This document shows, one piece after another, positions 1 through 33,928 of a stretch of DNA of 33,928 bases. The notes below the pieces were generated by a model that was not told where the DNA came from, searched no databases, and saw nothing but the letters and a program-made list of their open reading frames with translations. Position 1 is the first letter of the stretch; each line of letters starts with the position of its first letter. A program made the position numbers and the translations under genes. Source of the stretch: a virus; the IMG/VR virus record IMGVR_UViG_3300034374_005257, positions 1 through 33,928 of that record. One strand, 5' to 3'.

Positions 1-192
1 TTTCAGGGTGATTGATGACATTTTATGAGTGTGAATAACATCTTCTTCAGTGTGTCCGTAAGCATTGCAAGAGAAACAAAAAGTGTGGCCATCGGAATAC
101 AAAGAGTTTGCATCAGATGACCCACAGTTATCACACGGTAAGTGCCTGACGAACTCGCTTTCGCAGTTCTGCGTATGTCCGTGTTTGTGCAT
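1..192 (-). CDS. DNA primase-helicase (T7 gp4-like), N-terminal fragment
   Basis: This is the first 64 codons of a T7 gp4-type primase-helicase; the gene runs off the left edge of the window. The reading frame contains HLPCDNCGSS, then SLYSDGHTFCFSCNAYGH. This matches the T7 gp4 N-terminal zinc-binding domain, with four Cys in two CxxC pairs, which recognises the primase template site on single-stranded DNA. The ATG at 192 is the first good start in this frame and gives a ten-residue lead-in typical of the family. It overlaps the end of the preceding small ORF by 62 bases. The rest of the protein (TOPRIM primase and RecA-like helicase) is outside the window. The family call is firm; the exact start is less so, because no Shine-Dalgarno sequence is obvious. 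Confidence 0.9.
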   Translation of the reverse strand, partial: MHKHGHTQNCESEFVRHLPCDNCGSSDANSLYSDGHTFCFSCNAYGHTEEDVIHTHKMSSITLK

Positions 193-340
193 CGTGATAA
201 TCGAACCAGGAATCAATCGCTCGGTAGAAACCTTCAAGCAGGTTGTCTACAGTTTCAGGTTGCTCAGCGTCTACATCAGCGAGCCAGTCACTGAATTGTT
301 CAGCGTAGTAATCAGCAGTGCCGTAAGTCAAGTTAGCCAT
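131..340 (-). CDS. Small acidic protein of unknown function between endonuclease I and primase
   Basis: A 69-residue ORF beginning MANLTYGTADYYAEQF and ending in a basic stretch, AELRKRVRQALTV. The first two thirds are acidic and rich in aromatic residues; the last third is basic. I recognise no domain. It starts inside the last codons of the endonuclease I gene and ends inside the start of the primase gene. That overlap chain is typical of a real co-translated phage gene and fits the tight packing around it. A role in replication is only a guess from position. Confidence 0.65.
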   Translation of the reverse strand: MANLTYGTADYYAEQFSDWLADVDAEQPETVDNLLEGFYRAIDSWFDYHDAQTRTYAELRKRVRQALTV

Positions 341-684
341 TCAATGGGGATGGAATGAAATGAACAGTATTGAAAGCCGTGCTTCTCGCACCACTTTGCG
401 TAGGTTGTTTTAGATCCTTTGTAGATCTTATTGTAAGGAGCTTGAAAGACGAACCGAATGTCTAAGTCGGGATTCGCTTTCTTCACTGCGATCATCTTCC
501 TGCGATCTTCCTCCGTCAGGCGTCCCTTTGTTTCTAAGTAGACACCATTCGGTAAAAGAAAGTCGGGTGTGTAGTTGCATTGAAGAATGTAAGGAACTTT
601 GGTTGACTCGTATTCAAATTCTACCTTCAAGCTGGAGAGAAGGTCAGCAACCCTCTCTTCCAAACCTGAACGGTATCTAGGCAT
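328..684 (-). CDS. Endonuclease I, Holliday-junction resolvase (T7 gp3-like)
   Basis: A 118-residue homologue of T7 endonuclease I, which resolves branched DNA and helps degrade host DNA to supply nucleotides. The diagnostic blocks are present: RSGLEERV near the N-terminus, FEYES, VPY, YTPDFLLPNG, YLETKG, LDIRFVF, YKGS and a C-terminal IPIEWL. The metal-binding catalytic residues match T7 E20, D55, E65 and K67 as E9, D41, E51 and K53. The protein is shorter than the 149-residue T7 protein, lacking the N-terminal lead-in and the basic C-terminal tail. Its ATG overlaps the SSB stop codon as TGATG. It sits in the T7 order of RNA polymerase, SSB, endonuclease, primase. Confidence 0.95.
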   Translation of the reverse strand: MPRYRSGLEERVADLLSSLKVEFEYESTKVPYILQCNYTPDFLLPNGVYLETKGRLTEEDRRKMIAVKKANPDLDIRFVFQAPYNKIYKGSKTTYAKWCEKHGFQYCSFHSIPIEWLT

Positions 685-1247
685 CAGAAGTCGTCTTCAA
701 TCTCTTGGGTAGGAGTGATGTTGGGTTCAGAAGCCTTGAAACCCTTTGTTTGGCCAAAGAGAGCCGCCACTTCAGTTTCACCAAGATCGCCTGCATCAAC
801 ACCTGCAGAGGTGCCAACGGAGACAACCTGGACTCCGACAAGCTTAAGACTTGTACCGTACGTGACACCATCGCGGAGGATGTATGGTTTCTGACGGAAG
901 GCAAGTTTAACGGTGCTACCACTGTAGATGGGAGTACTTTCATCGGTGATAGGTGTGCCTTCTGTATCCACCACGGGCGGACGTGTGTCTTCATTCCAAC
1001 TGAACTTAACTTTGTACTTGTTATCTGCAACCTCTTCCCAAGGCTCAGGCTTGAGAGTAGACCGCTTAGGATTCTTGAGCTTAGATTCTGCCCACTTGAG
1101 AGAATCAACACGATCCTCCTCAAGACGCTCGACAAGTTCTTTATCGACAAGAGCAGACAGAGAGTAGCCAAACTTACTTGGCTTCAGTACAGCTTGATAA
1201 CCTTCAAGGACAACAGGCTGTTGGGTAACGTGAATAGGTTGTGCCAT
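684..1247 (-). CDS. Single-stranded DNA-binding protein (T7 gp2.5-like)
   Basis: A 187-residue protein in the exact position of T7 gene 2.5, between RNA polymerase and endonuclease I. It should coat single-stranded DNA and organise the replisome. Sequence similarity to T7 gp2.5 is weak by eye. The C-terminus, however, is an acidic tail ending in an aromatic residue (EIEDDF), the hallmark of gp2.5-type SSBs, whose tail contacts polymerase and helicase. An upstream TTG at 1253 would extend the frame. I chose the ATG at 1247 because it forms a TAATG overlap with the polymerase stop codon, the coupling used repeatedly in this genome. Confidence 0.85.
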   Translation of the reverse strand: MAQPIHVTQQPVVLEGYQAVLKPSKFGYSLSALVDKELVERLEEDRVDSLKWAESKLKNPKRSTLKPEPWEEVADNKYKVKFSWNEDTRPPVVDTEGTPITDESTPIYSGSTVKLAFRQKPYILRDGVTYGTSLKLVGVQVVSVGTSAGVDAGDLGETEVAALFGQTKGFKASEPNITPTQEIEDDF

Positions 1248-3586
1248 TAGCAAAAAAAGTAGGTGGATTCGATGACGGATTCTGGTTCAAGATCTCCGAC
1301 AATCGGTGGTTCGGTCTCCGCTCCTATGTGAGAAGCGAAGTCCCGCAGGTAGTCATGCTCTGCAAAGAGGTGCATGTAGGTTTCTCGTACAATGGAGGAC
1401 AAGGAAGACATGTCCGTTGCACGACAAAGGACAGAATCATGAATGAGAGCAATGGGTGAATCAAACCGTAAGACACTCAAATGTAACAAGCTTGCATCGA
1501 GGCTGTGGATAAGATTAGGAGCTGTTGCGTTCTTGTGATGGTTGAGATCAACCTCATCAGAATCATCAACTGCTACCTGCATCTTACAACGACCCAAAAG
1601 CTGTAACTCAATAGAGACAATCAGCTTCTTGTTTAGCTTTTGATGAACAACAAATCCAGATGGTGTTGTCCAACGCAGATACTCTTTACCAGATTTAATA
1701 GCAGTTGCTACTTCATCTTCGATCCATTTCATGACAGCCATAGGACCAGGTACGACAACATCCATGGCATTGCGTACAGCCTTAACTGTCTTAGTTAGAT
1801 CCTCTTTGCTGATTTCTACACCCTTCTCTTTAAGTGCGTCTCTGATGTACCCACGATTTGAGAAGGGTTTGGCATTGTAAGGGACGGTCATTACGACACG
1901 CTTAACTGTCTTTCTATCCATGTAAGGTTGGATAGATTCAGGGCAGTGAGGCGTGGCTTCTTCAGCAACAACCTTGTATGCGTCCTGTGGCTTATCACCA
2001 GGTAAGACATTCACAAGACGTGCTGTAGACTTATCTCTAGCTAATCCAGCTAGGATTTGTAGACCTGAACAAGTAGCATCTGTAGCTACCATAAGACGTG
2101 TGAACTGCCTATCGGCAACTACGACACAATGATAGTACTCTTCTGCTGCTGCTAGAAACTGCCAAGGTTCCTCTACATTCTCCCAAAGGTGTAAATTACC
2201 AATGGGATTTTGCGATATGAGTGTGAATAATTCATGATTATTTCTTGCCCATTCAAGACGCTCAGCCATTGGTGCTTTATCAAGACCGAATGTAGTAGCT
2301 ACTTGAAAGGCTAACCAATCCTCAGATTCAGGTGTTACATAAGCACCTTCATAGAAAATTAATAGACTTTTTCCAAAGTCTGTATCTTGAGGAGTAAGGA
2401 AGGCAGGAATAGGATAAGCTCTTCCTCTATAGTCAAAGCTCCAAGGTATGTAAAACTTAGCTACGTCCTTGAACCTTTTCACTGCCTCCAGTGTCATCCG
2501 AGTGCGACAAGATTTCTTAAACTCTTGTGCATTCAGATTCATTACCTCTGCCGCTGCTCTTCGATATACTTTACGAGACTCTCTGTTCTCTGCAATATCG
2601 TAAGGCTTTGGAGGTAATTCATGATTCACTATAGGGAGGAACTTACCAACTGCTCGTTCCAATCTATCTAGTTCTTCCGCAACCCCTACAATAAAAGGAT
2701 TTAGAGTAAAGGCAACCTTCTGAATCTTGTTCAGAAAGTTGATCGGTGTTTCTCCCTGTATACATGTGGGATCGCCCCTGCGTACCAGATCATGCCCACG
2801 CATAACCTCATTCAGTAAGTACCCACCAGCACGTTCGTTTGTCCAATCGTTGGGTTCAATCAACATAGGCCAAGCAAGCGGAGCAAATAGCTCAGCATCA
2901 CTCATCACCTTGTCCTTGATTGAGATGAACTCAGGCGTAGGTACGACGTAGTTAACACGCTTGCGCCCCTCTTGACGCATGTCTTTAGTGAACCACTGTG
3001 ATGTCTCAATGATACAATCAAGTAACCACGCACCGAGTTTGATGCGGTTTGCTCTGCCCCATGATTGCCATTGTTGAATATCACTACGGTTCATCAATGT
3101 TTGAATGACCGTTAGCTTCTGCTCAGTACCACATGACTTGTGCCAGTAGTTCTTCTTCAAGGTGTTGAGAAGACCAGGTGCACATCGTTCATAGTAACGC
3201 ATCTGACATTCAGCTTCAACAGCTGAACCGATACCATCACATACGGATTGAACTTGATCACTGCCTTCCTTATAACTGAACACCTTATCAAAGGTTAGCT
3301 TGAGTGCAATAGCTGCAGCAGCAAGAGGTTCAAGCTCACTGATGTATTGTGCAATCTCTTTGAATGCAACACCAGTTTTACCTTCATGGATACGATTGTT
3401 TGTATCCTCAAGACGCTTCACCAATATAGGTAAAAGCATATCAATGGACGCAATACCATATACCGCAGCAGATGCGTAGCTGCGTTGCTGTAATGCGTCC
3501 GTGTTATCCCGTAATCGCTTGAGTCCCTGACGTATCTGATCACGCTCAAGCTGCACCTGTTCATCAATTTGAGCAGGTGTAGGCAT
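1247..3586 (-). CDS. DNA-directed RNA polymerase, single-subunit T7 type (gp1)
   Basis: A 779-residue phage RNA polymerase that should transcribe the middle and late genes. Visible landmarks are the DYRGRAYP block near residue 385 (T7 has DWRGRVYA); motif A, ATDATCSGLQ, with D503; motif B, KRVVMTVPYNAKPF, with K562 and Y570 spaced as T7 K631 and Y639; and motif C, LIHDSV, with D717. It is about 100 residues shorter than T7 RNAP (883), mainly in the N-terminal half. It ends in YFFC rather than the T7 C-terminal FAFA foot. The start has a good Shine-Dalgarno sequence (GGGAGG) and a TGATG overlap with the small ORF upstream. It ends the small-gene early cluster and is probably read by host RNA polymerase from the promoters near 6240-6805. 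Confidence 0.97.
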   Translation of the reverse strand: MPTPAQIDEQVQLERDQIRQGLKRLRDNTDALQQRSYASAAVYGIASIDMLLPILVKRLEDTNNRIHEGKTGVAFKEIAQYISELEPLAAAAIALKLTFDKVFSYKEGSDQVQSVCDGIGSAVEAECQMRYYERCAPGLLNTLKKNYWHKSCGTEQKLTVIQTLMNRSDIQQWQSWGRANRIKLGAWLLDCIIETSQWFTKDMRQEGRKRVNYVVPTPEFISIKDKVMSDAELFAPLAWPMLIEPNDWTNERAGGYLLNEVMRGHDLVRRGDPTCIQGETPINFLNKIQKVAFTLNPFIVGVAEELDRLERAVGKFLPIVNHELPPKPYDIAENRESRKVYRRAAAEVMNLNAQEFKKSCRTRMTLEAVKRFKDVAKFYIPWSFDYRGRAYPIPAFLTPQDTDFGKSLLIFYEGAYVTPESEDWLAFQVATTFGLDKAPMAERLEWARNNHELFTLISQNPIGNLHLWENVEEPWQFLAAAEEYYHCVVVADRQFTRLMVATDATCSGLQILAGLARDKSTARLVNVLPGDKPQDAYKVVAEEATPHCPESIQPYMDRKTVKRVVMTVPYNAKPFSNRGYIRDALKEKGVEISKEDLTKTVKAVRNAMDVVVPGPMAVMKWIEDEVATAIKSGKEYLRWTTPSGFVVHQKLNKKLIVSIELQLLGRCKMQVAVDDSDEVDLNHHKNATAPNLIHSLDASLLHLSVLRFDSPIALIHDSVLCRATDMSSLSSIVRETYMHLFAEHDYLRDFASHIGAETEPPIVGDLEPESVIESTYFFC

Positions 3587-3696
3587 CAGTTATCCTCCCA
3601 ATCAAGAGGCACCTCTACCTCATCAAGACACACAAGCTGTGCAAGCTCAGGATACTGTTCAGCAAACTCGTTGAACTCTTCAGTCGTCAGAATCAT
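3586..3696 (-). CDS. Acidic 36-residue protein just upstream of RNA polymerase
   Basis: A short acidic ORF (MILTTEEFNEFAEQYPELAQ..., ending LDWEDN) with about ten Glu/Asp residues and no Lys or Arg. It starts inside the end of the preceding gene, overlapping by 17 bases in another frame. Its TGA overlaps the RNA polymerase ATG as TGATG, and its last codons carry the polymerase ribosome-binding site. It may be a genuine small host-interaction protein, or chiefly a translational coupler for the polymerase. No family is recognised. Confidence 0.55.
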   Translation of the reverse strand: MILTTEEFNEFAEQYPELAQLVCLDEVEVPLDWEDN

Positions 3697-4009
3697 AATC
3701 GGAAATGTCAGCAGGTGAAAGGAAATGAATAGACTCGTGATCACACACTACAAACTCACAGTTGCGTGTGTTGATTAGCTCGTTGACTTTACGTTGTGCA
3801 GCAGAATGTTTGCGATACACATACTCAGTGACCTTGTGTGTGTCAAGATCAGTAGCACGGATGACACAGCATACACTACTAGGTAGCTCCCATCCGCCTA
3901 CCTTCCAAGACATTACCTCCTCGAACGTGTGCGGTACAAAGAAGTCATCAGGTGCGTCCTTGTATTCTTGCCAGTTGTTGTCATAGTAAGGCTTACGTTT
4001 ACCACTCAT
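3680..4009 (-). CDS. Early protein of unknown function, 109 residues
   Basis: The protein begins MSGKRKPYYDNNWQEYKDAP and ends in an acidic tail, DISDYDSDD. The middle contains two Cys in VCCVIRATDL and a YVYRKHSAAQRKVNEL segment, suggesting a small mixed alpha/beta fold. I do not recognise the family. It belongs to the overlapping early-gene chain: it begins within the last codons of the 54-residue ORF upstream and ends over the start of the 36-residue ORF. Early genes in this position of T7-like phages often encode inhibitors or modifiers of host proteins, but nothing in the sequence shows that directly. Confidence 0.7.
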   Translation of the reverse strand: MSGKRKPYYDNNWQEYKDAPDDFFVPHTFEEVMSWKVGGWELPSSVCCVIRATDLDTHKVTEYVYRKHSAAQRKVNELINTRNCEFVVCDHESIHFLSPADISDYDSDD

Positions 4010-4163
4010 CTGTTTGTTTAACGTTTAGTAGTTGATCATTACGTTCACGGGACAACTCTAAAGCTTTCCATGCGGCTTGCTCAGAGTCGGGTGCTAGGAG
4101 ATACCAAACACCTGAACGAAGAGTGATTTCATACTCACGAAGTCCTTTGTAAGTTGTGTACAT
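3999..4163 (-). CDS. Early protein of unknown function, 54 residues
   Basis: The ORF starts MYTTYKGLREYEITLRSGVW, followed by a helix-like part, SEQAAWKALELSRERND. It may be a compact strand-strand-helix domain. Its TAA falls 11 bases inside the following gene, and its 5' end overlaps the end of the membrane-protein ORF upstream by 70 bases. Composition is ordinary and coding-like. No family is recognised. The start is the only ATG in frame that preserves the overlap pattern. Confidence 0.55.
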   Translation of the reverse strand: MYTTYKGLREYEITLRSGVWYLLAPDSEQAAWKALELSRERNDQLLNVKQTDEW

Positions 4164-4294
4164 TTGTCGTTAAGTTGATGAACAAAGAGACCAGATGTGT
4201 AGCCACAAGTATACACAAACGCGATACTTGCAGCCACTATGAGTGTGAAATACTGTAGGTATTGTCCTACTAATACATCGCTAGGGAGTTTCAT
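4094..4294 (-). CDS. Small membrane protein with one transmembrane helix
   Basis: A 66-residue protein. Residues about 8-32 (VGQYLQYFTLIVAASIAFVY and on) form a hydrophobic membrane helix, followed by GLFVHQLND and a soluble tail with KCTQLTKD. The start at 4294 (MKLPSDVLVG) overlaps the upstream ORF by 14 bases; an ATG at 4321 would add nine residues of mixed character. Small single-pass proteins with a Gly-x-x-x-His-x-Leu-Asn-Asp tail recur in cyanophages, to my knowledge without assigned function. A holin role is possible but not favoured, because the lysis genes lie elsewhere near 12000. The sizeable overlap with the next gene lowers confidence a little. Confidence 0.55.
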   Translation of the reverse strand: MKLPSDVLVGQYLQYFTLIVAASIAFVYTCGYTSGLFVHQLNDKCTQLTKDFVSMKSLFVQVFGIS

Positions 4295-4448
4295 CGAAGT
4301 CAAAGTAAAGGTCAATCTCAAACCAAATGCGTTGATGTAACGCCTCTGCTAGTTGATCATCATTCCAATCTGCGTCCCTGTTGATGAGCGCAGATGTGAT
4401 GCCACGTTCAATGCAATCTTCAAGGATTGCTTGGATGTTAGGTGTCAT
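4281..4448 (-). CDS. Early acidic protein of unknown function, 55 residues
   Basis: The ORF begins MTPNIQAILEDCIERGITSA and ends in the acidic, aromatic stretch YFDFDETP. The order looks like helix, turn (NRDADWNDDQ), helix. The pattern of a short N-terminal helix followed by WNDDQLAEALHQRIW suggests a small helical bundle. The ATG overlaps the stop of the preceding gene by four bases (ATGA), and the 3' end overlaps the membrane-protein start. Both support translation. No domain family is recognised. Confidence 0.6.
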   Translation of the reverse strand: MTPNIQAILEDCIERGITSALINRDADWNDDQLAEALHQRIWFEIDLYFDFDETP

Positions 4449-4636
4449 ACTCCGTGCTCCAGTGCTTTGTCTTGCAGTTCGTCAAGAATGCCAGAGATAA
4501 CTACAGCTTCATCATTGCTGATGTTACGCATCACATCATCGTTAGAGATTGCACGGTTGATAAGTCTCAGTAGTGGCATGAACTCATCAGGAAAGACATC
4601 AACCTTGATGGCTGTGTCGTGGATAGAGTTAGTCAT
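4445..4636 (-). CDS. Early 63-residue protein, paralogue B of a duplicated pair
   Basis: This protein begins MTNSIHDTAIKVDVFPDEF and continues with hydrophobic and acidic helices (LLRLINRAISNDD, VVISGILDELQDKALEHG). It is a clear paralogue of the 63-residue gene at 4943-5134. Residues 1-14 are identical, PDEF is shared, and the rest aligns without gaps as NRA...LD...ALE. At the DNA level the first 57 bases of the two genes differ at only about five positions. The conserved N-terminus with a diverging C-terminus suggests a common binding function with different partners. The biochemical role is unknown. Confidence 0.75.
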   Translation of the reverse strand: MTNSIHDTAIKVDVFPDEFMPLLRLINRAISNDDVMRNISNDEAVVISGILDELQDKALEHGV

Positions 4637-4640
4637 CTAA

Positions 4641-4946
4641 TTAATACGATTGGGTTTGAGTGAGAATAAATAGAAGTTCAAGACCGGGAGGTTCAATCTT
4701 CCCATCAGCATTAAGTTCTGCCTCTACGTAAACAGCACGCAGGCCTCCACTTTCAACAGTTGTCCGTTTGTCCCATGCGTCGTTTAGCCTCTTGTGAGCA
4801 GCGAGAATAAGTTGCACCAATGTAGGTACTTGATACCCGCTCTTTGTTGCCCATTTCCACTCAACATGTTTCAGCACACTATGCACACGTTCGAAGTTAA
4901 ACGTGTTGAGACAGTACTCAATGGCTTCTTGCTTGTAGTTAGTCAT
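4641..4946 (-). CDS. Conserved-looking early protein, 101 residues, function unknown
   Basis: The protein runs MTNYKQEAIEYCLNTFNFER, then VLKHVEWKWA, VPTLVQLILAAHKRLNDAW and a C-terminal beta-like part, GLRAVYVEAE...LELLFIL. The combination of VEWKW with a following helix recurs in small phage proteins. I remember such proteins in marine phages only as hypothetical. The gene lies between the two members of a duplicated pair, and its ATG overlaps the upstream stop by four bases (ATGA). The N-terminal MTN matches the start of both neighbours. Confidence 0.75.
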   Translation of the reverse strand: MTNYKQEAIEYCLNTFNFERVHSVLKHVEWKWATKSGYQVPTLVQLILAAHKRLNDAWDKRTTVESGGLRAVYVEAELNADGKIEPPGLELLFILTQTQSY

Positions 4947-5134
4947 TCAGCATACTCCAAAGCAAGGGACTTGAAATCATCTAACCAACCGACAACTAGG
5001 TTAAACTCTTCAGGTGTCATGATCTCAACCATACGGTTGGTATCTAATGCACGATTGAGTACCTTGATGATTGGCTTGAACTCATCGGGGTAGACATCAA
5101 CCTTGATGGCTGTATCGTGAATAGAGTTAGTCAT
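4943..5134 (-). CDS. Early 63-residue protein, paralogue A of a duplicated pair
   Basis: The ORF begins MTNSIHDTAIKVDVYPDEF and continues with IIKVLNRALDTNRMVEIMTP and EEFNLVVGWLDDFKSLALEY. It has the same length and N-terminus as the gene at 4445-4636. Its start codon overlaps the stop of the 47-residue gene upstream as TAATG, and its own stop overlaps the next gene's ATG. The first half may be a short beta hairpin and the second half two amphipathic helices. No known family is recognised. Confidence 0.75.
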   Translation of the reverse strand: MTNSIHDTAIKVDVYPDEFKPIIKVLNRALDTNRMVEIMTPEEFNLVVGWLDDFKSLALEYAE

Positions 5135-5277
5135 TAAGCAGCCTCCGCATCTTCGAGAGCAGCTTCAAGCGCATCACATCGGTTACCCCATGTGATCTTG
5201 CTGTACATGTCATCAGCAATCATGAGTTGCTCTTCAGCATATTCAAGTTGTTGACGTAGGTATTCAATCTCGGACAT
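5134..5277 (-). CDS. Early coiled-coil protein, 47 residues
   Basis: The protein MSEIEYLRQQLEYAEEQLMI... reads as a charged, heptad-like helix for its first 25 residues. A short ITWGNRCD link follows, then an acidic Ala-rich helix ending EDAEAA. Its size and composition suggest an oligomerising or protein-binding peptide. A GGAG ribosome-binding site lies about ten bases before the ATG, and the TAA overlaps the next ATG as TAATG. The 80 bases upstream carry two copies of a 13-base repeat, so this may be the first gene of its transcript. The ORF looks real; the function is unknown. Confidence 0.65.
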   Translation of the reverse strand: MSEIEYLRQQLEYAEEQLMIADDMYSKITWGNRCDALEAALEDAEAA

Positions 5278-5355
5278 AATTAACTCCATTGATAAACAAT
5301 GAGGGTGAGTCCCTCAGAAAGGGAGACACAACATGTGCGTCCCTGAGTGAGAGAG
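5278..5355 (-). promoter_or_regulatory. Intergenic leader with repeated CTCAGGGACGCAC-type boxes
   Basis: This short gap holds GTGCGTCCCTGAGT at 5335-5348 and a variant, GTGAGTCCCTCAG, at 5305-5317 (plus-strand reading). The same 14 bases recur at 5988-6001, before the next gene upstream. On the coding strand the box reads ACTCAGGGACGCAC. It loosely resembles the start-site part of a T7-class promoter (CACTATAGGGA). The placement before genes suggests a promoter or processing element, but no experiment or wider alignment supports this here. Confidence 0.35.
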
Positions 5356-5658
5356 TCAAACGTTATCAAGAACCCACTGACAGTATGTCTCGATGACATG
5401 CCATACCATGACCTGTATCATACCTTGAACACTCGTAGTATTCTTGGCAACGATAGACATGAAGTCATCACCGAGAGTGTCATAACAAACATCCTCGATG
5501 TCGTCTTCATAGTCATGGAAGAACTTGGTAGTCTCGTGGTAGTAAATGAAACCAGAGACACCCATGGCACAACCATGATTGGCTATGTCACGTACTTCAT
5601 CCATATCTGTGAAGCGCTCAGCGAGCACATCAGTCAGGGTTTGTGTGTAAAACAACAT
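5356..5658 (-). CDS. Early protein resembling the DUF7222 family
   Basis: A protein of about 100 residues with the block DIANHGCAMGVSGFIYYHET, followed by an acidic FFHDYEDDIEDVCYDTLGDD. The pattern NHGxxxGxSGFIYYxxTxxFxxxxxxxI is one I associate with small phage proteins of the DUF7222 group, function unknown. I took the ATG at 5658 (MLFYTQTLTDVLAERF). A start at 5688 would add ten hydrophobic residues, making a membrane or signal segment that such proteins normally lack. The gene lies among the early genes, with a 28-base gap to the next ORF downstream. The family match is from memory and moderate. Confidence 0.65.
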   Translation of the reverse strand: MLFYTQTLTDVLAERFTDMDEVRDIANHGCAMGVSGFIYYHETTKFFHDYEDDIEDVCYDTLGDDFMSIVAKNTTSVQGMIQVMVWHVIETYCQWVLDNV

Positions 5659-5719
5659 GATTAGCGTAAGTAAACTACAGAAAAGCATCAACGATGTGAT
5701 GCCAAAGTGTAACTAACTA

Positions 5720-5965
5720 TCAACCAAGCTGAAGAGCAAGGGTAGAAGTACGAGCTGCATTGATGCAGTTCTCGTTAACCCAGAACCCAAGGCTCATGTT
5801 CTTGTTGAGCAACAGGTTAGCAATAGCACGACGGCTAACGTTGCTGTACTGGTAAGAGTAACCATTGCGGAACTCAACAAGCACAGTACCGTAGAAAGGA
5901 TTGACAAGCAGCTGATACACTGCGTCAGAGGTACGGTTGGTAACAGCAATGAAGTTGTTGAACAT
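5720..5965 (-). CDS. KTSC-domain-like early protein, 81 residues
   Basis: The central region, VLVEFRNGYSYQYSNVSRRA, followed by LLLNKNMSLGFWVNENC, matches the KTSC pattern: a strand ending xxFxNGxxYxYxxV, then a helix and Sx(G)xxxN. The domain was first noted at the end of some lysyl-tRNA synthetases and is common as a free small protein in phages. Its function is unknown, with suspected nucleic-acid binding. This is the first clear gene downstream of the long non-coding region with host-type promoters, so it is probably among the first phage proteins made. One copy of the 14-base repeat lies 23 bases upstream of its ATG. Confidence 0.7.
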   Translation of the reverse strand: MFNNFIAVTNRTSDAVYQLLVNPFYGTVLVEFRNGYSYQYSNVSRRAIANLLLNKNMSLGFWVNENCINAARTSTLALQLG

Positions 5966-6239
5966 GTAAACAAAAGCAAGTGAATGAGTGCGTCCCTGAG
6001 TATCGCTTCCACCTCAGCATCAGACGCATGAAGCCATGAGCAAACTTGTATAGCGCCTGTGGCTCGGCGCTGGTGACGGCTAGTCGCCGTTTGGTGGTGC
6101 TCACCCTTCTCGGCGTGACACAGCTGGCACCTAAGGAGTGTACCCTAACCCACAACCGGAACCCGCTCGGCAGTTGTGGCGGCAGTGACCCGTGGTCCTA
6201 CTCAGCTCAACTATTCAGTTGTCTAGGTTCGATGCTCTC

Positions 6240-6268
6240 ACCATAGCATGGCTGAGCTGGTTTGTCAA
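6240..6268 (-). promoter_or_regulatory. Host sigma70-type early promoter
   Basis: On the minus strand the -35 box TTGACA (6268-6263, perfect consensus) is separated by 17 bases from TATGGT (6245-6240, four of six). It faces the early genes and RNA polymerase, with a leader of about 270 bases before the first gene. It would be read by cyanobacterial RNA polymerase at the onset of infection. Confidence 0.55.
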
Positions 6269-6341
6269 GGAGTGGTGGTCGGCTTGTCAGGTGGCACTGT
6301 GCCAAGGGCTGCTTGCCGTATTCAGTTGTCGGTGTCTCTCA

Positions 6342-6415
6342 CTCTCTTGATTGAAGGATCGAGACTCTCCTCACCCTTAACAGGGAGAGTCGAGATACTC
6401 AATCTTCAAAGAGAG
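6342..6415 (-). promoter_or_regulatory. 74-base nested hairpin in the early leader
   Basis: Three nested stems pair across this stretch: CTCTCTT/AAGAGAG (6342-6348 with 6409-6415), GATTGA/TCAATC (6349-6354 with 6399-6404) and GACTCTCC/GGAGAGTC (6363-6370 with 6384-6391), with a 13-base loop. No T run follows on either strand, so it is not a simple terminator. It lies downstream of two of the early promoters. It could be an RNase III processing site as in T7 early mRNA, a small structured RNA, or an element of the genome end. Confidence 0.5.
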
Positions 6416-6499
6416 TGGAGGTGTCAGCCTACAGCACCGAGGTGGTGGACAGTGGCAGCAAGTGGCACATAGTACAGCCTGATCCATTGCAGTGCAGTG

Positions 6500-6528
6500 G
6501 TTATCAGTCCTGCTTATAATACAGTCAA
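6500..6528 (-). promoter_or_regulatory. Host sigma70-type early promoter
   Basis: On the minus strand TTGACT (6528-6523) and GATAAC (6505-6500) are separated by exactly 17 bases. Both boxes are close to consensus. It points to the early genes, with the 74-base hairpin in its transcript. Confidence 0.5.
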
Positions 6529-6556
6529 TCGCTGTAATCCATTGGTATCACTGGGT

Positions 6557-6580
6557 TCTCAATAAGGTGTACTATTGAGA
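6557..6580. repeat. 8-bp inverted repeat, possible operator or hairpin
   Basis: TCTCAATA (6557-6564) and TATTGAGA (6573-6580) form a perfect inverted repeat around the eight bases AGGTGTAC. It lies about 30 bases upstream of the promoter at 6500-6528. It could be a protein-binding site or an RNA hairpin from the promoter further upstream. Confidence 0.35.
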
Positions 6581-6645
6581 GCAGACAGATTGTGTGAGAT
6601 GTGATTATGCGTGGTGCCGCATAGTTGCTGCCTCGTGGCGTGCGC

Positions 6646-6686
6646 GTGTCCAGCGTACCTGTGCCTGATGCAGATGCTCTGGACAC
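6646..6686. repeat. 8-bp inverted repeat with 25-base spacer
   Basis: GTGTCCAG (6646-6653) and CTGGACAC (6679-6686) are perfectly complementary. They lie in the GC-rich part of the junction region, next to a 10-base direct repeat (CGTGTGCCTG at 6695-6704 and 6719-6728). The function is unknown. Confidence 0.4.
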
Positions 6687-6777
6687 ACCACATGCGTGTG
6701 CCTGCGGGTGTGGGCGGGCGTGTGCCTGTGCGAACACGGGGTACCCCTATGGGGGGGCTGCGGCGCTGAGCCAGCGT

Positions 6778-6805
6778 AGTATTAGACTTGAGAAATTTCT
6801 GTCAA
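6778..6805 (-). promoter_or_regulatory. Possible third host sigma70-type promoter
   Basis: On the minus strand a perfect TTGACA (6805-6800) is followed after 16 bases by AATACT (6783-6778, four of six). The spacer contains the palindrome AGAAATTTCT (6791-6800, touching the -35 box), which could be an operator. It is weaker than the two promoters downstream, because the -10 box and spacing are not ideal. Confidence 0.35.
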
Positions 6806-6841
6806 AAATTAAAGCCCCCTCTACAATGACCTAGAAGAGCG

Positions 6842-7132
6842 TTATTCTTTATCAACCGTGTCGATATACCAAGGAGCAGTTAAACGCATCTCAGGGAGGC
6901 TTGTAGACGTGTCTGACGGGCTTTCTTCGTACACAGGGGACACCATATCAGCAACATGAAGCGTTTCCCAAGTCTTAATCGCTTCATCTACCTCTACTTT
7001 AACCCGATTATCAACTAATTTTTGTTCAATCCACACTAAAAGACCTAGAAGCAGGTGATCCAACCAAGGAATACCTGCTTTCCAGTGTCTATAAAGGATT
7101 TTAAACTCATTTAACTTAAGTTCTTGTCCCAC
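6842..7132 (-). CDS. Unknown protein of 96 residues downstream of thyX
   Basis: The protein begins MGQELKLNEFKILYRHWKAG. A moderately hydrophobic segment (WLDHLLLGLLVWIEQKLVDN) follows, then an acidic part with VEVDEAIKTWETLHVADMV and a C-terminus ending YIDTVDKE. The hydrophobic stretch is short and contains charges, so it reads more like an amphipathic helix than a membrane span. The gene overlaps the thyX 3' end by 22 bases and is probably co-transcribed with it. I do not recognise a family. It is the last gene before the non-coding junction region. Confidence 0.65.
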   Translation of the reverse strand: MGQELKLNEFKILYRHWKAGIPWLDHLLLGLLVWIEQKLVDNRVKVEVDEAIKTWETLHVADMVSPVYEESPSDTSTSLPEMRLTAPWYIDTVDKE

Positions 7133-7752
7133 ATTGCTTCACATACGTTAGGAAGGTGTTGATACAACAAGTCTTGTACCTGACCTGCTATCTGTGCGTG
7201 TTCTTTTTGCGTACCATTACTAGTTCTTAGGTCACAATAATGCAACCAAGACCTAATAGTACCGTTCATGTACAACTTAGTAGGAGCTGCCATAGGAAGT
7301 ACTTCTCTTGCACACTCCTTAGCTACCCCAGCTGCTACCAGATCTTTATAGAGACCATAGCAATCAGAGTAAAGACTACCAATCCTAAACTGGAAGTTCT
7401 TCTTTAGCACATCATCTAGATCATCAATACTATTTTGTCTGTTCTTTGTATCTTGTCTACGAAGTTCAGGTATTGATGCCGGGACTGTTACTTCTGCATA
7501 CCGTTGACTAAACTCTTGAAAGCTAAAACTCCTATGCCTAAGGATCTGTGCTGCAATACTACGTGTTGTTTCTATTTCTACACACATGTTAACCATTTCA
7601 AAGGGTGACCAATGTTGATGGTTAATAAGATACTTAATTAGTTTAGCACTGGTCTCAGTGTTTGATTGATTACTTGGGTTAGATACCCTAGCCATGTAAC
7701 TAATAAGTTCTTCAGCGTTAGGAGTGATGTGTACGAGGGTGGTGGAGTGCAT
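7111..7752 (-). CDS. thyX: FAD-dependent thymidylate synthase ThyX
   Basis: ThyX makes dTMP from dUMP using methylene-tetrahydrofolate and reduced FAD, supplying dTTP for phage DNA. The signature RHRX7S is present as RHRSFSFQEFS (residues 72-82 from my start), followed by QRY. The C-terminal part has the family block AREVLPMAAPTKLYMNG...IRSWLHYCDLR. The 213-residue length fits cyanophage ThyX. I chose the ATG at 7752 (MHSTTLVHITPNAEEL) because homologues begin just before the VHITP segment; a GTG at 7815 would add 21 unlike residues. Unusually, it lies between the terminase-end terminator and the early promoters, away from the replication genes. Confidence 0.93.
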   Translation of the reverse strand: MHSTTLVHITPNAEELISYMARVSNPSNQSNTETSAKLIKYLINHQHWSPFEMVNMCVEIETTRSIAAQILRHRSFSFQEFSQRYAEVTVPASIPELRRQDTKNRQNSIDDLDDVLKKNFQFRIGSLYSDCYGLYKDLVAAGVAKECAREVLPMAAPTKLYMNGTIRSWLHYCDLRTSNGTQKEHAQIAGQVQDLLYQHLPNVCEAMWDKNLS

Positions 7753-7898
7753 ACAGTAGTATAAGTAGTGACGGGATTCAGAAGGATGGAGAGAATCAGT
7801 ACTCACTAGATTCACCCGTTAAAGGAGATGGAGTAGATGAATGAACTAAGAGGGAGATGTTTGTCTTTGGAGTCTTTGTTCCCTCACTGTTCATTAGT

Positions 7899-7949
7899 AA
7901 AAAAAGGGGAAGATGATCAAGACAACTTGTTTGTCTTGGAGTCTTCCCC
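7899..7949 (-). terminator. Strong rho-independent terminator after the packaging genes
   Basis: On the minus strand GGGGAAGA (7949-7942) pairs with TCTTCCCC (7913-7906). Inside this, AAGACAA pairs with TTGTCTT (7937-7931 with 7925-7919) around a five-base loop. Seven T residues follow directly (7905-7899). This is the expected end of late transcription after the large terminase. It would separate that operon from thyX unless read-through occurs. Confidence 0.85.
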
Positions 7950-7976
7950 CTCCAGGAGTCGGGTCCACCCTTCCCT

Positions 7977-7994
7977 TCCCCTGTATACATGTGG
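7977..7994 (-). repeat. 18-base repeat shared with the RNA polymerase gene, intergenic copy
   Basis: CCCTGTATACATGTGGGA lies here and also at 2756-2773 inside the RNA polymerase gene, in the same orientation. After one mismatch both copies continue with CGC. About one such pair in a hundred genomes of this size would be expected by chance. Confidence 0.6.
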
Positions 7995-8005
7995 GACCGC
8001 TCTTA

Positions 8006-8036
8006 AACCCAGTGTGGGCCTGGGTTCACACCCAGG
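8006..8036 (-). promoter_or_regulatory. Two mutually exclusive hairpins across the terminase stop codon
   Basis: CCTGGGT/ACCCAGG (8019-8025 with 8030-8036) forms a perfect 7-bp stem with a four-base loop containing part of the terminase stop codon. The alternative stem AACCCAG/CTGGGTT (8006-8012 with 8020-8026) uses the same bases. Such a pair could protect the mRNA 3' end or act as a switch. It may also be incidental. Confidence 0.4.
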
Positions 8037-9756
8037 TAGGGACTGACTTTTTACCAGCCAACATTCTAGCTTGTTTACGTTGGTCTAAATTCATTCCAAA
8101 CACCATATGATTAGCTGCTGATTGAGGGTCATCTAACCAAGCTTCTTGTAAATCATTCCAATCTTCTTGTCGTCTTTGTTTAACGACTTCATGAGCTGAG
8201 ATAGCAAGAGCATCTGTGAAGTATTTAACACCTTGAGCTAATGAGTCTAGTCTATCATCGTGTCTTACGGCACCTTTTTCCCGACACATCCTTGACATCT
8301 GATAGAACAACATGTAAAGGAGTCTAGTTTCGGGTGCGGCTTCCTTATTCGAGTTGAAGTCCCATTCCACCACAGACCGATTAACAATAAGCTTATGTTG
8401 ATTAAGAATAGGCTCAAGGGTATCAATAATACGGTCTTCTTTTCGAACATTAGCACGGACTTCTTCAATGTCAATAGCTTGTTTAGTTTGTTGAAGATGT
8501 TTACGGAATAGTTCTGCTACGATACCATCACCAAAGTTAGTTTCAATAAGAAGTTTAGTTACACCGTATTTCTTACAACCTCTAAGGATGTCTAACAAGG
8601 TATTATCACTATAACCGTCTTGGTAAGCACGTATTTCATGTAGATAGATAAACCCATTACGTTGACTAAGGAAGGAAGCTGCTGTTTCGTCAGTACCACG
8701 ACCACTAGGGTCCACACTACAAATGGTTTCAGTGTAAGGTAACCAATCACCTTGCATAACCATAGGTGAGTAGAAGTAGTCTCCCGGTAACCCTACGGTA
8801 GGTAGATCTTTAATAACATTACTTGGATCACTACACCACACCACAGAATCAGGACATTCAGTAGGGTTAACTGATGTAACAATCAGGTCTTGCATCTTAA
8901 GTGGGAACTTTTCAGCATCACTAAGACTGGTGTCTAGCATGAATTGTAGCATAAAATTGCTACGACCCATTGATGCTTCACGTTCAATCAGATCGTCATC
9001 AGAGAAACGGTCTGGATCTGTTACTGCCCAAGGTTCAATACCACCTTCAATGTCTTCCTGTACTTGTGGTGCAAGGAGTCCTTCGTAGTTAGATAGTTTA
9101 CGTGGGTAACGTGCTGGCCAAACAAATGGTTTGTAGTTACGTTCAGCAAGCTTACGGTAGATGGTAAAGGTAGTCTGTGGTGTACCAAGGTACATAATAC
9201 GGCTGTCTTTCTTTGGTGTAAGAATAGATTCAGCCTCAGTACAAAGTTGAAGGAGTTTCTCTCGCATCATCTCTGTCATCGAGTTACCCGGCACCTCAAT
9301 ATCGTCTAGGATCATTAGGTCAGCACGAGAACCAGTTAGCTGACCCGTAATACCAACCGACTTAACGGATGGTGCTTGGTGAGGACTACATTGCACATCA
9401 AAGCTAATACGAGACCAACGTGCATCATCACTCTTTGGTCTCAAATGTGATAGCCACGGTGTCTCAATGATCAGCTTCTGTAGAAAGATAGACATGTTAT
9501 CAGCTCGCTCCTTAGAAGCCGAGATAATCATGATCTTCTTTTCGGGGTTATTGAAGAGTGTCCATAAGACAAACGCACCAGTAATCCACGATTTACCGAC
9601 TCCTCGGAAAGCTTGGATCTGTAGTCGTTTAGGACCGTGTTGTAGGTAATCAGCAATAGCGTATTGAGCTCGGGTTGGGGAGGGTAGGTCTAGTTGTTGC
9701 CACAAAGCTTGAAGAAACAACTTAAAATCGTCTTTAAGGGCGTCTAAAACATTCAT
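8026..9756 (-). CDS. terL: Terminase large subunit / DNA maturase B (T7 gp19-like)
   Basis: The 576-residue ATP-driven packaging motor and genome-cutting nuclease. Walker A is AFRGVGKS (residues 49-56), followed by the adenine/coupling region IISASKERAD. Walker B is LMILDD (147-152), and GTPQTTFTIY forms motif III. The RNase H-like nuclease domain has VDPSGRGTDE with D349, ETNFGDG near 405 and HDDRLDSL with D500/D504. All match T7 gp19 closely; ITGQLTGSRAD and LPKVGL-type blocks are also shared. It assembles with the small subunit encoded at 11681-11932 and binds the portal. Two nuclease genes and a hairpin separate it from that subunit, and it is the last gene before a strong terminator. Confidence 0.97.
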   Translation of the reverse strand: MNVLDALKDDFKLFLQALWQQLDLPSPTRAQYAIADYLQHGPKRLQIQAFRGVGKSWITGAFVLWTLFNNPEKKIMIISASKERADNMSIFLQKLIIETPWLSHLRPKSDDARWSRISFDVQCSPHQAPSVKSVGITGQLTGSRADLMILDDIEVPGNSMTEMMREKLLQLCTEAESILTPKKDSRIMYLGTPQTTFTIYRKLAERNYKPFVWPARYPRKLSNYEGLLAPQVQEDIEGGIEPWAVTDPDRFSDDDLIEREASMGRSNFMLQFMLDTSLSDAEKFPLKMQDLIVTSVNPTECPDSVVWCSDPSNVIKDLPTVGLPGDYFYSPMVMQGDWLPYTETICSVDPSGRGTDETAASFLSQRNGFIYLHEIRAYQDGYSDNTLLDILRGCKKYGVTKLLIETNFGDGIVAELFRKHLQQTKQAIDIEEVRANVRKEDRIIDTLEPILNQHKLIVNRSVVEWDFNSNKEAAPETRLLYMLFYQMSRMCREKGAVRHDDRLDSLAQGVKYFTDALAISAHEVVKQRRQEDWNDLQEAWLDDPQSAANHMVFGMNLDQRKQARMLAGKKSVPTWV

Positions 9757-9782
9757 ATGATAGAATATACCTAAGGTAGGTT

Positions 9783-9815
9783 AGAGGCGCCTTGTAGGGG
9801 CACAGAGACGCCTCT
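9783..9815 (-). promoter_or_regulatory. Intergenic hairpin before the large terminase gene
   Basis: AGAGGCG (9783-9789) pairs with CGCCTCT (9809-9815) around a 19-base loop, in the 68-base gap between the upstream nuclease-like gene and terL. No T run follows it on the coding strand, so it is a leader structure or processing site rather than a terminator. Just upstream on the coding strand is AATCACTATCAGAGG, a loose match to a T7-class promoter core. Confidence 0.4.
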
Positions 9816-9824
9816 GATAGTGAT

Positions 9825-11132
9825 TTATTTTTTAACGCCTTGAATAGCTTGCATCACTGGACCCATTTCGCTAATAATTTCAGCACCAAACTCTTTTTTA
9901 AGTTTAGGTTTAACTACAGTATTAACTAAACGAGCGTATGTTTCAATAATACTAAACAATTCGTTTACATCTGTGTTACCTGAAAGAATAGCGTTGCTAA
10001 TTTCTGAGCCCCAATCAGCAATAGCTAATTCACCTTTCTTTTTACCAGCTCCTTCAAGACCAATTTCTTTAGCCCAAGAGTGATAACCACCTTTTTTACG
10101 GTGCAAGGCTTTATTCATTAGTGCAATGTTTTCAGGAACACCAGATGTAGGCAATTTAATCTTTTGCAAAAGGTGCATAAGATTCATTGCAACATAAGGA
10201 TCTTGAGCTACAGTAGTTAGCATAAACTCAGCAGCCTCTTTATTGCCAAAGATATGATGCCATTCTTTACCAACAACAGTGTTAAACGTTTTTGTAACCA
10301 TCTTCCTAATTGGATTAGCCGGGTCATACAGCTGTTCACTAGGATTTAATGGGTTTTGAGTAAAATCGTCATACATTCTGCGTTGTTTACTGGCTGATTT
10401 AGAACGCATATAGTCGGACATTTGACCTTTAAGTTCGTCGGCACGTCCAATAAGTCGTGTCAACCAACCACCTTTATCTTTCGCAAACTCTTCTAAAGAC
10501 ATAGCTTTGTATTTAGCTTTAATGTCTTTATGATATGGTTGCTCTAGAACCTTTTTAACTTGTTCAACAGGTGCGTTTTCTTTAAGAAGAGTTTTAATGC
10601 TACCTTGCCACCCAGTTGGTCGCATATCAGATGCAATTTGCAACGGTTGAGCAGACAATTCTGCAAGAGTTGGTGCTGCTTTTTGAAGAGTCATGCCGCC
10701 CCCACTGCTAGCTAATGCCATAGCTGGAGAAAAATCCATTGGTGGCGGTGTTGGAGGTTGGGTAATAACTTCAGGCTTAATGCCTTTAGGAATTACAGGT
10801 TTAGCAGCACGAGAAATTTCAGGTCCAGGTACAGCTATTCCTGCTCCAAATCCAACAACTTGCCCAAGAAGTTCATTACCTGTAGCTTGCCCAACCATCT
10901 CACCGAGAGCTGAAGCACCTCTATCAGCTACTCCAATAGGGGTTTTACCTGCAACATACTCAACCCCTCCACTTAACGCATCAAGTGCTTGATTAATTGG
11001 TTGAGGTGTAGCAGATCGTATTAATTGCTGAATCTGTTGAAATTTATTAAAAGCAAACTTTACAGTGCCCCCAATTTGCTCTAAAGCATTGTAGCCTTTT
11101 TTTAAAATTTCTTCGTCTGTTAATAACTCCAT
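9825..11132 (-). CDS. Large protein with a C-terminal HNH/His-Me finger-like motif
   Basis: A 435-residue protein of three parts. The first (1-110) is helical, with a Gly/Ala-rich hydrophobic tract at about 55-103 (VGQATGNELLGQVVGFGAGI). A Pro-rich linker follows, with PPTPPP near 127. The last part (about 170-435) is charged and helical. Within it, GKEWHHIFG (WHH at 291-293) followed by N335, NKALH (H344) and GYH (H351) follows the EWHH...N...LH...H layout of His-Me finger (HNH-type) nucleases seen in polymorphic toxins. The ATG overlaps the stop of the HNH gene as TAATG. It may be a packaging-linked or virion-carried nuclease. The fold assignment is inference from motif spacing. Confidence 0.6.
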   Translation of the reverse strand: MELLTDEEILKKGYNALEQIGGTVKFAFNKFQQIQQLIRSATPQPINQALDALSGGVEYVAGKTPIGVADRGASALGEMVGQATGNELLGQVVGFGAGIAVPGPEISRAAKPVIPKGIKPEVITQPPTPPPMDFSPAMALASSGGGMTLQKAAPTLAELSAQPLQIASDMRPTGWQGSIKTLLKENAPVEQVKKVLEQPYHKDIKAKYKAMSLEEFAKDKGGWLTRLIGRADELKGQMSDYMRSKSASKQRRMYDDFTQNPLNPSEQLYDPANPIRKMVTKTFNTVVGKEWHHIFGNKEAAEFMLTTVAQDPYVAMNLMHLLQKIKLPTSGVPENIALMNKALHRKKGGYHSWAKEIGLEGAGKKKGELAIADWGSEISNAILSGNTDVNELFSIIETYARLVNTVVKPKLKKEFGAEIISEMGPVMQAIQGVKK

Positions 11133-11458
11133 TACCTAATATGTTGTAAAATAAGATGTTCTCTATGTGTTATCCCGAATGTCTTTCGCATCCATGATAA
11201 CCAGTTACTGCTACCTTTTGCCTGATTACAACTCCAACATGAGGGTACAAGATTTGATGTAAGATCTTCGCCGCCAAAGCAGCGAGGACGGACGTGATCA
11301 AGAGTGAGTTCATGTAATTCATAAGTTTCTCCACAATAGACACATTGACAATTGAAGTGCTCTTTGATGGCTCTTCTCCAGAGCCGTTTAGCTTCAGGAC
11401 TTGTCATGGTTATTAGGTTTTGAAGGTAGTGATCAGGGGTTGGCAGCAACGGAGTCAT
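11132..11458 (-). CDS. HNH endonuclease
   Basis: A 108-residue HNH nuclease. A zinc ribbon is formed by CVYC (C39, C42) and CWSC (C74, C77). The core has LTLDHVRPRCFGGED (D54, H55), then N69 in LTSNLVP and N78 in CNQAKG, the usual HNH order. It should nick or cut double-stranded DNA with a divalent metal. The ATG at 11458 overlaps the preceding stop by four bases (ATGA). A second ATG at 11407 (MTSPEAKRLW) matches where I remember cyanophage homologues starting, so the true N-terminus may be 17 residues shorter. Lying between terminase subunits, it may assist packaging cleavage, as HNH proteins do in some other phages, or be a homing-type passenger. Confidence 0.9.
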   Translation of the reverse strand: MTPLLPTPDHYLQNLITMTSPEAKRLWRRAIKEHFNCQCVYCGETYELHELTLDHVRPRCFGGEDLTSNLVPSCWSCNQAKGSSNWLSWMRKTFGITHREHLILQHIR

Positions 11459-11700
11459 TTCCTAGACCGATTTCTAGCTCGATTTTTAGACGCTTTTTCA
11501 AGTACAGTTGAACCATCTTTTTTGTGTGAGACATCCTTTCCGTCACCATTTCCATAGGTACCACGTTTGTGATTTTCTCGGTTAAGTTCAACACGCTTTT
11601 TAATTTGTAAGGATTGACGATTATATCGAGCTTGTTGTCTAAGACGTTTAGCACGTGCTTTAGGGTTTTTCTTGTAGTAATCAGACGTACGACTTGCCAT
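11455..11700 (-). CDS. Very basic small protein, probably nucleic-acid binding
   Basis: An 81-residue protein very rich in Lys, Arg and Asn: MASRTSDYYKKNPKARAKRL, then QARYNRQ, RVELNRENHKRGTYGNGDGK and DVSHKKDGS, ending NRARNRSRK. The GTYGNGDGKDVSHKKDGS segment is conserved in small basic proteins that I recall from cyanophages and some large DNA viruses, where no function is established. The ATG at 11700 is preferred over a start at 11730, as MASRTSDYY is the natural N-terminus. It starts within the small terminase gene and ends over the HNH start. A DNA-condensing or packaging role is inferred from charge and position. Confidence 0.8.
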   Translation of the reverse strand: MASRTSDYYKKNPKARAKRLRQQARYNRQSLQIKKRVELNRENHKRGTYGNGDGKDVSHKKDGSTVLEKASKNRARNRSRK

Positions 11701-11932
11701 AAAGCCTCTTTTGTACAAGTTCAGGGTCAACCTTAGGTAGGACCGTAGCTAGTTTATCGAGGGGATTACCATCATAAGCAACCCCACTAATGTCATTTTT
11801 AGCGAGCCAATCACAAGCAGCTTTTAGCTCTTGAGCAGTAGCTTCACCGGATTTAATACGCTTGAGGAATTCACTGGTAACAAGGTTGTGAAGCTCGTTA
11901 AATTGATCCTCTGTAGCTTTCTTTTTAACCAT
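11681..11932 (-). CDS. terS: Terminase small subunit / DNA maturase A (T7 gp18-like position)
   Basis: An 83-residue helical protein: a Lys-rich start, then LHNLVTSEFLKRIKSGEATA, QELKAACDWLAKNDISGV and LDKLATVLPKVDPEL. The pattern LxxRIxxGxATxxxLxxAxxFLxxNxI followed by a C-terminal LPxxxPE segment is typical of the small packaging subunit in T7-like phages; it is close in length to T7 gp18 (89). It should bind the genome concatemer and recruit the large subunit. It lies just after the lysis genes, as gene 18 does in T7 (17.5 holin, 18, 18.5, 19). The assignment rests on pattern and place rather than close identity. Confidence 0.75.
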   Translation of the reverse strand: MVKKKATEDQFNELHNLVTSEFLKRIKSGEATAQELKAACDWLAKNDISGVAYDGNPLDKLATVLPKVDPELVQKRLYGKSYV

Positions 11933-12158
11933 TTCTCAATACGATTTGGTCTAATTTATTTTCGATGCGAATCATGTGATCCTCCATCTTTTGTAATGCA
12001 GTAGATAGCTCTTGCTTTTGAACATAGTTCTCAGCTACACGAAGCTCTATTCGATCTACACGACTATCAACTTCACCAATTTTAGTGTAAAGTTTATTAT
12101 GAACAGACACAATAGCTGTAAGTAATGCTATGCCTGCTGCTACCCCTGCTTCAATCAT
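11925..12158 (-). CDS. Holin- or spanin-like membrane protein with coiled coil
   Basis: The 77-residue protein has one N-terminal membrane helix (EAGVAAGIALLTAIVSVHNK), then a long charged helix with heptad spacing (VDSRVDRIELRVAENYVQKQ, MEDHMIRIENKLDQI). This layout occurs in small phage lysis proteins: a class of single-span holins, XhlA-like proteins and i-spanins. It directly follows the endolysin, overlapping by eight bases, and precedes the small terminase, matching the T7 holin position. I favour a lysis role, most likely holin. The sequence alone does not separate holin from spanin. Confidence 0.65.
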   Translation of the reverse strand: MIEAGVAAGIALLTAIVSVHNKLYTKIGEVDSRVDRIELRVAENYVQKQELSTALQKMEDHMIRIENKLDQIVLRNG

Positions 12159-12726
12159 GTTGCTCCATCAACCGAATCAACTTTTGTGAATACACGGGAT
12201 CCGTGGCATAACCTTCCCGCTTAAGGAGGTATGCACAGTCTTCACGAGAGGTGGCTCGGTTGACGCCTTTATACCCTTTGTAGTCTTTATACCATTGGGT
12301 AACAAGGTGGTTCACACAGTCGTATGGGGTAGCAAAGTCTTTGAAGGAAGCTTTGATGGTTACAGGACCATTGCCATAGTCTTCCCAGGTGGTCTTGACC
12401 GTACCTGTTCCTTTGATACCAAAGTAGTTATTCTTACCGGATAGTGCTGTACCAAATGCACTTTCAAGTGCCCATTGTGCAGCGACTACTTCTGGGAACT
12501 TAGCACCGGCTGCTTTTGCTGCAGCTTCAATACCTTCCCAGGTATTAGTAAACTCTTGGGGTTTAGAAGGGGTAGGAGTAGCTGGTGTAGTTCGCCAGGT
12601 TCTTACCCATTCAACATCATCAGAAAGACCATAGGGACCAAGAAGTGTTTCAAGTTCCGCTATGGCCTGTTGTTGATGAGGTAACCCCTTAAAGTTTTTG
12701 ATAACGTCAAGGAGTTTAATGCTCAT
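12151..12726 (-). CDS. Endolysin, glucosaminidase (GH73/FlgJ-like)
   Basis: A 191-residue cell-wall hydrolase. After an N-terminal helix region (LLDVIKNFKGLPHQQQAIAE) and a Thr/Pro-rich linker (ATPTPSKP), the catalytic domain runs from about 60 to 190. Its core, FPEVVAAQWALESAFGTALS, has a likely catalytic E88, followed by NNYFGIKG, the standard start of the glucosaminidase domain. It should cut the glycan strand of host peptidoglycan at lysis. T7 uses an amidase (gene 3.5) as its lysozyme. Here the enzyme is a different class, placed in the late region beside the holin-like gene. No signal peptide is present, so release would need the holin. Confidence 0.88.
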   Translation of the reverse strand: MSIKLLDVIKNFKGLPHQQQAIAELETLLGPYGLSDDVEWVRTWRTTPATPTPSKPQEFTNTWEGIEAAAKAAGAKFPEVVAAQWALESAFGTALSGKNNYFGIKGTGTVKTTWEDYGNGPVTIKASFKDFATPYDCVNHLVTQWYKDYKGYKGVNRATSREDCAYLLKREGYATDPVYSQKLIRLMEQHD

Positions 12727-12730
12727 TGTT

Positions 12731-13060
12731 TTACATAAATACTCGTGCAGGAGTCTCGGGAGTCACCGCATAGGCATCCCATCCATCAGGCACTACGCCT
12801 TGGTAGTTGATGTGCCAGCCGTCAAGCTCCGTAAAAGGTACAATGATATCTCCGTTTTCGTCGTATTCACCACCACGGGTGATGGTGCCGACCACATCAA
12901 TGGCACGGTCTTGGGTGTAAGCAGCAAGCTGTTCAACACCTTCTTCGTCGGTGACCATGAAGCCAGCATTACGGGCTGCAGTGAGCCAGGTTGCTTCATC
13001 GGGAAAGCGGAAGAACGGTCCAATAGGAGCCGGTTCTTGTTGGAGGATTTCGTCAGTCAT
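12731..13060 (-). CDS. Small protein of the tail-fibre cluster, 109 residues
   Basis: The protein includes PIGPFFRFPDEATWLTAARN, VTDEEGVEQ, a strand-rich part (AIDVVGTITRGGEYDENGDI) and DGWHINYQGVVPDGWDAYAV. Short proteins with FFRFPDExxW...DVVGxI..GGxYD...DGWHxNY are frequent next to tail-fibre genes in cyanophages. I recall no proven function. The position directly after the 986-residue modular fibre protein suggests a fibre-associated or assembly protein. It is acidic and soluble, with no signal. Confidence 0.7.
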   Translation of the reverse strand: MTDEILQQEPAPIGPFFRFPDEATWLTAARNAGFMVTDEEGVEQLAAYTQDRAIDVVGTITRGGEYDENGDIIVPFTELDGWHINYQGVVPDGWDAYAVTPETPARVFM

Positions 13061-13065
13061 GGCGA

Positions 13066-16026
13066 TTAAAGTGTGATGGTTTGGAGGGTATCGTTGGGGA
13101 GGCGTTGGGGCCAGTAGGTGAGGCGGCGGATGGTGCCGTTAAACAGCAAATCTGTGCCACTGCGGCGGCCAATGCTTAACTGGTTGACCGCAGGAACTGT
13201 TCCAGAGCTATCTGTCGCTCCATTTAGAATACTACCGGCTTGGGCAAAGGCGAAGTCGTTGACTTTGTATGTTGTACTAAGACTGGTGTTATTAGACTCT
13301 CTATTTGAGTCGAATCCGGCCTGACCGCTTCCTGCATAAGTAACGTTGTAACCAGCGTCCGTGTAGCTAGTGAGAACACGAAAATAGGTGTCTATTCGGT
13401 TATTTGTTGTGCCATCCGAAAGGCTTGCAATGCGGGGAAATTGATTTGTCCCGCCGTGCAGGTGGTTGCTTTTTGCATTGGTAAACACCGTTCCCTCCTC
13501 CTGCCGATACCAGCTATTGCCAAACGTATTGGCACCACCATCGCTAACATCAGCAGCACGGGTTACTTGAGAGCCAGCCGTGGGGATGTAGGAGGTAGCG
13601 TATGGTGAGGCTTCTAGTTGGGCTCCCCAGAGGTAGACGCCAGAGGTGCCGTCGCCGGTTGTAACGCTTGGTCCTTGTTGATTATTAGGGTAGATACGGA
13701 CTCTGCCGCTAGAAGTACCTCCTAACAATGTAACTGTTTTAGAGCACCTATACCAACCGTTCCCTACTGCAACTATGTCGCCATCAGGGGAGGTTCCATT
13801 GCCAAGATTAAAATTAAAAGTATAAGCACTTGCTCCGTCGTAAACCCAAAGAAGCACCCAATTCCACTCATCTGCTTTTGCATAAAAAGAGTAAGTATGG
13901 TCGCCAGTTAATGGTAATGATGGCGAATCTTGTAGGACGTACCCAACTGAAGAGTTATTAGAAACAAGTTTGTTACCGTTAAGAGTTCCGGCTGGTGATG
14001 CTATTGCGTTATTGTTTACATCAATGTTTGTGTTTGCCCACGTCGTAGAAAAATCTTCCGACTGCCGCAGCAGATTCGTCCCCGCCCCTTCCAACAACAG
14101 CGGACCAGCACTGATGAAGTTACCGTTGCCATCAGGGAGGTAGGCAGCGGTTCTGGCCTCGTTTACAGCAGCAGTTTGAATCACCCCATCCTTGTCGTAA
14201 TACGTGGCAGAGCTAGCACGACTGGTAAAGGTGACGTTGGATTTGACGTATGGGGTCGCAACATCGGATTGTTCTAGTTGGGCTCCCCAGATCAGAAAAT
14301 CAACGGCAGAGCTACCGTTGTCTATTTCTATATTCAAAGATCCAGACGTAGCGGTAGCAGTTACAGAATATCTCTGCCACTGTTCTGTCAAGGTTTGGGA
14401 TATAGAACTTCCTCCAAAATTAACTATGAAATTTGAAGATACTGTTGTGGCTCTAGCGTAAATCGAAAACGTATAAACCTTACCGCTAATTACCGTTGCG
14501 GTTTGAGTGACAACAGTGCCGAAGGCGTTCGGCATCTCAACTCGGTCGGCGGTAAGTGTACCGTTTGGAGCTGCTGCATAATTTGGAGTAACAGTTGTAT
14601 TTCCGCCTTTCGTCCAACCCGCCTGATCAAACTCCTCACTATACTCCAACAAGTTTGTCGTACCAAAATTATTACCACTAATGCTTGCCACATCAGCAGC
14701 ACGGGTGACGGCGCTTCCTTCGGTGGGAATGTAGCTGGTGGGGAAGGAACCGGCTTCTAACTGGGCGCCCCAGACGTAAACAGTTCCTGCTGAACTAAGA
14801 CGAACTTCAGGCCAGAACCCTGTAGATGACACAGAGCCGCTAAAAGACACCCTGTACCAACCATCTCCAACAGGATCAATGGTTCCTGTGCCACTTGTGA
14901 TCTGACCAGTCGTAAGATTAACTCCTACTGCAAACGAGTCTTCGTTATCCTCTCTCCAGAAAACAGAATCCTGAGATCCCGCTTTTAAATAAATTGATGC
15001 GGTATATGTCTGGCCTGCAACGACTGTAACCTGCTGACGCACACGAGCAGGAGTTGATCCGTCGTCGCTCATTAAGTCTGCGGTAACGGTTCCATTTGGG
15101 GATGCAATCTGATTAGTGGTTACAGTAGCGTTGATAGTGTTCCACGTCGTCGAAAAGTCTTCAGACTGCAGCAGCAAATTCGTCCTACCTTCCTCCACCA
15201 ACAACCCCAAGCTCTCACCTGTCGTTGGGTCGTGATCAAACCGTGGAGCACTGTTGATCGTGCTGGTGGTTTTAACGTATTCACCCACAGTAGACGACTG
15301 CTCTAGTTGGGCTCCCCAAAGGTAACATGCAATCCCACTAATACCTGCTTTGTAGTTTGATGTATCTGTTGAATCGTTACTGAAGATTTTAACCTGTCCG
15401 GTTCCACTTGGTGATGCACCAGTTGTAAACGTCACAGAACAACGATACCAGCCGTTGCCTACAGCTGTAATTGCTGCATTATCAATAGTGCCATTAGTAT
15501 CGCCTAAAGTACCGTTTGCTATATTAAAAGTTTTTTTGACGATAATTGGTAAATTAAACGTTAAACTATCCGCCTGCAAAGTTATATAATCCCTCACTCC
15601 CGCTTTAGCAAACGCAGACATAGTGTATTGCGTATTAGCTACAACAGGCGTTACACCAGTAGTGCGCACAACGTGAGCAGCTGTAACCAAGTCCTCTTCA
15701 AAACTAATAGCAGTTAAACTATTGTCAGGTGCTTCAACCGTTGTATTAGTAACTGTAGCATCTGTGGTTACCCATTGTGTAGCATCTTGCGAATAAGGTA
15801 CAAGGTTTGTTACCGCATTTTTAATCAGCCCATCGCCATCAACATACGTGCCACCACTGGCGCGGGTATGGTCAACAAGTGTCTTGCCAGTTACACTGTC
15901 AACAAGACTCCCGTTACTTGCAAAATTAAGGTCAAGAGTGGGTCTAGCTCCACCAAGATCGTAGAGCTGGTCACCAAGACCATTGTATTGATTCGCTGAA
16001 CCCGTCTTGGTTCCACTCAGCCTCAT
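13066..16026 (-). CDS. Modular tail-fibre / receptor-binding protein with four repeated carbohydrate-binding-like modules
   Basis: A 986-residue structural protein. Four modules repeat, at about residues 75-250, 280-440, 455-595 and 645-820. Each has N-L-L-x-x-S-E-x-F, S-P-x-G-T-x-T-A-D, a GWYR or RYS strand and the closing motif WGAQLE (at 237, 419, 580 and 800), often followed by SYIPT. Such beta-sandwich modules resemble phage lectin-like domains that bind cell-surface sugars. Residues about 830-986 look like a separate concanavalin/LamG-like domain (FNGTIRRLTYWPQRLPND). The N-terminus (about 1-70) may attach it to the tail. It is translated after a 109-residue partner through a TGATG overlap. 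Repeats in one reading frame offer easy recombination of host specificity. Confidence 0.8.
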   Translation of the reverse strand: MRLSGTKTGSANQYNGLGDQLYDLGGARPTLDLNFASNGSLVDSVTGKTLVDHTRASGGTYVDGDGLIKNAVTNLVPYSQDATQWVTTDATVTNTTVEAPDNSLTAISFEEDLVTAAHVVRTTGVTPVVANTQYTMSAFAKAGVRDYITLQADSLTFNLPIIVKKTFNIANGTLGDTNGTIDNAAITAVGNGWYRCSVTFTTGASPSGTGQVKIFSNDSTDTSNYKAGISGIACYLWGAQLEQSSTVGEYVKTTSTINSAPRFDHDPTTGESLGLLVEEGRTNLLLQSEDFSTTWNTINATVTTNQIASPNGTVTADLMSDDGSTPARVRQQVTVVAGQTYTASIYLKAGSQDSVFWREDNEDSFAVGVNLTTGQITSGTGTIDPVGDGWYRVSFSGSVSSTGFWPEVRLSSAGTVYVWGAQLEAGSFPTSYIPTEGSAVTRAADVASISGNNFGTTNLLEYSEEFDQAGWTKGGNTTVTPNYAAAPNGTLTADRVEMPNAFGTVVTQTATVISGKVYTFSIYARATTVSSNFIVNFGGSSISQTLTEQWQRYSVTATATSGSLNIEIDNGSSAVDFLIWGAQLEQSDVATPYVKSNVTFTSRASSATYYDKDGVIQTAAVNEARTAAYLPDGNGNFISAGPLLLEGAGTNLLRQSEDFSTTWANTNIDVNNNAIASPAGTLNGNKLVSNNSSVGYVLQDSPSLPLTGDHTYSFYAKADEWNWVLLWVYDGASAYTFNFNLGNGTSPDGDIVAVGNGWYRCSKTVTLLGGTSSGRVRIYPNNQQGPSVTTGDGTSGVYLWGAQLEASPYATSYIPTAGSQVTRAADVSDGGANTFGNSWYRQEEGTVFTNAKSNHLHGGTNQFPRIASLSDGTTNNRIDTYFRVLTSYTDAGYNVTYAGSGQAGFDSNRESNNTSLSTTYKVNDFAFAQAGSILNGATDSSGTVPAVNQLSIGRRSGTDLLFNGTIRRLTYWPQRLPNDTLQTITL

Positions 16027-16355
16027 CAGACTAGCTCCGTTACTTCAAGTGTTCCGTTAGTAGTACCGTTACGAATAACAGCAATGTTTGCATTAAGAGG
16101 TACAGCTACATCCAGCCGCTCTCCATTAGCAATGAAATGACTGGTAGCAGTAGCAGTTTGAGACGTGGCACCAATCTTATATCGAATATCAGCACCAACT
16201 GCTCGCATCGAAATACGACCAATGGTTGCTGTAAGTGCAGTGTTAGCAGACGCAGCACCTGCACTGAGTTGACGTGCTACTCCAGGAATACCAAGGGGTT
16301 CTACCTGTTCAGCTGAGTAAGCACCAGATTTAATTGTGTAAGTAGTAGCAGGCAT
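16026..16355 (-). CDS. Small structural protein of the tail-fibre cluster, 109 residues
   Basis: A strand-rich, Ala/Thr-rich protein: MPATTYTIKSGAYSAEQVEP, then SANTALTATIGRISMRAVGA, IRYKIGATSQTATATSHFIA and ERLDVAVPLNANIAVIRNG. The pattern 'IxMRAxGADIRYxIG...SHFIxxGERLDxxVP...IAVIR' looks like a compact beta-barrel of the kind found in head or tail decoration proteins of marine phages. Both of its stop/start junctions are TGATG overlaps, linking it to the repeat fibre protein downstream. A fibre cap, decoration or attachment protein is plausible; its exact role is unknown. Confidence 0.7.
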   Translation of the reverse strand: MPATTYTIKSGAYSAEQVEPLGIPGVARQLSAGAASANTALTATIGRISMRAVGADIRYKIGATSQTATATSHFIANGERLDVAVPLNANIAVIRNGTTNGTLEVTELV

Positions 16356-16552
16356 CAGTTCTTAAGGGTATCTTTGATACGTTGAATTTGATCATCCTCT
16401 TTACGCAACGGCTTCAGTGCATTGATGCCGCTAAGGATCAGCTGAACAACACTGTTATCTTTTAGTTTAGAAGCACCAATGACTTCAGAACCAAGGAACA
16501 GTGCAAGAAAGACAAGCGACTCATAGGTCACTTTAATGCCAAGGAATGTAAG
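16355..16552 (-). CDS. Small membrane protein in the tail-fibre cluster
   Basis: A 65-residue protein with one strong membrane helix near its start (TYESLVFLALFLGSEVIGAS) and an amphipathic, charged tail (LKPLRKEDDQIQRIKDTLKN). I used the ATG at 16552 (MLTFLGIKV); a start at 16591 would add a second hydrophobic stretch. Very similar small proteins are, as I remember, common in cyanophages, again beside fibre genes. It might be a holin or antiholin. In that case the phage has two candidate membrane lysis proteins, this one and the one at 11925-12158. Confidence 0.7.
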   Translation of the reverse strand, partial: LTFLGIKVTYESLVFLALFLGSEVIGASKLKDNSVVQLILSGINALKPLRKEDDQIQRIKDTLKN

Positions 16553-16563
16553 CATGATGATAA

Positions 16564-16938
16564 TTAAGTAGAAAGTTCTAGGAGCTGCCAAGTACCGGAC
16601 ACCTCATCCCACGTCCAGAGGCCGTCCTCGCTGGGCATCGGTACAGGTGCCTCCCATTGACATGTTTCCTCGTTCAAGATCCAACTAGGGTTTGGCGAGG
16701 GTGGGATGAATGCGTCGCGCATGGCGTCGTAGATATAACCGCTACCAGCGTAGTTTTTACGGATCTTTCCGCTGTAACTCGTCTGGACCCAATGGGTGTC
16801 AGGACCAAAAAGATCCTTTAGGAGGGAAACCCCAAAAGCTTCTTGCTCCTGACCGTTGGCATCAGTTATGTCACTGTTGTTCACCGTTAATACGCGAAGA
16901 ACAGTGTTATTAGAATTTAGTTCAGCAAAGTGAGCCAT
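16564..16938 (-). CDS. Conserved cyanophage tail-fibre-associated protein, 124 residues
   Basis: The protein begins MAHFAELNSNNTVLRVLTVN and contains DANGQEQEAFGVSLLKDLFG, TWVQTSY-like HWVQTSYSGKIRKNYAG, GSGYIYDAMRDAFIPPSPNP, SWILNEETCQWEAPVPMP and a closing WTWDEVSGTWQ. It is a widespread marine-phage protein (the MAHFAxxxxxNxV...NW/HVQTSYN...RDAFIPPxPxPSW type), usually near tail fibres and thought to be structural or assembly-related. The ATG at 16938 is the family start; upstream in-frame starts reach back into the glycine-rich gene and should be ignored. It sits between the polyglycine adhesin and the small membrane protein. Confidence 0.85.
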   Translation of the reverse strand: MAHFAELNSNNTVLRVLTVNNSDITDANGQEQEAFGVSLLKDLFGPDTHWVQTSYSGKIRKNYAGSGYIYDAMRDAFIPPSPNPSWILNEETCQWEAPVPMPSEDGLWTWDEVSGTWQLLELST

Positions 16939-16942
16939 AAAC

Positions 16943-17752
16943 TTAAATAAGGTATCTAATGATGACAATACCGGAACCGCCAAGACCTGCATATCCGCCT
17001 GGATGACCACCACCGCCACCACCTGTATTGACAGAGCCATTGTGATCATTGTTGTTTACGTTGTAAGCGCCTCCGTTTCCGCCACCACCTGGACCACCAA
17101 AGGAACGGGGGATATTCGTAATAGAACCAGCACCACCACCGCCAGCATATGCAACATTGCTGCCTGTAATTGCGCTAATGGAGCCGCTGCCGCCTTGACC
17201 GTTTCCATTTGCGCTAGCGCTGCTCCCTACCTGCGCATGACCGCCGCCGCCGCCAGCAGAGTAGGCACTGCCACCAGCATAAAATCCACTGCCACCGTTA
17301 TTGCCTTGACCGCCTGTACCTGTTCCACCACTGTAGCCGGTGACATTAGAGCAGCCACCGCCGCCGCCCGATCCACCGTTACCACCAACCTGCGAAGCGG
17401 AGCCGTGACCTCCGCCATTACTGGTAATCGTGCTAAAAGATGAGTCTTGACCATTGGTTCCAGCAGACCCACCCGCGCCGACAGTAACGGTATAACTTCC
17501 ACTGCTCAGGGATAACGTACCTGTTCTCATACCACCAGCACCGCCACCGCCGGCTGCGTAAAAACCGCCACCACCAGCGCCACCGCCAGCAACCACCAAA
17601 TACTCAACCGTAGCTCCAAGTGGAGCAGAGGTTACAGTAAACGAATTTGTACCTGTAAACGTATGGATTTTATAGCCACCAGCGTAAGTAACAGTGCCTC
17701 CAGAAGCGATAATACTACTTCCAGAGGTTAGCAACATTTGAATTCCTGCCAT
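16943..17752 (-). CDS. Glycine-rich tail-fibre adhesin
   Basis: A 269-residue protein. After a short N-terminal domain (KIHTFTGTNSFTVTSAPLGA, VEYLVVAGGG) it is dominated by long Gly runs with Ser/Ala/Asn (GGAGGGGFYAAGGGGAGG and many more). It ends GLGGSGIVIIRYLI. The frame 'xYKIHTFTGxxxFTV...VEYLVVAGGG...GGSGIVIIRY' is common in marine phage fibres. By analogy with T-even gp38-type adhesins, the Gly runs probably fold as packed polyglycine helices that expose variable loops for host recognition. It starts by a TAATG overlap with the gene for the T7-type fibre anchor, so the two are probably made together. Confidence 0.85.
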   Translation of the reverse strand: MAGIQMLLTSGSSIIASGGTVTYAGGYKIHTFTGTNSFTVTSAPLGATVEYLVVAGGGAGGGGFYAAGGGGAGGMRTGTLSLSSGSYTVTVGAGGSAGTNGQDSSFSTITSNGGGHGSASQVGGNGGSGGGGGCSNVTGYSGGTGTGGQGNNGGSGFYAGGSAYSAGGGGGHAQVGSSASANGNGQGGSGSISAITGSNVAYAGGGGAGSITNIPRSFGGPGGGGNGGAYNVNNNDHNGSVNTGGGGGGHPGGYAGLGGSGIVIIRYLI

Positions 17753-18660
17753 TAAATTAGCCCTACTCCACTAATAACAAAAACATTACTGGCTACACAT
17801 AACAAGGTAGCGACACCATATTGATTTAGTGTTCTATTACCAGTATTGGTAGTACCAGCCTGACGCAGAGTTACACTTGCTCCTTCTGTAATGGTTTGGC
17901 TGCTAGTGCTGTCGTTGTAAATACTAATAACATCACCAGAGACAAACACGCCAGCAGGGACGGTTACACCACCTGTAGTGATTGAAATGTGTTTACCACT
18001 GTCATTTGCTACAAGAGTATATGCCTGAGTTTGAGGGTTAGCTGGAATCTTAGGAAATGCTTGAGCGCCAGAAAAGACGATATTACCAGTCATAGTCCCA
18101 CCCGATTGAGCTAGGTAAGACGACATCCCAGCCTGAGTTTGATAAGTAGAACTTGCATCAGCTGTGGTCAAATAAGACTGGGAAAGCTTAGTTGGGGTAA
18201 CACTGTTGTCAGCTAGCTTAGCTGTTGTTACTGCATTGCTGCCAATCTTATCCGCAGATACAGCATTAGTAGCGAGCAGGTTGTTGGTAATAGACCCATC
18301 AGCCAAATTACCAGTAGAAGCTTGAATAGTAAGGTTCTTCGTTTCTTGCGCTACATAAAGAGCTTGATTAAAGTTATTATTTAAATCAGTAGCTCTAATA
18401 GCAGCACCAGAATAAAAAGTAGCCTCTAGTGCAGCGTCACCTGTTTCTCGATATATTCGGATTGTCTGTGCAGCAGTAGGATACGGAGCTACAAGAAAAG
18501 TGATTTCCTTTTGAACAAAGTCTAAGGAGTAATCAACACCTACAGTCTTTGCAACGTTATCAACACTTACTTTGACGTGTGCTGCTTCAAGTGCCGGAAA
18601 GGTGTAATTAAAGGGTCCGGCAGTCCCGTTACCAGGTAAAGTTGATTCAGTGTCAGCCAT
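17752..18660 (-). CDS. Tail fibre with T7 gp17-type N-terminal anchor
   Basis: A 302-residue fibre protein. Residues about 10-115 match the T7 tail-fibre N-terminal domain that plugs into the tail: FNYTFPALEAAHVKVSVDNV, VDYSLDF, IRIYRETGDAALEATFYSGA, IRATDLNNNFNQALYVAQET. Residues about 115-180 form a repetitive coiled or beta-helical shaft (LADGSITNNLLATNAVSADK...TTAKLADNSVTPTKLSQ). The rest is a small beta-rich tip domain with TAYTLVANDSGKHISI-like strands. It is about half the length of T7 gp17 (553). Host binding is therefore probably delegated to the separate adhesin and the modular protein encoded downstream. Confidence 0.9.
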   Translation of the reverse strand: MADTESTLPGNGTAGPFNYTFPALEAAHVKVSVDNVAKTVGVDYSLDFVQKEITFLVAPYPTAAQTIRIYRETGDAALEATFYSGAAIRATDLNNNFNQALYVAQETKNLTIQASTGNLADGSITNNLLATNAVSADKIGSNAVTTAKLADNSVTPTKLSQSYLTTADASSTYQTQAGMSSYLAQSGGTMTGNIVFSGAQAFPKIPANPQTQAYTLVANDSGKHISITTGGVTVPAGVFVSGDVISIYNDSTSSQTITEGASVTLRQAGTTNTGNRTLNQYGVATLLCVASNVFVISGVGLI

Positions 18661-18671
18661 TTAATTAGACC

Positions 18672-21600
18672 TCAATAAGATAAGTTTTGTTTCATGTCTT
18701 TCAGGAACTTTTCAGCACCGTCAATGTCTCCTACTTTCAAAAAGTTTTCTACAGTTTGATTTTTATACTGTTTATCTTGAATACCATCACGGGTAGAGAC
18801 ATATGCTTCAGCCATACGCATAGAAGAACGTAAAGCTGAATCAAGCATCATATGCAAGCCTTCAAAGGATTCAAGCTCAGGTTCAAGGTTAAGACTACGA
18901 GCACGTTCAAACCTTTTTCTAAACTCTTTACCCTCTGTACTTTGCATGACTTGTTGGATAGCTTGTTTAAAGTAACCTTGTTGACCCATGATGTTGGTGA
19001 CTTCAGACCTCTCTTCATTGCTATACTCAACACCACGTCCATTAGTGCGAAGACTAGGACGTGCATCGTATTCAATGTCAATAAGGAATTGTTTTTCTGG
19101 GGAAATATCTCCATTTACTTTCCAAGGAAGATATGTATTCCAAATCCTTGCCCAGAAATTAGGAGGTTCACCAACAACACCACCATCAATCCAATCATGA
19201 GCATTAGGTAGGGTTTGCTTTAGAATTGGATTACGATTGGCTACCAAGTCAAAGAAGTTATTATCGACTTCCTTACGTGAAGGTTCAATAAGTCTAGCAA
19301 ACTCAGCCATAAGGCTAGAGCCAGGAGTCATAGCTGCAGTTGCATATGAAGATGTCCAACGGTTAATAGCACCAATGTCACCACGCAACATATCAGTCAA
19401 CGGTTCAAGTGCAGCCAGCATAGATTTATTGGTTACTGCAGCTGCAAGAGAGAAAGCTTGAGCACGAAGATGTTCTGCTAGTTCAGCAGAATTAAGTACA
19501 TAATAGTTATCAAGGATATTAGCAGTAGTTGCTAGCCAATTACTGACACCCGGAATACCATCATAACTTACCCAACCAATACCGGGAACTTTAATAGACC
19601 TAGGTTTCCAATCAGCATCACGACGAAGACGTTGCTTTTCTTTATCATAAAGACCATCACCGGTGATTTGATCATTAGTAAAAAGACCAACAGCACCCAT
19701 TACAGAAAGCATACCAATCGCTTTACGGCCAGCAAGTTCAGCCTTAACAGTAGTATATGCACTCTTCATAGTCTCTGGTGTGTACTCTACACCTCGACTG
19801 GTAAGAAGCTGCTCTACTTGTTCAACAGGCATCTCTTCAAATGGACGCTTATACTTATGATAAAGATCTATAAACAAACCCATCGGGTTTTGAGATCCAG
19901 TAAACTTAAGATCATTGATAGGTGTTTTAGTAAAAAGAAGGAAAGGCTTAAGAGCTGGAAGCCTACGAAGCAATCCAGAAACAGCATCATTAGTCTTACT
20001 GTCCAAGCTCATTGAAATTTCACCAGAAATATGCCTCACAGCAGCATCAGTGATGTTATCATTTTCGTCAAACATCTCTCTGTAAACTTTCTGTGACAAC
20101 TCCTGCGCTTTTTTAGAATCAAGAACAAGCTTACCGCCCTTAGTCACCTCATCCCATGCCTTACCACGTGCTTCCCAGTTAGCAACTACAGCTTGTGTAA
20201 AGCCGTCAAATGCTTGCATACCACGTTGACCAAATCGTAGCCACGGATGATTAGCAAGGTCATTAATCTCTTCAACCTGTGCTAACATAGCTTGGGGACC
20301 AAATTCACCTGCTTGAGCCTTAGCATCAGCAAATGCTCGGAAGATTTGCAGCTGTTTTTCATCAGCAACACCCATATCTTCACGAAGACTCATAACATAC
20401 GGATCTGAAGCTGAACGCTTAAACACCTGACCCATGTATGAGAAGCCTTTTTGAAGTGTATCCACTCCAGCAGCATATTGGAAAGCAGCTCTTTTTAAAA
20501 GAGTACCTTCGCTAAACATCACATACCCAGCAGACTGAGCAATAGGACGCATAGCTAATCCAAAGATATTACTAAGACCAGCTTTAGTTGGTGTGATGAC
20601 TGCACTCAAGGTTGAGTTATACACATTAGCCATGGAACCTTTAAGGACCATAGAAGGTATATCAGCCTCACCGTCATAGAATGCTTTACTAATAAGACCA
20701 GTACTATTACGGACATAATTATTGAGTTTAGTAATGCTATTAACATTACCATCAGTCAACTCATATGCCATCATCAACGGTGCAAGCATCTCTGGACGTT
20801 CTGCTTTAACAGCACGTAGCGTATCAATGGTACCCCTAGCATCAGCTTGAATACGAGCGATTGCTTTTAAGGTATCATTCTTTTCATTAGCAATTGCATT
20901 AGCAGCTCTAGTAGCTTCACCTTTACCAAAAGCTTTACTTGTAGTATCAGTAAGACGATTCCACAGGTTAAGCATATTAAGAGCACGACCTCTAGTATAA
21001 GAAGTCATACCTTTTTGTGCCATCAGGAATTCAAGACGATCAAGGATCTGCTCTTGAGCACGACTTACAGCAGGTGTTTCAGCCATCAGACGCATACCTT
21101 GTGCCATGTCAGAGACTTGACCACCAAAGGATGTGCCAACCAATGCCTGTGCTTTCATGTAATCCAGATCCATATAATCATTCATATACCGCTTAATTGT
21201 GTTAAACACAGCAGCATATCCCTCATCTTTAAGGACAAGAGTTTCAGTATTAGGATCAATGTATTGGAATTTACGGACAGCTTCTTTAAGTTGTGGTGTA
21301 GTTAGACCATAGAAGTCATCAGCAAGTCTTTCACCCGCCAATGAAATATCTTTGAATGATAGGTAACGCCCAGAAGCTGTTCTGTAACCGTATTCACCAG
21401 CATCTTTAAGTTGTTCACTAAGACCACGAATAATAACATCCGGTCCCTCAGGAATCTCCAAGCCATACTTTAGTGCAGCTTCAGAAACAACACTACCAAC
21501 ACGACCATAGACGCTATCAAAATTACCTTCAATACGGGCATAGTCAACTTGAGCAGCGACAATACCTAGATCATCGACAGACCTAATGCCTGATTCATGG

Positions 21601-22703
21601 TAACCGTAAAGATCATGAACACCAAAAATAGGTTCATCGAGGTTTTGACTTTTAGAGAAGTTGTACTCCCCTAGTTCATCTAGAGCAGCAGAACGTTTAG
21701 CAGCTGATTTAGAGATAGTATCTTCGATGGTTTCTAGGGCATCATCCTCTAAATTAGCATCAAGCCATGCTTTTGCTTTTTCATTTTCAGGCACCCATTG
21801 AGTAGCTCGTCGGATACCACGTCTAGCTTTAAACAGCTTTGCAACACCTTCCAACATATCAATACTAGAACCTAACACAGTACCTTCAGTTAGATTTTTA
21901 AGGCGCCTGTTATCAGGATCTTCACCGTCTAGCGTGGCAATGTTATCTGGAATCCAACCAAACTGAGCAGGAAGGTGTTTCTTAGCTAGTCCGGCTAAGT
22001 TGTGACCCACTTCTTCGTCAGGCATACCAGCAAGAGTAACCCCTTCAACACCTGTACCAACACCAGCGCCAAGCAGTTTCGGACCCAACCATTTAATGAA
22101 AGGATCAGAGAAAAACTTCATGCCGCTAGTTGCAGACGTTAGTCCAGTAGTGAGCCCGCTAGTAATTGCAACAGTAGGTAAAACGACCGAACTAAGCTCA
22201 CGAATACTTTGAGCAACATCATCTTGAAACTTAGGTAATTTCAGAGACTTACCATCAGGTCGAAAAGGATTTTCAATTCCAGGAACTTCTTTCTTTGGTA
22301 TTACATTGATCATGTTGAGCGCAAAATCAGCAACACCTGTACCTATAGCACCAAGTCTTTCAAAGGTACGTTGAGCGTAAGTCCCTATATCTTCACCAAG
22401 AGTAGCATCAGGATCACCGCTACCATAAATAAAACCAGAGCCAGTTTTATATTTCCGTTCTGGTTGTACCACACTTGTGGGTGGTTGTTGTGGTTCAGCT
22501 GCAGGTTGTGTTGGTTGCGGTTGCTGCTGAACAGGAGTAGGAGCAGGAGTAGCTTGTTCTGCAGCAAGTGCCTGTTGGTTAGCCATAGCTTCCATTCTTG
22601 CAAAGTCTTGTTCACTTTGCGCGGCTTGCAGCATCAAAGCTTGTTCTTCTTCGGGAGTCAAGTCCGGCGTACCGAACAAGACTTCATTCATCGGATCTGT
22701 CAT
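18672..22703 (-). CDS. Very large internal virion / ejection protein (T7 gp16 position)
   Basis: A 1343-residue protein, the longest in the window. The N-terminus (1-95) is acidic and then Gln/Pro/Ala-rich (PAPTPVQQQPQPTQPAAEPQ), probably disordered. The rest is mostly helical, with a Gly/Ala-rich stretch near 175-230 (TSGLTTGLTSATSG, LLGAGVGTGVEGVTLAG) that could enter membranes. T7-like phages build an inner core of three proteins (gp14, gp15, gp16) that are ejected to form a channel for the genome. This fits gp16 in size and place. It lacks a visible transglycosylase motif, which here lies in the adjacent 996-residue protein. It is followed by the tail-fibre genes, as in T7. Confidence 0.8.
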   Translation of the reverse strand: MTDPMNEVLFGTPDLTPEEEQALMLQAAQSEQDFARMEAMANQQALAAEQATPAPTPVQQQPQPTQPAAEPQQPPTSVVQPERKYKTGSGFIYGSGDPDATLGEDIGTYAQRTFERLGAIGTGVADFALNMINVIPKKEVPGIENPFRPDGKSLKLPKFQDDVAQSIRELSSVVLPTVAITSGLTTGLTSATSGMKFFSDPFIKWLGPKLLGAGVGTGVEGVTLAGMPDEEVGHNLAGLAKKHLPAQFGWIPDNIATLDGEDPDNRRLKNLTEGTVLGSSIDMLEGVAKLFKARRGIRRATQWVPENEKAKAWLDANLEDDALETIEDTISKSAAKRSAALDELGEYNFSKSQNLDEPIFGVHDLYGYHESGIRSVDDLGIVAAQVDYARIEGNFDSVYGRVGSVVSEAALKYGLEIPEGPDVIIRGLSEQLKDAGEYGYRTASGRYLSFKDISLAGERLADDFYGLTTPQLKEAVRKFQYIDPNTETLVLKDEGYAAVFNTIKRYMNDYMDLDYMKAQALVGTSFGGQVSDMAQGMRLMAETPAVSRAQEQILDRLEFLMAQKGMTSYTRGRALNMLNLWNRLTDTTSKAFGKGEATRAANAIANEKNDTLKAIARIQADARGTIDTLRAVKAERPEMLAPLMMAYELTDGNVNSITKLNNYVRNSTGLISKAFYDGEADIPSMVLKGSMANVYNSTLSAVITPTKAGLSNIFGLAMRPIAQSAGYVMFSEGTLLKRAAFQYAAGVDTLQKGFSYMGQVFKRSASDPYVMSLREDMGVADEKQLQIFRAFADAKAQAGEFGPQAMLAQVEEINDLANHPWLRFGQRGMQAFDGFTQAVVANWEARGKAWDEVTKGGKLVLDSKKAQELSQKVYREMFDENDNITDAAVRHISGEISMSLDSKTNDAVSGLLRRLPALKPFLLFTKTPINDLKFTGSQNPMGLFIDLYHKYKRPFEEMPVEQVEQLLTSRGVEYTPETMKSAYTTVKAELAGRKAIGMLSVMGAVGLFTNDQITGDGLYDKEKQRLRRDADWKPRSIKVPGIGWVSYDGIPGVSNWLATTANILDNYYVLNSAELAEHLRAQAFSLAAAVTNKSMLAALEPLTDMLRGDIGAINRWTSSYATAAMTPGSSLMAEFARLIEPSRKEVDNNFFDLVANRNPILKQTLPNAHDWIDGGVVGEPPNFWARIWNTYLPWKVNGDISPEKQFLIDIEYDARPSLRTNGRGVEYSNEERSEVTNIMGQQGYFKQAIQQVMQSTEGKEFRKRFERARSLNLEPELESFEGLHMMLDSALRSSMRMAEAYVSTRDGIQDKQYKNQTVENFLKVGDIDGAEKFLKDMKQNLSY

Positions 22704-22716
22704 TTTCAGTTAAAAA

Positions 22717-25707
22717 TTAATGGACACCACGATATTCAAAATGTCCTCCATGGCTACCTGGATAATCTACAAGATACCAACCATAACGTTGACCATTTTG
22801 GATCATCCAATTCTTTGATTTACCATGAATATCAATAGCCTCTCCATGTACATGCCTAGAGCCAGGTGCTCCACCAACAGCAATGTTCTTCTCTTCAGTT
22901 CGTTGAGAACTAGTAATGTCAGAACCTTTCACAGCACCACCAGAAGCTTGAACCATTTGAGCAAAAGCATTAGCAGCATCACGGCTCATAACAACAGGTC
23001 GTCCCTTCTCATCTTGCATAGACACAGGTTGCCATCCAAATCCGATATCATAATTACTGGTTCTTTGGATAAACCCTGGACGTATCAAAGAACGAGATTG
23101 AAGCCCTTGACCATGACCATACTTATACGCTTCCCTCATAACATTACCAAAGTATTCCCTATTTTCTTTGGACATACCTACACCACCAGGACCACTATTG
23201 TAAGCACTGATAGCCCAGTTAAGACTATTGCCAGGGTTATTGGGATCACGCAAATTTTTGATCAAATACCGCGCAGCTCCATCAATAGCTTGTGGAATGT
23301 TTAATGGGTCAACACCCAGTTCTGCAGCAGTGCCAGGCATAAACTGTGCAATGCCAGTAGCTCCAGCACTACTCTTACGCTGTCCAGAAAGAACAGCAGG
23401 ATCAAACCCGTCACTTTCATGATGCAAAAGTCCAGCAAGTACACCAGGAGGCAGGTTATACTTAGTAGCAGTTTGTTGAATCAACTGGCCGATGTTGATA
23501 CCATTATACGATGGGACAAGTTCAGAAATAAACTCTTTAGTGCTACCCATCGCTCGCGTAGAGATCTCAGGCGTCTGGTATTGATCTAGGAACCGAACAA
23601 GATTTGGGTCTGCCTTAGTTCTAAACTTAGACATCGAAGGTGGCATGATAGGATCCCTACCTTCTGCACGTCGGGCTCGATTAATAACAGCTAACGGGCT
23701 GATACCAAACCTTGCACCAATGTATTGAGCCATAGGATCAAATTTATACCCAGGCTTTTGCATCTCTTGCTCAATAGTATTGAGTTCTGAAGTAGTAAAA
23801 ATAGCACCATTTGTGTCTAAGATTTTACTACCAAGCCTGTTAAGGTTGCTTTGAACCCACTGACCACGTGCAGCAGCGGCTGCTGGAACAGACGGATTAC
23901 CTTTGAATTGAGCGTAATCACCATCCTTAAAGAATTGAGGATTAGCGATTTCCTTTTCAAATTCTGCTCTAACAAAAGCTTCAGCATTTGCTATAGCATT
24001 AGCGTCACCAACTGATTGGAGTTCTGCTACTTTTTTAAGAAACTTAGTATGCAAACGCTGCTCCATCAGAGGAACAGTAGGACTAAATTGTCCTTCCCTT
24101 TTTGCTTGAATTTGAGGAGGTTTCTTAGCTAGTGCAGATAGTGATGCTAGCTGAGCTTTGTAGTTATCCGTATTGCTACGTCCAGCTGATCCTTGTCTAG
24201 CTGCTGTTTGGAACTGACTAATAACGCTGCTGTGGTATCCAGAGCTTTCCATCAACTCCATGGTCAAAATACCACGGCTTCTGAGATCTTCAGCTTCTTT
24301 CATTTGACGTTGAATCTCCAAAGCATCAACACTTTGGTTCCTCATCATCACTTCAAGACGTTGACTGGTTTGACCAGGAAAGCGGACCCCATAATTATTA
24401 ATAACAGCTTGAACATCAGCAGCTGAATACCCTCCAGGAATCTGATTAAGTTGCTCAACTGCTGCATCTTCAAATGCCTTACGTTCACGAGTATCGAATG
24501 CTTCTTTCTGGCCTAATTTTGCCAGTACACGTTGACGTGCATCAAAGATAGCTTGTGTAACTTCTTGAGCTGCAGGACTTGTGAAAATATCCCCGTAAGT
24601 AACCTCCTTACCATTATACATAGTAGGGGTTGCAAGAAGATCCTTCCAACTTTTAACGTAATCTTCTCGACGCTCACTTTCAAATCCTGCTTTGTAACTT
24701 CTGAAAACATCAGAAATGTAGGCACTTCTAGCTGGACCGCTAAGGGATTCAAGTTTTGGCACTACACGTCCGTTTATAATATCCTCGTTGGTAGAGAAAT
24801 CAATCTGACGTTGTGCTTCGTCCTTAGCAAAAGCTTTATATTGAGCGTTACTTTGTTGATTAAATTCCGCCTCAATATTACGCATAAGAGGATGAACCTT
24901 AGAGCCAAGAATGGCTGGACTAAGGTTTAACATCCCAGAACTAGCTACATAGTCTGAACGAATGCGTCCAAAGATTTGGTTGTATGCTGCTAAGTCACGC
25001 CCCTCTGTTTCAGCAAGGCTGAGCTGACGACCATCACCTAGATCATATTTTGTTGAATACTTATCAAGTACGTCAGTTCTAAAATTAGTGCCAAGGTTTG
25101 TAGTTAAAGCTGTAGACTCATTCCATAACTTAGCATTGCTGTTTTCGTTTAGGAATCGTATCTGTTGAATTGATGCACCAGTTCTATCGACAATAGCACG
25201 AATAGCACTATTTTCGGCATAAGCTTGATCACTAAAGTTTCGATCCAACTTATGGATCTCCATCAACTCTTTGGTAGAGATACCTGTAGCGTAAAGTGTT
25301 TTCTCAACAGCTAACTTACGACCAGTTTCAATCTTTTCGTTTACTGCTTGAATTGTTTGAAACGCAGTACTAGAGATTTTGCTAATTGCATCAAGTGTAG
25401 CAAGTTCAGACTTACTCTGGGCTTGGGCATTACTGATAGTAGCATCGTAATTGCCCATAATTTGATTTTGAATAGCTTCGAGATTCTTACTCTCAAAGTC
25501 AAACAACTGTTGGCGGTTATTGAACTCAAGTTTGTTATTGATTTCAATAGCATTACCAATGCGTTGTCGTTCATCAATATTAAATTTCGCAGCCTCCCTC
25601 ATGTAGTTAGACTGCTTTTTAGCTTTGTCTTCTACAAGTGAAGCTACATCTGGTGCCTTGATTGGGTTAAAGCCGCTTGGCCTCGCAAATGAATTAAATG
25701 TAGCCAT
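22717..25707 (-). CDS. Internal virion protein with transglycosylase (SLT) and M15 peptidase domains
   Basis: A 996-residue protein. Residues 1-700 are helical and coiled-coil-like (KAKKQSNYMREAAKFNIDER, many Gln/Asn). A lytic transglycosylase domain follows at about 738-860: YNLPPGVLAGLLHHESDGFD (catalytic E764), ATGIAQFMPGTAAELG and ISAYNSGPGGV. The C-terminus (about 900-996) has the M15 zinc peptidase pattern, SRHVHGEAIDIHG with H952 and D959, then GGHFEY with H989. Together these would cut both the glycan and the peptide parts of the wall so the ejection channel can cross it. T7 places its transglycosylase at the start of gp16; here the enzymes sit at the end of a gp15-like protein. Confidence 0.88.
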   Translation of the reverse strand: MATFNSFARPSGFNPIKAPDVASLVEDKAKKQSNYMREAAKFNIDERQRIGNAIEINNKLEFNNRQQLFDFESKNLEAIQNQIMGNYDATISNAQAQSKSELATLDAISKISSTAFQTIQAVNEKIETGRKLAVEKTLYATGISTKELMEIHKLDRNFSDQAYAENSAIRAIVDRTGASIQQIRFLNENSNAKLWNESTALTTNLGTNFRTDVLDKYSTKYDLGDGRQLSLAETEGRDLAAYNQIFGRIRSDYVASSGMLNLSPAILGSKVHPLMRNIEAEFNQQSNAQYKAFAKDEAQRQIDFSTNEDIINGRVVPKLESLSGPARSAYISDVFRSYKAGFESERREDYVKSWKDLLATPTMYNGKEVTYGDIFTSPAAQEVTQAIFDARQRVLAKLGQKEAFDTRERKAFEDAAVEQLNQIPGGYSAADVQAVINNYGVRFPGQTSQRLEVMMRNQSVDALEIQRQMKEAEDLRSRGILTMELMESSGYHSSVISQFQTAARQGSAGRSNTDNYKAQLASLSALAKKPPQIQAKREGQFSPTVPLMEQRLHTKFLKKVAELQSVGDANAIANAEAFVRAEFEKEIANPQFFKDGDYAQFKGNPSVPAAAAARGQWVQSNLNRLGSKILDTNGAIFTTSELNTIEQEMQKPGYKFDPMAQYIGARFGISPLAVINRARRAEGRDPIMPPSMSKFRTKADPNLVRFLDQYQTPEISTRAMGSTKEFISELVPSYNGINIGQLIQQTATKYNLPPGVLAGLLHHESDGFDPAVLSGQRKSSAGATGIAQFMPGTAAELGVDPLNIPQAIDGAARYLIKNLRDPNNPGNSLNWAISAYNSGPGGVGMSKENREYFGNVMREAYKYGHGQGLQSRSLIRPGFIQRTSNYDIGFGWQPVSMQDEKGRPVVMSRDAANAFAQMVQASGGAVKGSDITSSQRTEEKNIAVGGAPGSRHVHGEAIDIHGKSKNWMIQNGQRYGWYLVDYPGSHGGHFEYRGVH

Positions 25708-25712
25708 AGTTA

Positions 25713-26915
25713 TTAAGGAGAGAAACCGGAAGTATTGGAACCAAAGTAATTACCCGCAATACTTGATCCTCCAGGTATTTGAACAGCTCCACCACTGTAA
25801 TCACCAGCTGCACTACCGCCTACAGCAAGACCAGTTCCACCGCCATCAGGGGTTGGGATATTACCAGATACCGCACCTAGCACAGCTCCACCGATTGAAG
25901 GTGCTGCAGCACTAAGTCCAGCAAGAAGCGGATTAACTGTAGCAGCTCGGTAAGGCACAACCTCAGGAAGCGGAATAACCTTAGCTGGTGTTTGTAGCTC
26001 AGGTCTAGGCAGATTTGCAGGAAGGGGCAATGCAGGAGGAATAGCAGGAGCCAAACCAACACTAGTGATGGCGTTAAGATCAGCTTGGAACTTCTGAATA
26101 GCAGCATCTCTACGCATAGCAGTGGCTTGCATACCAAGACTCAAACGAGAAGCAGCAAGTTGTGCTTTAGAGAGATAGAATGTATCGTTTAGTTGCTCTA
26201 ACTTTTGACCAAGTTGCGATGAGGTAAGTCCAAAATTCAACTCAGCGTTCATTACATTCTGAATGATTTTAGAAGTCAATAGACCAGTTTCTGCAATGGA
26301 TGCTGCTGCTGCTTTTTCAGCACTAACACCCATACCGCCTTTAGCTTGTGCTTCGCCAGCTTGTTTAAGTCCTTGGACGTAAGCTAGTTGTTGATCAATT
26401 TGACCACTTGCACCAGCTTGTTGACGGGCAACATCTGCTTGTACAAAGTCTAAAGCTACACCACGTTGAGCATATTGAAACTCCAACATGGTAGATTTCT
26501 CTTGGAAATCAAGTTGAAGATTCTGCTCTTGTTCCCACCTAGCTGCATCTTGAAGGGAGAAATCAAGGGCAATATTATTAAAGTTTAACTGTTGAAGACC
26601 TGTCTGTTGCCTCAGAGCATAGGCACGTTTTTCTTGATTATAATCAAACGCCCTGATCCCCATCTGATAACGCCAGGAATCAAGAGCAGTTTGATCACGA
26701 TAGGCGTACTCTTCTTCAATATTTTGGCGTTGGATGTTAATCCCTTCTTTTAGGAATTTACGATCCCTACGCAGGACTTGCATCGTGTACCGACGATTAG
26801 CCCTAGCAGCCTTAGTCCTTGCTTCAGCTTCTCGTCTAGCAGCAGCGTTTTGAGCGTTTGCTCCAAAAGCACCTTGAGCAAAGTTAAATGCGATTTTACC
26901 TAATTCTAGAAGCAT
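25713..26915 (-). CDS. Internal virion protein (T7 gp14-like)
   Basis: A 400-residue protein. It starts with a short hydrophobic/amphipathic part (LLELGKIAFNFAQGAFGANA), followed by an Ala/Arg/Gln-rich helical body (NAAARREAEARTKAARANRR, IAETGLLTSKIIQNVMNAEL). The C-terminus is Pro-rich and then Gly/Ser-rich (PDGGGTGLAVGGSAAGDYSG). It lies directly before the two larger core proteins and after tail-tube protein B, which is the T7 order 12-13-14-15-16. It should belong to the inner core and be ejected early, probably into the outer membrane. I chose the ATG at 26915, which has a good GGAGG site, over an upstream TTG. The match is by composition and position. Confidence 0.75.
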   Translation of the reverse strand: MLLELGKIAFNFAQGAFGANAQNAAARREAEARTKAARANRRYTMQVLRRDRKFLKEGINIQRQNIEEEYAYRDQTALDSWRYQMGIRAFDYNQEKRAYALRQQTGLQQLNFNNIALDFSLQDAARWEQEQNLQLDFQEKSTMLEFQYAQRGVALDFVQADVARQQAGASGQIDQQLAYVQGLKQAGEAQAKGGMGVSAEKAAAASIAETGLLTSKIIQNVMNAELNFGLTSSQLGQKLEQLNDTFYLSKAQLAASRLSLGMQATAMRRDAAIQKFQADLNAITSVGLAPAIPPALPLPANLPRPELQTPAKVIPLPEVVPYRAATVNPLLAGLSAAAPSIGGAVLGAVSGNIPTPDGGGTGLAVGGSAAGDYSGGAVQIPGGSSIAGNYFGSNTSGFSP

Positions 26916-26917
26916 CC

Positions 26918-29395
26918 TCAAGCCCTCCTGTAATAACGAGGTGAGTAATTACCTTCCCATGTCATACTATTCAATGTAACAGGGAACGGTGAGGTGCTAT
27001 TAATTTTCAATTGGAAGCTAGTGTTACGTTGATGAATAGGCACAGTGACTACCGTATTTTGTACTAATGGTGCATTACTTTCAATATAACGATCTGCTTC
27101 CTGCACTGATTGAATAGAACGCCACTCAGCAGAACCATACTTTTTCTGATAGAATCCTACAAGACCACTAAGACCAAGGTTAAACTTCATCCTAGCAATA
27201 GTCAAGTTAGCACTCCAATCCTTAGGTTGGTTGCCTGGAGCATAGAAATAAGTAGGTAGCTCTACTTCATAAGTGTATTCATAACCAATAGCAAGCTGAC
27301 TCTCTTGACCTGTCCAATCACCAGGAATTGACCAATCACTTGTATCAATATCCATCACAAAACCAGAATTAGGTTGATTGGTTTGTTGTGAAATAAACAG
27401 TTTAGATAGACCATTAATACCGACTGGTGTGGTTGTAGTTACCGTTGGAATTGTAACTGCAACAGGCTTCTTACCAGCAATGTGGGTGTACAAAGTTGGG
27501 AGTGTTGATCGTTTAGTAACCGAATTATAAGTAATGGTTCCAGCGTTAGATGCTGGATAAAGGAAATCAAGACGAACGGTAGGCATCGTAATGTTACCAA
27601 ACGTCGGGAAACGACTACTAACTGGATATGGTGTTTGCACCATACTGACCATACCAAGTTGGTAGTCAGAACCATTCTTGGTTACAAAGAATAGAACGTT
27701 CTGAATAATTTCCATGAATTGAATTGATCCAGGTAGATCCCATTTGAACCAAGCCTGCATCAATTGTTGCTCCCCGTTACTGTAGAACTTATACAGGTAG
27801 ATACATTTTGTGGTATCACTGTATGCAGCCAGTAGGGAGTTCTGTGGATCTGTTGCTAGCTTTGTAATATCTACAGGTAGGTACTCAGCTACAACCTGAC
27901 TAATGTCTACAGTGGTCGGTGTCTCACTACCACCACGTGGTTGCATACCGAACACTTTAGAGTAAAGCGGTGTACGGGATACAAAGCTAACGTAACTACC
28001 CATGTCCTTAACAGGTACATCAGCAGCACTTTCATATTGACCAATTGTACGAATAATTGAGTCAAACGGTGTCAGGTTACCACTTTCAGAATACATCAAG
28101 AACTGTTCAAATTGACTGAACAGAATCAAACCTTGTGGTCTAGAAACAGCAGAGTGTAGGGTACCAACCCTAAAGCTGGATACATCCACATCAACAGGAT
28201 CAGCAGCGGTAACTGTCTGAGCACTAGCATAGAAGAAATTAGGAAAATCCTTAGCCACACTCATAACAACTGAGTCTGGAGATAAGAATGCTAAGCGGTT
28301 ACTATTCAGTACACCAAACTTAATTGTCTGTCCTACAAAAGATGGGATTGGATTACCGTAATCATTACCTGAAGCACGAGGCGCCCAGGTTTCTTGAGAG
28401 ATAGTAAACGTATTAAGTCCAGTATTAACCAACTTATAGGGCATAGTAGTGGCATCAAAACCAGCACTAGCTAGTTTATTTGTACCACCATCATCATCCC
28501 AGCCTAGCGATTCTTCCCAGTAACCTGTACCAGCATCTGTAGTAGATCCGCTTACACCTTTGAATTGAACAAAGTAAGAATTACGCTCGTTGATAGAGTT
28601 GATAATTTTAACCCTACGACCGTTAGCTGTAGTAGCAGACAACCTACTAGGACTTGTAACTTCATCTTGATAAGATGTCAAACCAAGACCGCTATCCCCA
28701 GCCTTTACTTCCAAGGTAAATGGTGAGGCATGTGTAATCTCCAGTGAGCTACCATATTTAGCTACGGTAAATCCTGTAGTATTAGTAGCAATAGCGGTTG
28801 ATAATGTCGTCAATACATGATCAAGTGTATCGTTACTTGATATTGGATGTGAGCAAGCAATACCGTTAAGGTAGATAGTATAAGTACCCTGTTCAATAAA
28901 AGAGACAACAACTGTACCACGAGTACCGAGAGTATAGGTACTCTTAGGCTGCATAGCAACTGTTTTTGTTTTGTTGATCAAGTATGTCTGATCAAGATAA
29001 GTTACGTTGTGGAAGTTATCTACTGGATTAGATGCTGTAAGGTAACTAATTACATCTGCATTAGTTTTACCAGTAATGGTAGCTTCAGTCCATACATACT
29101 GACTCCCATTCAATGTAGGAATCATATTCCAGATTCTAATATCACCAGAACTACTAACTACACCAATGTAACTTTCATCATCATCACGGTTAATGTCAAA
29201 CCAATAACCATTTTCAAGACTTGCGCTATTAGCTAAGGTAGTAAGAAACTGACTACCATTTCTTTTTACAAGACCAAAGGTAGGATCTGGGTAACCATTT
29301 AGTATTTCAGCTACTTGTCCTGGAGACTTTTTAATATCTTCTTGTGTACTAATGCCACCAAGAAACGTAGAAATTTGTTGTGTAATTGCTGCCAT
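26918..29395 (-). CDS. Tail tubular protein B (T7 gp12-like nozzle)
   Basis: An 825-residue beta-rich protein. The start, MAAITQQISTFLGGISTQED followed by IKKSPGQVAEILNGYPDPTF, is the characteristic N-terminus of T7-type nozzle proteins (QQ...GVSQQ...R..GQ...N.....P..G...R). Other typical blocks are LVNTGLNTFTIS, WAPRASGNDYGNPIPSFVGQ, RLAFLSPDSVVMS and LILFSQFEQFLM. Six copies would form the lower tail nozzle that holds the fibres. The ATG at 29395 makes a TAATG overlap with tail protein A; an upstream GTG is less likely. The stop lies two bases before the gp14-like start. Confidence 0.93.
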   Translation of the reverse strand: MAAITQQISTFLGGISTQEDIKKSPGQVAEILNGYPDPTFGLVKRNGSQFLTTLANSASLENGYWFDINRDDDESYIGVVSSSGDIRIWNMIPTLNGSQYVWTEATITGKTNADVISYLTASNPVDNFHNVTYLDQTYLINKTKTVAMQPKSTYTLGTRGTVVVSFIEQGTYTIYLNGIACSHPISSNDTLDHVLTTLSTAIATNTTGFTVAKYGSSLEITHASPFTLEVKAGDSGLGLTSYQDEVTSPSRLSATTANGRRVKIINSINERNSYFVQFKGVSGSTTDAGTGYWEESLGWDDDGGTNKLASAGFDATTMPYKLVNTGLNTFTISQETWAPRASGNDYGNPIPSFVGQTIKFGVLNSNRLAFLSPDSVVMSVAKDFPNFFYASAQTVTAADPVDVDVSSFRVGTLHSAVSRPQGLILFSQFEQFLMYSESGNLTPFDSIIRTIGQYESAADVPVKDMGSYVSFVSRTPLYSKVFGMQPRGGSETPTTVDISQVVAEYLPVDITKLATDPQNSLLAAYSDTTKCIYLYKFYSNGEQQLMQAWFKWDLPGSIQFMEIIQNVLFFVTKNGSDYQLGMVSMVQTPYPVSSRFPTFGNITMPTVRLDFLYPASNAGTITYNSVTKRSTLPTLYTHIAGKKPVAVTIPTVTTTTPVGINGLSKLFISQQTNQPNSGFVMDIDTSDWSIPGDWTGQESQLAIGYEYTYEVELPTYFYAPGNQPKDWSANLTIARMKFNLGLSGLVGFYQKKYGSAEWRSIQSVQEADRYIESNAPLVQNTVVTVPIHQRNTSFQLKINSTSPFPVTLNSMTWEGNYSPRYYRRA

Positions 29396-30063
29396 TACCA
29401 CCTCTGAAGTGCTTTAAATGGTTGGAAAGATTGGTACGCTGAACCTTCCCGTGGTGTACCAAAGAAGGAATAATCACCTTGGTTGCATTCATACTCTAGA
29501 GCCATTGCCCTACAGTACCCTTCTTTTTGTTGGAGGATTTGATATTGGTTACTATCGCCTACAATACGGCTAGCAACAATACTAGCAGCACGTGCAGTGA
29601 TGTAATCTTGAATAGGAGACGGAAGATCAGTCCATTCTCTCAACCAAACTACATCACAATAAATGGTATCATTCCATTCATCAGTGTGAGCACGGCGGTC
29701 ATAAAGACGATCAGCCTTTTTAACTAGATCAATATAAGCATATGCTGAGTAAGTAGGATTGTTAGAAATATCTACCTGCAAAGCATTGACAGGGAAAGCA
29801 ATGTGCTTATTGCCATCAGGTGACAATGGGTAGTCATATTCTTTATTGAATGTCCATCCTTCGGCCTGGACTTCTCTAGATACTTCTTGAAAGGTATCAT
29901 AAGCAATCGCAACGTCCGGGTTGGTTACTATGGTAACCGTAGAACCGTCAGCACGTTCTACAGTTTCAGTTTCCAAAGTGGTCACAGGCGCTTGACCAAC
30001 TGACGCCAAAATTTGGTTAATAGCTTGTAGCTCAGTTTTAGAGCCAGTGGTGTGAAATGACAT
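29395..30063 (-). CDS. Tail tubular protein A (T7 gp11-like gatekeeper)
   Basis: A 222-residue adaptor protein. Landmarks include LQAINQILASVGQAPVTTLE near the start, DTFQEVSREVQAEGWTFNKE and YPLSPDGNKHIAFPVNALQV. Next come LYDRRAHTDEW, DLPSPIQDYITARAASIVAS and a C-terminus ending in RW. The 'Q..W.FN....Y.L.PD..G.I..P.N.L' and 'P...Q.YI..RAA' blocks are the gp11 signature. Twelve copies join the portal to the nozzle. It is the first gene after the terminator at 30080-30108, so its expression depends on terminator read-through or a local promoter. No clear promoter is visible in the 60-base gap. Confidence 0.93.
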   Translation of the reverse strand: MSFHTTGSKTELQAINQILASVGQAPVTTLETETVERADGSTVTIVTNPDVAIAYDTFQEVSREVQAEGWTFNKEYDYPLSPDGNKHIAFPVNALQVDISNNPTYSAYAYIDLVKKADRLYDRRAHTDEWNDTIYCDVVWLREWTDLPSPIQDYITARAASIVASRIVGDSNQYQILQQKEGYCRAMALEYECNQGDYSFFGTPREGSAYQSFQPFKALQRW

Positions 30064-30079
30064 TGTTATATGAATAGTT

Positions 30080-30108
30080 AAAAAAAAGGGAGCCCCGAAG
30101 GACTCCCC
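30080..30108 (-). terminator. Rho-independent terminator after the capsid gene cluster (T7 T-phi-like place)
   Basis: On the minus strand an 8-bp stem (GGGAGTCC with GGGCTCCC, one G-T pair) closes on a TTCG loop flanked by C and G, a very stable tetraloop. Eight T residues follow at 30087-30080, and a second T run precedes the stem. The location between the capsid-region genes and tail protein A is that of the T7 T-phi terminator, which lowers tail-gene expression relative to capsid. Partial read-through is expected. Confidence 0.9.
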
Positions 30109-30122
30109 AAAAAAAAAATAAC

Positions 30123-30407
30123 TTAGGCAGCAACGCGAGCTGCATCCAGAGCAGGAGAATCAGCTTCCACACCAGAATAAGCGGTACGGAAACCTTGAGT
30201 CTCAGAGAACACAGTAGAAGCGTTCACAGCAGAGCCAAAGCCTTGAGCGGTTTTAGCTACAGAGCGACGAACGGCATGGTTGTCAGAGACAGCCAAAGTA
30301 CCGTTGTCAGAATAAGTAGTGCCGAGAGCACCAGTGATAGTGCGGGTAGCGAAATTAACAGTGCCAGCAGCACCGTTATTACCAGCAGCGGTAGTAAGAT
30401 TAGCCAT
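30123..30407 (-). CDS. Small Ala/Thr-rich capsid-region protein, 94 residues
   Basis: The protein starts MANLTTAAGNNGAAGTVNFA and continues TRTITGALGTTYSDNGTLAV, VRRSVAKTAQGFGSA and VFSETQGFRTAYSGVEADSP. It is rich in Ala, Thr, Gly and Ser, a composition shared with structural and decoration proteins. Lying between the major capsid gene and the terminator, it should be made at capsid-like levels. A head decoration or minor capsid role is therefore reasonable, but no fold is recognised. A short gap of seven bases separates it from the 60-residue gene upstream. No Cys and no membrane segment are present. Confidence 0.75.
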   Translation of the reverse strand: MANLTTAAGNNGAAGTVNFATRTITGALGTTYSDNGTLAVSDNHAVRRSVAKTAQGFGSAVNASTVFSETQGFRTAYSGVEADSPALDAARVAA

Positions 30408-30414
30408 AATTCAA

Positions 30415-30597
30415 TCAAACAGCATATGGAAGTTTGCCGTCTGCATCAGCCGAAGTCAGGACGTATTTGGTTTCTACACCACCAGTCACTGAACGACCAA
30501 CCTCAACAGGACGGGGCGGGTTAAAAGTTTCAGAACTTACCAGACCCACGCCATTAGATTCCTGAATGATAATAGAAGTACCCGAAGCAACAGTCAT
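30415..30597 (-). CDS. Small beta-rich capsid-region protein, 60 residues
   Basis: The 60-residue sequence starts MTVASGTSIIIQESNGVGLV, continues SSETFNPPRPVEVGRSVTGG, and ends VLTSADADGKLPYAV. It is dominated by short strands with Gly/Ser turns and reads like a small beta-sandwich or a fragment of a decoration domain. The gene is 18 bases after the major capsid stop, and its product should be abundant. It has no recognised homologue. Together with the 94-residue neighbour it occupies the place where some T7-like phages encode head accessory proteins. Confidence 0.7.
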   Translation of the reverse strand: MTVASGTSIIIQESNGVGLVSSETFNPPRPVEVGRSVTGGVETKYVLTSADADGKLPYAV

Positions 30598-30615
30598 CAG
30601 TTAGTACCTCTTTTA

Positions 30616-31629
30616 TCAGACATTCTGCAGCTCGATAGCAGCAGCAGGGTTCAGAGTACCAGCACCCATGGCCAGACGACCAACGATGATGTCACCTTGG
30701 TACATGGTACGAACGTCAGAACCAGTGGTCTGAACTTGAGGACCAATAGCCTCAACCACACCCACAGCATCCTTCTGATAGATCAGACCGCAGTGGTTAG
30801 TGAAGTTACCAGAGTAATCGTTGTTCTCACCATTCACAGAAGCCACATTACCAGCCAGGAAAGGCAGGTTGTTAGAACGCTTGATGGAGATACCAGCAAT
30901 CTCATAGAGACCTTCGCCAGAGTTCAGGTTACCTTGGCTAGCACCAAAGTCACGGTTCAGGATGTTAGAATCAACCTGAGAGATCAGAGCGTAGTACTGA
31001 CGCGGGGACAGCACAGCGGTACGACCTTGCTTGGGCAGGTTCTTCTCATCGAGGATAGAAGCAGCCTCAAAGAAAGCATCCACCAGTGCTTGAGCATCAT
31101 ACTCTTTACCAGCACCGATGTTGATCACACTACCGCCGGGCTCAGGACCAGGAGCAGCAGTGATCGGGTGAGCCTCACGGGCAGCCTTAGCGATTTGACG
31201 GAAGATCTTCTTGTCATAAGCCTCAGCCAGAGCATGACCGATCTTAGCAGAGATCTCAGAACGCAGGCTATAATGTGCAAGCGTTTCATCCAGATCATAC
31301 ACGAAGGCAGAGCTGATCAGAAGATCATCCATCACGATGGTCTTCTCAGCCACCGGAGGGCTGTTAGTACCAAGGATCGGTTCGCCGGGCTGGTGATACG
31401 CTGCCGACATACGGCCTGTGAAAATAAACTGTGCAGATTTGCCCCCACGCAGAGAGCGGCTCATCACAGTACCTTTGGCGATAGTGGCGCTTTCATACGC
31501 CTTCATCATTTCGCCAGTAAACAGTTTCAGATAAGTTGCATACTTGGTATCATAAGCAGTACCAAGAGCAAGAGGGGTAGAGCTCGTATTATTAATCGAG
31601 CCTACCGAAGTAACAAGTGCGTTAGCCAC
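30616..31629 (-). CDS. Major capsid protein (T7 gp10A-like, HK97 fold)
   Basis: A 337-residue capsid protein. It shows the gp10 blocks YLKLFTGEMMKAYESATIAK, SRSLRGGKSAQFIFTGRMSA, AYHQPGEPI, EKTIVMDDLLISSAFVYDLD, HYSLRSEISAKIGHALAEAY and GLYEIAGISIKRSNNLP, all in T7 order. It forms the icosahedral shell around the scaffold. The frame opens with GTG at 31629, since no ATG occurs until about residue 40, well inside the conserved region. No Shine-Dalgarno sequence precedes it; instead there is a pyrimidine tract (CTCTCTCTTTTCTATT). The leader upstream is long and structured. Confidence 0.96.
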   Translation of the reverse strand: MANALVTSVGSINNTSSTPLALGTAYDTKYATYLKLFTGEMMKAYESATIAKGTVMSRSLRGGKSAQFIFTGRMSAAYHQPGEPILGTNSPPVAEKTIVMDDLLISSAFVYDLDETLAHYSLRSEISAKIGHALAEAYDKKIFRQIAKAAREAHPITAAPGPEPGGSVINIGAGKEYDAQALVDAFFEAASILDEKNLPKQGRTAVLSPRQYYALISQVDSNILNRDFGASQGNLNSGEGLYEIAGISIKRSNNLPFLAGNVASVNGENNDYSGNFTNHCGLIYQKDAVGVVEAIGPQVQTTGSDVRTMYQGDIIVGRLAMGAGTLNPAAAIELQNV

Positions 31630-31810
31630 AATAGAAAAGAGAGAGTTATTTACATTCTCCCTAAGCGCTTAGGAATTCACACGAATAAACATGTGCATTC
31701 AATATAAGTTTTTTTTGTCTGTCTCTCCAGACTGTCATGACTAAAGGGTGTCGGTCGTAACCGGCCAATAGTCAATAGTGAAGGGAGGGATCGCACCTCC
31801 CCAAGCCGCA
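31630..31810 (-). promoter_or_regulatory. Structured leader before the major capsid gene
   Basis: This is a 181-base non-coding stretch. It contains a hairpin with stem GGGAGG/CCTCCC (31783-31788 with 31796-31801) and a CGGT/ACCG stem near 31752-31763. A GTCT/AGAC stem near 31718-31733 lies next to an eight-base homopolymer run. No T run follows the stems on the coding strand, so these are not normal terminators. AACTTCACTATTGACTATT-like bases near 31765-31782 loosely resemble a T7-class promoter core. A promoter or RNA-stability element for the capsid mRNA is likely, but the exact site is not clear. Confidence 0.45.
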
Positions 31811-31873
31811 CTAGCGGTTCACAGTTTTCGTGTACTTAACGCCACGATAAGTGTAGGTAACTTTGATAGCCAT
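31811..31873 (-). CDS. 20-residue peptide resembling the DUF4278 core
   Basis: The ORF encodes 20 residues, MAIKVTYTYRGVKYTKTVNR, preceded by a GGAG site at good spacing. The segment TYRGVKY matches the short core of cyanobacterial DUF4278 proteins (xxLxYRGxxY), whose function is unknown. The peptide is basic and beta-like. It lies between the psbA cassette and the capsid gene, where transcription should be high. Its good ribosome site and the family-like core support it as a real micro-protein despite its size. Confidence 0.55.
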   Translation of the reverse strand: MAIKVTYTYRGVKYTKTVNR

Positions 31874-31947
31874 GGTAGTAAGCTCCAATGCCTCTGCGCG
31901 TTCCAGCCCGAGGCGTACCCGTCCCCGAAGGGATGAACGTACTTGGC
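31874..31947 (-). promoter_or_regulatory. Intergenic hairpin with UUCG loop
   Basis: On the coding strand CCC-TTCG-GGG forms a very stable tetraloop hairpin, extended by GTAC/GTAC pairing (31915-31942). It separates the 49-residue ORF from the 20-residue ORF. No T run follows, so it may protect an mRNA end or be a processing site rather than a terminator. Confidence 0.5.
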
Positions 31948-32097
31948 TTACTTCTTCTTAGCTGTCTTAGCTGCCTTCTTAAATTGAGCAGCAGTAGGAG
32001 CACCGGCAGTACCAGGCTTCCTCATCTTCTCACCACTACCAGCAGCAATACGCTTACGCTTGGCATGGATGTTTGCATAGAGTCCAGGTTTAGCCAT
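31948..32097 (-). CDS. Small basic protein of the [14 protein letters not shown] type
   Basis: A 49-residue, strongly basic protein: [35 protein letters not shown], then AAQFKKAAKTAKKK. The start [17 protein letters not shown]...GxGExMRKPG recurs in many cyanophages, as far as I remember without a known role. Its ATG overlaps the psbA stop as TAATG, so it is translated with psbA. The Lys-rich tail suggests contact with nucleic acid or with acidic capsid or scaffold surfaces. It was too short to appear in simple ORF lists. Confidence 0.8.
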   Translation of the reverse strand: MAKPGLYANIHAKRKRIAAGSGEKMRKPGTAGAPTAAQFKKAAKTAKKK

Positions 32098-33152
32098 TAG
32101 CCAATTACCGGTGCAGTGTGTGTAGCCAGGTCGAGGGGGAAGTTGTGCGCGTTGCGCTCGTGCATCACTTCAAAACCAAGACCAGCTCGGTTAAGGATGT
32201 CTGCCCAGGTGTTAATCACTTGCCCTTCAGATGAGAGAAGCGATTGGTTGAAGTTAAACCCATTCAGGTTAAACGCCATTGTAGAAACACCAAGAGCAGC
32301 AAACCATATACCCAAAACGGGCCAAGCAGCAAGGAAGAAATGAAGGCTACGGCTATTATTGAAACTTGCATATTGGAAGATCAAACGACCGAAGTATCCA
32401 TGAGCAGCTACAATGTTGTAGGTCTCTTCTTCTTGCCCAAATTTATAGCCTTTGTTTTGGCTTTCGATTTCTGTGGTCTCCCGTACCAACGAGCTAGTCA
32501 CAAGGGAACCATGCATCGCACTGAAAAGCGACCCACCGAACACTCCTGCTACTCCCAACATGTGGAAGGGATGCATCAAGATGTTGTGCTCCGCTTGAAA
32601 GACGAGCATATAGTTGAACGTCCCACTGATTCCAAGAGGCATGGCGTCCGAGAAGGAGCCCTGACCGAAGGGATAGACCAAGAAGACTGCAGTAGCTGCT
32701 GCCACTGGTGCGGAATAAGCGACGAAAATCCATGGTCGCATTCCTAGTCGATAGCTAAGTTCCCACTCTCGTCCCATGTAAGCATAGATGCCAATGAGGA
32801 AGTGGAAGACGGTAAGCTGGAAAGGACCGCCGTTGTAGAGCCATTCGTCAAGTGAATTAGCTTCCCAAATTGGGTAGAAGTGTAGTCCGATGGCATTGCT
32901 GCTCGGAACGACGGCTCCCGATATGATGTTGTTTCCATAGAGAAGGCTCCCAGCTACAGGTTCGCGGATGCCATCAATATCGACTGGTGGTGCCGCTACG
33001 AATGCGATGATAAAACAAATGGCTGCAGCAAGGAGACACGGAATCATCAGTGTTCCAAACCAGCCAACATAAAGACGGTTATCTGTACTGGTTACCCAGT
33101 CACAAAAACGCTCCCAGTAGTTCTGAGAGCGTGAAGCTGCAATTGCAGTCAT
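32097..33152 (-). CDS. psbA: Photosystem II reaction-centre protein D1
   Basis: A 351-residue D1 protein, used by cyanophages to keep photosystem II working while host D1 is turned over. All expected functional residues are present (about one less than standard numbering): TyrZ Y160, manganese ligands D169, E188, H331, E332, H336, D341 and the A343 mature end, plus H197 for chlorophyll. Residue 129 is Glu (standard 130), the form associated with high-light D1. The C-terminal extension after Ala343 is only eight residues (THTAPVIG), about half that of typical cyanobacterial D1, as in Prochlorococcus-like D1. Five membrane helices are intact and there is no intron. It lies between an RlpA-like gene and a 49-residue ORF. 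Confidence 0.98.
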
Positions 33153-33158
33153 AGTTAG

Positions 33159-33455
33159 TTAGTCAAGTCGTGTTACTTTGACTCGTCCAACTCCGGTGCC
33201 AGTGAAGCCGATAGCATCAGCTGCACCTTTACTGAGATCGATCTCACGACCAGGGATATAAGGTCCACGGTCATTAACCCGTACAATGGCACACCGTTGA
33301 TAGCAGACCTTTAGTCGTGTACCAAACGGGAGTGTCTTGTGCGCTGCAGTAAGGGCATTCTGGTTATATCGCTCACCATTAGCTGTAAGGTTTCCATGGA
33401 AGCCAGGACCGTACCAGCTAGTGATAACTGACAGAGTAGTTAGAAGAGGAATCAT
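33159..33455 (-). CDS. RlpA-like double-psi beta-barrel protein
   Basis: A 98-residue protein that matches the RlpA domain almost from end to end: ITSWYGPGFHGNLTANGERY, ALTAAHKTLPFGTRLKVCY, VRVNDRGPYIPGREIDLSKG and AADAIGFTGTGVGRVKVTRL. E28, H39 and D62 fit the conserved acidic and His residues of RlpA, a lytic transglycosylase that acts on naked glycan strands. The N-terminus has only about 12 hydrophobic residues, so a full signal peptide is doubtful. Bacterial RlpA is a longer lipoprotein with a SPOR domain; here only the catalytic barrel remains. It sits in the psbA/hli cassette, so it may have come from a cyanobacterium with these genes, or it may help lysis. Confidence 0.88.
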   Translation of the reverse strand: MIPLLTTLSVITSWYGPGFHGNLTANGERYNQNALTAAHKTLPFGTRLKVCYQRCAIVRVNDRGPYIPGREIDLSKGAADAIGFTGTGVGRVKVTRLD

Positions 33456-33557
33456 AATAATAAAGCGAGGAACTTTTATATGACCATCTACACATTCCCG
33501 TTAGGGAAGATTCCCCCTCGATCCTCGCTACCAAGGGGGAATTATTACCGAGCGGGG
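33456..33557 (-). promoter_or_regulatory. Two hairpins between the hli block and the RlpA-like gene
   Basis: ATTCCCCCT/AGGGGGAAT (33510-33518 with 33534-33542) is a perfect 9-bp stem with a 15-base loop. TTCCC/GGGAA (33495-33499 with 33504-33508) is a smaller stem just downstream on the coding strand. No T run follows, so they may be RNA-processing or stability elements that divide the hli and psbA transcripts. Confidence 0.5.
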
Positions 33558-33599
33558 TTACTTCTTCTTGCCACCGCCGTGCTTCTTACCGCAGCCCAT
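33558..33599 (-). CDS. 13-residue Lys/Gly peptide coupled to hli
   Basis: The ORF encodes MGCGKKHGGGKKK. Its ATG overlaps the hli stop as TAATG, the overlap used between genuine genes in this genome. Six of 13 residues are basic, with one Cys and one His. Despite its length, the coupling makes translation likely. A metal-binding or RNA-binding peptide is conceivable, but no role is known. It could also be incidental. Confidence 0.4.
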   Translation of the reverse strand: MGCGKKHGGGKKK

Positions 33600-33769
33600 T
33601 AGAAAACTCCAGGAATAATTTGACCAGTTACTACGTAAGCGCCAACAGCAGCAATGAAACCGAGCATAGCCAGACGACCATTAAGAAGCTCAGCACGTTC
33701 GTTGTGAGTCACGGTGTAATTAGGGTCCATATACATAGCGGGTTCTTTAGCCCAGATGTTGTCAGTCAT
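33599..33769 (-). CDS. hli: High-light-inducible protein (Hli)
   Basis: A 56-residue one-helix Hli protein, related to plant light-harvesting proteins. It protects photosystems, probably by binding chlorophyll and carotenoid near newly made D1. The family motif is present as ERAELLNGRLAMLGF (ExxNGRxAMxGF), and the C-terminal half is the membrane helix (FIAAVGAYVVTG) ending IIPGVF. It is a short phage-type Hli. The start overlaps the scaffold stop as TAATG. With psbA, it forms the photosynthesis cassette between scaffold and capsid genes. Confidence 0.97.
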   Translation of the reverse strand: MTDNIWAKEPAMYMDPNYTVTHNERAELLNGRLAMLGFIAAVGAYVVTGQIIPGVF

Positions 33770-33928
33770 TAGAATTGAAGGTTTGAACGCTCAAGTTTTA
33801 CTGCTACATCATTGCGATAAGCAGGATCATTATCGTACCGAGGGTCACTCATGGCACGAACTACTTCAGCTTGGGAACGGTAGACATCAGCAGAGTTACG
33901 TGGAGCAGAGCCAGTTAGCAGCTCACCA
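33769..33928 (-). CDS. Scaffolding protein (T7 gp9-like), C-terminal fragment
   Basis: Only the last 52 residues are in the window; the gene enters from the right edge. The segment QAEVVRAMSDPRYDNDPAYR, followed by NDVAVKLERSNLQF, fits the C-terminal end of T7-type capsid-assembly proteins, with their AMxDPRYxxDPAYR motif. Scaffold guides capsid assembly and leaves the shell before packaging. The position just before the capsid region agrees with T7 gene 9, although the photosynthesis cassette is inserted between them. Confidence 0.85.
   Translation of the reverse strand, partial: GELLTGSAPRNSADVYRSQAEVVRAMSDPRYDNDPAYRNDVAVKLERSNLQF

What the first reader, a model, noticed from the sequence alone, without database searches (positions are those of the whole stretch)
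5966..7950. Genome ends are probably joined inside the window
The large terminase and a strong terminator (7899-7949) lie next to three early host-type promoters and the early genes. In linear T7-like phages these are at opposite ends. This suggests that the sequence is circularised or permuted, with one collapsed terminal repeat between about 5966 and 7950. thyX and the 96-residue ORF would then be either the last or the first genes of the linear genome.
Basis: partly seen in the sequence, partly recalled or inferred. Interest (0 to 1): 0.6.

Follow-up and report, generated by a model that had tools for sequence, protein, structure and literature searches.

The report
Collapsed genome ends of a cyanophage
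The stretch is where the two ends of a linear, T7-like cyanobacterial virus genome have been joined by assembly, and conserved sequence marks shared with relatives of known ends place the single collapsed end repeat at about bases 6591-6781, which is ordinary biology but gives a usable rule for finding the ends of such virus genomes.

Summary
The window is a 33.9-kb fragment of a T7-like cyanopodovirus, closest named relative Synechococcus phage S-CBP4. All genes concerned are on the minus strand. Terminase, thyX and the 96-aa ORF are the last genes of the right arm; the early genes begin at 5965. Four cyanophage records with real terminal repeats (P-SSP7, ends sequenced from virions; Syn5; S-TIP37; S-SBP1) obey one rule. 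The repeat starts exactly 26 nt after TTTTGRCA begins and ends immediately before A[TC]CTGT[TC], the T7 concatemer-junction pause sequence (T7's repeat ends the same way). Applied to the window, the rule gives a 191-bp repeat at 6591-6781. Among 80 non-redundant junctions, ATCTGT follows the element in 73 (5.5 expected). One full-length metagenomic contig ends exactly, and starts within 2 nt, at the predicted cuts. The terminator at 7899-7949 is real but lies between terminase and thyX and marks no end. The 'promoter' at 6805-6778 is the right-end element. No reads were available, so two copies and doubled depth are not shown here. A strongly conserved, covarying hairpin about 170 nt inside the repeat (6336-6420) is unexplained.

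The parts
8026..9756 (-). large terminase (gp19-type), right-arm gene
   Evidence: PHROG 38 E 5.5e-118; 95.5% aa identity to S-CBP4, 64-84% to Syn5, P-SSP7, S-TIP37 and S-SBP1
7899..7949 (-). intrinsic terminator between terminase and thyX; inside the right arm, not at the genome end
   Evidence: -25.2 kcal/mol, z -4.3, followed by U7
7111..7815 (-). thyX, FAD-dependent thymidylate synthase, next-to-last gene of the linear genome
   Evidence: PHROG 85 E 5e-80; thyX is the last annotated gene before the repeat in Syn5, S-TIP37 and S-SBP1
6842..7132 (-). 96-aa ORF of unknown function, last gene of the linear genome
   Evidence: phrog_22672 E 2.4e-40; S-CBP4, S-CBP1 and S-SRP01 also annotate a small ORF after thyX
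6782..6807 (-). conserved 26-nt right-end element TTTTGACAGAAATTTCTCAAGTCTAA; predicted terminase recognition and cut site, also scored as a promoter by a consensus scan
   Evidence: same 26-nt spacing to the repeat in P-SSP7, Syn5, S-TIP37 and S-SBP1; present at this place in 55 of 59 stretches that span terminase to RNA polymerase
6591..6781 (-). predicted direct terminal repeat, 191 bp, single collapsed copy
   Evidence: edges by the rule from phages with known ends; edges conserved and interior hypervariable among close relatives
6738..6757 (-). C-rich block with inverted repeat CCCCCCCATAGGGGTACCCC, starting 25 nt into the repeat
   Evidence: same position in P-SSP7 (CCCCCGTAGGGGGG), S-TIP37 and T7 (CCCCCATAGGGGG)
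6584..6590 (-). ATCTGTC, concatemer-junction pause sequence immediately inside the repeat
   Evidence: same motif at the inner edge in T7, Syn5, S-TIP37, S-SBP1 (ACCTGTT in P-SSP7); 73 of 80 junctions against 5.5 expected
6336..6420 (-). conserved long hairpin, function unknown; possible concatemer-processing or RNase III element
6240..6268 (-). probable early host-type promoter TTGACA-17-TATGGT with extended -10 TG
   Evidence: matches between window and close relatives, partly kept in S-TIP37
5720..5965 (-). 81-aa ORF, first gene of the linear genome (left end)
   Evidence: phrog_7365 E 2.7e-34
1247..3586 (-). phage single-subunit RNA polymerase, 779 aa, which would read through the junction
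   Evidence: PHROG 414 E 2.9e-217

Best explanation
The segment is the concatemer junction of a linear T7-like cyanophage genome with fixed direct terminal repeats, collapsed to one copy by assembly. In the virion one copy of a repeat of about 191 bp (6591-6781) would sit at the right end, after terminase, thyX and the 96-aa ORF. A second copy would sit at the left end, before the early leader and early genes. In the cell, genomes recombine through the repeat into concatemers. The terminase complex would recognise the 26-nt element at 6782-6807 and cut at its end. Phage RNA polymerase reading through the junction would pause at ATCTGTC (6584-6590), as T7 polymerase does at its concatemer junction, marking the inner edge where the right end is finished and packaging begins. 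Shown here: gene order, signals, spacing and conservation. From the literature: the P-SSP7 ends and the arrest of T7 and Syn5 polymerases at ATCTGTT. Inferred: two copies in this virus, terminase binding, and pausing.
For: [quoted passage not shown] P-SSP7 (206 bp), Syn5 (237), S-TIP37 (150) and S-SBP1 (180) records carry exact terminal repeats. In all four the repeat begins 26 nt after the first T of TTTTGRCA and is followed by A[TC]CTGT[TC]; T7's 160-bp repeat is followed by ATCTGTT. The window carries both signals in order, 191 bp apart. Across close relatives both edges are conserved while the interior varies. Of 59 stretches spanning terminase to RNA polymerase, 50 have the element in the gap and 5 more a variant. 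ATCTGT occurs 100-330 nt after it in 73 of 80 non-redundant junctions; Markov shuffles give mean 5.5, max 15, and the opposite strand 16. The rule was then met by an independent 44,137-base metagenomic contig. Its right end stops exactly before ATCTGTC, its left end starts 2 nt inside the predicted outer cut, and it carries the repeat at both ends with one mismatch. T7 and Syn5 polymerases both gave terminated products on a template with a class II ATCTGTT site (PMC9624206); such sites occur at the phage concatemer junction (PMC11617373).
Against: No reads or virion DNA: doubled depth, sharp read starts and the second copy are not shown for this virus. The motif here is ATCTGTC, not T7's ATCTGTT, although S-TIP37 and S-SBP1 share the C. 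How the ends of Syn5, S-TIP37 and S-SBP1 were determined was not established from their papers. Four of 59 spanning stretches lack a recognisable element.
Confidence: 0.92

Rival explanations
1. Collapsed terminal repeat as above but with different edges: the inner edge is further right, for example at CCCTGTT in the hairpin loop near 6384, giving a repeat of about 400 bp.
For: CCCTGTT resembles the ACCTGTT at the P-SSP7 inner edge and is common in close relatives.
Against: S-TIP37 and others have CCCTGAAAGGG at that place, while the S-TIP37 repeat ends at ATCTGTC. ATCTGT is conserved at the predicted place in the clade. Known repeats are 150-237 bp.
Confidence: 0.05
2. The phage packages by headful from a pac site and is circularly permuted, so there are no fixed ends or repeat; a permuted genome assembles as a circle naturally.
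For: The contig runs through the region without a break and most related records are circular or permuted. P-SSP7 was once read this way.
Against: P-SSP7, read that way from its assembly, was shown by end sequencing to be linear with fixed repeats. The T7-type terminase and both end signals are conserved, and one full-length contig ends at the predicted cuts.
Confidence: 0.02
3. The conserved motifs are transcription signals (promoter, terminator, leader) of a gap between operons, unrelated to genome ends, which lie elsewhere.
For: The element scores as a sigma-70-like promoter, and a plausible early promoter and leader lie nearby.
Against: The element lies at exactly 26 nt from the repeat in four records and overlaps the end of talC in P-SSP7. 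The number of promoter-like sites is not above chance.
Confidence: 0.01

Closest known systems
P-SSP7 206-bp direct terminal repeat (Sabehi and Lindell 2012, PMC3350473)
   Same: Gene order terminase, last genes, repeat, leader, early genes; right-end element at 26 nt; C-rich inverted repeat; ACCTGTT at the inner edge; assembled as a circle before the ends were sequenced
   Different: talC instead of thyX as last gene; ACCTGTT instead of ATCTGTC; repeat sequence unrelated in its interior
Terminal repeats of S-TIP37 (150 bp) and S-SBP1 (180 bp)
   Same: thyX as last annotated gene, identical rule at both edges, ATCTGTC at the inner edge, same hairpin inside
   Different: Length and interior sequence; no separate small ORF annotated after thyX
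T7 160-bp terminal repeat and concatemer junction
   Same: ATCTGTT immediately inside the repeat, CCCCCATAGGGGG about 25 nt into it, AAAAATCTGAGTGACTA before the cut
   Different: No TTTTGRCA; no thyX; last base of the pause site; no comparable long hairpin of the cyanophage type found by a quick fold of the T7 left end
S-CBP4 (KC310804)
   Same: Closest named relative; terminase 95.5% identical; same junction signals, ATCTGTAG at the inner edge
   Different: Deposited as a circle whose record break falls inside the predicted repeat

Membership tests
T7-like phage genome with fixed direct terminal repeats | T7/gp19-type large terminase and T7-like RNA polymerase | tested here: met
T7-like phage genome with fixed direct terminal repeats | Terminase at the right arm, repeat between right arm and early genes | tested here: met
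   order compared with P-SSP7, Syn5, S-TIP37, S-SBP1
T7-like phage genome with fixed direct terminal repeats | ATCTGTT-type concatemer-junction sequence at the inner edge of the repeat | tested here: met
   ATCTGTC at 6584-6590; the C variant is also in S-TIP37 and S-SBP1
T7-like phage genome with fixed direct terminal repeats | Right-end element 26 nt before the outer edge (cyanophage rule derived here) | tested here: met
T7-like phage genome with fixed direct terminal repeats | Two copies of the repeat at the physical ends of virion DNA, doubled read depth | not testable with these tools
   no reads or virion DNA; seen in one related metagenomic contig
T7-like phage genome with fixed direct terminal repeats | Phage RNA polymerase pauses at the junction sequence | not testable with these tools
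   shown for T7 polymerase and seen with Syn5 polymerase on an ATCTGTT template in the literature (PMC9624206)
Headful, circularly permuted packaging | No fixed ends | tested here: inconclusive
   conserved end signals and one contig with fixed ends argue against it; reads are needed

The most novel reading that the evidence does not exclude
The conserved covarying hairpin at 6336-6420, about 170-200 nt inside the repeat, is part of the end-forming machinery: a nicked or extruded hairpin that primes synthesis of the second copy of the terminal repeat at the left end. How that copy is made is still not fully understood for T7-like phages (as stated in PMC3350473). Together with the 26-nt element and ATCTGTY it would form a complete processing cassette shared by many cyanopodoviruses.
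Probability: 0.15. Interest if true: 0.7.

Novelty: new member of a known kind. Interest (0 to 1): 0.42.

Why it matters
Many cyanopodovirus genomes, from isolates and metagenomes, are deposited as circles or cut at arbitrary points. The two-signal rule (cut 26 nt after the start of TTTTGRCA; end just before AYCTGTY) appears to place both ends to the base without reads. It gives the correct first and last genes and points to misplaced ends in existing records (P60, S-B28). It also shows that junction logic known from T7 is kept across very diverged cyanophages, and it isolates a conserved hairpin that can be tested in a cultured phage such as S-TIP37 or P-SSP7.

Tried and rejected
Direct repeats within 5500-8200: none of interest. 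Exact repeat between the ends of the window: none. Rfam: no family in the window. tRNA or tmRNA in the window or in seven phage records: none. Syn5-type phage promoter: matches at chance level. Contig ends as a substitute for read ends: several related contigs stop inside the predicted repeat and one stops 6 nt short of its inner edge, but hypervariable non-coding DNA breaks assemblies anyway, so this was not used as proof; only the full-length contig with both ends was. Terminal repeats of S-B28 (127 bp), S-SRP01 (141 bp) and S-RIP1 (447 bp) were rejected as physical ends: S-B28's lies inside the terminase gene, S-RIP1's inside the capsid gene and S-SRP01's at a record start upstream of its terminase gene, all away from the junction signals in the same records, and they look like assembly overlaps. 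The CCCTGTT near 6384 was rejected as the inner edge.

Full report
What the window is. The record is a virus contig of 33,928 bases from a T7-like cyanopodovirus. Its nearest named relative is Synechococcus phage S-CBP4 (terminase 95.5% identical in protein; matching DNA in the early and RNA polymerase region about 81% identical). All relevant genes are on the minus strand. From high to low coordinate they run psbA (32097-33152), capsid and tail genes, terminase 8026-9756, thyX 7111-7815, a 96-aa ORF 6842-7132, a non-coding block 5966-6841, early genes from 5965 down, RNA polymerase 1247-3586, ssDNA-binding protein and endonuclease (capsid and tail genes by size and order). Compared with S-CBP4 the stretch from primase to portal and scaffold is missing, so this is an incomplete genome in which right-arm genes run straight into left-arm genes.

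Observation. The terminator is strong (-25.2 kcal/mol, z -4.3, U7) but lies between terminase and thyX. The three promoters are not supported as a set: promoter-like sites are no more frequent than in shuffles. One of the two good ones, 6805-6778, is a conserved element with another role, described next.

Relatives with known ends. P-SSP7 was assembled as a circle and believed permuted until its virion DNA ends were sequenced; it is linear with a 206-bp repeat (PMC3350473). The records of P-SSP7, Syn5, S-TIP37 and S-SBP1 carry exact terminal repeats of 206, 237, 150 and 180 bp. In each, gene order is terminase, thyX or talC, repeat, leader, early genes. Aligning the edges gives a rule without exception in the four: TTTTGRCA begins 26 nt before the repeat, and the repeat is followed at once by ATCTGTT (Syn5), ATCTGTC (S-TIP37, S-SBP1) or ACCTGTT (P-SSP7). 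T7's 160-bp repeat is followed by ATCTGTT and preceded by AAAAATCTGAGTGACTA; in T7, P-SSP7 and S-TIP37 a C-rich inverted repeat begins about 25 nt in.

Application to the window. On the minus strand the window reads TTTTGACAGAAATTTCTCAAGTCTAA | TACTACGCTGG ... CCCCCCCATAGGGGTACCCC ... CACACA | ATCTGTC. The predicted repeat is 6781 to 6591, 191 bp. An alignment with ten close relatives shows both edges conserved and the interior full of substitutions and indels, as expected if the edges are what is under selection.

Generality and chance. Among IMG/VR relatives and named phages, 59 held stretches span terminase to RNA polymerase; 50 have the element in the gap by the first criterion, and 5 of the other 9 a recognisable variant. 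In 80 non-redundant junctions ATCTGT occurs 100-330 nt after the element in 73, once in each of those; first-order Markov shuffles give 5.5 on average and at most 15, and the opposite strand 16. For the window alone the motif is weaker evidence: A[TC]CTGT[TC] occurs five times on the minus strand of 33.9 kb.

An independent check. A 44,137-base metagenomic contig (IMGVR_UViG_3300046171_000151) was listed as linear without end repeats. Its right end stops at the base before ATCTGTC. Its left end begins 2 nt inside the predicted outer cut and carries the repeat again with a single mismatch. The two signals had been recognised in the phages with known ends before this contig's left end was read.

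Mechanism. By analogy with T7, the element would be the terminase recognition and cutting site, and ATCTGTY the place where the phage RNA polymerase pauses at the concatemer junction. Class II terminators of this sequence arrest T7 RNA polymerase; terminated products were also seen with Syn5 polymerase on a template holding such a site (PMC9624206), and such sites occur at the phage concatemer junction (PMC11617373). For this virus these steps are inferred.

A further element. Between the inner edge and the early promoter, at 6336-6420, lies a long hairpin (69-nt core -29.3 kcal/mol, z -4.0). Picked out in relatives by its loop-proximal core sequence alone, it is found in 30 junctions with that core 157-279 nt from the pause site, and the distinct full-length copies fold alike, with outer arms of quite different sequence that still pair, for example ACTCTCTT/AAGAGAGT, GTCTGGT/ACCAGAC, AGCTGGC/GCCAGCT, AGTTTGT/ACAAACT. 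A second search that required pairing found about 30 strong cases among 85; because it selects on pairing it is not an independent test. RNAalifold on a sequence alignment recovered only the core, since the outer arms are hard to align. Its function is unknown; a role in making the left-end copy of the repeat, or as an RNase III site, are candidates.

Conclusion. The collapsed repeat is most likely 6591-6781. thyX and the 96-aa ORF are the last genes of the linear genome, and the ORF at 5720-5965 the first. Two physical copies and the exact edges remain to be shown by reads or virion DNA.

Noticed in passing
window 6336-6420 (-): Conserved covarying long hairpin between the repeat's inner edge and the early promoter, in about 30 of 85 related junctions, no Rfam family.
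   Followed up: partly
L285 (P60, AF338467.2) about 43070-43325: The two-signal rule puts the P60 junction just after thyX, so the five ORFs placed after it in the record (gp51-gp55) would mostly be left-end genes.
   Followed up: partly
L002 (S-B28, MK016662) 1-127 and 45298-45424: The annotated terminal repeat lies inside the terminase gene and has the length of a common assembler k-mer; the conserved junction signals lie elsewhere in the same genome.
   Followed up: partly
L284 (S-SBP1) and L006 (P-SSP7) early leader: tRNA T-arm-like stem-loops (CAGGG-TTCGAGT-CCCTG and similar) in the non-coding leader; ARAGORN finds no tRNA.
   Followed up: no
window 5966-6260 (-): Non-coding early leader of about 260 nt with conserved blocks (CGAACCTNGACAAC, GCCGAGCCACAGGCG, TTTGCTCATGGC) shared with diverged relatives; possibly a structured leader RNA.
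   Followed up: no
window 7899-7949 (-): Strong intrinsic terminator separating terminase from thyX, suggesting thyX and the 96-aa ORF are transcribed separately or at lower level.
   Followed up: no
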